Assembly: GCA_026987075.1 (NCBI GenBank)
Contig: JALSNI010000040.1
Span: 1-41,159, forward strand
Length of the DNA stretch: 41,159 nucleotides
Source of the DNA: Persephonella sp.
GTDB lineage: Bacteria; Aquificota; Aquificia; Aquificales; Hydrogenothermaceae
Direction: 5' to 3'
How positions within the stretch are numbered: the stretch's first letter is position 1; each line of letters begins with the position of its first letter. The notes beneath the pieces are model-generated. The model did not search any database and was not told the DNA's origin. It worked only from the letters and a program-made list of their open reading frames with translations. This document shows positions 1-41,159 of the stretch, piece by piece. Both the position numbers and the translations under genes were made by a program.

Positions 1-33
1 ACTAATCTTTATTATCCTTTCCAAGATAAGCAG

Positions 34-1047
34 ATGATTAAACTATCAGACTTTGATTACCATCTTCCACAGGAGCTAATAGCAAAGTATCCAGTTCAGC
101 CACGGGATATGTGCAGGCTTATGGTTTTAGACAGGAAAAATAAAACGATATCCCACAGAATATTCAGAGATATAACAGAATATCTAAGAGAAGGAGACCT
201 CTTAGTTCTCAACGACACAAAGGTAATTCCTGCAAGACTTTTAGGAAGAAAAAAAACAGGAGCAAAAATAGAGGTTTTCCTCCTAAAACAGATTAAAGAA
301 AATCTGTGGGAAGCTCTGATAAAAAATGTAAAGAGATTAAAGGAAGGTCAGGAGATTATTATAAGTGAAGGTTTCAGCGCTGAACTTATAGAAAAAAAAG
401 AGGATGGAAAGGCAGTAGTTAAACTGCTGAGTGATGATGTAAACAGGGATATACACAGATACGGACACATACCACTGCCTCCTTACATAAACAGGGAAGA
501 CAGAGATATAGATAGAGAGCTTTATCAGACAGTTTTTGCAAAAAAAGAAGGAGCCGTGGCATCACCAACGGCTGGACTTCACTTTACTGAAGAGCTGTTA
601 GATAGATTGACAAAAATGGGAATAAAGAAGGCATTTGTTACACTGCACGTTGGGCTGGGAACATTTCAGCCTATAAAAGTAGAAGACATTACAAAACACA
701 AAATGCACGAAGAGTTTTACCAGATACCTGAAGAGACTGTTAATCTGATAAAGCAAACAAAAAAGAAGGGAAACAGAGTCATTGCTGTTGGCACTACTGT
801 TGTAAGAGCTCTTGAAACCTATGGAAAAACAGGAAAAACAGAAGGCACAAGCAACATATTTATATATCCGCCTTTTAACTTCAAAATTGTAGATACACTC
901 ATAACAAACTTTCACCTGCCAAAATCAACACTGATTTTACTTGTTTCAGCATTTGCAGGAAAAGAATTTATACTCAAAGCTTACAATGAAGCAGTCAAAA
1001 AAAGATACAGATTTTTCTCTTACGGGGATGCAATGCTTATACTATAG
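34..1047 (+). CDS. queA: S-adenosylmethionine:tRNA ribosyltransferase-isomerase
   Basis: QueA transfers and isomerises the ribosyl part of SAM onto 7-aminomethyl-7-deazaguanine at tRNA position 34, giving epoxyqueuosine; it is cytoplasmic. The 337-residue length fits the family. The N-terminus (MIKLSDFDYHLPQELIA) and the motifs LVLNDTKVIPARL, VASPTAGLHFT, HVGLGTFQP and TNFHLPKSTL are characteristic. The frame is open upstream to the window edge, but the N-terminal match to the family supports the ATG at 34. The stop codon overlaps the stop of the converging DUF167 gene. A second queuosine-pathway gene, queD, lies at 17.6 kb, not linked in an operon. Confidence 0.97.
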   Translation: MIKLSDFDYHLPQELIAKYPVQPRDMCRLMVLDRKNKTISHRIFRDITEYLREGDLLVLNDTKVIPARLLGRKKTGAKIEVFLLKQIKENLWEALIKNVKRLKEGQEIIISEGFSAELIEKKEDGKAVVKLLSDDVNRDIHRYGHIPLPPYINREDRDIDRELYQTVFAKKEGAVASPTAGLHFTEELLDRLTKMGIKKAFVTLHVGLGTFQPIKVEDITKHKMHEEFYQIPEETVNLIKQTKKKGNRVIAVGTTVVRALETYGKTGKTEGTSNIFIYPPFNFKIVDTLITNFHLPKSTLILLVSAFAGKEFILKAYNEAVKKRYRFFSYGDAMLIL

Positions 1048-1266
1048 ACCTTCTATCTCAAATAGTTTTTCCTTAGATTTTTCCCCTTTAACCAACTTTA
1101 TACGAGACTTGGAGACATTAAAATATTTAGACAAAACTTCAATTACCTTTTTATTTGCTTTTCCCTTTTCAGGCACTACTGTTACTTTTACTTCATACAT
1201 GTCTTCTGAAATCTTTTTAATTTCCTCTTTTCTTGCATTTGGTTTTACTTTAACTTTTATTTTCAT
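1042..1266 (-). CDS. DUF167 / YggU-family small protein
   Basis: A 74-residue protein of the conserved YggU/DUF167 family, whose biochemical function is unknown. It shows the family pattern: an N-terminal strand with VKPNARK, a central VPEKGKANK segment and a C-terminal KSRIKLVKGEKSKEK segment. The start ATG is preceded by GAGG at a good distance. Its TAG stop shares the palindrome CTATAG with the stop of queA, so the two genes overlap by 6 bp tail to tail. It is divergent from the membrane-protein gene at 1293 with only 26 bp between them. Confidence 0.85.
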   Translation of the reverse strand: MKIKVKVKPNARKEEIKKISEDMYEVKVTVVPEKGKANKKVIEVLSKYFNVSKSRIKLVKGEKSKEKLFEIEGL

Positions 1267-1292
1267 CTTAATTCCTCTAAAATTATTTTCTT

Positions 1293-1550
1293 ATGAGGCT
1301 GTTAAAAAATATTACCATTTTGCTTGCAGGGTGTATCATACACATATTTTTTCTAACAACAGCAGGTATTTTCATAGACCTTTTACATCCTTTAATACTG
1401 TTCATACTTTCTGTTGTCTTTTCCTTCTCAGTTAATGTTTTAGCAAATAGATTTTTATTCGGGCTGTGTATTATCCGTTCCTTTGTCTATGCCACTTTTA
1501 GTTTTTTAATTTTAATTTCAGCATTTATTATTATAAGTTTTAGAGGATAA
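1293..1550 (+). CDS. Small hydrophobic membrane protein, unknown
   Basis: An 85-residue, strongly hydrophobic protein with two or three predicted membrane segments (about residues 7-32, 34-52 and 58-82) and few charged residues. I do not recognise the family. It ends 2 bp before aroK, so it is probably the first gene of a short operon with aroK and acpS. The ATG at 1293 lacks a clear ribosome binding site, so the true start could lie a little further in. The near-absence of charge makes function prediction impossible from sequence; its reality rests on the open frame, hydrophobic pattern and tight spacing. Confidence 0.6.
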   Translation: MRLLKNITILLAGCIIHIFFLTTAGIFIDLLHPLILFILSVVFSFSVNVLANRFLFGLCIIRSFVYATFSFLILISAFIIISFRG

Positions 1551-1552
1551 CA

Positions 1553-2059
1553 ATGGGAAATATCTATCTTGTTGGTTTTATGGGAAGTGGAAAGTCCACA
1601 GTAGGAAAAATCGTGTCCAAAAAAACAGGAATGGACTTTATTGATGTTGACCAGTTAATTGAAGAAAAAGAAAGAAAAAAAATAAGAGAGATCTTTAAAG
1701 AAAAAGGAGAACAATACTTCCGTGCTAAAGAAAAGGAAACTCTTAATGAGATAACAAGTAAAAAAAACCTCGTTGTATCAACAGGGGGAGGATTAGGAGC
1801 AGATGCTGAAAACATGAAGAAAATGAAACAGACAGGACTGGTAATCTGGTTAGATGCCTCTATAAAAACTATTTTGGAAAGAACAAAAAATGATACAGAC
1901 AGACCATTGTTACAGCAACCATACGAAAAAATAAAAAAACTGTTTGAAGAAAGAAAAAAAATCTACAGAATGGCTGATGAACACATAAAAGTTGATGGTA
2001 AAACCCCTGAAGAGATAGCAGAGGTGATAATAAAAAGATGGAAATATATACAGGAATAG
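1553..2059 (+). CDS. aroK: Shikimate kinase
   Basis: Phosphorylates shikimate to shikimate-3-phosphate with ATP in the chorismate pathway (cytoplasm). At 168 residues it has the usual length. Visible motifs are the Walker A loop GFMGSGKST near residue 9, the shikimate-binding acidic DVDQLIEE near 32-39, FRAKEKETL near 57, the STGGG loop near 76, and the lid region with DRPLL near 122. A good Shine-Dalgarno (AGAGGA) precedes the ATG. The 3' end overlaps acpS by 22 bp, which suggests translational coupling. trpD in this window uses chorismate-derived anthranilate but is in a separate operon. Confidence 0.96.
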   Translation: MGNIYLVGFMGSGKSTVGKIVSKKTGMDFIDVDQLIEEKERKKIREIFKEKGEQYFRAKEKETLNEITSKKNLVVSTGGGLGADAENMKKMKQTGLVIWLDASIKTILERTKNDTDRPLLQQPYEKIKKLFEERKKIYRMADEHIKVDGKTPEEIAEVIIKRWKYIQE

Positions 2060-2418
2060 ACATAGTTGAAAACAAAAGAATAAAAGAAGCTGTTGAAAGA
2101 TTTGGTGGTAGATTTCTATCAAGGATATATACTGAAAAGGAAATTAAATACTGCAAAGGAAAAAAAGATTACATCTCCTGTCTTGCAGCAAGATTTGCTG
2201 CAAAAGAAGCATTTATCAAGGCTTTCTATCAGGGATTTACTATTAATATATCACCAAAATTAATAGAAATTACAGGAAAACAGGGCAAACCTGCAGAAAT
2301 TTTACTGCACCTTACTGATAATCAAATTAAATCTATTTTAAACCGCATAAAATATACACTTTCTATATCTCACGAAAAAAATTATTCTGTAGCAACAGTT
2401 ATCATTTACATCCCATAA
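2038..2418 (+). CDS. acpS: Holo-[acyl-carrier-protein] synthase
   Basis: Transfers 4'-phosphopantetheine from coenzyme A to apo-ACP, activating it for fatty acid synthesis. The 126-residue product has the two family signatures: GIDIVENKRI near residues 6-15 with the Mg-binding Asp, and AARFAAKEAFIKAF near 51-64 with the Glu ligand and CoA-binding Lys. The gene starts inside aroK, 22 bp before its stop. The C-terminus (YSVATVII) is typical. It is the last gene before the flagellar cluster; no clear terminator is seen in the 114 bp that follow. Confidence 0.95.
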   Translation: MEIYTGIDIVENKRIKEAVERFGGRFLSRIYTEKEIKYCKGKKDYISCLAARFAAKEAFIKAFYQGFTINISPKLIEITGKQGKPAEILLHLTDNQIKSILNRIKYTLSISHEKNYSVATVIIYIP

Positions 2419-2489
2419 GTGCAGTAAAAATTATGCATCTATAAAGTTTCCTGTCCAAGAAACACATACAGCACAATCACTATACAAAT

Positions 2490-2505
2490 TGGCACATTAA
2501 TTGCT
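2490..2505 (+). promoter_or_regulatory. Sigma-54 (RpoN) promoter for flhF operon
   Basis: The sequence TGGCACATTAATTGCT matches the sigma-54 consensus TGGCACRNNNNTTGCW at every specified base, with exactly 10 bases between the GG (-24) and GC (-12) dinucleotides. Transcription would start near 2516, leaving a leader of about 17 bases that carries a G-rich ribosome binding site before the flhF ATG at 2533. Sigma-54 control of mid-class flagellar genes is known in other bacteria; here it is inferred from the match and its position. Confidence 0.75.
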
Positions 2506-2532
2506 AAATATAAAAGCAACAGGGGGAAAAAA

Positions 2533-3492
2533 ATGAAAATGAAAAAATACTTGGTTGACAATTTACAAAAAGGGTGGATGCTAATAAGAGAAGAGTTAGG
2601 AGAAAATGCAATAATTCTGTCTATCAAAGAAACAGAAGGTAGTTTTGAAATACTTGCTGCATCTCCTGAAAAGAAAAAAACAGAAATAAAAGACAAGCTA
2701 TTTGAGCAATTCAAATCAAAATTTAGCAGAAAAGAGGACATTAGCTCTTTAGAAAAGATTATAAATCTTCTCATAAAAATAAAAGATTCAAAACTCAGCG
2801 GAAAATTTCTATCAGAAATACAGGATGAAATCTCAGACATCTATCTACCTATTATTGAAAAAATCAACAGTGTAGATGTTTTAACAAAAATAGAGACAAA
2901 CCCTTTAAGAAAAAAGTTTATCAATGTTTTGGGAAACGTTTCTTCTGGTAAAAGTACCACTGTAGCAAAGTTAGCAGCCATACTAAAATTCAACAGAGAG
3001 AAAAAAATAGCTGTTGCCTCTTTTGACTTTTACAAAATCGGAGGTTCTGAAAGTCTGAAAACATTTGCAGAAATAATGCAGATACCATTTTTTATGATAA
3101 AAGACGAAAAAGACCTCATTATGTATAAAGATTCCTTTGAAGAATTTGAACACATCTTATTTGATACCCCTGGAAACATAAAAGACCTTGACGAAGTTGA
3201 AAAACTCCTAACCTTTATCACATCAAGCCCACAAGCAGAAAACATTTTAACTGTTCCTCTAACTAAAAAGGAAAGCCTGATAAATAAAGATATAAATTAC
3301 TTCAGTAAATTTAGAATTCATCATTTAATACTTACAAAAATAGACGAGATAGAAAACCAGATACCCCTTTATTTTGTTCTGTCTAATTATGACTACAAAA
3401 TTAGTTATATAACCAATGGTTTAAACGTTCCTAAAGATATTGTTGAATCCTATCAGGTATTAAACGGAATTTTTGAGGTAGAAAGCCGATGA
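2533..3492 (+). CDS. flhF: Flagellar SRP-type GTPase FlhF
   Basis: FlhF is an SRP-family GTPase that places the flagellum at the pole, working with FlhG at the membrane. At 319 residues it is at the short end, with a small N-terminal B domain (about 1-60). The NG domain holds a P-loop variant GNVSSGKSTT near residue 138, the region corresponding to DTYR as SFDFYKIGGSESLKTFAE, a G3 motif DTPG instead of the usual DTAG, and TKIDE near 270. Lys-rich N-terminal segments are present. It is the first gene after the sigma-54 promoter and overlaps flhG by 4 bp. Confidence 0.9.
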   Translation: MKMKKYLVDNLQKGWMLIREELGENAIILSIKETEGSFEILAASPEKKKTEIKDKLFEQFKSKFSRKEDISSLEKIINLLIKIKDSKLSGKFLSEIQDEISDIYLPIIEKINSVDVLTKIETNPLRKKFINVLGNVSSGKSTTVAKLAAILKFNREKKIAVASFDFYKIGGSESLKTFAEIMQIPFFMIKDEKDLIMYKDSFEEFEHILFDTPGNIKDLDEVEKLLTFITSSPQAENILTVPLTKKESLINKDINYFSKFRIHHLILTKIDEIENQIPLYFVLSNYDYKISYITNGLNVPKDIVESYQVLNGIFEVESR

Positions 3493-4352
3493 AAGACCAG
3501 GCTCAAATGCTAAGGGATATGGCTAAAAGTATAAGACCTTTTGATTTTCAGGTTATCTCTATAACCTCTGGGAAAGGTGGAGTTGGAAAAACAAGTTTTA
3601 CCGTAAATCTTGCATACCAGCTCCAAAAATTAGGAAAAACAGTTCTTATACTTGATGCAGACCTTGCCCTTGCAAACGTAGATATAATCCTTGGAGAAAG
3701 ACCTAAATACAACCTACTGCATCTTCTATCAGGGGAGAAAAATATTAACGAAATAATATGGGAATCAAAATACGGCATTAAGTTTATTCCAGCATCATCT
3801 GGATTTGAGGAATTAGCAAACCTATCAAAAGAAAAACAGATACAGATACTAAATGCCCTTCAAGAGATTTATTACAAGTTTGACATTATGTTAATAGATA
3901 CCTCTGCAGGTATATCAGAAAATGTTATAAACTTCTGTCTTGCAGCAGACAAAACCATCGTTATAACAACCCCTGACCCTACAGCATTAGCAGACTCATA
4001 TGCTATCTCCAGAATAATCCTTACAAATAAACCTGAACACTTAGAAGCAGGATTGGTAGTTAATTTCGTCAATGATGAGCAGGAAGCAGAAAAAATACAC
4101 AGGGGAATGAATAACATACTAAGAGAGTTTACAGGAAAAACGATAAAGTATTATGGTTCCCTGAGAAAAGATAAAAACCTGTCAGAATCTGTTAAAGACA
4201 GATACATTCTGTCTGCAAAACATCCAAAATCTCCATACAGCATAGATGTAGAACATATAGCAAGATATATTATTGAAGGGAAAATTCCCCCGAAAAAAGA
4301 AAGCTTTTGGAACCGATTTCTCAGAAATCTTAAAAATTTGAAAGTAGAGTAA
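3489..4352 (+). CDS. flhG: Flagellar number regulator FlhG (MinD-like ATPase)
   Basis: FlhG (FleN/YlxH) is a MinD/ParA-type ATPase that limits flagellar number and stimulates FlhF GTP hydrolysis. The N-terminus carries the FlhF-activating DQAQMLR element (residues 3-9), which separates it from MinD. The deviant Walker A SGKGGVGKTS lies near residues 27-36, the LILDADLALANVD segment near 54, and the Walker B-like LIDTSAG near 134. The 287-residue length is normal. The C-terminal WNRFLRNLKNLK is likely a membrane-targeting amphipathic helix. It lies between flhF (4 bp overlap) and fliA (12 bp gap). A true MinD is encoded at 10.9 kb. Confidence 0.95.
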   Translation: MKDQAQMLRDMAKSIRPFDFQVISITSGKGGVGKTSFTVNLAYQLQKLGKTVLILDADLALANVDIILGERPKYNLLHLLSGEKNINEIIWESKYGIKFIPASSGFEELANLSKEKQIQILNALQEIYYKFDIMLIDTSAGISENVINFCLAADKTIVITTPDPTALADSYAISRIILTNKPEHLEAGLVVNFVNDEQEAEKIHRGMNNILREFTGKTIKYYGSLRKDKNLSESVKDRYILSAKHPKSPYSIDVEHIARYIIEGKIPPKKESFWNRFLRNLKNLKVE

Positions 4353-4364
4353 GGAGGAGAAACT

Positions 4365-5090
4365 ATGAAAGTTTCAAACAAAGAGAGAAATGAAATTATT
4401 ATGGAATTTCTTCCAAAAATACATTACATAGTCCAGTCAATAAAACAGGAAAACCTTCCTCCAACAGTAACAGAAGAAGACCTTATAAACACAGGAGTTT
4501 TAGGATTGATAGATGCGATTAATAAATACGACCCATCAAAGGGAGTAAAGCTTTCAACATACGCAGAAATAAGAATAAGAGGACACATAATTGACAGTCT
4601 GAGAAAGCTTGACTGGATACCAAGAAATATAAGACAGAAAGCAAGACACATAGAAACTGCCATATTAGAAGTGGAACAAAAGTTAGGAAGAGAAGCAAAA
4701 CCAGAGGAAATAGCTGAATATTTAGGGATGGATGTTGAAGAATACATGAAGTATGCAGAAAAAATATCAAACAGTGGTCTTATATCAATAGATACTAAAG
4801 TGGGAATAGATGAAGAAAGTTCCACAAGCCTGTGGCAGATTATATCTGTAAACGACGATACTCCCGACAAATTTGTGGAAGAAGAGGAGTTGAAAAGGAT
4901 TATTTCTGATATAATTTCTAAATTGAAAGATAGAGAAAGATTAGTAATAACTCTGTATTACTATGAAGAACTATCTATGAAAGAAATAGGAGAAATTTTA
5001 GGGCTTACAGAGTCAAGAATTTCTCAAATCCACACAAAAACTATGATGAAAATAAAAAATATGATAAGTAAATATTTGACAAAGGATTAA
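4365..5090 (+). CDS. fliA: RNA polymerase sigma-28 factor for flagellar genes
   Basis: A 241-residue FliA/WhiG-type sigma factor that directs late flagellar transcription. Region 2 is visible as LINTGVLGLIDAINKYD followed by STYAEIRIRGHIIDSLRKLDW, the -10 recognition part. Region 3 includes LGREAKPEEIAEYLGMD, and region 4 ends with the helix-turn-helix MKEIGEILGLTESRISQIHTK. The start has a strong AGGAGG. Its place third in a sigma-54-driven operon suggests a cascade from sigma-54 to sigma-28; whether an anti-sigma factor FlgM is encoded cannot be told from this window. Confidence 0.96.
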   Translation: MKVSNKERNEIIMEFLPKIHYIVQSIKQENLPPTVTEEDLINTGVLGLIDAINKYDPSKGVKLSTYAEIRIRGHIIDSLRKLDWIPRNIRQKARHIETAILEVEQKLGREAKPEEIAEYLGMDVEEYMKYAEKISNSGLISIDTKVGIDEESSTSLWQIISVNDDTPDKFVEEEELKRIISDIISKLKDRERLVITLYYYEELSMKEIGEILGLTESRISQIHTKTMMKIKNMISKYLTKD

Positions 5091-5579
5091 ATGGAAGACA
5101 ACATATACGTCTATTACTTGATAGGTGACCTTGAGAATTATGTAATAGACAACAAAAAAAAGGTAGAAAAGCTTTTAAAAAGCAAGAATAAAATCTCTAC
5201 AAAAGATGGAGCTTATATATTTGACAAATTCTCTGTTAGTCTAAAAAAAACCACAAACCTGATAAAAAATTCAGCATATGTGTCTGATATAGAAACATTG
5301 AGAACAGTATCAGTATTATCCTCAGAAACTGTTGCCTGGATTATGTTCACACTTCCAAACATAGAATCTGAAATTCCTATTTTTTTAGACAATCTTATAT
5401 TAGGAAACAGACACATTATTGATGCGCTAGGAGAGCTTCTGTTAGAAATAGATGAGTTTATAGAAAATCCTACTAAGCTAAAAACATCTAACAAAGAATT
5501 CTACAATATGATAAATGAAGTATCTATGTTTTTTGGACATTTGTCCAATATGATAGGAAAGGGCGTTATTGAAAATTAA
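5091..5579 (+). CDS. Uncharacterised helical protein linked to fliA
   Basis: A 162-residue protein, not recognised. Its ATG directly follows the fliA stop, so it belongs to the flhF-flhG-fliA operon. It has no signal peptide and no clear membrane segment; hydrophobic residues recur in a helical pattern, with a Lys-rich N-terminal part (KKKVEKLLKSKNK) and a C-terminal part ending SMFFGHLSNMIGKG. Chemotaxis phosphatase CheZ was considered because of the helical nature, but its catalytic Asp-Gln motif is not visible. A flagellar or motility role is inferred from position only. Confidence 0.8.
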   Translation: MEDNIYVYYLIGDLENYVIDNKKKVEKLLKSKNKISTKDGAYIFDKFSVSLKKTTNLIKNSAYVSDIETLRTVSVLSSETVAWIMFTLPNIESEIPIFLDNLILGNRHIIDALGELLLEIDEFIENPTKLKTSNKEFYNMINEVSMFFGHLSNMIGKGVIEN

Positions 5580-5584
5580 CGCCC
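5561..5584. terminator. Hairpin spanning two convergent stop codons
   Basis: An 8-bp inverted repeat, GGGCGTTA and TAACGCCC, with an 8-base loop. It contains the stop codons of both converging genes (5579 plus, 5576 minus). No long T-run follows on the plus strand, while a short TTT follows on the minus strand. A role as bidirectional terminator or mRNA 3'-end stabiliser is inferred. Confidence 0.55.
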
Positions 5585-6361
5585 CCTAACTAAAGATAGA
5601 CCTCCATCAACGACAATTGTCTGTCCCTGTATCCATTTAGCATCTGGAGTGCAAAGGAAACCAACAACACCTGCAATATCTTCAGGCATACCCATTCTCC
5701 CAAGAGGAGTTAGTTTGATAGTTCCTTCTTTCACCTCTTCATAGTTAGGGAAAAGCTGTATCGCTTCTGTGTCTATAGGTCCTCCAGAGACTGTATTAAC
5801 GTTTATACCCTTTGGACCGAACTCAACGGCAGCATATCTCACTAATGCTTCAAGGGCAGATTTTGCAGCTCCGTGTATGGCATAGTTAGGCATGTAATCT
5901 TTTGTTCCTGTTGAAGATATAGCAATAATTTTTCCTTCTCTGCCGTCCATCAGCTTAACAGCTCTCTGGGTTGACCATATAAATCCCATAACAGTTATGT
6001 CAAATATTCTTCTCGTTCCTTTTTCCCTTAGCCTTAAAAATGGAGCAAATCCTCCAACAACTTCTCTTCCAGATGCAACAGCATTACTAACGAATATATC
6101 CAAATAACCAAACTTTTCTTTTATCTCGTCAAAAACCCTGTCTATGTCTTCTTTGTTTCCAAAATCTCCCTGTATAGCGTATCCCTTTACTCCCTTTTCT
6201 TCTATCTCTCTAACAGTTTCTTCTGCTTTTTCTTTATTCTTATAATAGTTAATAATAACATCTGCTCCCATCTGTGCTAACTTCAGGGCAATAGCCCTTC
6301 CTATTCCTCTACTCCCTCCTGTGATAAATGCCAGTTTTCCCTCAAGCTCCTTGCAAGCCAT
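5576..6361 (-). CDS. fabL: Short-chain dehydrogenase, probable enoyl-ACP reductase FabL type
   Basis: A 261-residue SDR oxidoreductase. The NAD(P)-binding TGGSRGIGRAIA lies near residue 15. The active-site Tyr and Lys are in NYAIHGAAKSALEAL, with six residues between them as in FabL/FabI enoyl reductases, rather than the three of classical SDRs. The following NTVSGGPIDTEAIQLFPN and the ending GQTIVVDGG strongly resemble Bacillus FabL. It would reduce trans-2-enoyl-ACP in the last step of fatty acid elongation. It is the final gene of the minC-led operon, with a strong AAGGAGGAG ribosome binding site. A different SDR substrate is possible. Confidence 0.8.
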   Translation of the reverse strand: MACKELEGKLAFITGGSRGIGRAIALKLAQMGADVIINYYKNKEKAEETVREIEEKGVKGYAIQGDFGNKEDIDRVFDEIKEKFGYLDIFVSNAVASGREVVGGFAPFLRLREKGTRRIFDITVMGFIWSTQRAVKLMDGREGKIIAISSTGTKDYMPNYAIHGAAKSALEALVRYAAVEFGPKGINVNTVSGGPIDTEAIQLFPNYEEVKEGTIKLTPLGRMGMPEDIAGVVGFLCTPDAKWIQGQTIVVDGGLSLVRGR

Positions 6362-6372
6362 ACATCTCCTCC

Positions 6373-6681
6373 TTAGTGATGTTTATGTTTATTAATTTCT
6401 TCTAAAAATTTTTTCAGTAATGTTTCTCCATGATATCCCTCTTCAACAAGACCTAAAAATATTCTCATCTCATCGTCTGATGGTTCCCTCCCTAATATGT
6501 CTATAATTTTTTCGTATTCAACAAATGTATCATTTTCCCAACCTTCTCCCACCATATGATTTTCAATAATAAATGGGTTCTCTACCTTGTATTTGAGAGC
6601 TTCTCTGTAGCCAAGAATAAACATAACTATAAACAAAACAATCAATATTAAAAATCCTATACCGTAAACAATAATTTCCAT
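6373..6681 (-). CDS. Small single-pass membrane protein, unknown
   Basis: A 102-residue protein with one N-terminal membrane helix (about residues 3-24) followed by a charged, mainly acidic soluble domain containing DILGREPSDDEMRIFLGLVEEG and a His-rich tail (NKHKHH). The family is not recognised. Its ATG overlaps the trpD stop as TAATG and is preceded by AGGAGG, so translation is probably coupled to trpD. The topology would place the soluble part in the cytoplasm or periplasm; the Arg/Lys after the helix favours the cytoplasm. Confidence 0.75.
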   Translation of the reverse strand: MEIIVYGIGFLILIVLFIVMFILGYREALKYKVENPFIIENHMVGEGWENDTFVEYEKIIDILGREPSDDEMRIFLGLVEEGYHGETLLKKFLEEINKHKHH

Positions 6682-7703
6682 TATTTCCCTCCTTTGCTGA
6701 AGTCTCTCAAATGTTCAAGAACATGGTAAGCCTTTTTAGAATAAATGGTTTCTCTGGATAGTTCAATCCCCTCCTGTATAGTATTTACAATACCAGATAC
6801 TTTTAGGGCAAAAGCTGAATTTATCACAACGAAATCTGTTTTAGGAGAATAATCCTTTCCTTTGAGAATGTTTAGGGCTATGTTCAGGTTATGCTCAAGG
6901 TCTCCCCCTTTTATGTCCTCTAATGAGGCTCTTCTTAGACCAAAATCTTCAGGTTTTACTGTATACATGTTTATTTCATTATTATTCAGCTCTCCAACAA
7001 CAGTTTCTCCAACAATGGATACCTCGTCTAAACCTTCTTTCCCATGAACCACATATGCTCTTTCCACACCAAGGTTTGGCAGAACTTTCGTGATAGGTTC
7101 AATAAGGTTACTGTCATATACCCCCATAAGCTGAAATTTTGCATCAGCGGGATTTGATAGAGGCCCCAGTATGTTGAATATCGTCCTTATTCCTATTTCT
7201 CTTCTCTGTCTTATCACATTCTTCATTGCAGGGTGATAAATAGGAGCAAACAGAAAAGCAAGCCCTATTTTTTCTATGGCTTCTGCTGCTGTTTCTGGTG
7301 GCATTTCTATGTTAATACCTAAAGCCTCCATAATATCTGCACTGCCACACTTGGAGGAAACAGAACGATTTCCATGTTTTGCAACCTTTGCTCCTGCTCC
7401 TGCAACAACAAATGCTGTTATTGTTGATACGTTAAATGTGTTTACTCTATCTCCTCCTGTCCCGCACGTATCAACAAGTTTTGACCTGTCTTTTACAGGA
7501 ACTTTAACAGCTTCCCTTTTCATAACTGATGCTGCTGCAGAAATCTCCTCCACCGTTTCACCTTTCATCTTAAGCCCTGTAAGAACAGCACCTATCTGGG
7601 CATCTGTTGCCTGCCCATTCATCAGTATGGAGAACAGCTCTTGTGTTTCTTCTCTTGATAGGTTTACTCCTGAAGTCACTTTTTTTATGAACTCTTTTAT
7701 CAA
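6681..7703 (-). CDS. trpD: Anthranilate phosphoribosyltransferase
   Basis: Joins anthranilate to PRPP in tryptophan biosynthesis. The 340-residue product shows the PRPP loop [14 protein letters not shown] near residues 83-96, the KHGNRSVSS segment near 112, and GPLSNPA near 184. The start is a TTG at 7703: [12 protein letters not shown] is the expected N-terminus, and a GAGG lies 7 bases upstream. No other trp gene is in the window, so the pathway is dispersed. The gene lies 9 bp after the surA-like gene and overlaps the small membrane-protein gene. Confidence 0.96.
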
Positions 7704-7712
7704 CCTTAAACC

Positions 7713-8573
7713 TCACATGTAGGATTTATCAAGATATTCTATTACCGCCTTTTCTCTTAACTTGTTTAACTGAATTTCATATTCCTTTTTTAGTTTTTCG
7801 GATATCTCTTTTCCTGTTGGCTGCTGATTGACTATTTTCCTTTCTTCGGAAACTACATAAACGAAATAAACCCCATTATCTGTGGTAACTTCAAATATCT
7901 CACCAACTTTCCTTTCCCATATAGGTGTGTCAAGTTTCTTTATCAGGTCTCCTTTTTTTACCTCACCTAATAGACCTCCCTTTTCTGCTGTTATAGGGTC
8001 TTCTGAATATTTTTTTGCAAACTCTGAAAAATTTTTCTGGTTCAGGTGTTCTTTTAAAAACTGGTATTTTTCTTTAAATTTTTTATCTTTTGTGGATAAG
8101 AATATTATTCTTACAGTTCTAAAAGTTACTTCTTTACCCTCTTTTATTCCCCCAAACAACATCCGCCTAATATGAACTTGAACGTATCTTTGAATAAGAA
8201 GCTCTCTTTTTATTAGGTCTTTAAACTCTGTAAAAGATATGTTCTGCTCTTCCAATTTTTTTCTAAATTCTTCCACAGAATTTAATTTATTGGCTTTAGC
8301 TATCCTTAAAATGGCTTCTTCTACTTCGGCAGGAGAAACTCTTATACCTGATTTTTCAGCTGCCTGGGCTACTAAAATCTGGTCTATTAACTTTTTCGCT
8401 GCTTCCTTCTTGTCTTTTATTCCAAACCATCCCATTGCAAGTTCAACTTCCGACTTTAAAACTGGCTGACCATTTACAACAATAACAACTTTGTCAAAAA
8501 GCTTTAAATCACTTTCTTTTCCATAAGAAACAACTGCAAACAATAACAAAAACAGTAATACTTTCTTAATCAT
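7713..8573 (-). CDS. Periplasmic SurA-like peptidyl-prolyl isomerase
   Basis: A 286-residue exported chaperone/isomerase. The chosen start gives a clear signal peptide (MIKKVLLFLLLFAVVSYG); the longer frame from 8609 would put 12 basic residues in front and overlap glmU further. An N-terminal SurA-type chaperone region (about 20-165) contains VVIVVNGQPVLKSEVELA, and a parvulin domain (about 165-265) contains FSEFAKKYSEDPITAEKGGLLGE... pattern residues. It probably helps outer-membrane proteins fold in the periplasm. It overlaps the glmU end by 8 bp. It could equally be called a PpiC/SurA family member without implying orthology to E. coli SurA. Confidence 0.87.
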   Translation of the reverse strand: MIKKVLLFLLLFAVVSYGKESDLKLFDKVVIVVNGQPVLKSEVELAMGWFGIKDKKEAAKKLIDQILVAQAAEKSGIRVSPAEVEEAILRIAKANKLNSVEEFRKKLEEQNISFTEFKDLIKRELLIQRYVQVHIRRMLFGGIKEGKEVTFRTVRIIFLSTKDKKFKEKYQFLKEHLNQKNFSEFAKKYSEDPITAEKGGLLGEVKKGDLIKKLDTPIWERKVGEIFEVTTDNGVYFVYVVSEERKIVNQQPTGKEISEKLKKEYEIQLNKLREKAVIEYLDKSYM

Positions 8574-10014
8574 TTTTTTTCTTCTTCCTCTTTTCTGCAT
8601 AATTTTCAATAATTTTTAAGGATGCTCTTTCTACGGCAAGAGCTTTATCAGGAACATCTTTTGTAACAACAGAACCAGACCCTGTAATAGCCTCTTCACC
8701 TACAGTAATCGGAGCCACAAGCATTGTGTCACTGCCTATAAATGCTCTGTCTTTTATCACAGTCTTGTGTTTTTTGAAACCGTCATAATTACAGGTTATT
8801 GTTCCAGCTCCAATATTTACATCTTTTCCCACTTCAGCATCACCTATATATGTCAAATGCTTTGCTGATGTATTTTCTCCTATTACAGATTTTTTAACTT
8901 CAACGAAATTTCCTATCTGCACACCTTGTTTTATAACTGTATTATCTCTTATTCGCGCATAGGGGCCAATTACTGCATTGTCTTCAATTACTGAGTTTTC
9001 AATTACAGAACCAGTTAGAATTTTTACATTTCTTCCTATTTTTGAGTTTTTTATCACAGAGTTTTCTTCTATTACTGAGTCTTCGCCTATTGAAGTTTTC
9101 CCTTTTAAAACAACATTTTGGTAAATTTCAACATCTGGAGAAAACTCCACGTCAAACTCTATGTAAACAGTTTCTGGATTGTGAAATGTAACTCCTGCAT
9201 AAGACCAGAACTGTAAGTATTTCATTCTCAGGATGTTTTCTACTTTTGACAGATTCCATCTGTCATTTACTCCTATAAATTGGGTATAATCTGGAACCAG
9301 GAGTGCATAAACTTCTTTTCCCATTTGGTTGAGGAGTTTTATAACATCTGTGAGGTAATATTCCCTCTGGGCGTTGTTATTCTCTAACCTGTCTATCACC
9401 TGTTTCAGATATGGAGCATAGAATAGATAGATGCCTGTATTTATCTCATCTATCTGCTGTTCTTCATGTGTAGCATCTTTTTCTTCAACGATTCTTATAA
9501 TCCTGTGGTTTTTATCTTTTATAACTCTTCCATAGCCTAAAGGATTGGGAACTTTTGTGGTCAAGACAACTCCTGCAACCTTTTCATTACGGTAGTTTTC
9601 ACCACCTTCAGCAGGTGCTCCTTCAAAGTGGAGCATGGCTTCCATATATTTGACAGCATTTTTCAGGGTTTCCCCTTCTACCAGCGGCAGGTCTCCATTA
9701 AGAATCATAACAACTCCGTCAAAGTTTTCCCAGTAAGGTTTTGTCTGGGCAACAGCATGTCCTGTTCCCAGCTGTTCTTCCTGTTCAACATACACACAGT
9801 TTAAACAGTTTATAGCCTTCTTTACTTGCTGTTTTTCGTGACCTATCACATATATAATCTTTTCAGGATTGCTCCACCGTGCTGCAAGGGATATGTAATG
9901 TATCATTGGCTTACCTAATATGTTATGGATAACCTTCGGTTTCTTTGAACGAAATCTGGTTCCTTTGCCTGCAGCAAGTATTATAGCTATATGTTTTTCG
10001 TGATTGTGTCCCAT
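8566..10014 (-). CDS. glmU: Bifunctional UDP-GlcNAc pyrophosphorylase / GlcN-1-P acetyltransferase
   Basis: Makes UDP-N-acetylglucosamine for peptidoglycan and lipid A. From the ATG at 10014 the protein has 482 residues. The N-terminal uridyltransferase shows LAAGKGTRFRSKKPKV near residue 14; the C-terminal left-handed beta-helix carries hexapeptide repeats (IGEDSVIEENSVIKNSKIG) and the acetyltransferase site KHLTYIGDAEVG and CNYDG. The start is chosen because GAGG sits six bases upstream and because the longer frame from 10044 would run into hisG. A stretch near residues 130-145 (FEGAPAEGGENYRN) looks like a family-atypical insertion. The C-terminus is very Lys-rich. Confidence 0.96.
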   Translation of the reverse strand: MGHNHEKHIAIILAAGKGTRFRSKKPKVIHNILGKPMIHYISLAARWSNPEKIIYVIGHEKQQVKKAINCLNCVYVEQEEQLGTGHAVAQTKPYWENFDGVVMILNGDLPLVEGETLKNAVKYMEAMLHFEGAPAEGGENYRNEKVAGVVLTTKVPNPLGYGRVIKDKNHRIIRIVEEKDATHEEQQIDEINTGIYLFYAPYLKQVIDRLENNNAQREYYLTDVIKLLNQMGKEVYALLVPDYTQFIGVNDRWNLSKVENILRMKYLQFWSYAGVTFHNPETVYIEFDVEFSPDVEIYQNVVLKGKTSIGEDSVIEENSVIKNSKIGRNVKILTGSVIENSVIEDNAVIGPYARIRDNTVIKQGVQIGNFVEVKKSVIGENTSAKHLTYIGDAEVGKDVNIGAGTITCNYDGFKKHKTVIKDRAFIGSDTMLVAPITVGEEAITGSGSVVTKDVPDKALAVERASLKIIENYAEKRKKKKND

Positions 10015-10024
10015 ATTTACCTCT

Positions 10025-10660
10025 TCACATACAGATTTTCTCAAGTTTATCTATTATATCCATAACTGTCTTATTTTTTGTTTTGTAGCTTGCTCTATTT
10101 ACTATAAGTTTTGCTGAGGATGGCTGAATCTCTTCAATAACGACAAGACCATTTTCTCTTAATGTCCTACCAGTTTCTACTATGTCAACAATAAAGTCAG
10201 AAAGACCAACTAACGGAGCAAGCTCTACAGAACCGTATAGCTCAAAAATCTGAACTTTTATTCCTTTTGTGCTGAAAAAATCTTTTGTTATATTAGGATA
10301 TTTAGTGGCAACTTTTAATGAAGTGGGATTTGAAAAATATTTTTCTTTACTTTCAGGTAAACCTGCTACCATTATGGTGCATGCTCCAATTCCCAGGTCA
10401 ACAGGTTTGTAAACATCTGGTTTACTCTCTAAAAGAACGTCATCTCCTGCAACCCCAATATCTGCCACTCCGTATTCAACATAAGTAGGAACATCTTTCG
10501 CTCTGACTAATAAAAAATTGAAACCTTCTGCTTCAATGACAAGTTTTCTTGAATCTGTTTTTACCTCACCACCAAGTATACCTGCCTTTCCAAATATGTG
10601 TATCGTCTGCTCAAACAGCCTACCTTTTGGTAGGGCAACAGTTATGTTTTTTTTATCCAT
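10025..10660 (-). CDS. hisG: ATP phosphoribosyltransferase, short form
   Basis: Catalyses the first step of histidine biosynthesis, ATP plus PRPP. At 211 residues it is the short HisG form, lacking the C-terminal regulatory domain; family knowledge says such forms work with HisZ, which is not in this window. Motifs include VALPKGRLFEQT at the start, GVADIGVAGDDVL near 67-79, and the PRPP-binding DIVETGRTLRENGL near 159-172. It begins 3 bp after the minE stop and lies 10 bp before glmU. The ribosome binding site is weak, so translation may be coupled to minE. Confidence 0.96.
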   Translation of the reverse strand: MDKKNITVALPKGRLFEQTIHIFGKAGILGGEVKTDSRKLVIEAEGFNFLLVRAKDVPTYVEYGVADIGVAGDDVLLESKPDVYKPVDLGIGACTIMVAGLPESKEKYFSNPTSLKVATKYPNITKDFFSTKGIKVQIFELYGSVELAPLVGLSDFIVDIVETGRTLRENGLVVIEEIQPSSAKLIVNRASYKTKNKTVMDIIDKLEKICM

Positions 10661-10663
10661 TTA

Positions 10664-10912
10664 TCAGTTTCTACCCCTTGCAAAAGGAATACTTATCCAA
10701 AGTTGGTCAACTTCTCCGTCATTTTTCAGTTCAACTTCTATTCTCTTTGAATCAAACTGGGGATACTTGGAGAAGACTTTTATCAGGTCTTCTTGCAACA
10801 CATCAGCAAAGTTAGGGGGAAGACCTTTTCTCTCGTAAGAGAGCACCATCATAAGCCGTTCTTTTGCTACTTCAGAAGATTTTTTTCTTCTAAACAGGTC
10901 AAAAATTGACAT
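10664..10912 (-). CDS. minE: Cell division topological specificity factor
   Basis: MinE stimulates MinD ATPase and drives MinCD away from midcell so that the Z ring forms there. The 82-residue product has the N-terminal membrane-binding and anti-MinCD part (MSIFDLFRRKKSSEVAKERL, then MMVLSYER) and a C-terminal dimerisation domain with VELKNDGEVDQLWISIPF. GGAGG precedes the ATG. It follows minD by 2 bp. The presence of MinE indicates an oscillating Min system rather than a MinJ/DivIVA type. Confidence 0.92.
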   Translation of the reverse strand: MSIFDLFRRKKSSEVAKERLMMVLSYERKGLPPNFADVLQEDLIKVFSKYPQFDSKRIEVELKNDGEVDQLWISIPFARGRN

Positions 10913-10914
10913 TA

Positions 10915-11703
10915 TTACCTCCCAAACAGTCTGGCAAAAAATCCTTTTTTGGTTTCAAGTTCATTGAAAGGAACATCTTCTCCTTCTATCCTTTTAGCTA
11001 TGTTCATTAATGCTTTGGCTGCAGTATATTCGTTAGGGTGCAACACTATAGGCTCACCTTTGTTTGTAAAGTCAACCATCTTTTCTTCATCAGGAACTAT
11101 GCCTATCTTTGGTATTTGAAGTATCTCTTCCACATCTTCAACAGAGAGCATCTCTCCTTTTTTTACCTGATGAGGTTTTATCCTGTTTATAATTAGCCTC
11201 ATCTCTTTTTTATCCATAGCTTCTAACAGACCTATTATCCTGTCTGCATCTCTAACAGAAGAAACTTCTGGGTTTGTAACAACTAAGGCTTCATCAGCAG
11301 GAGCAGCAGCAGTTTTAAATCCTCCTTCTATTCCTGCAGGGGAGTCTATAAATATGTAATCAAACTCTTCCTTTACAGATTCTACAATGTCTTGTAACTG
11401 TTCTGGCTTTACAGCATCCTTGTCTTTTGTCTGGGCAGCAGGAAGGAGATAAAGAGACAAACCTCTTTTGTCTTTAACAAATGCCTTTTTAGGCTCTACT
11501 CTTCCTTCCACAACATCTACTATGTCATAAACAATTCTGTTTTCCAGTCCTAAAATCATGTCAAGATTTCTCAGACCTATGTCAGCATCTATCGTCAAAA
11601 CTTTTCTACCTATACTGGCAAGGGCAGTAGCAACGTTAGCTGTAACTGTTGTTTTCCCAACCCCACCTTTTCCTGAAGTAACGACAATTACTCTTGCAGT
11701 CAT
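10915..11703 (-). CDS. minD: Septum site-determining ATPase MinD
   Basis: MinD is a membrane-cycling ATPase that recruits MinC. The 262-residue protein has the deviant Walker A SGKGGVGKTT (residues 10-19), switch I with LTIDADIGLRNLDMILG, and switch II FIDSPAGIEGG. The C-terminus ends FFARLFGR, the amphipathic membrane-targeting sequence. It lacks the FlhG-type DQAxxLR N-terminus, so it is distinct from the paralogue at 3.5 kb. GAGG precedes the ATG. It sits 15 bp after minC and 2 bp before minE. Confidence 0.97.
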   Translation of the reverse strand: MTARVIVVTSGKGGVGKTTVTANVATALASIGRKVLTIDADIGLRNLDMILGLENRIVYDIVDVVEGRVEPKKAFVKDKRGLSLYLLPAAQTKDKDAVKPEQLQDIVESVKEEFDYIFIDSPAGIEGGFKTAAAPADEALVVTNPEVSSVRDADRIIGLLEAMDKKEMRLIINRIKPHQVKKGEMLSVEDVEEILQIPKIGIVPDEEKMVDFTNKGEPIVLHPNEYTAAKALMNIAKRIEGEDVPFNELETKKGFFARLFGR

Positions 11704-11718
11704 CTCTATTACCTCATA

Positions 11719-12363
11719 TTATTTTATTCTCTCTATCACTATTTGCTGATTTTCAATATAAGCTTTTTCAGGATACTCAGGTATTTCTGGATTATCTGGA
11801 GACCTTGTAAGAAAACTGGCAATCCTCAATTGCTGGGGAATAAGCTTCAGCGCCATAACTGTTGCTGTTTCATCTCCGTTTGCTCCTGCATGAACGACAC
11901 CTCTGAGTGTTCCCATTACTATTACATTTCCTGAAGCAATGACATAAGCATCTGGATTGACGTCTCCTATAATCAAAACGTCTCCATCGTATTCTATTCT
12001 CTGTCCACTCCTTAAAGTTTTATTGACCACTTTTAATGATTTCCTCTCTGTAATTTCTGGAATTTTTCTGACAACTTTTTTTGTGTTTTCTGTCTTGTAT
12101 CCTAAAACTTTTGTGTTGTATTTTTTCAGCAGCTGCTCAATCTTTTCTAACTGCTCTTCTGAAAGGTTTGTATCTTTCAAATCTAATATAGAGACAGAGC
12201 CTTTAAAAAATGCAGATGACAGTTTCTCTTCTAACTCTTTCAGGTTTTCTTCAAAAGATTTATTACTGTCTAACTTTATTAAAAGAGCTGGAACCGTGAC
12301 ACCTTTAATCTCTAATCCCAAGTCTATCTCTCTCTTGAGTAATTTTGTTCTATAAACTATCAT
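11719..12363 (-). CDS. minC: Septum site-determining inhibitor MinC
   Basis: MinC inhibits FtsZ polymerisation away from midcell. The 214-residue protein has an N-terminal FtsZ-binding domain (about 1-95, with LEIKGVTVPALLIKLD) and a C-terminal beta-helix domain (about 112-205) containing LRSGQRIEYDGDVLIIGDVN and GTLRGVVHAGANGDE, the MinD-binding region. It is the first gene of the nine-gene minus-strand operon. The ATG at 12363 lacks a strong Shine-Dalgarno; the intergenic space to lysA is only 42 bp and must hold any promoter unless transcription starts inside lysA. Confidence 0.95.
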   Translation of the reverse strand: MIVYRTKLLKREIDLGLEIKGVTVPALLIKLDSNKSFEENLKELEEKLSSAFFKGSVSILDLKDTNLSEEQLEKIEQLLKKYNTKVLGYKTENTKKVVRKIPEITERKSLKVVNKTLRSGQRIEYDGDVLIIGDVNPDAYVIASGNVIVMGTLRGVVHAGANGDETATVMALKLIPQQLRIASFLTRSPDNPEIPEYPEKAYIENQQIVIERIK

Positions 12364-12405
12364 AATATACTTTAAGCCCTATTTTCAATTAAGGAGGAAA
12401 AATTT

Positions 12406-13668
12406 TTGGAAGGTCTTTTCAGTAGATTTTTTTATTTTAGAAGCGGCAGCCTTATGTGTGAGAACATACCTGTTTCCCGTATAATTGAAAAAACAGGAAC
12501 ACCTGTATACATATACAGTAAGTCTGCAATTTTAGAAAAAATTAACCAGTATAAAGAAGCATTTAAAAGCTATCCAACCCTGATATGCTATGCAGCAAAG
12601 GCAAATTCTAATATATCTGTGCTGAAAATATTTAGAGAACAAGGATTAGGTTTAGATATTGTTTCTGGGGGGGAGTTATACAGAGGACTGAAAGCGGGAT
12701 TTGACCCAAAAAAAATTGTTTACGCAGGTGTTGGAAAAACTGATGAAGAGCTTAAGCAGGCTATTGAGGCTGGTATACTGTCATTTAACGTGGAAAGTCT
12801 GATGGAATTAGATGTGTTAGACAGCATGGCTGAAAGTCTCGGAAAAAAGGCGAATATATCTATCAGAATAAATCCTGACGTTAATCCTAAAACACATCCA
12901 TACATATCAACAGGCCTGAAGAAAAGCAAGTTTGGTATAGATATGGAAGATGCCCTAAAGGCTTATAGAACTGCTTCAAAGAAAAAAAACCTGAACATTG
13001 TTGGTATCCACTGTCATATAGGCTCTCAGATTATGGATGTATCTCCATACAGGGAAGCTGTTGAAAAAACAGTTGAGCTTGTGTTTAAACTGAAAAAAGA
13101 GGGAATAAACCTCTCCCACATTGATATAGGAGGAGGGTTAGGCATAAAATACAGACCTGAGGACAATCCCCCCTCACCAAAGGATTTAGCAGAGATGGTC
13201 ATTCCCATTGTAAAAGAGACAGGTTTGAAACTGATTATTGAGCCGGGAAGGTCGTTAATTGGAGAAGCAGGTATACTGGTATCACAGGTATTATTCCTGA
13301 AAGATAAAGGGGAGAAGCATTTTATTATTATAGATGCAGGTATGAATGACCTGCTGAGACCAGCTATGTACAACGCATACCATCATATACTTCCTGTAGA
13401 GAAAAAAGGTGAAACAGTTATTGCAGATATTGTAGGTCCTATCTGTGAAACAGGAGATTTTTTTGCAGTTGATAGAGAAATAGATAATGTGAGCAGAGGC
13501 GATTATCTTGCTGTTATGAGTGCAGGAGCTTATGGATTTTCTATGTCTTCAAACTACAACTCAAGACCAAGAGCTGCTGAAATCCTGGTAGAAAAAGACA
13601 GTTTCCATACAGTAAGAAAAAGGGAAACCTATGAAGATTTAATAAAACTTGAAGAAGAGGTGATGTGA
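12406..13668 (+). CDS. lysA: Diaminopimelate decarboxylase
   Basis: Decarboxylates meso-diaminopimelate to lysine with PLP. The TTG at 12406 is chosen because an AAGGAGG lies 8 bases upstream; the next ATG (12454) has none. The 420-residue protein carries the PLP Lys65 in CYAAKANSN, HCHIGSQI near 204, the glycine-rich IDIGGGLG near 242, EPGRSLIGEAG near 281, and GPICETGD with the active-site Cys near 347. It is divergent from minC and directly adjacent to purD, whose ATG follows the lysA stop. Lysine and murein precursor metabolism therefore meet here. Confidence 0.96.
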   Translation: MEGLFSRFFYFRSGSLMCENIPVSRIIEKTGTPVYIYSKSAILEKINQYKEAFKSYPTLICYAAKANSNISVLKIFREQGLGLDIVSGGELYRGLKAGFDPKKIVYAGVGKTDEELKQAIEAGILSFNVESLMELDVLDSMAESLGKKANISIRINPDVNPKTHPYISTGLKKSKFGIDMEDALKAYRTASKKKNLNIVGIHCHIGSQIMDVSPYREAVEKTVELVFKLKKEGINLSHIDIGGGLGIKYRPEDNPPSPKDLAEMVIPIVKETGLKLIIEPGRSLIGEAGILVSQVLFLKDKGEKHFIIIDAGMNDLLRPAMYNAYHHILPVEKKGETVIADIVGPICETGDFFAVDREIDNVSRGDYLAVMSAGAYGFSMSSNYNSRPRAAEILVEKDSFHTVRKRETYEDLIKLEEEVM

Positions 13669-14949
<1,281 letters not shown>

Positions 14950-14969
14950 AAAATATTTTTTTGTTGATT

Positions 14970-14975
14970 TATAAT
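14970..14975 (+). promoter_or_regulatory. Possible -10 element upstream of sdhA/frdA
   Basis: TATAAT in the 61-bp gap between purD and the flavoprotein gene, 36 bp before the ATG. No convincing -35 hexamer lies 16-18 bases upstream (TAGAAA is the nearest), so the promoter call is weak. A strong AAGGAGGG follows before the start codon. Confidence 0.4.
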
Positions 14976-15010
14976 AAAACCACGTTTGATTTTTAAAAAG
15001 GAGGGTTGTA

Positions 15011-16720
15011 ATGCTTACCTATGATGTCTTAATTGTTGGTGCAGGCGGCGGCGGACTTATGGCAGCACTTGAAGCAAGTAAAGCAAAAGATGTGAAGGTT
15101 GGCGTTGTAACAAAGGTATATCCAACTCGCTCACATACAGGGGCTGCACAGGGAGGAATAAATGCTGCCCTTGCAAATGTTGACCCATCAGACAGCCCAG
15201 AAGTTCATACATTTGACACAGTGAAAGGCTCAGACTATTTAGGAGACCAGGATGCTATTGAGTTTATGTGTACAGAAGCTCCAAAAAGGATATACGAGCT
15301 GGAACATTTAGGGGTTCCTTTTTCAAGACTTCCTGACGGAAGAATAGCACAGAGGCCTTTTGGTGGTGCAGGCTTTCCAAGAACCTGTTATGCAGCTGAC
15401 AAAACAGGTCACGTTATACTGCATACCCTTTACGAGCAGTGTCTGAAAAACGACGTTGATTTCCTCAACGAGTGGTTTGTAAAAGAACTGTTAGTAGATA
15501 ACGGAGAAGCAAAAGGAGTTGTTGCCATAGATATCAGGTCTGGTGAAGTTCATGTAATAAAGGCAAAGGCTGTTATATTCGCAACAGGAGGATACGCAAG
15601 AGTTTACTGGGTGAGAAACTCAAATGCTATAGGTTCTACAGGAGATGGGGTCGCTCTATGTTATAGAGCTGGTATTCCAATAAAAGATATGGAGTTTGTC
15701 CAGTTTCACCCTACAGGTCTCAGGTCTACAGGAATACTGGTTACAGAGGGAGCAAGGGGGGAAGGTGGATACCTGATAAACAACAAAGGGGAAAGATTTA
15801 TGGAAAGATACGCTCCAAATAAGATGGAGCTTGCCCCAAGGGATATGGTCTCAAGGGCTATTGAAACAGAGATATTGGAAGGTAGAGGATGGGGCGAAGG
15901 TATGATGGCATATGTCCATCTTGACCTGAGACATTTAGGAGCAAAGAAAATAAAAGAGAGACTTCCACAGATTAGAATGCTTGCAATAGATTTTGAAGGT
16001 GTTGACCCAATAGAAGAGCCAATACCAGTAAGACCAACAGCCCACTACTCAATGGGTGGAATACATGTGGAGGATTACAAAACATCAATGACCCCTGTTA
16101 AAGGTGTTTATGCTGTTGGAGAGTGTGCATGCGTTTCTGTTCATGGAGCAAACAGACTGGGAGGAAACTCTCTCCTTGATATCGTAGTATTTGGAAAACC
16201 AGCTGGAGCAGCTGCTGTTGAGTATGCAAGGAACAAACCAGAAGATAACTCCTACAACTACAAGGCAGAAGAAGAAAGAGCAAGAAAAGAGATAGAAGAG
16301 CTCCTCAAGAAAGAAGGAACAGAAAACATAAACACCATCAGAATGGAAATGGCACAGACAATGTGGGACAAAGTGGGAATATTCAGAGAAGAAAAACCTA
16401 TGCAGGAAGCTATAGAAAAAATAAAAGAGCTGAAAGAAAGATACAAAAATTTAGCACCGGGAGACAGCGGAAAGTTATTTAACACAGCTCTGATAAATTA
16501 TCTTGAGCTGGGATACCTCCTCGACCTTGCAGAAGTAATTGCCATAACAGCAGAGATGAGAAAAGAGTCCAGAGGAGCACACGCAAGAAGGGACTATCCT
16601 GAGAGGGACGATGAGAACTTCCTGAAGCACTCACTGGCATACTACACAGAAGATGGTCCAAAGATAGAGTATGCAGAGGTTAGAATAACAAAATATCAGC
16701 CTCAAGAGAGAAAGTACTGA
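15011..16720 (+). CDS. sdhA: Succinate dehydrogenase / fumarate reductase flavoprotein subunit
   Basis: The FAD subunit that interconverts succinate and fumarate. The 569-residue protein has the FAD-binding GAGGGGLMAALEA near residue 10, the covalent-FAD His42 in TRSHTGAAQGG, the active-site FVQFHPTG and RGEGG segments near 233-255, RPTAHYSMGG near 346, and HGANRLGGNSLLDIVVFG near 378. No iron-sulfur or membrane subunit gene is adjacent, so partners are encoded elsewhere. In Aquificota a homologous enzyme runs in the fumarate-reducing direction of the reverse TCA cycle; the direction here is inferred. A terminator follows directly. Confidence 0.93.
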   Translation: MLTYDVLIVGAGGGGLMAALEASKAKDVKVGVVTKVYPTRSHTGAAQGGINAALANVDPSDSPEVHTFDTVKGSDYLGDQDAIEFMCTEAPKRIYELEHLGVPFSRLPDGRIAQRPFGGAGFPRTCYAADKTGHVILHTLYEQCLKNDVDFLNEWFVKELLVDNGEAKGVVAIDIRSGEVHVIKAKAVIFATGGYARVYWVRNSNAIGSTGDGVALCYRAGIPIKDMEFVQFHPTGLRSTGILVTEGARGEGGYLINNKGERFMERYAPNKMELAPRDMVSRAIETEILEGRGWGEGMMAYVHLDLRHLGAKKIKERLPQIRMLAIDFEGVDPIEEPIPVRPTAHYSMGGIHVEDYKTSMTPVKGVYAVGECACVSVHGANRLGGNSLLDIVVFGKPAGAAAVEYARNKPEDNSYNYKAEEERARKEIEELLKKEGTENINTIRMEMAQTMWDKVGIFREEKPMQEAIEKIKELKERYKNLAPGDSGKLFNTALINYLELGYLLDLAEVIAITAEMRKESRGAHARRDYPERDDENFLKHSLAYYTEDGPKIEYAEVRITKYQPQERKY

Positions 16721-16727
16721 TTACTAC

Positions 16728-16750
16728 AGCCCCTATCTGGGGCTTTTCTT
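16728..16750 (+). terminator. Rho-independent terminator after sdhA/frdA
   Basis: AGCCCC and GGGGCT form a 6-bp stem around the loop TATCT, followed by TTTCTT. It begins 8 bp after the flavoprotein stop, a standard intrinsic terminator layout. Confidence 0.85.
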
Positions 16751-16810
16751 CACATATAGTCTCCGTGATACAATAATATCTCCAACCACTCTTTCAGGAG
16801 AAATCAGAAA

Positions 16811-17590
16811 TTGATTGAAGACAGAGAGTACGAAATTATAGAAAACAGATACATATCTGGAATAACATGGCTTCTCAGAATAAAAGCCCCTTCACTAAAG
16901 AATGCTCCTGCTGGCTCTTTTGCAATGGTAAGGGCTACTCACCACCTCCAATACGACCCTATGATGAGAAGAGCCTTTGCCATTGCTGACGTCCAGGAAG
17001 ACGAAATACTGATGTTTTACGATGTTTACGGCAAAGGAACATTGATGCTAACACACAAAAAGCCAGGAGATAAAGTATCTGTCCTTGCTCCCCTTGGCAG
17101 AAATTTCTTTCCAGAACATTACGACCATTACATACTTGTTGGTGGTGGAATAGGATTTGCGGGACTATCCCTATTTATGAAGAAACTAAAAGAAAAAAGG
17201 AAAAAATTTATAGCTATTTACGGAGTTAGAAGAAAAGAACAGCTGTCTATGCTTGAATGGATTAAAGAAAACGGCTTTGAAGATGATGTGATTGTTTATA
17301 CAGAAGACGGCAGTTACGGAGAAAAGGGGCTTGTTACAAGAGATTTAGAAGAGCTTATATCACAAAATCCCGGCACAGCCCTCGCAGTATGCGGACCAAA
17401 AGGTATGATGAAAGCAGTTATGGACGTAGCAAAAAAAACAAAAGCACCTGCATATCTATCTTTAGAGAGCAAAATGGCCTGCGGATTTGGTATATGTATC
17501 GGATGTGTAGTAAAAGACACAGAAAAAGACAGTTACGTTAGAGTGTGTTATGAAGGACCAGTTTTTGACGGTCATAAAATCCAGCTTTAG
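16811..17590 (+). CDS. pyrK: Dihydroorotate dehydrogenase electron-transfer subunit PyrK-like
   Basis: An FAD/[2Fe-2S] reductase that passes electrons between dihydroorotate dehydrogenase and NAD. The 259-residue protein starts with a TTG at 16811 behind AGGAG. The ferredoxin-reductase FAD motif is RRAFAIAD near residues 54-61, the NAD domain has VGGGIGFAGLSLF near 112, CGPKGMM near 197, and the C-terminal cluster site is C-x4-C-x2-C-x11-C starting at MACGFGICIGC near 224. This Cys spacing is PyrK-like. pyrD is not adjacent, so another oxidoreductase partner is possible. Confidence 0.82.
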   Translation: MIEDREYEIIENRYISGITWLLRIKAPSLKNAPAGSFAMVRATHHLQYDPMMRRAFAIADVQEDEILMFYDVYGKGTLMLTHKKPGDKVSVLAPLGRNFFPEHYDHYILVGGGIGFAGLSLFMKKLKEKRKKFIAIYGVRRKEQLSMLEWIKENGFEDDVIVYTEDGSYGEKGLVTRDLEELISQNPGTALAVCGPKGMMKAVMDVAKKTKAPAYLSLESKMACGFGICIGCVVKDTEKDSYVRVCYEGPVFDGHKIQL

Positions 17591-17599
17591 GAGAAAGTG

Positions 17600-18085
17600 A
17601 TGAGATACGAGATAACAAAGAAATTTAAGTTTGAAGCAGGACACAGAGTGTGGAAGCAGAACTTAACATCAGGGAAAGGAGCACGGCTTATGGAAGGTGA
17701 GATACCACCTAACCCCTGCCTGAACATACACGGACACAGCTACAAAGTGGAAGTTACAGTAGGTTCAGACACACTGAACGAACAGGAAATGGTGATAGAT
17801 TTTTACCACATAAAAGCAGCACTGAAGGATCTTATTGACAACAAGCTTGACCACTCTTTCATTATTGACAAAAACGACCCATTATATCCTTCCTTTAAGG
17901 AGCATTTTGGATTTTTAAAGCTGTTTGTTGTTGATTTCTGTCCCACAGCTGAAGCTTTAGCTAAATTTATATATGACTTTCTGACAGAGAAACTTGATGA
18001 GGCTGGACTCCTTGAGGATATAAAGGTTGTATCTGTCACCGTATGGGAAACAGAAACAGGTAAAGCTGTATATCGGGGACAGTAG
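17600..18085 (+). CDS. queD: 6-carboxytetrahydropterin synthase (QueD family)
   Basis: Converts dihydroneopterin triphosphate to 6-carboxytetrahydropterin, early in queuosine synthesis. The ATG at 17600 follows AGGAGA; a GTG one codon upstream is a worse start. The 161-residue protein has the zinc His in FEAGHRVW, the catalytic Cys and two zinc His in CLNIHGHSY (the CxxxHGH form typical of QueD), and DHSFI near 88. It is longer than many QueD proteins (about 120-140), with extra residues between the first His motif and the CxxxHGH. queA at the window start belongs to the same pathway. Confidence 0.9.
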   Translation: MRYEITKKFKFEAGHRVWKQNLTSGKGARLMEGEIPPNPCLNIHGHSYKVEVTVGSDTLNEQEMVIDFYHIKAALKDLIDNKLDHSFIIDKNDPLYPSFKEHFGFLKLFVVDFCPTAEALAKFIYDFLTEKLDEAGLLEDIKVVSVTVWETETGKAVYRGQ

Positions 18086-18213
18086 TGGAGCTTTTTTACA
18101 TTGCTGTTGTAATCTTTATAATGTTATTTATGACAGGGCTTTACTTTGTAGTGGGATACAGATTTATAAAAAAACATAAGGGAAAGAAAAATGGCAATAA
18201 TAAAACCATATAA
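18085..18213 (+). CDS. Possible 42-residue membrane peptide
   Basis: A GTG overlapping the last base of queD opens a 42-codon frame. The product has one clear hydrophobic helix (IAVVIFIMLFMTGLYFVV) followed by a basic tail (RFIKKHKGKKNGNN), a typical small inner-membrane protein with the tail inside. It overlaps the start of the gamma-carbonic anhydrase gene by 23 bp. The upstream GGGGAC is only a weak ribosome binding site. It fills the otherwise empty 105-bp gap between the two genes. Confidence 0.45.
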   Translation: MELFYIAVVIFIMLFMTGLYFVVGYRFIKKHKGKKNGNNKTI

Positions 18214-18709
18214 AGGAAAGTATCCAAAAATACACCCAACAGCATTTATTGCAGAGAATGCAGTTATCATTGGAGATGTTGAAATAGGGGAAGACTGCTC
18301 CATATGGTATAACGTTGTTATCAGAGGAGATGTAAACTACATAAGGATAGGAGACAGAACAAACATTCAGGACGGAACTATTATCCACGTTGACCACAAA
18401 AAATATCCTACCATCATAGGTAAAGAAGTAACAGTGGGGCACAATGTGATGCTGCATGCCTGCACCATTGAGGACAGGGCTCTGATAGGAATGTCTGCAA
18501 CAGTTATGGATGGAGCAGTAGTGGGGAAAGAAAGCATTGTCGGAGCAGGAGCACTGGTAACGCCAGGCAAGGTTATACAGCCCAGAACCCTGTGGACAGG
18601 TTCACCAGCAAAATTCAAAAGAAATCTAACAGAAGAAGAACTGCAGTGGCTGGAAAAATCTTACCAGAACTACATAAGGTATAAAAATTCTTATCTTGAT
18701 GAGTTATAA
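18191..18709 (+). CDS. Gamma-class carbonic anhydrase family protein
   Basis: A 172-residue left-handed beta-helix protein of the gamma-carbonic anhydrase (CamH/YrdA) family. Hexapeptide repeats run through most of it. The family signature NVVIRGDVNYIRIGDRTNIQD is visible around residues 40-60 (in parts), with metal-binding His residues in TIIHVDH and VGHNVMLHAC. Three His are expected to hold zinc or iron between subunits of a trimer. Carbonic anhydrase activity would suit an autotroph, but many members lack proven activity. AAGGGA precedes the ATG. Confidence 0.9.
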   Translation: MAIIKPYKGKYPKIHPTAFIAENAVIIGDVEIGEDCSIWYNVVIRGDVNYIRIGDRTNIQDGTIIHVDHKKYPTIIGKEVTVGHNVMLHACTIEDRALIGMSATVMDGAVVGKESIVGAGALVTPGKVIQPRTLWTGSPAKFKRNLTEEELQWLEKSYQNYIRYKNSYLDEL

Positions 18710-18741
18710 TATTTTTCCCATTTTTGTTAGAGAGGTTAGAG

Positions 18742-19035
18742 ATGACAAAAGCAGACATAGTTAACTACATAATGGAAAAGAAAAAGGTGAACGCTGCAAA
18801 AAAGGATGTTTCAAACATAGTTAGCAGAGTTTTTGAGATAATATCTGAGGAACTTATAAACGGAGAGGATAATCACAAAATACAGATTTCTGGATTTGGA
18901 ACATTTATTGTCAAAAAGAGAGCTCCAAAAGTAGGAAGAAACCCAAGAACAAAAGAAGAGAAATTGATACCAGAAAGATTTGGAATATCTTTTAAGGTTG
19001 GTAAAAAACTCCACAGAGAACTAAACGGAAATTAA
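18742..19035 (+). CDS. HU/IHF-family DNA-binding protein
   Basis: A 97-residue histone-like protein that bends DNA. The ATG at 18742 is chosen because GAGG lies six bases upstream and because MTKADIVNYI matches the family N-terminus; a TTG at 18724 would add six residues without support. The signature GFGTFIVKKRAPKVGRNPRTKE near residues 52-73 (DNA-binding arm) ends in PERFGISFKVGKKL. Lys/Thr content and the sequence NPRT fit both HU and IHF; I do not assign a subunit. It is immediately followed by tRNA-Pro, 3 bp after its stop. Confidence 0.94.
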   Translation: MTKADIVNYIMEKKKVNAAKKDVSNIVSRVFEIISEELINGEDNHKIQISGFGTFIVKKRAPKVGRNPRTKEEKLIPERFGISFKVGKKLHRELNGN

Positions 19036-19038
19036 AGT

Positions 19039-19114
19039 CGGAGCGTAGCTCAGGCGGTAGAGCACTGGCATGGGGGGCCAGAGGTCGGCGGTTCAAGTCC
19101 GCTCGCTCCGACCA
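19039..19114 (+). tRNA. tRNA-Pro (anticodon GGG)
   Basis: The 76-base sequence folds into a cloverleaf: acceptor CGGAGCG with CGCTCCG, D stem GCTC/GAGC, anticodon stem CTGGC/GCCAG with GGG at 19072-19074, T arm around TTCAAGT, discriminator A and an encoded CCA. The C1-G72 pair is typical of bacterial tRNA-Pro. It starts 3 bp after the HU-family gene and may be processed from that transcript. Confidence 0.95.
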
Positions 19115-19121
19115 TTTAATA

Positions 19122-19757
19122 TTACGCCAGTCTTCTGTAAGCCTCTATAAGCCTGCTGATTTCAGGAGCTGAAAGATTTTTCAGCTGTTCCTCACTACTT
19201 ATCACTTTTTTCAATACCTGTTTTGAAATCTGGGAAAGCTCAACCTTTGTTTTCTTGGCAAGGGTTTTAACATACTCCACCTGTTTTTCTGTTGCTGGAA
19301 CAGTCTTTCCAATTTCAAGCTCACCCCTGTAAGCTCTACTACCTATGGAGTAAAGGGAAAGACACTTACCTATTCCATCGGTTATTGCCCCTTTCAGAGC
19401 ATCAGCTGGAGATACATTCTCTCCTCCTCCTATCTGGACTTTCTTTATCCTGTCGTCTAATATCCAGAGGGAAACTTCTACCGTTGCCTGATACACCTTT
19501 TCTTTGTTTCCACTCTTCCTCATCACTTCCTTTTCTTCAAGGGATATAAGCCTGTAATCGTAAGACCACAGAGTCGTAACACTGTTCAGGGCATCAATAA
19601 GAAACTGGGGAACATATCCTATCAGTTTTCTCCCTCTTGCAGGAACTTCCTGAAGGGCCTTTTCTCCGTAACTGTCCAATATCTCATTGACCTTCTTTGC
19701 AATCTCCTTCAGTTGTCTGTCCAACTTTTGTTTTTCTTCATTTGAAATTCTTTCCAT
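19122..19757 (-). CDS. Rad52/DdrA-like single-strand annealing protein
   Basis: A 211-residue protein resembling the Rad52/22 family, which anneals complementary single strands in recombination and repair. The core (about 45-150) has IGYVPQFLIDALNSV, WSYDYRLIS, a strand with VYQATVEVSLWI, the glycine-rich QIGGGENVSPADALKGAITDGIGKCLSL, and SRAYRGEL, in the order seen in Rad52-type cores. The C-terminal TEKQVEYVKTLAKK...APEISRLIEAYRRL resembles the small helical tail of phage and bacterial annealing proteins. A strong AAGGAG precedes the ATG. No phage genes surround it. Fold assignment is by motif recall only. Confidence 0.72.
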   Translation of the reverse strand: MERISNEEKQKLDRQLKEIAKKVNEILDSYGEKALQEVPARGRKLIGYVPQFLIDALNSVTTLWSYDYRLISLEEKEVMRKSGNKEKVYQATVEVSLWILDDRIKKVQIGGGENVSPADALKGAITDGIGKCLSLYSIGSRAYRGELEIGKTVPATEKQVEYVKTLAKKTKVELSQISKQVLKKVISSEEQLKNLSAPEISRLIEAYRRLA

Positions 19758-19888
19758 CTTTTCACTCCTTCCTTATTTTTCAACTACTTACAATCTATGT
19801 TAAAATCACATCAAATCAACAAAAGCTTTCTTTTGAAAATTGTGGAAAAATATATACCTTAAACAAAAATTCCTTGGGATATAGAAAA

Positions 19889-21037
19889 ATGAAAAAAATC
19901 TTCATCAGCGTTGGTGAGATTTCTGGAGATAACTACGCATCACAGCTTATAAAACTGCTTCCCCAGTACAGATGGACAGGTATCACAGGTCCAAAAATGA
20001 GGCAGGCAGGATGTGAAACAGTCCAGAGATTAGAGGATATATCTGTTGTTGGTATAATGGAAGCCATTCCCAAATACCTGCAGATAAGAAAGAGTTTTAA
20101 AAAAGCTGTTGAAGAGTTAGAAAAAGGGGTTGATCTTCTTGTTGTTGTGGATTTTCCCGGTTTTAACCTTAAACTGTTGGAGGAAGCAAAGAAAAGAGGC
20201 ATAAAAACTGTTTACTTTATTGCACCTCAGGTTTGGGCATGGGGAAAGGGAAGAATACCAAAAATTGCAAAAAATACAGACATTCTCATATCTATATGGC
20301 CTTTTGAGAAAGATGTTTACAGAGATTACTTAGACCAGTTTAGATTGGAATTTGTCGGGCATCCCCTTTTAGACATTGTAAAAACCACAAAAACAGAAAG
20401 TGAGATAAAAGCTATCCTCAGCATCCCTGAAGAAAAAAAACTGTTTGGCTTTCTCCCAGGCAGCAGAGAAAGTGAAGTGAAAACACTTCTACCTTTAATG
20501 CTGAAAGCAGGAGAGATTTTGATAAAGGAAAAGCCTGAGCTTCACTTTGTGATTCCAGCCACTCCCAATGTGGAAAAACTGATAAAAGATGAGATTTCTA
20601 AACATAAACTGCCTGTATCTGTTCTCACTGAAGAACAGATAAAAAATCCTTCCTACGAGGTTATGAAACATTCTGTCTTCTCTGTAATCGCATCAGGGAC
20701 GGCGACATTAGAGGCATCAATAATAGGTAATCCATTTATTCTGGTTTACAAGGTCTCTCCTATCACATTTTTTATCGGCAGAATGCTTGTATCTATAGAT
20801 TATTTAGGTCTGCCAAACATAATAGCAGGAAGAGAAGTCATAAAGGAATTGCTCCAGAAAGACTGCAGTCCTGAAAAGATTGCATCAGAAAGTCTAAAAT
20901 ATCTAAAAAATCCACAGCTTTACGAAAAAACAAAAAAAGAGCTTCAAGGGGTAAAATCTGCCCTTGGAGAAAAGGGAGCGCTGAAAAAAACAGCCCAGAT
21001 TATAAAGGACTACCTGGAATCTGTATCAGGGAAGTAG
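19889..21037 (+). CDS. lpxB: Lipid-A-disaccharide synthase
   Basis: Joins UDP-diacylglucosamine and lipid X to form the lipid A disaccharide at the inner face of the membrane. The ATG at 19889 gives a 382-residue protein starting MKKIFISVGEISGDNYAS, the conserved N-terminus; the frame upstream is spurious and covers the promoter region. Other motifs are VGIMEAI, LVVVDFPGFNL, YFIAPQVWAWGKGR, LPGSRESE near residue 190, and ASGTATLEA near 272. Its 3' end overlaps the converging exported-protein gene by 28 bp. Confidence 0.96.
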   Translation: MKKIFISVGEISGDNYASQLIKLLPQYRWTGITGPKMRQAGCETVQRLEDISVVGIMEAIPKYLQIRKSFKKAVEELEKGVDLLVVVDFPGFNLKLLEEAKKRGIKTVYFIAPQVWAWGKGRIPKIAKNTDILISIWPFEKDVYRDYLDQFRLEFVGHPLLDIVKTTKTESEIKAILSIPEEKKLFGFLPGSRESEVKTLLPLMLKAGEILIKEKPELHFVIPATPNVEKLIKDEISKHKLPVSVLTEEQIKNPSYEVMKHSVFSVIASGTATLEASIIGNPFILVYKVSPITFFIGRMLVSIDYLGLPNIIAGREVIKELLQKDCSPEKIASESLKYLKNPQLYEKTKKELQGVKSALGEKGALKKTAQIIKDYLESVSGK

Positions 21038-21450
21038 TATAACTCCCATCTTATCTCCCCCCTATCACAGTTTACATAGTTGTCTAATTCACAGTATGTA
21101 AGGACTATCTGTCCGATGGTAAGGTCTTTAATCAGTTTTCTCTCTGGTATGTTGCCTACATATGTTATACACTTTCCTTCCTTTTCTATAGGCTCTAATT
21201 TTATGTCGTAATAACCTTTCAGATACTTTCTTTCAGATAGAATAAACTCTAAAGGACATTTGTCCCCTTTTATCTTCAGTATAAACTTTCCCGGCAGGTT
21301 TACCATCTTTACAGGATTTTTCTGAAAGTAAAAAAACTTACCAAAATATACATTTTCCCCTAATATGATTATCCTTTCAGAACCGCGGAAAAAGGGCTGG
21401 CTGTAAGCAAAACCAAACATCACAGCAAAAAATAAAACAACAAATCTCAC
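21010..21450 (-). CDS. Exported protein of unknown function
   Basis: A 146-residue protein with a signal peptide (MRFVVLFFAVMFGFAYSQP, probable cleavage after FAYS) and a beta-rich mature part. Four Cys occur in the mature part, around the segments DKCPLEF, GKCITYV, YCELD and NCDRGE, and could form disulfides in the periplasm. The start is a GTG behind a G-rich ribosome binding site. It lies 50 bp downstream of the CsgG-like gene on the same strand, so the two are probably co-transcribed and may act together. The family is not recognised. Confidence 0.75.
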   Translation of the reverse strand: MRFVVLFFAVMFGFAYSQPFFRGSERIIILGENVYFGKFFYFQKNPVKMVNLPGKFILKIKGDKCPLEFILSERKYLKGYYDIKLEPIEKEGKCITYVGNIPERKLIKDLTIGQIVLTYCELDNYVNCDRGEIRWELYYFPDTDSR

Positions 21451-21500
21451 AGCTATTCACCCCCCTTTATTTTTAAATATGGAGAGTTTTCACACAGTTA

Positions 21501-22220
21501 TCAACGGTATCTGTAATACTTTTCAGGAATGCTGTATATGATTTCTTTAGAGATTTTTTTCACAAGGTCAAAAGCAGCCTTTTCAATAGGAGTTCTACTG
21601 CTTAAGGCAACACCTCCAACAGCCCCTCCTTCTTTGAATGCACCTTCCCCAAACAGAACATTCCACCGTGTAAACTCTCCCTCTCCTGTCAGGGATTTTA
21701 TAATCCTTCCTGTCCTTACATCAACAAGTCTGACAATCATCTGAATGTAGCTTTTCCTGAACTCAAGAAGACCTCCTGTTATGTGCTGTCTTCCACCTTC
21801 CCTCCAGGGAAGTAAAACAGGAACGAAAAAAATTGTGCTGTCTGGCTTTACAGAAGTGATTGCTCCAACAATAAGAATGTCAACGCCTTCAAGAAGTCCA
21901 GCAGGAACAGCCCTTTTAATGTCAATAACTTCTGACTGGCTGAGCAAAATCTCTTTTTTTATCTCTTTCAGTCCCTCTCCCCTCTCTAACATAACAAATC
22001 TGTTTGACGGCACAAGCTCATTAATAAGTAAATCCTTTACAGCTGAAGCAAGTTTTTTATCACATCTATTTGCCTTGCAGAAAACAACTACAGAAACCCT
22101 TGCCTTTAAGCCCTCATATCTGACTGTTTCGTTAAACCCTTTCTGTGAAGTTTCAGCGGAATGCTTTATTCCAGAGCAGGAAATCACAAACAAAAAAACA
22201 GTTAAAATAAAAAGCCTCAT
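21501..22220 (-). CDS. CsgG/HfaB-like lipoprotein
   Basis: A 239-residue protein with a lipoprotein signal peptide (LFVISC, lipid-modified Cys at residue 15) and the CsgG-type fold pattern: LASAVKDLLINELVPSNRFVMLERG near 60-82, VDILIVGAITSV near 112, IVRLVDVRTGRIIKSLTGEGEF near 160-182, and PIEKAAFDLVKKI near 210. CsgG forms the outer-membrane curli secretion pore; HfaB and other members act in adhesin or unknown secretion. No curli subunit genes are present, so the role is open. A GGAGG precedes the ATG. It is divergent from fetB. Confidence 0.75.
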   Translation of the reverse strand: MRLFILTVFLFVISCSGIKHSAETSQKGFNETVRYEGLKARVSVVVFCKANRCDKKLASAVKDLLINELVPSNRFVMLERGEGLKEIKKEILLSQSEVIDIKRAVPAGLLEGVDILIVGAITSVKPDSTIFFVPVLLPWREGGRQHITGGLLEFRKSYIQMIVRLVDVRTGRIIKSLTGEGEFTRWNVLFGEGAFKEGGAVGGVALSSRTPIEKAAFDLVKKISKEIIYSIPEKYYRYR

Positions 22221-22281
22221 TCAGTCCTCCACGCCTATTTATTTTATAATATTTTCTTTTCATAAAATCTGAAGGAGAGCC
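22221..22281. promoter_or_regulatory. Divergent promoter region csgG-like / fetB
   Basis: A 61-bp AT-rich gap between divergent genes. TATAAT at 22245-22250 reads on the plus strand and TATAAA-like sequence on the minus strand. No good -35 hexamers are seen, so this marks a probable shared control region rather than defined promoters. Confidence 0.35.
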
Positions 22282-23019
22282 ATGGAATACAAATTCCTGT
22301 TTTCTTACTTGATGGTTATTACTGCCCTTTATTATGCTTATAGGGAGAGATTGGGTATAGAAAAAACACTGTTTATAAACTCTGTAAGGGCTTTTATCCA
22401 GCTGCTTTTTTTAGGATACATTCTGACATTTATCTTCCATTTAAATAGCCCTTTTGAGCTAATAGGTATACTGTTTTTGATGATTTTGTTTGCATCTTAC
22501 ACAGCCCAGAGCAGAGTAAAACTGAAAGAAAAAGGTTACTCAACAGCATTTTTGACTATTCTGCTCAGCTCATCTATTGTTATAGCATCACTTTTGATTT
22601 TTGGTATTGTTAGTTTCAAACCTAACGAGATTATCCCTGTAGGGGGAATGATAATAGGTAATGCACTGAATGTTTACACCATCGCCGTAGACAGAATGAA
22701 AGGTGAGGTAGAAAACAGCATAGATATTATTGAAAACATTGTAGCCCTTGGAGGAAGGTTAAAAGACGCATTCAGTCTTATAGGAAAAAAGTCTGTAAAA
22801 GCAGCAATGATACCTGTTACAAATATGCTTCAGACTGTTGGGATAATACATATTCCCGGCATCACAACAGGTATGCTTATTGCAGGGGCTGACCCTTTCA
22901 CAGCTGTTTCTTATCAGCTTGCTATAATGTATATGGTGGTTTCTGTTGCAATGTTTACAGGTATTTTTTCTGTCAGATTTGGCTATGACAAAATATTAAG
23001 GACGGTAAAACAGAGCTGA
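22282..23019 (+). CDS. fetB: FetB/YbbM-family ABC permease, probable metal exporter
   Basis: A 245-residue integral membrane protein of the UPF0014/FetB family, with about seven hydrophobic segments. Family hallmarks are GNALNVYTIAVDRM near residues 124-137 and IPGITTGMLIAGADPFTAVSYQL near 190-212. In E. coli FetAB exports iron and protects against oxidative stress; other relatives are aluminium-tolerance transporters. The partner ATPase FetA is not encoded in this window, so it must lie elsewhere or be supplied by another ABC protein. GAAGGAGAG precedes the ATG. The stop overlaps the waaA start as TGATG. Confidence 0.87.
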   Translation: MEYKFLFSYLMVITALYYAYRERLGIEKTLFINSVRAFIQLLFLGYILTFIFHLNSPFELIGILFLMILFASYTAQSRVKLKEKGYSTAFLTILLSSSIVIASLLIFGIVSFKPNEIIPVGGMIIGNALNVYTIAVDRMKGEVENSIDIIENIVALGGRLKDAFSLIGKKSVKAAMIPVTNMLQTVGIIHIPGITTGMLIAGADPFTAVSYQLAIMYMVVSVAMFTGIFSVRFGYDKILRTVKQS

Positions 23020-24221
23020 TGGGAATAATTTACAGCATACTTTATGCTTTAGCCCTTTTTATCTACCTTCCTGTTTTTATTTTTATCACAAAGAAAAAAG
23101 GCTACTCCCCAGAACTTAAAGACAGATTTGTCCTGTATCAGGGAGATTACAAAAACTGTATATGGTTTCACTGTGCCAGTGTTGGAGAGCTTAATGTTGC
23201 AAGACCTATAATTGAATACTTCAAAAAAGAAAGGGAGATTCTTATCACTGTCTCATCTCCACGGGGAAAAAAGTATGCAAAAAAAGTTTATCCCTTTGCA
23301 ACAGTAAGAACTGTTCCTTTTGATTTGCCGTTTTTGGTCAATAGATTTATAAAGATGTACAAACCATCTGTCTTAATTGTTGTTGAAGGGGAGCTGTGGT
23401 TTAATCTTATAACTGTAACATCAAAGTTTATTCCTGTTATATCAGTGAATACCCGAATTTCCCCTTCTTCTTACAGAGTTTACAGAAAGTTAAAACCCTT
23501 CTACAAAAAAATCCTGAACAGTTTTTCCCTACTTATAGTCAGAACAGAAACAGACAGAAACTATCTACAGGAGTTTGTCAAACAAAAAGAAAAGATAGTT
23601 ATGTGTGGAGACCTGAAATTTGTATCCTCAAAAGGTGCAAAAACTGTTAATATCAACAAAGAGGGAAGAGTTGTTGTTGCAGGAAGCACCCACTTTCCAG
23701 AAGAAAAGATAATAATAAAAGCATTTCAAAATCTCAAAAAAGAATTCCCTGACCTGAAGCTTGTGATAGCTCCAAGACATTTAGAAAGGGTTTCAGAGGT
23801 TGAGAAAATTGTCCAAGAAAACAATCTCAGCTGCAGCCTCAGAACAGAAACAGACCAGATAAAAACAGACGTTTACATATTAGACACTGTCGGTGAGCTT
23901 TCAGGATTTTATAAACATGCTGATGCTGTCTTTGTGGGAGGAACATTTGCCCCTGTTGGAGGACACAACATCTTAGAAGCTGTTTTACAAAACAGACCTG
24001 TCGTTATAGGTCCAAACTATCATAAAATAAAAGATACAGTGGAAGAGATTAAAAAAACAGGCTTTCTAAAAATTGCCTCTGATGAAAAAGATTTAGAAAG
24101 GCGTATAAAAGAGTTCCTTACAGAGAAACTACCTGAGATAGATTTTTCACAAATTTCCGAAAATATATACCAGTGCTACATCAGTAATATAAAAGGAGCT
24201 GTAAATGGACATAACAGATAG
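23019..24221 (+). CDS. waaA: 3-deoxy-D-manno-octulosonic acid (Kdo) transferase
   Basis: Adds Kdo from CMP-Kdo to lipid IVA during LPS inner-core synthesis at the inner membrane. The 400-residue GT30 protein has an N-terminal membrane anchor (about 4-22), the acceptor-domain segment IWFHCASVGELNVARP near 48-63 with the conserved Glu, VVEGELWFNLI near 124, and the CMP-Kdo binding FVGGTFAPVGGHNILEA near 303-319. Its start is coupled to the fetB stop, and its end overlaps the following iron-transporter gene by 17 bp. The number of Kdo residues added cannot be told from sequence. Confidence 0.95.
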   Translation: MGIIYSILYALALFIYLPVFIFITKKKGYSPELKDRFVLYQGDYKNCIWFHCASVGELNVARPIIEYFKKEREILITVSSPRGKKYAKKVYPFATVRTVPFDLPFLVNRFIKMYKPSVLIVVEGELWFNLITVTSKFIPVISVNTRISPSSYRVYRKLKPFYKKILNSFSLLIVRTETDRNYLQEFVKQKEKIVMCGDLKFVSSKGAKTVNINKEGRVVVAGSTHFPEEKIIIKAFQNLKKEFPDLKLVIAPRHLERVSEVEKIVQENNLSCSLRTETDQIKTDVYILDTVGELSGFYKHADAVFVGGTFAPVGGHNILEAVLQNRPVVIGPNYHKIKDTVEEIKKTGFLKIASDEKDLERRIKEFLTEKLPEIDFSQISENIYQCYISNIKGAVNGHNR

Positions 24222-25287
24222 AGCTTTACATTTTTACCAGATGGAAATCAGCGACTACACCACATATCTTGAAATATCAAAATCTGTCAAAGACAAAAAG
24301 CTGTCAGAAAAGATAAAAAACATTGCCCTTATGGAGAAAAAACATGCCCAGTTCTGGAAAGAGTTTTTACAGAAGAGAGGTGTAACAGACTTACCTGCTA
24401 AAAAATCAGCTTTTAAAATACGGCTGATGAAATTCTTATCTAAAATATTTAACCCTATCGTAGTAATATCATTCTTTGAATTGGGGGAATCTGGAGCAAT
24501 AAAAGAGTATTACAGATTTTTAAAAACAGAAAACCTTTCTGAAGAAGAGAAGGAAAAACTAAAAAACATAATATTAGACGAGATAGAACACGAGACATTT
24601 TTCGCAAGACAGATAAATGAAAAAGGTCTGTCTAACATCAGAGATTTTGTTTTAGGAATGAATGATGGATTGGTAGAGATACTGGGAGCAGTTGCTGGAC
24701 TTTCTGCCGTTTATCTGACACAGCCTGTTGTTGTTGGAGTATCAGGGCTTATTGTTGGAGTTGCAGGGGCACTATCTATGGGAATAGGAGCTTTTATATC
24801 TGTTCGCTCCCAGAGACAGGTAAATCAGGCACAGAAAGAACAGATGGAGATAATATTTGAGGTAGCACCAGAAAGGGCTGTCCAGGAATACAGAGAGCGC
24901 CTGATACAGTCGGGGGTTGTTGAAGAAATAGCAGAAGAGATTTCATCAAAGGTTGGAAAAAACAGAGAAGCTATATCAAAACTTCTGATAGAAGAAACAG
25001 AAGAAAATGAGATAAGGTCTGGGCTGTTTACAGGAATTGCCTATCTGTTTGGCGTGTTTTTTCCTGTTATTCCCTTCTTTTTCTCTCCAACTTCATATGT
25101 AGCACTGCCCTTTTCTATCCTGTTTGCAGGTATTGCCCTTACATTTGTTGCTGTTATAATTTCTGTGTTGTCTGGCATCAGCATAAAGAAAAAAGTATTA
25201 GAGATGGTTATATCAGCATTTACAGCAGCAGGTATTGCCTACGGCTTTGGTTCAATTATGCAGTCATTATTTGGAATAAACATATAA
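24205..25287 (+). CDS. Ferritin-like/VIT1 fusion transporter, MbfA-like
   Basis: A 360-residue two-domain protein. Residues about 1-145 form a rubrerythrin-type four-helix domain with di-iron ligands in patterns such as ME near 13, EKKHAQFW near 49, ELGE near 95 and DEIEHETFF near 129. Residues about 150-355 form a VIT1/CCC1-type transporter (LGMNDGLVEILGAVAGLSAVY, GVAGALSMGIGAFIS, then several membrane helices). Such proteins (MbfA) export ferrous iron and resist peroxide. AAGGAG precedes the ATG within the waaA end. Together with fetB this suggests local grouping of iron-efflux functions. Confidence 0.88.
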   Translation: MDITDRALHFYQMEISDYTTYLEISKSVKDKKLSEKIKNIALMEKKHAQFWKEFLQKRGVTDLPAKKSAFKIRLMKFLSKIFNPIVVISFFELGESGAIKEYYRFLKTENLSEEEKEKLKNIILDEIEHETFFARQINEKGLSNIRDFVLGMNDGLVEILGAVAGLSAVYLTQPVVVGVSGLIVGVAGALSMGIGAFISVRSQRQVNQAQKEQMEIIFEVAPERAVQEYRERLIQSGVVEEIAEEISSKVGKNREAISKLLIEETEENEIRSGLFTGIAYLFGVFFPVIPFFFSPTSYVALPFSILFAGIALTFVAVIISVLSGISIKKKVLEMVISAFTAAGIAYGFGSIMQSLFGINI

Positions 25288-25297
25288 GGAGAGAGAT

Positions 25298-26155
25298 ATG
25301 CCTTACAGTATGACAGGTTTTGGCTATGCAGTAGAAAGTTTTGATGAGTATGAGATTGAAGTAAGAATAAAATCGCTGAACAATCGGGGAGTGGACATAT
25401 CAGTCAAAGGTCCCAAAGAACTGCTGTTCTTTATAGATTTAGATGTTAGAAACACAGTAAAATCCTTCTTTGAAAGGGGAAGTTTTCAGATTTTTATTAA
25501 TATTAGATACACACAGCCAAAACTCCTTTTAAACGAGGAGAGCCTCAAACTTGCCGTTCAGAGCGTAAAAGAGCTGATGGAAAAGATAGGTCTATCCCTT
25601 AGCGACGACAAGATATACGAAATATCTGCAGGTCTGTCATCAGAATTTGAAGAGGAAACTGTTGACCTTCAGCTGAAAGAGAGGATTCTGCAGACATTAG
25701 AAAAAGCCTGCTACTCCTTAAAAGAAGAGAGAAAAAAAGAAGGGGAAAAACTTATTCAGGATATATCTGAAAGACTGAAGATAATAGAGGAAAACCTTGA
25801 ACATATAAAGAAGGAAAAAGAGCAGATAATAGAAAAAGCAAAAGAAAAAATAACAGAAAAAGTAAAAGAGCTTTTAGGTGAAGAATACTCAGAAAGGGCA
25901 TTTATAGAAGCAACTCTTTTAGCTGAAAAGATGGACATAACAGAAGAGATAGTAAGGCTACAGTCCCACATCCACAGATTTAAAGAGCTGTTAAAATCAG
26001 AAAAAGCAGTGGGAAGGAAGATGGACTTCCTCTGTCAGGAGATGCACAGAGAGATAAACACAATGGGAAACAAAATGCCTGACTTTTCACCTTATACTGT
26101 AGAGATGAAAACACAGCTTGAAAAGATAAGACAGCAGGTTCAGAATATAGAGTGA
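25298..26155 (+). CDS. yicC: YicC/YloC-family endoribonuclease
   Basis: A 285-residue YicC family protein. It opens with the family signature MPYSMTGFGYA, followed by EIEVRIKSLNNRGVDIS; a long Glu/Lys-rich coiled-coil middle (about 140-190) leads to the conserved C-terminus MDFLCQEMHREINTMGNKM. Family members have been reported to be endoribonucleases acting in RNA turnover. In many genomes yicC precedes gmk; here it precedes an M48 protease instead. AGGAGAG lies upstream of the ATG. Its stop overlaps the next start as TGATG. Confidence 0.94.
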   Translation: MPYSMTGFGYAVESFDEYEIEVRIKSLNNRGVDISVKGPKELLFFIDLDVRNTVKSFFERGSFQIFINIRYTQPKLLLNEESLKLAVQSVKELMEKIGLSLSDDKIYEISAGLSSEFEEETVDLQLKERILQTLEKACYSLKEERKKEGEKLIQDISERLKIIEENLEHIKKEKEQIIEKAKEKITEKVKELLGEEYSERAFIEATLLAEKMDITEEIVRLQSHIHRFKELLKSEKAVGRKMDFLCQEMHREINTMGNKMPDFSPYTVEMKTQLEKIRQQVQNIE

Positions 26156-27423
26156 TGAGAGTCTTAATAACATTAATATTAGCTTTACTGATAACTGCCT
26201 GCTCAAAAACATACGACCCACTGACAGGTAAAGAGGTTTATACCCTTCTGCCCACTTCTGAAGAGGTAAAAATTGGCAAGATGTATGTTCCCCTTGCCAT
26301 AGAACAGAACGACGGCAGATACCCTGACAGGGAAGTTCAGGAATATGTATCTAAATTAGGCAGGGAAATAGCAAAACATACACCAAGGAAGTTAGATTAC
26401 AGATTTTATGTGGTAAATACAGGAGTTGTAAATGCTTTTGCTCTCCCGGGAGGCTTTATATTTGTAAACAGGGGGCTTATACTTACCCTTGATGAAGAGG
26501 ACGAGCTTGCAGGGGTCTTGGCCCACGAGCTTGCCCACGTTAACGCAAGACACCACGCCAGATTTTTAGAAAAGATTTACGGTATGAACATTCTCCTATC
26601 TGTAGCCAGTATATTTGCTTACCAGTCAAGGTATGGTGATGTCCTGATGCAGTTTGGCAAAATAGGAGCTCAGCTCCTGTCTTTAAAGTGGAGCAGAGAG
26701 CATGAAACAGAGGCAGACAGATTTGGAGTAAAGTTTGCTTACGAGGCAGGATACGACCCGAGGGGACTGCTTAAAACGTTTGAGATATTTAAAAAGTTGG
26801 ACAGAGTAAAGCAACCTGAATGGCTTTTGACACACCCACTGCCTGATACAAGGATAAAGAACGTAAAAAAGCTTATATCCCATCTTGATATAAATAGACC
26901 CCTCAAAGAGGATTCCCAACAGTTTCACAGAATAAAAGAAAAACTCCAGAAAACAAAACAGTCCTTTGACCTTTATTACAAAGCTATTGAGAAACTGAAA
27001 AAAAACAAAAAAATCGCAGCGCTTAATCTGCTAAACAAAGCTATAAAACTTTATCCCAACAACAACGCAGCCCTTTCTATGAAGGCATTTCTCCTTCTTG
27101 ACGAAGAGCAGTTTAAAGAAGGAACAGAGCTTGCTGTTAAAGCCTGCAAGTTGGACAACATGTTTTTCAGACCACATTTTTTTGCAGGATACGGATACTT
27201 TAAGCTAAAAAATTACAGTGAAAGTATAAGATATTTAGAAAGAGCAAGAGAGCTTATTCCAGACTTTCCAGATGTTTATTACTTTTTAGGCAGAGATTAC
27301 GAAGAGTTAGACAGGATACCTGAAGCTGTTAAAAATTACAGAAAAGCCCTTCAGCTCACAGATGGAAAGAGAGGCTGGGAAAAGGACGCCCAGAGACGCC
27401 TCCAGAAATTAACAGGATATTAA
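26155..27423 (+). CDS. M48 metalloprotease with TPR repeats, BepA-like lipoprotein
   Basis: A 422-residue envelope protease. The ATG at 26155 overlaps the yicC stop; a GTG one codon earlier is less likely. A lipoprotein signal ends at LLITAC (Cys16). The zinc site is HELAH at residues 124-128 within AHELAHVNARHH, with the third ligand in REHETEADRFG near 182. The C-terminal part (about 270-410) has TPR-like repeats (ALNLLNKAIKLYPNN, RYLERARELIPDFPD, AVKNYRKALQL). Relatives such as BepA degrade or chaperone outer-membrane proteins in the periplasm. Its TAA shares TTAA with the converging ferredoxin stop. Confidence 0.92.
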   Translation: MRVLITLILALLITACSKTYDPLTGKEVYTLLPTSEEVKIGKMYVPLAIEQNDGRYPDREVQEYVSKLGREIAKHTPRKLDYRFYVVNTGVVNAFALPGGFIFVNRGLILTLDEEDELAGVLAHELAHVNARHHARFLEKIYGMNILLSVASIFAYQSRYGDVLMQFGKIGAQLLSLKWSREHETEADRFGVKFAYEAGYDPRGLLKTFEIFKKLDRVKQPEWLLTHPLPDTRIKNVKKLISHLDINRPLKEDSQQFHRIKEKLQKTKQSFDLYYKAIEKLKKNKKIAALNLLNKAIKLYPNNNAALSMKAFLLLDEEQFKEGTELAVKACKLDNMFFRPHFFAGYGYFKLKNYSESIRYLERARELIPDFPDVYYFLGRDYEELDRIPEAVKNYRKALQLTDGKRGWEKDAQRRLQKLTGY

Positions 27424-27707
27424 GGATAAAGCTGTTCTCCTGTCTCAGGGTCGTATATAAATATAGCCTTTATAGGACAGGCTTCTGCTGCTCTGAAAAT
27501 TTCCTCTTCTTCTTCAGGTGTGAGGTCTAATATCACTTCCTGCCTTTTTACCTGCTGGGCTTTTTCCATCACCTCTTCTTTAGGTTTTCCCGGCTCTAAA
27601 ATAACAGCCTTGTGCCTTTTATCTAACTCTATATACTTGGTCTCCTCTGCACAGGGACCTATACCTTCACATATCGTTCTGTCAACAACCACTTTCAGTT
27701 TTCCCAT
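27420..27707 (-). CDS. Single-cluster ferredoxin, probable [3Fe-4S]
   Basis: A 95-residue electron carrier. The first cluster motif reads C13-EGIGP-C19, so the position of the usual middle Cys is Ile16, and the last ligand is Cys77 in EACPIKAI. Three Cys with this spacing point to a [3Fe-4S] rather than [4Fe-4S] cluster; a non-Cys fourth ligand cannot be excluded. A charged insert of about 50 residues (EEEEEIF near 65-71) separates the halves. AAAGGAGG precedes the ATG, and a promoter is visible at 27739-27766. Partner enzymes are not evident nearby. Confidence 0.88.
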   Translation of the reverse strand: MGKLKVVVDRTICEGIGPCAEETKYIELDKRHKAVILEPGKPKEEVMEKAQQVKRQEVILDLTPEEEEEIFRAAEACPIKAIFIYDPETGEQLYP

Positions 27708-27738
27708 AGATATACCTCCTTTATATTCGTTGAAATAG

Positions 27739-27766
27739 ATTATAATGGATTTAACAAATCTTACAA
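27739..27766 (-). promoter_or_regulatory. Sigma-70-type promoter for the ferredoxin gene
   Basis: Read on the minus strand: -35 TTGTAA (27766-27761), 16-base spacer, -10 TATAAT (27744-27739). Transcription would start near 27732, about 25 bases before the ATG. The same AT-palindrome ATTATAAT also offers a -10 for lnt on the plus strand, without a good -35. Confidence 0.55.
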
Positions 27767-27780
27767 AGAGTTAAATCATA

Positions 27781-29340
27781 GTGAAAAGTTTTGTTTTATC
27801 CATACTGGCAGGCTTTTTAATATCCTTATCTTTTCCTAACTTTTTTATTCCTTTTATTTATATGGGAGGATTTTTTATACTTTTTTACATTATTTATAAA
27901 GCCAGTTCCCTGAAAGAATCTATTCTTTACAGCCTGTTAACAGGTTTTTCTTTTGCTGTGTTTTCTTTTTACTGGATTGTTTTTGCTATCAGTCATTATG
28001 GAGATGTTAACCTGCTGGTATCTGTTCTGCTTTTTGCCTTATTTGGAATTTCCTTTTCCCTTTTCCAGTTTGTTCCATTTGGAATTTTTTTACATATAAC
28101 AAAAAAATACAGATACTCAATATTTTTAGCACCTTTTGTCTGGGTAATTTTAGAATTCCTGAGGGAGTATTTCCCTTTTTCAGGTTTTCCGTGGAATCTG
28201 ATGGGATATACCCTCTCTTACATCAATCCTGTTGCTCAGATAACATCTACAACTGGAATTTACGGCCTCTCTTTTTTGGCTGTATTTTTTGCGGTATCTT
28301 TCTTTATTCTCTTCCACAGGAAAAATTTAATACCTGCAGTTGTTTCTGTTCTGTTATTCAGTGGAATTTATCTGTGGGGAAATCACAGAATAAACAGCTA
28401 TACAGACACAGGAACTGCCAGAAATATTGCTGTTATTCAGGGAAATATAAAGGAAGATGTAAAGTTAGACAACAATAAAAGACTTGAGGTAATAAATAAA
28501 TACCTCCATCTTATACAGACCGCATCAAAACACAGTGTAGACCTGATAATACTCCCTGAATCTGCTATTCCTGTTTATCCACTGTATCAGGAAGAGGATG
28601 TTTACAGACTTTACTTTTTTGACCGGTTAAAAAAGTATAAAAAACCTGTTCTATCTGGATTTGATAATGTTTATTACAAGAACGGCAGACTTATACTCCA
28701 CAACTCTGTTTTTTTGTATGACGAAAACAACAGGCTTGTTGATGTTTATAACAAGATAAAGCTTGTTCCTTTTGGCGAGTATGTTCCTTTCCCTTTTGGA
28801 ATTTTCAGGTCTTTATTTCCCTATTTAGAAGGTTATGATTTTGTGCCGGGAAAAGAAAAGAAGGTTATACGATTTAAGGAGTTTAAGATTGTTCCCCTCA
28901 TATGTTTTGAGGCAATATTTCCCGATTTTATTTCAGAATTTGCCAAAAAAGGAAATCTTATTGTAAATGTTACAAACGATGCATGGTTTGGCAGAACCTC
29001 TGCACCACTTCAGCATTTTGAGATGGCAAGAGTTCGGGCTGTAGAAACAGGAAAGTATCTGATAAGGGCAGCGAACACAGGCATTTCAGCTGTTATTAAT
29101 CCTGTTGGAGAAATAAAAAGCTCTCTAAAACTGTTTGAAGATGGAATAATCTTAGAGAAGGTTTACCTGAACAGCAAAGCAACATCCTGGGCAGAGCACC
29201 ATTACAAAATCAAACTGTTATTTATTATACTTTTTATCGTCCTCTCTGTATTTATACTGAGAAAGGAGGAGAGAAATGAAGTCAATAACACAAAAGGTGG
29301 TGGACACACTGGTAAATCTGATGAAAAACGTTTTAGGTGA
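27781..29340 (+). CDS. lnt: Apolipoprotein N-acyltransferase
   Basis: Adds the third acyl chain to the N-terminal Cys of lipoproteins in the inner membrane. The 519-residue protein, starting at a GTG, has about six N-terminal membrane helices (residues 5-200) and a periplasmic nitrilase-like domain with the triad Glu260 (ILPESAIP), Lys325 (VYNKIKLVPFGEYVP) and Cys375 (PLICFEAIFPD). A C-terminal helix (about 475-495) is followed by a hydrophilic tail that lies over the start of the next gene (65 bp overlap). Substrates in this window include the CsgG-like and M48 lipoproteins. Confidence 0.95.
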   Translation: MKSFVLSILAGFLISLSFPNFFIPFIYMGGFFILFYIIYKASSLKESILYSLLTGFSFAVFSFYWIVFAISHYGDVNLLVSVLLFALFGISFSLFQFVPFGIFLHITKKYRYSIFLAPFVWVILEFLREYFPFSGFPWNLMGYTLSYINPVAQITSTTGIYGLSFLAVFFAVSFFILFHRKNLIPAVVSVLLFSGIYLWGNHRINSYTDTGTARNIAVIQGNIKEDVKLDNNKRLEVINKYLHLIQTASKHSVDLIILPESAIPVYPLYQEEDVYRLYFFDRLKKYKKPVLSGFDNVYYKNGRLILHNSVFLYDENNRLVDVYNKIKLVPFGEYVPFPFGIFRSLFPYLEGYDFVPGKEKKVIRFKEFKIVPLICFEAIFPDFISEFAKKGNLIVNVTNDAWFGRTSAPLQHFEMARVRAVETGKYLIRAANTGISAVINPVGEIKSSLKLFEDGIILEKVYLNSKATSWAEHHYKIKLLFIILFIVLSVFILRKEERNEVNNTKGGGHTGKSDEKRFR

Positions 29341-29782
29341 AAGGACAGTAAATATTGTGTTAAACAAGCTTGGAGAAAGTATTTCAGGAAGGGAGCTGAT
29401 ATTTGCATTTGCAGACGAAACACAGAAACTACTGGGAGAAAAAGGCGGATTTTCCTCAATGAGACAGCTTGGAAGGAAGCTTGCAAAACATCTAATGTCA
29501 AAAAATCCCAAAGAAAAATGGGAAGATATTTTAGAAAATGCCCTTTACGAGTTTGGTTTTGCAAAAAGAATAGAAAAAGAGAAAGACAGGGCATACATAT
29601 GCAGTTGTGTTTTTTATGAGATATTAAAAAAAAATAACCTCAATCCTACTGGACACTCTGTATGCTGGGCAGGATGGGGCTTTATTGAAGGATTTGTTAA
29701 AGAGATGGAAAATGCAAAAGGTATCCAGTGGGTTGAAAGGGATTACGAAAAGGAAAAATGCAGATTTGACTTTATCTTTTGA
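29276..29782 (+). CDS. V4R-domain-like small protein
   Basis: A 168-residue soluble protein whose C-terminal third (about 105-168) resembles V4R (4-vinyl reductase-type, small-molecule-binding) domains: YICSCVFYEILKK, then HSVCWAGWGFIEGFVKEME, and a final short strand with a Cys (EKCRFDFIF). The N-terminal half is helical (VVDTLVNLMKNVLGERTVNIV). V4R domains bind hydrophobic ligands or act as sensors. The ATG has a strong AAGGAGGA five bases upstream and lies inside the lnt 3' end, so the two are co-transcribed. The family call is tentative. Confidence 0.65.
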   Translation: MKSITQKVVDTLVNLMKNVLGERTVNIVLNKLGESISGRELIFAFADETQKLLGEKGGFSSMRQLGRKLAKHLMSKNPKEKWEDILENALYEFGFAKRIEKEKDRAYICSCVFYEILKKNNLNPTGHSVCWAGWGFIEGFVKEMENAKGIQWVERDYEKEKCRFDFIF

Positions 29783-29784
29783 GG

Positions 29785-29813
29785 TTGAAAAAAAATTCAA
29801 ACAGTCATATAAT
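29785..29813 (+). promoter_or_regulatory. Sigma-70 promoter for tRNA-His
   Basis: TTGAAA (29785-29790), exactly 17 bases, then TATAAT (29808-29813). Transcription would begin near 29820, seven bases before the tRNA. This is the best housekeeping promoter match in the window. Confidence 0.8.
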
Positions 29814-29826
29814 ATTAGCCTCTTAC

Positions 29827-29900
29827 GGAGGGTGTAGCTCAGCTGGCAGAGCACAAGGTTGTGGCCCTTGGGGTCGCGGGTTCAAGTCCCGTCACCCTCC
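29827..29900 (+). tRNA. tRNA-His (anticodon GTG)
   Basis: A cloverleaf with acceptor GAGGGTG/CACCCTC, an extra 5' G (29827) facing discriminator C (29900) as expected for tRNA-His, D stem GCTC/GAGC, anticodon stem CAAGG/CCTTG with GTG at 29861-29863, and T loop TTCAAGT. CCA is not encoded and must be added by CCA-adding enzyme. A strong promoter sits upstream. Confidence 0.95.
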
Positions 29901-29925
29901 CTTAAAAACAACGAGGTTGCAAAAA

Positions 29926-30348
29926 ATGAAAATTTCAAAATATATTACTGGCTTATTTATGATTGTTACTTTATTTGCTGTCAGCTGTAATGTTAATACT
30001 CAAAATGCATTTTCTAAAGAACCTGCCACTTTGCAACCATATACCGAAAAAATAGGAAATTACACTTTTCCTATACCTTCTAACTTTTCAAGGAAAGATG
30101 ATTTGTCTATGCTTTATGAAAACAAAGATGTTATAAGAGCATATCTTGTTTATGTAGGAAAAGCCTCTACTCAAAAACTGGTTAATTTTTTTGAAAAATA
30201 CATGAGAAAAAATGGATGGACTAAAGAACTGTTTATATCAGGAAAAGATACTGTTATTTCTTACTCAAGGAACAGGCAACTTATAGTATTTAAAATACAG
30301 CAAACCTTCAGTGGAACTATACTGAAAGTATTGCTAACAACAAAATAA
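29926..30348 (+). CDS. Small putative lipoprotein, unknown
   Basis: A 140-residue protein starting at the ATG at 29926 behind GAGG; the frame runs open upstream only because it crosses tRNA-His. A signal peptide (MKISKYITGLFMIVTLFAVSC) ends in a lipobox-like AVSC (Cys21). The mature part includes YTFPIPSNFSRKDDLSMLYE and KLVNFFEKYMRKNGWTKE, patterns seen in small bacterial lipoproteins of unknown role. It lies between tRNA-His and the tRNA-Leu pair and may be co-transcribed with the tRNAs. I do not recognise a named family with certainty. Confidence 0.8.
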   Translation: MKISKYITGLFMIVTLFAVSCNVNTQNAFSKEPATLQPYTEKIGNYTFPIPSNFSRKDDLSMLYENKDVIRAYLVYVGKASTQKLVNFFEKYMRKNGWTKELFISGKDTVISYSRNRQLIVFKIQQTFSGTILKVLLTTK

Positions 30349-30368
30349 ATGTATATTGTTTTTTTAAT

Positions 30369-30452
<84 letters not shown>

Positions 30453-30460
30453 CTCAAAAA

Positions 30461-30544
30461 GCGAGCGTGGCGGAACTGGCAGACGCGCGGGACTTAGGAT
30501 CCCGTGGCCGCAAGGCCGTGAGGGTTCAACTCCCTCCGCTCGCA
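30461..30544 (+). tRNA. tRNA-Leu (anticodon TAG)
   Basis: An 84-base class II tRNA: acceptor GCGAGCG/CGCTCGC, discriminator A, anticodon stem CGGGA/TCCCG with TAG at 30495-30497, and the same variable arm GGCCGCAAGGCC as its neighbour. CCA is not encoded. The two genes look like a tandem duplication that diverged in anticodon and compensating stem bases. Confidence 0.95.
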
Positions 30545-30618
30545 CTTATTTCAAATATTTAACACTGGAAAACCTAAATTTTAGCTAATTACAAGGTGGA
30601 TCAGAGTTAATCTTTAAG

Positions 30619-30639
30619 ATATACGATGGTACCGTATAT
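30619..30639. repeat. Perfect inverted repeat, operator-like
   Basis: ATATACG and CGTATAT, 7 bp each, around ATGGTAC. It lies 42 bp before the start of the truncated ATPase gene in the 136-bp gap after the tRNA-Leu pair. No T-run follows, so it is not an intrinsic terminator; a protein-binding site is possible. Nothing else is recognised in this gap. Confidence 0.4.
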
Positions 30640-30680
30640 TTATTCTGAAAAATAAAATCTATAAAATCAGGATAAACGAA

Positions 30681-30872
30681 ATGGAAGAGATTTTTTACAG
30701 ATTTAATCCATGGTGGGAAGAAGAATTTAAAACAGATTTCATTGATAGACCTAAATATACGATACCTCTATTGTTATCTATTAACAACTCATCTATTGAG
30801 ATAATCACAGGGCTTCGTCGCACTGGTAAAACGTCAATAAAATGTATTACCAAACTATATATTTTTAGTTGA
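30681..30872 (+). pseudogene. Truncated P-loop ATPase (AAA_14/archaeal-type) remnant
   Basis: A 63-codon frame whose first 50 or so residues look like the start of a P-loop ATPase of the AAA_14/archaeal ATPase type: an N-terminal FNPWWEEEF, then IEIITGLRRTGKTS with the Walker A motif. Full proteins of this kind have 350-450 residues with a Walker B and C-terminal domain, all missing here; after the P-loop the sequence becomes ordinary and stops. Another frame from 30845 to 30903 is open and may hold a fragment from further along the gene. I take it as a decayed or deleted gene; its family assignment is tentative. Confidence 0.6.
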
Positions 30873-30906
30873 CAGCTTTGAAAAATATCAAAGTTTATAG
30901 AATCAA

Positions 30907-30935
30907 AAGCCCTCAGCTGAGGGCTTCAATTTTTG
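30907..30935. terminator. 20-bp palindrome with T-rich flank, terminator-like
   Basis: AAGCCCTCAG followed by CTGAGGGCTT is a perfect 20-bp palindrome (30907-30926), followed by CAATTTTT on the plus strand and by TTTGATT on the minus strand. It contains the stop codon of the minus-strand gene at 30913. It may terminate transcription in both directions. Confidence 0.6.
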
Positions 30936-31263
30936 ATCTGATTTCTTCTATAAGTTTTCTTGCCTTTTCAACTTTAGAGATAGAGACCGGGTCAGTTTTC
31001 TTCCTGTAATCCTTGATACATCTGCTTGCTCTTCTGAGCTCCCTTGTGTAAAACCACAGAGCTATTCTCCTTGCCGTTTCAATCAGGTCTTTTCTGCTCT
31101 TCCTCAGCTCTCTTTTAAACCTTCTCAGCTCCTTTTTAGGAGCATGAACTGAAAACAGCTTTACTTCCTTACCTTTTCCATCATTAAAAAGGCTTTCCAT
31201 CACATTTTTAAAGGAACCCTGATACTTCCTTTTCTCCCCACCTATGCTCACCCACAGCTCCAT
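30913..31263 (-). CDS. Basic helical protein, unknown
   Basis: A 116-residue, strongly basic protein. An N-terminal strand segment (MELWVSIGGEKRKYQGSF) leads to a long helical region rich in Lys/Arg (KELRRFKRELRKSRKDL, ARRIALWFYTRELRR, KVEKARKLIEEIRSKIEAL), likely a coiled coil. It might bind nucleic acid, but no known motif is seen. A good AAGGAGGTGG site precedes the ATG. It stands alone on the minus strand between the ATPase remnant and tig, and its stop lies in a terminator-like palindrome. Confidence 0.7.
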   Translation of the reverse strand: MELWVSIGGEKRKYQGSFKNVMESLFNDGKGKEVKLFSVHAPKKELRRFKRELRKSRKDLIETARRIALWFYTRELRRASRCIKDYRKKTDPVSISKVEKARKLIEEIRSKIEALS

Positions 31264-31371
31264 ACCTGCACCACCTCCTTAAGTTATTTTCAGGAAAATG
31301 CAGGCTGAGAATAAAAATTATACAAAAATCGGGATAACACCATCAATAATCATAAAATGTATGCCGTTCTT

Positions 31372-31380
31372 TGATATAAT
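31372..31380 (+). promoter_or_regulatory. Extended -10 promoter of tig operon
   Basis: TGATATAAT at 31372-31380 gives an extended -10 (TG, one base, TATAAT) 42 bases before the tig start. The -35 region (ATAAAA, 17 bases upstream) is poor, which an extended -10 can offset. The 159-bp gap before tig holds nothing else I recognise. Confidence 0.55.
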
Positions 31381-31422
31381 AAAGGTTTGTATTTTTAATA
31401 AAACTAACTAAAGGAGTGTCAG

Positions 31423-32775
31423 ATGGGAGTTACTGTTGAAGAAAAAGGTCTTGTTAGAACATTAACAATTGAGGAAAAAGGAGAAGAAATCAAAAACTTA
31501 GTTGATAGCGTAATAAAAGAGCTGCAAAAAAATGTTAACATCCCCGGTTTCAGAAAGGGACATGTTCCAGCATCGGTAATAAAAGCAAGATACAAATCTG
31601 CCGTAAAAGAAGAAGTTGCAAGGAAGTTCATAGGAGAAAAACTTCAGAAGATATTGGAAGAGCAAAACCTACAGCCTGTTTCAACAGACATAACATTTGG
31701 AGACATTGAGCTTCAGGGAGACCAGTTAAAATTCAAAGTAGCCTTTGAGGTTGCTCCAGAATTTGAGCTCCAGCCTTACGAAGGTTTAGAGATAGAAACG
31801 ATAAAACACGAAATTACAGAAGAAGACATACAGAATTACATAGACAGACTTCTTGAGGAACATGCAGAGTGGGAACCTGCAGACAAAAAGATTGAAGAAG
31901 GAGACATGATAAAAATCCATTACCACATAAAGGCAGATACAGGAGAAGAAGAGGAAGACGAGTTTGAGGTTGTAGCAGGAACTGGACAGCTCAGACCAGA
32001 AATAGAAGAGCAGATAAAAGGAAAAAAAGCAGGTGATGAGATAACCGTTGAAAATGTTTCCCTTTACGACGAAAAAGGAGAAGAGTTTGGAAAGGCAACT
32101 GTTACAGTAAAAATATTGGAAGTAAAAAAGAAAAAACTGCCAAAGTTTGATGATGAATTTGTGAAAAAAGTAGGATTAGGCGAAAATGTTGAAGAAGCAA
32201 AAGAAAAGATAAAGGAGCAGATACAAAACCAGATAAAAGTAGCAAAAGAGCAGGAAATAAACCAGAAAATTATAGACAAACTTGCCTCTCAGTATGATTT
32301 TGAAGTTCCAACATCACTGGTAAAGGCAGAGCTTGAGTATTTAGTTCAGGATTATGCAAGACAGCTTGAAAATTACGGAATAAAGCCAAACAGAGATATG
32401 CTCGCTGCAGCTGCACAGGGATTAGAAGACACAGCAGTAAAAAATGTCAGGGTGATGTTTGTTATAAATAAAATCGCAGAGAAAGAAGGCATCAAAGTAG
32501 AGGAGGAAGAGATAAACAGAGAGATAGAGGAGATGGCAAAACTTTACAACACTACACCTCAGCAGCTGAGAAAAACTTTAGAGGAACAGGGATTGATAAA
32601 CAACATTGCATACTCTCTGCTGAAGAAAAAAGTGCTTGATTTTCTGAGAGAAAAGGCTAATATTACAGAGCTAACAAAGGAAGAATACGAAGAAAAGGTT
32701 AAAAAAGAGCAGGAAAAGAAAGAAAAAACAGAAGAAACCACAGAAAAAGCAGAAGAAAAGAAGGAGGAACAGTAA
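31423..32775 (+). CDS. tig: Trigger factor chaperone
   Basis: A ribosome-bound chaperone and prolyl isomerase that meets nascent chains at the exit tunnel. The 450-residue protein has the ribosome-binding GFRKGHVPASVIKARYK near residues 43-59, an FKBP-like domain (about 155-240, EGDMIKIHYHIK onward), and a C-terminal helical cradle. The last 35 residues are an unusual Glu/Lys-rich tail. AAAGGAG precedes the ATG. It heads tig-clpP-clpX-engB, a grouping that is common in bacteria and joins folding to proteolysis. Confidence 0.96.
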   Translation: MGVTVEEKGLVRTLTIEEKGEEIKNLVDSVIKELQKNVNIPGFRKGHVPASVIKARYKSAVKEEVARKFIGEKLQKILEEQNLQPVSTDITFGDIELQGDQLKFKVAFEVAPEFELQPYEGLEIETIKHEITEEDIQNYIDRLLEEHAEWEPADKKIEEGDMIKIHYHIKADTGEEEEDEFEVVAGTGQLRPEIEEQIKGKKAGDEITVENVSLYDEKGEEFGKATVTVKILEVKKKKLPKFDDEFVKKVGLGENVEEAKEKIKEQIQNQIKVAKEQEINQKIIDKLASQYDFEVPTSLVKAELEYLVQDYARQLENYGIKPNRDMLAAAAQGLEDTAVKNVRVMFVINKIAEKEGIKVEEEEINREIEEMAKLYNTTPQQLRKTLEEQGLINNIAYSLLKKKVLDFLREKANITELTKEEYEEKVKKEQEKKEKTEETTEKAEEKKEEQ

Positions 32776-33390
32776 ATGAGCAACAACGATTTAGATAGAA
32801 TCGTAAGCCAGTTAGTTCCCATTGTTATAGAGCAGACACCAAGGGGAGAAAGGGCTTACGACATATACTCAAGACTTTTAAAGGACAGGATTATACTCCT
32901 TGGATTTCCTATTGACGACCATATAGCAAACCTTGTTATTGCACAGCTACTGTTTTTAGAGTCTGAAGACCCTGATAAAGACATATACATGTATATCAAC
33001 TCTCCCGGTGGTGTCGTAACATCAGGTCTTGCCATTTACGATACAATGAACTACATAAAACCTGATGTGGTTACCATATGCATGGGACAGGCTGCTTCTA
33101 TGGGAGCTTTCCTCCTTTCAGCTGGGACAAAAGGTAAAAGGTATGCCCTTCCAAGTGCAAGAATTATGATTCACCAGCCGTTAGGTGGATTTCAGGGACA
33201 GGCTACCGATATTGAAATACACGCAAAAGAGATATTGAGACTCAAAAAAATGCTAAATGAATATCTGGCAAAACACACAGGACAGAGCGTCAAAAAGATT
33301 GAAAAAGATACAGAAAGGGATTACTTTATGTCTGCCTACGAAGCTAAAGAATACGGACTGATTGATAAAGTAATAGAGAGAAGGCAGTAA
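32776..33390 (+). CDS. clpP: ATP-dependent Clp protease proteolytic subunit
   Basis: The serine protease that forms the 14-subunit chamber used by ClpX. At 204 residues it has the normal length. The catalytic triad is Ser108 ([11 protein letters not shown]), His133 ([11 protein letters not shown]) and Asp182 (ERDYFMSA). Its start directly follows the tig stop, with AAGGAGGAAC as the ribosome binding site. It is followed two bases after its stop by clpX, its ATPase partner. Confidence 0.97.
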
Positions 33391-33391
33391 G

Positions 33392-34621
33392 ATGGGAAAC
33401 ATAAATAGATGTTCTTTCTGCGGCAAATCACAGGAAGAGGTAAAGGTTTTAATAGCTGGACCTGACAACATATTTATATGTGATGACTGTATCACCCAGT
33501 GTAATGTTCTTCTGAGAGAAGAGCTTGAAAATGCTCCTCAGGAAGAACTTAAAGAGCTACCTACACCTGCAGAAATCAAAAAAAGATTAGATGAGTATGT
33601 GATAGGACAGGAAAGGGCAAAAAAAATACTGTCTGTAGCCGTTTACAACCATTACAAAAGAATTTTTCACCCTCAAACATACACAGATGAGGATGTAGAA
33701 TTAGAAAAAAGCAATATCCTACTGATAGGTCCCACAGGCTCAGGAAAAACTCTCCTTGCAAGAACACTGGCAAAAATACTGAATGTTCCGTTTGCTATTG
33801 CTGATGCAACTAACATTACTGAAGCTGGGTATGTTGGAGAAGATGTTGAAAGTATTCTGGTAAGACTCCTTCAGGCAGCAGATTACGACATAGAAAGGGC
33901 ACAGAAGGGTATAGTTTATATTGATGAGATAGATAAAATAGCCAAAAAGTCAGGGGAAAATCCATCTATAACAAGGGATGTGTCAGGTGAAGGGGTTCAG
34001 CAGGCACTACTGAAAATATTAGAGGGGACAGTAGCAAACCTGCCACCTCAGGGGGGAAGAAAACATCCCCATCAGGAGTTTATACAGCTTGACACCTCAA
34101 ACATACTGTTTATTTTAGGGGGTGCATTTGTTGGACTGGAAGATATAATAAAACAGAGGATAGGTAAAAAGTCTATAGGATTTGCCACAGAAATAAGGTC
34201 TAAAGAGGAAGAAGAGGGAAATATATTATCAAAGGTTAGAGTAGAAGACCTTATAAAGTTTGGGCTTATACCTGAGTTTATAGGAAGAATACCTGTTATA
34301 GCAACATTAGATGAATTAGACGAAGATGCTCTGGTCAGGGTTCTGACTGAGCCAAAAAATGCACTTATAAAGCAGTATAAAAAGCTTCTTGCCATGGATG
34401 GCGTGGAGCTTGAATTTACAGAAGAAGCAGTAAGGGAGATAGCAAAGGAAGCAATAGAGAGAAAAACAGGAGCAAGAGGGCTGAGGGCAATTGTTGAAGA
34501 GATAATGCTTGATGTTATGTATGAAATTCCACAGGCAAAAGGTGTCAAAAAAGTAGTAATAGACAAGGATGTAGTCCTGAAAAGAAAACAGCCTATCCTG
34601 ATATACGAAAAAGCAAGCTAA
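33392..34621 (+). CDS. clpX: ATP-dependent Clp protease ATPase subunit ClpX
   Basis: The AAA+ unfoldase that feeds substrates to ClpP. The 409-residue protein begins with the zinc-binding domain ([10 protein letters not shown]... and ICDDCITQC, Cys pairs near residues 6-9 and 28-31), then Walker [12 protein letters not shown] near 113, the pore-loop region with [10 protein letters not shown] near 144, Walker [13 protein letters not shown] near 173, and the IGF-like contact loop IGFATE near 263. The sensor motif [10 protein letters not shown] lies near 360. It lies between clpP and engB. Confidence 0.97.
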
Positions 34622-34623
34622 CT

Positions 34624-35205
34624 ATGGCATCAGTAAAAACAGTTAAATTTATAAAAAGTGCAGTAAATCCTAAGGATTATCCTCCTCCCCACTTTCCTGA
34701 AATTGCCATAGTAGGCAGGTCTAACGTGGGGAAGTCCTCCCTTATTAACGCCATATTCAAAAGAAACATAGCAAAAGTTTCTGCATCTCCCGGTAAAACA
34801 CGCCTGATAAACTTTTTTCTGCTGAACGACAGGATATACTTTGTTGACCTTCCTGGTTACGGTTATGCAAAAGTATCTAAAGCAGAAAGGGAAAAGTGGA
34901 GAAGAATGATTGAAACTTACTTTAAAACAAGGGAAAATCTCTCCCTTGTTATAATGCTTGTTGACAGCAGACACGAGCCAACAAGATTAGACATAATGAT
35001 GAAACAGTGGCTTGAAAGCCTTGACATTCCGTATGTTGTCGTTGCAACAAAAGCAGACAAACTAAACCAGAGTGAAAGGGCAAAAGCAGTAAAAAGGATA
35101 AGAAAAGTTTTGAACCTGCCGGAAAACATACCGGTATTCCTCACCTCCTCAAAAGAAAAAACAGGAATAAAAGAACTTATGGGATTTATTTTTGATAGAT
35201 TGTAA
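34624..35205 (+). CDS. engB: Ribosome-biogenesis GTPase EngB/YsxC/YihA
   Basis: A 193-residue GTPase needed for large-subunit ribosome assembly. GTP motifs are visible in order: G1 GRSNVGKSS near residue 31, G2 with PGKTRLINFF near 57, G3 DLPGYGYAK near 76, G4 ATKADKLN near 141, and G5 TSSKEKTGI near 172. The ATG lies 2 bp after the clpX stop; no strong ribosome binding site is seen, which suggests coupling. It ends the tig-clpP-clpX operon, and about 100 bp without a gene follows before rpsA. Confidence 0.95.
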   Translation: MASVKTVKFIKSAVNPKDYPPPHFPEIAIVGRSNVGKSSLINAIFKRNIAKVSASPGKTRLINFFLLNDRIYFVDLPGYGYAKVSKAEREKWRRMIETYFKTRENLSLVIMLVDSRHEPTRLDIMMKQWLESLDIPYVVVATKADKLNQSERAKAVKRIRKVLNLPENIPVFLTSSKEKTGIKELMGFIFDRL

Positions 35206-35242
35206 TACAAGGAATAACTATTTCCAAACACTTCCATAAATA

Positions 35243-35271
35243 TTTATACACAAAAATAAAAATGTTAAAAT
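35243..35271 (+). promoter_or_regulatory. Putative promoter of rpsA operon
   Basis: TTTATA (35243-35248), 17 bases, then TAAAAT (35266-35271) with an upstream TGT that gives an extended -10. It lies in the 99-bp AT-rich gap between engB and rpsA, about 34 bp before the rpsA start. Confidence 0.5.
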
Positions 35272-35304
35272 TGTTGATTAAATGATTAAGCTTGAGGTTT
35301 CATA

Positions 35305-36960
35305 ATGGAAAACTATCAGTCAGAATTTGAAAAATTCTTAGAAGAGGATTTAGCCAATATCCATTACTATCATAAAGGAGAAAGAGTTAAGGGCAGAATT
35401 GTAAAAATTCAAGACAACATTGCGTTTGTAGACATTGGTCAGAAAACAGAAGTTGCTATCGATACAAACGAAATAGAAGGCTTTAAAGAGGGAGATGAGA
35501 TAGAAGCTGTATATTTAGGGAAGAAAAACAAAGAAGGATACGACCTTATATCAAGAAAGCCTATACTATTTGAACAAAATCTAAAAAATGTAGAAAAAGC
35601 ATTTAATGAAAGAGAAAAAATTAATGCAAAACTTATCAAAAAAACAAACAAGGGATTTTTAGTAGACATTAACAGCATAAAGGCGTACCTACCATATTCA
35701 GAATCTGGATTGAAAAAAGGTGAAGAATTTCCACCAGCAGAATTTGATGTTTATGTAATCAAATTTGAGAAAAAAGGAAAATATCCTAACATAGTAGTGT
35801 CTCGAAAAGAAGCAATAAAAGAAGAAGAAGAGGAAAAGAAAAGAAAAATATTCTCTATATTAGAAGAAGGAAAAACAGTTAAGGGAAAAGTTGTTAAAAT
35901 AACAGACAAAGGAGCTGTCCTGTCCTTAGAAAACACTGTTTTTGGATTTTTACCTCAAGCATTATATTCATGGGATAAAAACAGAAAGATACAGGACGAA
36001 CTGTCCATAAGCTCAGAAATAGAAGTTGTTGTAAAGGAATTAGACAGGGAGAATCAAAAAATAGTATTCTCAAGAAGAGACCTTGAACCAGACCCATGGA
36101 AAGAGTTTGACAAAAATGTTGGAGATATTGTTGAAGCAGTAGTAAAAGAGATAAATGATTACGGCATTGTTGTAAAAGTAGGAGAGATAGAAGGATTTAT
36201 ATACAAGATGGAAACAGACCATTTAAAACCCCTTGAATACAAAAAGAGATTTAAAAAAGGTCAAAAAATAACAGCAAAAATAATAGAACTTGATAGAAAC
36301 AAAAGAAAATTAAAACTCAGCATAAAAGCAACCGTTCCACATCCAATAGACACATTCATAGAAAAACACCCAGAAGGTTCTGTAGTTGAAGGAAAAATAA
36401 AAGAGATAAAAACCAAAATAGCCATAATAGACCTTGGGGAAGGAATAGAAGGAATACTTCACATTGAAGATGCTACCTGGAATCCGAAAATTAGGAGTAT
36501 CTCAAATGTCCTAAAAGGAAAAAACATTAAACAGTTTAAAGTATTAGGAAGAGAAGGAAATAAAATAAAATTAGGGCTGAAGCAATTTAGAACCAATCCA
36601 TGGGATGATTACTTATCTAAACACAAAGAGGGAGACATAGTCTCTGGAAAAGTTATAAAACTAATTGACAGAGGAGCTTTTGTAGAACTTGACGAAGATG
36701 TAGAAGGATTTATACCTCTAAAACATATATCCAAAGAAAAGATAAATATACCCAGTGATAAACTTTCTTTAGGTCAAGAAATAAATGCAAAAATCATAAA
36801 AATAAAAGATAAAGACATCATACTCAGCATAAAAGCATTAGAAAAAGAAAAAGAGAAAAACGAAATAGAAAAAGCCCTTAAAAAAGTAAAACCTAAAGGA
36901 GATTCCTTAGGAACATTAGGAGAAATTCTCAAAGAAAAATTGAAAAATATGGGAAAGTAG
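35305..36960 (+). CDS. rpsA: 30S ribosomal protein S1 / multi-S1-domain protein
   Basis: A 551-residue protein made of six S1 (OB-fold) RNA-binding domains, roughly at residues 25-88, 104-170, 190-256, 272-343, 358-424 and 443-514. Domain 4 reads GDIVEAVVKEINDYGIVVKVGEIEGFI and domain 6 GDIVSGKVIKLIDRGAFVELDEDVEGFIPL (in parts). S1 helps mRNA bind to the ribosome. The six-domain layout fits Gram-negative ribosomal S1. A Lys/Glu-rich tail follows domain 6. GAGG is seven bases before the ATG. The exchanger gene starts directly after its stop. Confidence 0.9.
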   Translation: MENYQSEFEKFLEEDLANIHYYHKGERVKGRIVKIQDNIAFVDIGQKTEVAIDTNEIEGFKEGDEIEAVYLGKKNKEGYDLISRKPILFEQNLKNVEKAFNEREKINAKLIKKTNKGFLVDINSIKAYLPYSESGLKKGEEFPPAEFDVYVIKFEKKGKYPNIVVSRKEAIKEEEEEKKRKIFSILEEGKTVKGKVVKITDKGAVLSLENTVFGFLPQALYSWDKNRKIQDELSISSEIEVVVKELDRENQKIVFSRRDLEPDPWKEFDKNVGDIVEAVVKEINDYGIVVKVGEIEGFIYKMETDHLKPLEYKKRFKKGQKITAKIIELDRNKRKLKLSIKATVPHPIDTFIEKHPEGSVVEGKIKEIKTKIAIIDLGEGIEGILHIEDATWNPKIRSISNVLKGKNIKQFKVLGREGNKIKLGLKQFRTNPWDDYLSKHKEGDIVSGKVIKLIDRGAFVELDEDVEGFIPLKHISKEKINIPSDKLSLGQEINAKIIKIKDKDIILSIKALEKEKEKNEIEKALKKVKPKGDSLGTLGEILKEKLKNMGK

Positions 36961-37962
36961 ATGCTGATTGATATAGTTCTTTTTTTAGCTGGACTTATCT
37001 TTATACTCATATCCGCGGAAATATTTACTAACGGCGTTGAAGCATTAGGACACCGCCTAAACTTATCAACAAACTTCACAGGAAGTGTATTGGCTGCAGT
37101 AGGAACAGCTCTTCCAGAAACTATACTCCCTATAATAGCTGTATTTTTCTTTGCAGAAGGAAAAGGACACGAGATTGGTGTAGGAGCCATATTAGGAGCT
37201 CCTTTTATGTTATCTACACTGGCATTTCCACTTATTGGATTAACAGTTATACTTGCCCATTTCTGGTTAAAAAAAAGAGCATTAGAAATAAACATAGAAA
37301 CAGTAGGATTTAGAAGAGATATAGTATTTTTCCTCTTTGCTTACTCTATAGCTCTCTTTATAGTTCCTTACGAAAACGAAACACTCAGGACATTCACCGC
37401 AATTTTCTTAGTATTTTTATACGTGTTATACATATGGCTTACCCTTAAAGGTGAAAGCAATGAAATGGAAGAAGTGGAGAAATTATACTTTTCTCCTAAT
37501 AATCCACATCCCCATACGGCAGTTATATTGTCTCAAGTAATTACAGCTCTAATTGTAATGATAACAGGAGCACACATGTTTGTCAGCGGAATAGAAAAGA
37601 TAAGTTTACATTTTGGATTTCCAGCACTGCTTTTTTCCTTATTGGTTGCACCTGTAGCAACAGAGCTACCAGAAAAAGTAAACAGCATATTCTGGATATT
37701 CAGGAAAAAAGATTCTCTCGCAGTTGGAAATGTTAGCGGAGCTATGGTCTTTCAGAGCACAATACCTGTTGGATTTGGTATCGTGTTTACAGAATGGAAA
37801 ATAACTGGCTTGGCTATGGTATCTGGAGTATTCGCTATAATTGCTGGTTTTCTCGCCCTCGTTTTATCCTATGTAGACAAAAAATTGATACCCTTTGGAC
37901 TTACAGTTGGAGGAATTTTTTATATTATTTATATTTATTTAGCTATAAAAGAATTTGTATAA
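36961..37962 (+). CDS. Sodium/calcium exchanger family membrane protein
   Basis: A 333-residue integral membrane protein with about ten hydrophobic segments and the two alpha repeats of the Ca/cation antiporter superfamily: [17 protein letters not shown] near residues 41-57 and [18 protein letters not shown] near 229-246, each with the ion-binding Glu. A hydrophilic loop (about 160-182) with [15 protein letters not shown] separates the halves. It probably swaps Na or H for Ca or another cation at the inner membrane. Its ATG abuts the rpsA stop, and it lies 10 bp before accA, so it is part of the rpsA-accA operon. Confidence 0.88.
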
Positions 37963-37972
37963 GAGGGAATGT

Positions 37973-38917
37973 ATGGAGCTAAACAAAGAAATACAGTCTC
38001 TTTCAGAAAGAATAGAGATACTAAGAAAAGAAATAAAAGAAGGAAAAAAAGAAAAAATATCAGAGTTAGTTCAGGCAAGAGCCCAGTTCAGAAAATTAAC
38101 AAAACAAAAAATGCAAAACTTAACAGCATGGGAAAGAGTCCAGCTTGCAAGACATCCTAAAAGACCCCACACATCTGACTACATACAAAACATATTCACA
38201 GACTTTATAGAGCTGCACGGAGATAGAAGATTTGGTGACGACAAAGCTATAATTGCCGGTTTTGCATTTTTTGAGGGAATTCCAGTGGCAGTAATTGGCC
38301 ACGAAAAAGGAAAAGATACAAAGGAAAAGATAGAAAGAAACTTTGGTATGCCCCATCCAGAAGGATACAGAAAAGCAATAAGAATAATGAAATTAGCAGA
38401 AAAATTTAACAGACCTGTTATCACCTTTATAGATACTCCCGGAGCTTATCCTGGTATTGGAGCAGAAGAGAGAGGGCAGTCTCAGGCCATAGCAGAAAGT
38501 ATCATGACAATGGGAGGATTAAAGGTTCCTGTTATATGCACAGTAATAGGAGAAGGAGGAAGCGGCGGAGCTTTAGCATTAGGAGTAGGGGATAAAATTC
38601 TGATGCTTGAAAATGCTATATATTCTGTTATATCTCCTGAAGGATGTGCAGCAATACTGTTTAAATCTCAGGAAAAAGCACCGGAAGCAGCAGAAAGTCT
38701 GAAAATAACAGCAAAAGACCTGAAAGAATTAGGAATAATAGATTGTATCGTTCCAGAACCATTAGGTGGAGCACATCTACAACCTAAAAAGATGTTCAGA
38801 TTACTCAAAAGAGCAATAAGAAACAATCTCAAAAAGATTATCAACACAGACCCAGAAGAGTTAGTTGAGAAAAGACAGGCAAAATTTTACTCTATGGGGC
38901 GATTTATAGAAAAATAG
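37973..38917 (+). CDS. accA: Acetyl-CoA carboxylase carboxyltransferase subunit alpha
   Basis: With AccD it transfers CO2 from biotin-BCCP to acetyl-CoA, the first step of fatty acid synthesis. The ATG at 37973 gives 314 residues, starting with a helical [19 protein letters not shown] region that is usual in AccA; a TTG at 37955 would overlap the exchanger gene. Motifs include [56 protein letters not shown], and [21 protein letters not shown] precedes the ATG. accD, accB and accC are not in the window. Confidence 0.96.
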
Positions 38918-39919
38918 ATGAAAATATTAGTCTGGCAAACAGCATTTTTAGGAGACCTTATACTGACAACACCTCTCCTTCACTCTATCAAAAATATATT
39001 TCCAAACAGCACTCTTACTGTTATATCAAAACCTTTTGGAAAAGATGTATTAAAAAACAATCCATATGTAGATACACTAATCACCTTTGACAAAAAACAG
39101 AATTCCACATGGCAGCTGATAAAACAACTTAGAAAAGAAAAATATGATGTAGCTATATCACCCCATAGGTCCCACAGAGCATCTTACTCACTATTTTTGA
39201 GCAAAATACCCTTTAGAGTAGGTTTTGACAAAGCAGGCTTTTCATTTCTGTATACAAAAACTGTTCCCCATAAATTTGACGGAACGCACGAAATAGACAG
39301 AAATCTATTACTGCTTACAGTATTTCCCCAATATAAAAAAAACAAGTTACACACAACACCGGAAATATTCCTAACAGAAGAAGAAGAAAAAAGCTTCAAC
39401 AAATTTAATTTAGAAAAAAAAGACTACATCCTGATAGCCCCTGGTTCAAAATGGAGCACAAAAAGATGGACTAAAGAAGGCTTTGCCAGTGTTATAGAGC
39501 AGCTAACTGAAAAAGGAGAAAAACCTGTTATTATAGGGGGAAAGGAAGACCAACAGTATGTATCAGAAATTATCTCTATTTTAAAAAACAAAAATAAAGT
39601 GCTTAACTTGACTGGCAAAACTACATTAAGAGAAAGTTTTACCCTTGTAAAATACGCAAAAGGTTTAATATCAAATGACTCTGCACCTGTTCACATGGCC
39701 GTGGCTTTTAACACACCAGTAGTTGACATTTATGGTCCTACAGTGACAGACTATGGATTTTATCCATACAGAAATGGAACGGTCGTTGAAATAAAAGAGC
39801 TTGAATGCCGACCCTGTGGATTGCACGGCCACAACCAGTGTCCTATAAGAACCCACGAATGTATGAAAAAAATCAGCCCAGAAATGGTTTTACAGGCTTA
39901 TAATAAAATTGTATTATAA
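38918..39919 (+). CDS. waaF: Heptosyltransferase, WaaF-like (GT9)
   Basis: A 333-residue GT9 glycosyltransferase that adds heptose to the LPS inner core from ADP-heptose. The N-terminal ILVWQTAFLGDLILTTPLL holds the conserved Asp; the donor domain has IAPGSKWSTKRWT near residue 169, PVIIGGKEDQ near 203, LISNDSAPVHMAVAFNTPVVDIYGPT near 246-271 (in parts) and the Cys-rich CRPCGLHGHNQCP near 292-304. These fit heptosyltransferase II; heptosyltransferase I or III cannot be excluded. Its ATG abuts the accA stop. With waaA and lpxB the window holds three separate LPS steps. Confidence 0.86.
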   Translation: MKILVWQTAFLGDLILTTPLLHSIKNIFPNSTLTVISKPFGKDVLKNNPYVDTLITFDKKQNSTWQLIKQLRKEKYDVAISPHRSHRASYSLFLSKIPFRVGFDKAGFSFLYTKTVPHKFDGTHEIDRNLLLLTVFPQYKKNKLHTTPEIFLTEEEEKSFNKFNLEKKDYILIAPGSKWSTKRWTKEGFASVIEQLTEKGEKPVIIGGKEDQQYVSEIISILKNKNKVLNLTGKTTLRESFTLVKYAKGLISNDSAPVHMAVAFNTPVVDIYGPTVTDYGFYPYRNGTVVEIKELECRPCGLHGHNQCPIRTHECMKKISPEMVLQAYNKIVL

Positions 39920-39944
39920 CATAGTATAGAGAGGAACATAGATA

Positions 39945-40790
39945 ATGTATAAGCTCGTGAAGTTAGTAATTATTTTAGCTTTATACTGGTCTATTGTGTC
40001 CTGCAATGGTGAAAGTGATAATGTGTATGACAATAGTTCTAATGAAATCAATTTATCTGTAGAAACAACATGGTATTGGCAACTTTTAGTAGATGATAGT
40101 CATCCCCTTCGAACAGATATACCTGCCATACTATATGACATAGACCTTTTTGATATATCAGCGGAAACAATACGTTTTTTAAAAAGTAATGGAAAAATAA
40201 TAATTTGTTATTTTAGTGCTGGAAGTTACGAAGAATGGAGACCAGATGCACAGAAGTTTCCTCCTGAGTCCATAGGGAAGCCCTTAGATAACTGGGAAGG
40301 AGAAAGATGGTTAGATATAAGAAATGAAACTGTTAAGCAAATAATGATTGATAGGTTAAAGCTTGCAAAACAGAAAGGTTGTGATGGGGTTGAACCAGAT
40401 AATGTTGATGGATATATAAACGATACAGGTTTTAACATTACATATGAAGATCAATTGATTTACAATAAATTTTTGGCAAAAGAAGCTCATAAACTGGGTC
40501 TATTGATAGGTTTAAAAAATGACCTGGAACAAATAAATGAACTTGTAGATTATTTCGATTTTGCAATAAACGAACAATGCTTTGAATTTAACGAATGCCA
40601 TAAGTTATTACCATTTATATATCAAGGTAAACCTATCTTTAATGCAGAATATAAAGATGTCTATGTATATGATGAAAATACATTTAAAGACCTATGTTCT
40701 GAAGCTAAACAACTGAACATAAGAACTATTGTTTTACCTCTAAACTTAGATGGAAGTTTTGTTAAAAGCTGCGATTATGGAGAATACTGA
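39945..40790 (+). CDS. GH114-like (endo-alpha-1,4-polygalactosaminidase family) lipoprotein
   Basis: A 281-residue secreted protein with a lipoprotein signal (VKLVIILALYWSIVSC, Cys20). The mature TIM-barrel-like part shows the GH114 pattern: WYWQLL near 38, an early strand YDIDLFDIS, KIIICYFSAGSYEEWRPDA near 83-101, WLDIRN near 119, GCDGVEPDNVDGY near 141-153 with the likely catalytic acids, and GLLIGLKND near 179. Members cut or bind galactosaminoglycans. Codon choice looks slightly looser than in its neighbours (more TGT, AAT, GAT), which might reflect transfer. It lies 25 bp after waaF-like. Confidence 0.83.
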   Translation: MYKLVKLVIILALYWSIVSCNGESDNVYDNSSNEINLSVETTWYWQLLVDDSHPLRTDIPAILYDIDLFDISAETIRFLKSNGKIIICYFSAGSYEEWRPDAQKFPPESIGKPLDNWEGERWLDIRNETVKQIMIDRLKLAKQKGCDGVEPDNVDGYINDTGFNITYEDQLIYNKFLAKEAHKLGLLIGLKNDLEQINELVDYFDFAINEQCFEFNECHKLLPFIYQGKPIFNAEYKDVYVYDENTFKDLCSEAKQLNIRTIVLPLNLDGSFVKSCDYGEY

Positions 40791-40804
40791 GGTCGGGTAA
40801 GAAA

Positions 40805-41159
40805 ATGAGTGTGCATCTAAATGCAAAAGAAGAGATAAAAAAGCTATCTGCAAAGATAAAAGAAGAAATCATCCGCTTTAGAAGACAGATTCATATGTAT
40901 CCAGAACTTTCAGGAAAAGAAGAAAAAACGGCAAAATTTGTTGCACAAAAGTTAAGAGAATTTGGAGTAGATGAAGTTATTGAAAACTTTGGGGGAACAA
41001 CTGCTGTTGTTGGACTAATAAAGGGAAAACACGATGTTACTGTTGCCCTTAGAGCAGATATGGATGCCCTCCCAATGATAGAAAAGACAGGAAAAGAATA
41101 CGCATCAAAGATATCTGGAGTTATGCATTCTTGTGGACACGATGCCCACACAGCAATGC
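40805..41159 (+). CDS. M20 family amidohydrolase, 5' part only
   Basis: The first 118 codons of an M20D-type metal-dependent amidohydrolase (hippurate/IAA-amino-acid/N-acetyl-diaminopimelate type), cut off by the window edge. Family features seen so far: FRRQIHMYPELSGKEEKTAKF near residues 25-45 (in parts), VALRADMDALPM with a metal or active-site Asp near 82-93, and SCGHDAHTAM near 109-118, where Cys and His bind metal. Substrate cannot be told from this part. The ATG follows the GH114-like stop by 14 bp, with GGGTAAG as a weak ribosome binding site. Confidence 0.93.
   Translation, partial: MSVHLNAKEEIKKLSAKIKEEIIRFRRQIHMYPELSGKEEKTAKFVAQKLREFGVDEVIENFGGTTAVVGLIKGKHDVTVALRADMDALPMIEKTGKEYASKISGVMHSCGHDAHTAM

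Follow-up and report, generated by a model that had tools for sequence, protein, structure and literature searches.

Directly behind the sigma factor gene fliA of Persephonella sp. lies a gene for a nameless protein, and the locus raises the question of whether this position tells what the protein does. In the present study, the window was a stretch of 41,159 nucleotides of this organism (contig JALSNI010000040.1; order Aquificales, family Hydrogenothermaceae), and its features are collected in Table 1. The preliminary description had regarded the gene as an unrecognised helical protein fixed to the end of the flagellar regulatory operon, and had read its position as the mark of a partner of FliA, FlhF or FlhG, possibly an anti-sigma factor analogue or a placement factor. 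The open reading frame had been placed exactly in coordinates, strand and length. The TAA stop codon of fliA (5088-5090) abuts the ATG of the gene (5091-5093) in the same frame, and the AAAGGA within the end of fliA is probably its ribosome-binding site. A frame of about 160 codons was maintained in relatives of the same family at 28-73% identity, and dN/dS was 0.09-0.12 against three congeners, with dS near saturation. The preserved frame and the low dN/dS indicated that the gene is real; as judged from these sequence comparisons, it is under purifying selection and is not a chance open reading frame.

Table 1. Coordinates of features in the window (positions of the whole stretch) and of entries in one related genome
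Feature	Position	Strand	Basis or remark
Gene under study	5091..5579	+	162 codons/aa; all-helical predicted cytosolic protein; order-restricted nameless family
Possible ribosome-binding site, AAAGGA, in fliA 3' end	5081-5086	+	Read by eye
Glu15 codon	5133..5135	+	Identical in all 37 rows of alignment A4
Best-conserved stretch, residues 79-98 (end of helix 3 and next loop): E79, W83, P89, E92, P96, F98	5325..5384	+	Conservation; helix limits from the model
flhF-like SRP-GTPase gene	2533..3492	+	Best NCBIfam match FlhF (TIGR03499), below its cut-off
flhG-like MinD/ParA ATPase gene	3489..4352	+	Below cut-offs of MinD models
fliA (sigma-28 family), abuts the gene	4365..5090	+	TIGR02479, 255.8 bits vs cut-off 189.6
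SDR-type oxidoreductase gene, convergent	5576..6361	-	Named from sequence; overlaps the last 4 bases of the gene
tRNA genes	19039-19111; 29828-29900; 30369-30452; 30461-30544	+	Last two in tandem
Entries of genome G103	C11:50221-50523; C26:73344-74527		

The window protein and 37 members of its family were compared with Pfam and NCBIfam, and two members with PHROGs. No curated family was matched at its cut-off, in agreement with the preliminary description of the gene as unrecognised. The window protein matched Bud3_N of Pfam below the cut-off (E 0.0078) and one PHROG at E 0.025. Among the 37 members, each Pfam or NCBIfam family listed matched a single member, with the best E values being 3.1e-4 for COP9_hel_rpt and 1.6e-3 for tPilZ, and none of the Pfam matches listed at E 0.1 was common to more than one member. 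With the first 25 members, DUF7734, IcmW, DUF1804 and UEV appeared in two or three members each (best E 0.017-0.068). These Pfam, NCBIfam and PHROGs matches, scattered and weak as they were, were rejected as chance. Searched with hmmsearch, the PDB sequences yielded designed coiled coils, none of them better than E 0.036. No known non-flagellar family gave a clear match, and no paper on the family was found in the open-access literature. With the profile searches covering two phyla, the family appeared to be new, nameless and order-restricted, a further example of a lineage-specific protein whose function is unknown. Like the conserved signature proteins restricted to an order, it is mostly single-copy, order-wide, unnamed and without a known fold relative; unlike them, it switches its upstream neighbour between clades, often overlapping it.

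The helical nature of the protein was borne out by an AlphaFold2 model built from 17 sequences, which gave a confident all-helical bundle (pLDDT 88.9, pTM 0.86) with helices at residues 2-30, 37-63, 67-92, 99-102, 109-125, 127-132 and 135-161. Proteins of the family are about 150-165 residues in length, with four long helices in the bundle. No membrane helix was evident (maximal 19-residue hydropathy 1.21), and no conserved Cys/His pattern suggesting a metal site was seen by eye. Foldseek searches of PDB and BFVD produced no hit at E 0.001, the lowest values being 0.075 and 0.030, respectively. The best VIA-align match, at Z 11.9, was a designed protein and scored lower than the value documented with the tool for helical models that lack a clear counterpart. 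The matches of both tools were mostly helical proteins with no clear front-runner; FlgM, CheZ and flagellar chaperones were not among the 50 matches listed by each of Foldseek (PDB) and VIA-align, an absence that excludes nothing. Met1 and Glu15 were invariant in 37 of 37 rows of alignment A4, and Phe98 was nearly invariant. The conservation points to residues 79-98 as a candidate partner-binding patch; the pLDDT of residue block 91-100 was 71.

To describe the distribution of the family, we used a sample of 136 genomes of the phylum, 112 from the window's order (families f1, f2 and f3) and 24 from outside it. Family f1 is Hydrogenothermaceae, the family of the window; kinship suggests that f2 is Aquificaceae and f3 a small third family, Hydrogenobaculum-like. 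Searched alone, the protein had a match at E <= 1 in 33 of 41 relatives. A profile of 25 members detected the family in 94 of the 136 genomes and a profile of 37 members (A4) in 100, comprising 100 of the 112 order genomes and 0 of the 24 others. The wider profile added G033 and several f3 genomes that the 25-member profile had missed. Fragments of about 30 residues were all that was found in two of the 100 (G047 and G062), and the match in G008, a genome 55% complete, carried many stops. The family usually has one copy per genome, and the second match seen in three genomes (G006, G008 and G086) was a fragment each time. Among the 12 order genomes without the family, completeness reached 90% in only three, and these belong to genus g21. 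In G006, a congener 100% complete in 2 contigs, the gene is broken into two overlapping frames (129 and 51 residues; L012:1501-1890), through either an error of sequencing or a genuine frameshift.

Alignments A1 and A4 include f2 rows first detected through weak pairwise matches (E 1e-5 to 0.003); for this reason, a separate comparison of f1 and f2 profiles was run. These independent profiles matched at 98.6% probability (E 7.7e-16), which indicated that f1 and f2 hold one family; f2 matched f3 at 97%, and the match of f1 with f3 was weaker (60%). A pattern scan of 84,980 species, which detects close relatives only, returned 17 loci, 16 of them labelled Aquificota, Persephonella, Hydrogenothermus or Hydrogenothermaceae and one Sulfurimonas. 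The last lies on a contig of a Sulfurimonas sp. MAG (G136; L084:1-3796) that carries flhF, flhG, fliA and the family gene in Hydrogenothermaceae-type arrangement and is probably misbinned. The 298 genomes of the Sulfurimonas phylum gave two matches, namely G136 itself and a weak one containing stops. Plasmids gave 0 matches, viral contigs none, and phages one at E 0.6.

A flagellar accessory protein would be expected to follow the flagellar genes in its distribution. FlhA (PF00771), FliA, FlgM, flagellin (PF00669) and CheW were scored in this sample of 136 genomes, and the rod/hook domain PF06429 served as a further marker. When the incomplete genomes were counted too, the family was found, among the 112 of the order, in 74 of 80 with both FlhA and flagellin, in 17 of 22 with neither and in 9 of 10 with one. 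Some incomplete genomes counted as having neither do carry rod/hook genes (five in G023 and two in G080), so the argument uses only the 75 order genomes that are at least 90% complete. Of these, 62 had FlhA and flagellin, and the family was present in 59 (in G047 only as a fragment); two had one marker, and both had the family; 11 had neither marker, and all 11 had the family. The 11 comprise all five genomes of g15, two of g11, three of f3 and one of g9. FliA was over its cut-off in none of them, and FlgM was missing in ten and matched in the eleventh (G021). The FliA cut-off is imperfect, since the flagellated f3 genomes G026 and G034 fall below it at 150-154 bits; in the three flagella-less f3 genomes, the FliA profile gave only matches near E 2e-34, as sigma factors of other kinds do. 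PF06429 over its cut-off was missing in ten of the 11, and G074 has one 39-residue remnant over it; weak matches below the cut-off were seen in G035, G065 and G066. Genomes in which CheW had no match, among them the five of g15 and G041, also carried the family. Conversely, the three flagellated g21 genomes, 99% complete, were without it, and the family is thus dispensable for some members of the order. As far as gene content can tell, this phyletic pattern is that of a general protein and not of a flagellar one. Hydrogenobacter thermophilus TK-6 is described as non-motile in a passage of a published paper (PMC3111988).

Some genomes with partial sets of markers were observed beside these. Genus g9 had no FlhA, flagellin, rod/hook or CheW match in 3 of 3 genomes (97, 78 and 69% complete), and FlgM matches in G105 and G021. 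In G104 (78% complete; L090:2300-3510) and G105 (69% complete; L089:1553-2757), a FliA 75-76% identical to that of the window is followed by the family gene, with no flhF match in the stretch examined. The persistence of this pair would fit a lasting non-flagellar FliA connection in Hydrogenothermaceae and plain linkage equally well. G103 (g7, 99% complete; Table 1) had no FlhA or rod/hook match and a flagellin match broken by a stop, together with FliA, FlgM, CheW and the family; it has perhaps lost its flagellum recently. A non-flagellated Legionella that keeps FliA and FlgM is cited among the references of PMC12199754. The window's own assembly (G000, 95% complete) had no FlgM match, though several congeners have one; this is possibly a gap.

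The same data bear on the known flagellar families. FlgM is a small protein that acts on FliA and is helical when bound and unstructured when free; the helical protein CheZ is encoded near fliA in some bacteria, in the order cheY-cheZ after fliA. The position of the gene after fliA, its all-helical fold and its similar size, which is also that of the helical FlgN, FliS and FliT, would suit a highly diverged FlgM, CheZ or flagellar chaperone, but we regard this reading as highly improbable. The hhalign probabilities of the family were 0.1% against E. coli FlgM, 0.2% against CheZ, 0.4-0.5% against FlgN and 0.1-0.3% against FliS, single sequences on that side giving the comparison low power; the controls CheY and FliA gave 0.0-0.2%. 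FlgM, CheZ, FlgN, FliS and FliT were absent among the Pfam matches listed for 25 and for 37 members (25 rows of each list). FlgM (PF04316) is shorter than the family protein, and an FlgM match lies at another place in 106 of the 136 genomes (102 over the cut-off). Co-occurrence with a FliA over its cut-off, as would be expected of FlgM, was not seen in the 11 genomes above; the family is retained without the chemotaxis marker CheW, unlike what would be expected of CheZ (PF04344), and without flagella, unlike what would be expected of a chaperone or other flagellar accessory protein, and g21 in turn has flagella without the family. The preliminary description, which could not place the protein in FlgM, CheZ or other known flagellar families, was supported, and a dedicated flagellar role, be it anti-sigma-28, CheZ-like or chaperone, is unlikely.

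The neighbours of the gene were then compared between families. In f1, it immediately follows fliA, in the same orientation, in 36 of 39 family-bearing genomes (less than 100 nt between profile matches); the exceptions are G003 and G108, in which the two are on different contigs, and G021, in which no fliA was found and the gene is at a contig end. Even without flhF and flhG in front of fliA, the pair is kept (L073 and L079). In none of the f2 genomes examined was the gene at fliA, which was 108-1308 kb away in the ten measured. The attachment to the operon end holds within Hydrogenothermaceae only, and outside that family no conserved link to fliA was seen. Neighbourhoods of f2 were read in 19 genomes, with at least one member per group named by family search (hslU by NCBIfam in L058) and the others by similarity. 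The upstream neighbour was hslU, overlapping by 1-4 nt, in 12 of 12 genomes read of g11, g13, g14 and g15; a KamA-type radical SAM gene, at a gap of 2-73 bases, in 5 of 5 of g16, g17 and g22; and a nitroreductase gene, overlapping by 4, in 2 of 2 of g18. Two f3 genomes had no close same-strand upstream neighbour. Overall, the gene often overlaps or abuts the preceding gene. In a maximum-likelihood tree of 37 members, the four contexts with at least two rows each fell on one side of a branch, with support of 100/100 for f1 and for f3 and moderate support for hslU (94/92) and kamA (85/65); the tree contains several long branches, and only midpoint rooting was applied. Since each context is confined to one side of a branch, the gene was probably relocated rarely and then inherited with its new neighbour.

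Several features of the f2 loci were also observed. A gene of 146-155 residues precedes hslU in several genomes (L058:5853-6317, L110:1223-1660), where hslV might be expected; the label hslV was rejected, as NCBIfam gave no match. A free-standing 85-residue relative of the FlhB C-terminal domain (PF01312) is convergent with the family gene at L058:3819-4073. Similar genes occur at this place in six g11/g14 loci, where they adjoin a gene of about 470 residues; in L058, the latter has no Pfam match.

Because the two genes overlap in four genera, HslU is the most tempting partner candidate. The protein could act on the HslU ATPase as an adaptor or regulator and, in Hydrogenothermaceae, feed FliA or another client to proteolysis; small helical adaptors are a usual size class for AAA proteases. 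Even so, we consider this improbable. Members of the kamA and nitroreductase groups, of f3 and of f1 carry the gene away from hslU, as exemplified by G000, G005, G041, G049, G068, G095, G026 and G028, each of which has the family elsewhere. Moreover, hslU was found in 3 of 3 genomes searched of g21, which is without the family, and a different, convergent gene lies at the hslU loci of G090 and G092. Neither the sequence nor the fold comparisons showed a match to a known adaptor. A broader form, in which a near-universal Aquificales adaptor would hand clients, sigma-28 included, to the HslU protease, and another client where flagella were lost, is very unlikely in our estimation; if true, it would link heat-shock proteolysis to the motility sigma factor.

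The fliA link itself admits a lineage-specific co-option, whereby the Hydrogenothermaceae protein became a partner of FliA (or of FlhF/FlhG) and, for example, tunes sigma-28 activity or stability beside FlgM. The adjacency on one strand in nearly all f1 genomes agrees with such a role, as does the persistence of the pair without upstream flhF/flhG and, in G103, G104 and G105, without flagellar structural genes found. Nevertheless, we think it rather unlikely. Homologues occur without FliA over the cut-off in all 11 high-completeness genomes lacking FlhA and flagellin, and FlgM matches occur in many of the genomes. In the closest pair, dN was 0.149 for the gene vs 0.019 for FliA; the gene thus evolves faster than FliA, and this gives no hint of a closely fitted interface. 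Linkage in small genomes can also last without function.

The explanation that we favour, and hold to be probably correct, is an order-restricted, soluble adaptor or regulator of four long helices that binds a partner, is expressed via its host operon and is most likely not flagellar. The family is kept by relatives without flagella and lies far from fliA in others, which argues against a flagellar part; the preliminary view of its position as the mark of a FliA, FlhF or FlhG partner therefore found no support, the family lying elsewhere in f2 and being kept in genomes in which no FlhA, flagellin, FlgM or over-cut-off FliA was found. The protein would be non-enzymatic and would bind its partner via the end of helix 3 and the following loop (E-x3-W-x5-P-x2-E-x3-P-x-F). 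This partner would belong to a process needed by swimming and non-swimming members alike. In Hydrogenothermaceae, the gene may have been placed behind fliA once and expressed through that operon since then. The adaptor mechanism is our guess from size, predicted fold and conservation. The tight fliA link in one family, the g9 pair of fliA and the gene without flagellar markers, and the g21 genomes without the family speak against this explanation.

If the fliA link were functional after all, it would provide another level of control over sigma-28, in a lineage that branches deeply. On the favoured reading, the locus is a warning about guilt by association, as an apparent flagellar-operon gene in one family would be a general order-wide protein that survives the loss of the flagellum. 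Nearly core in Aquificales and represented by no Pfam or NCBIfam model, the family is a reasonable target for cataloguing the peculiarities of these thermophiles.
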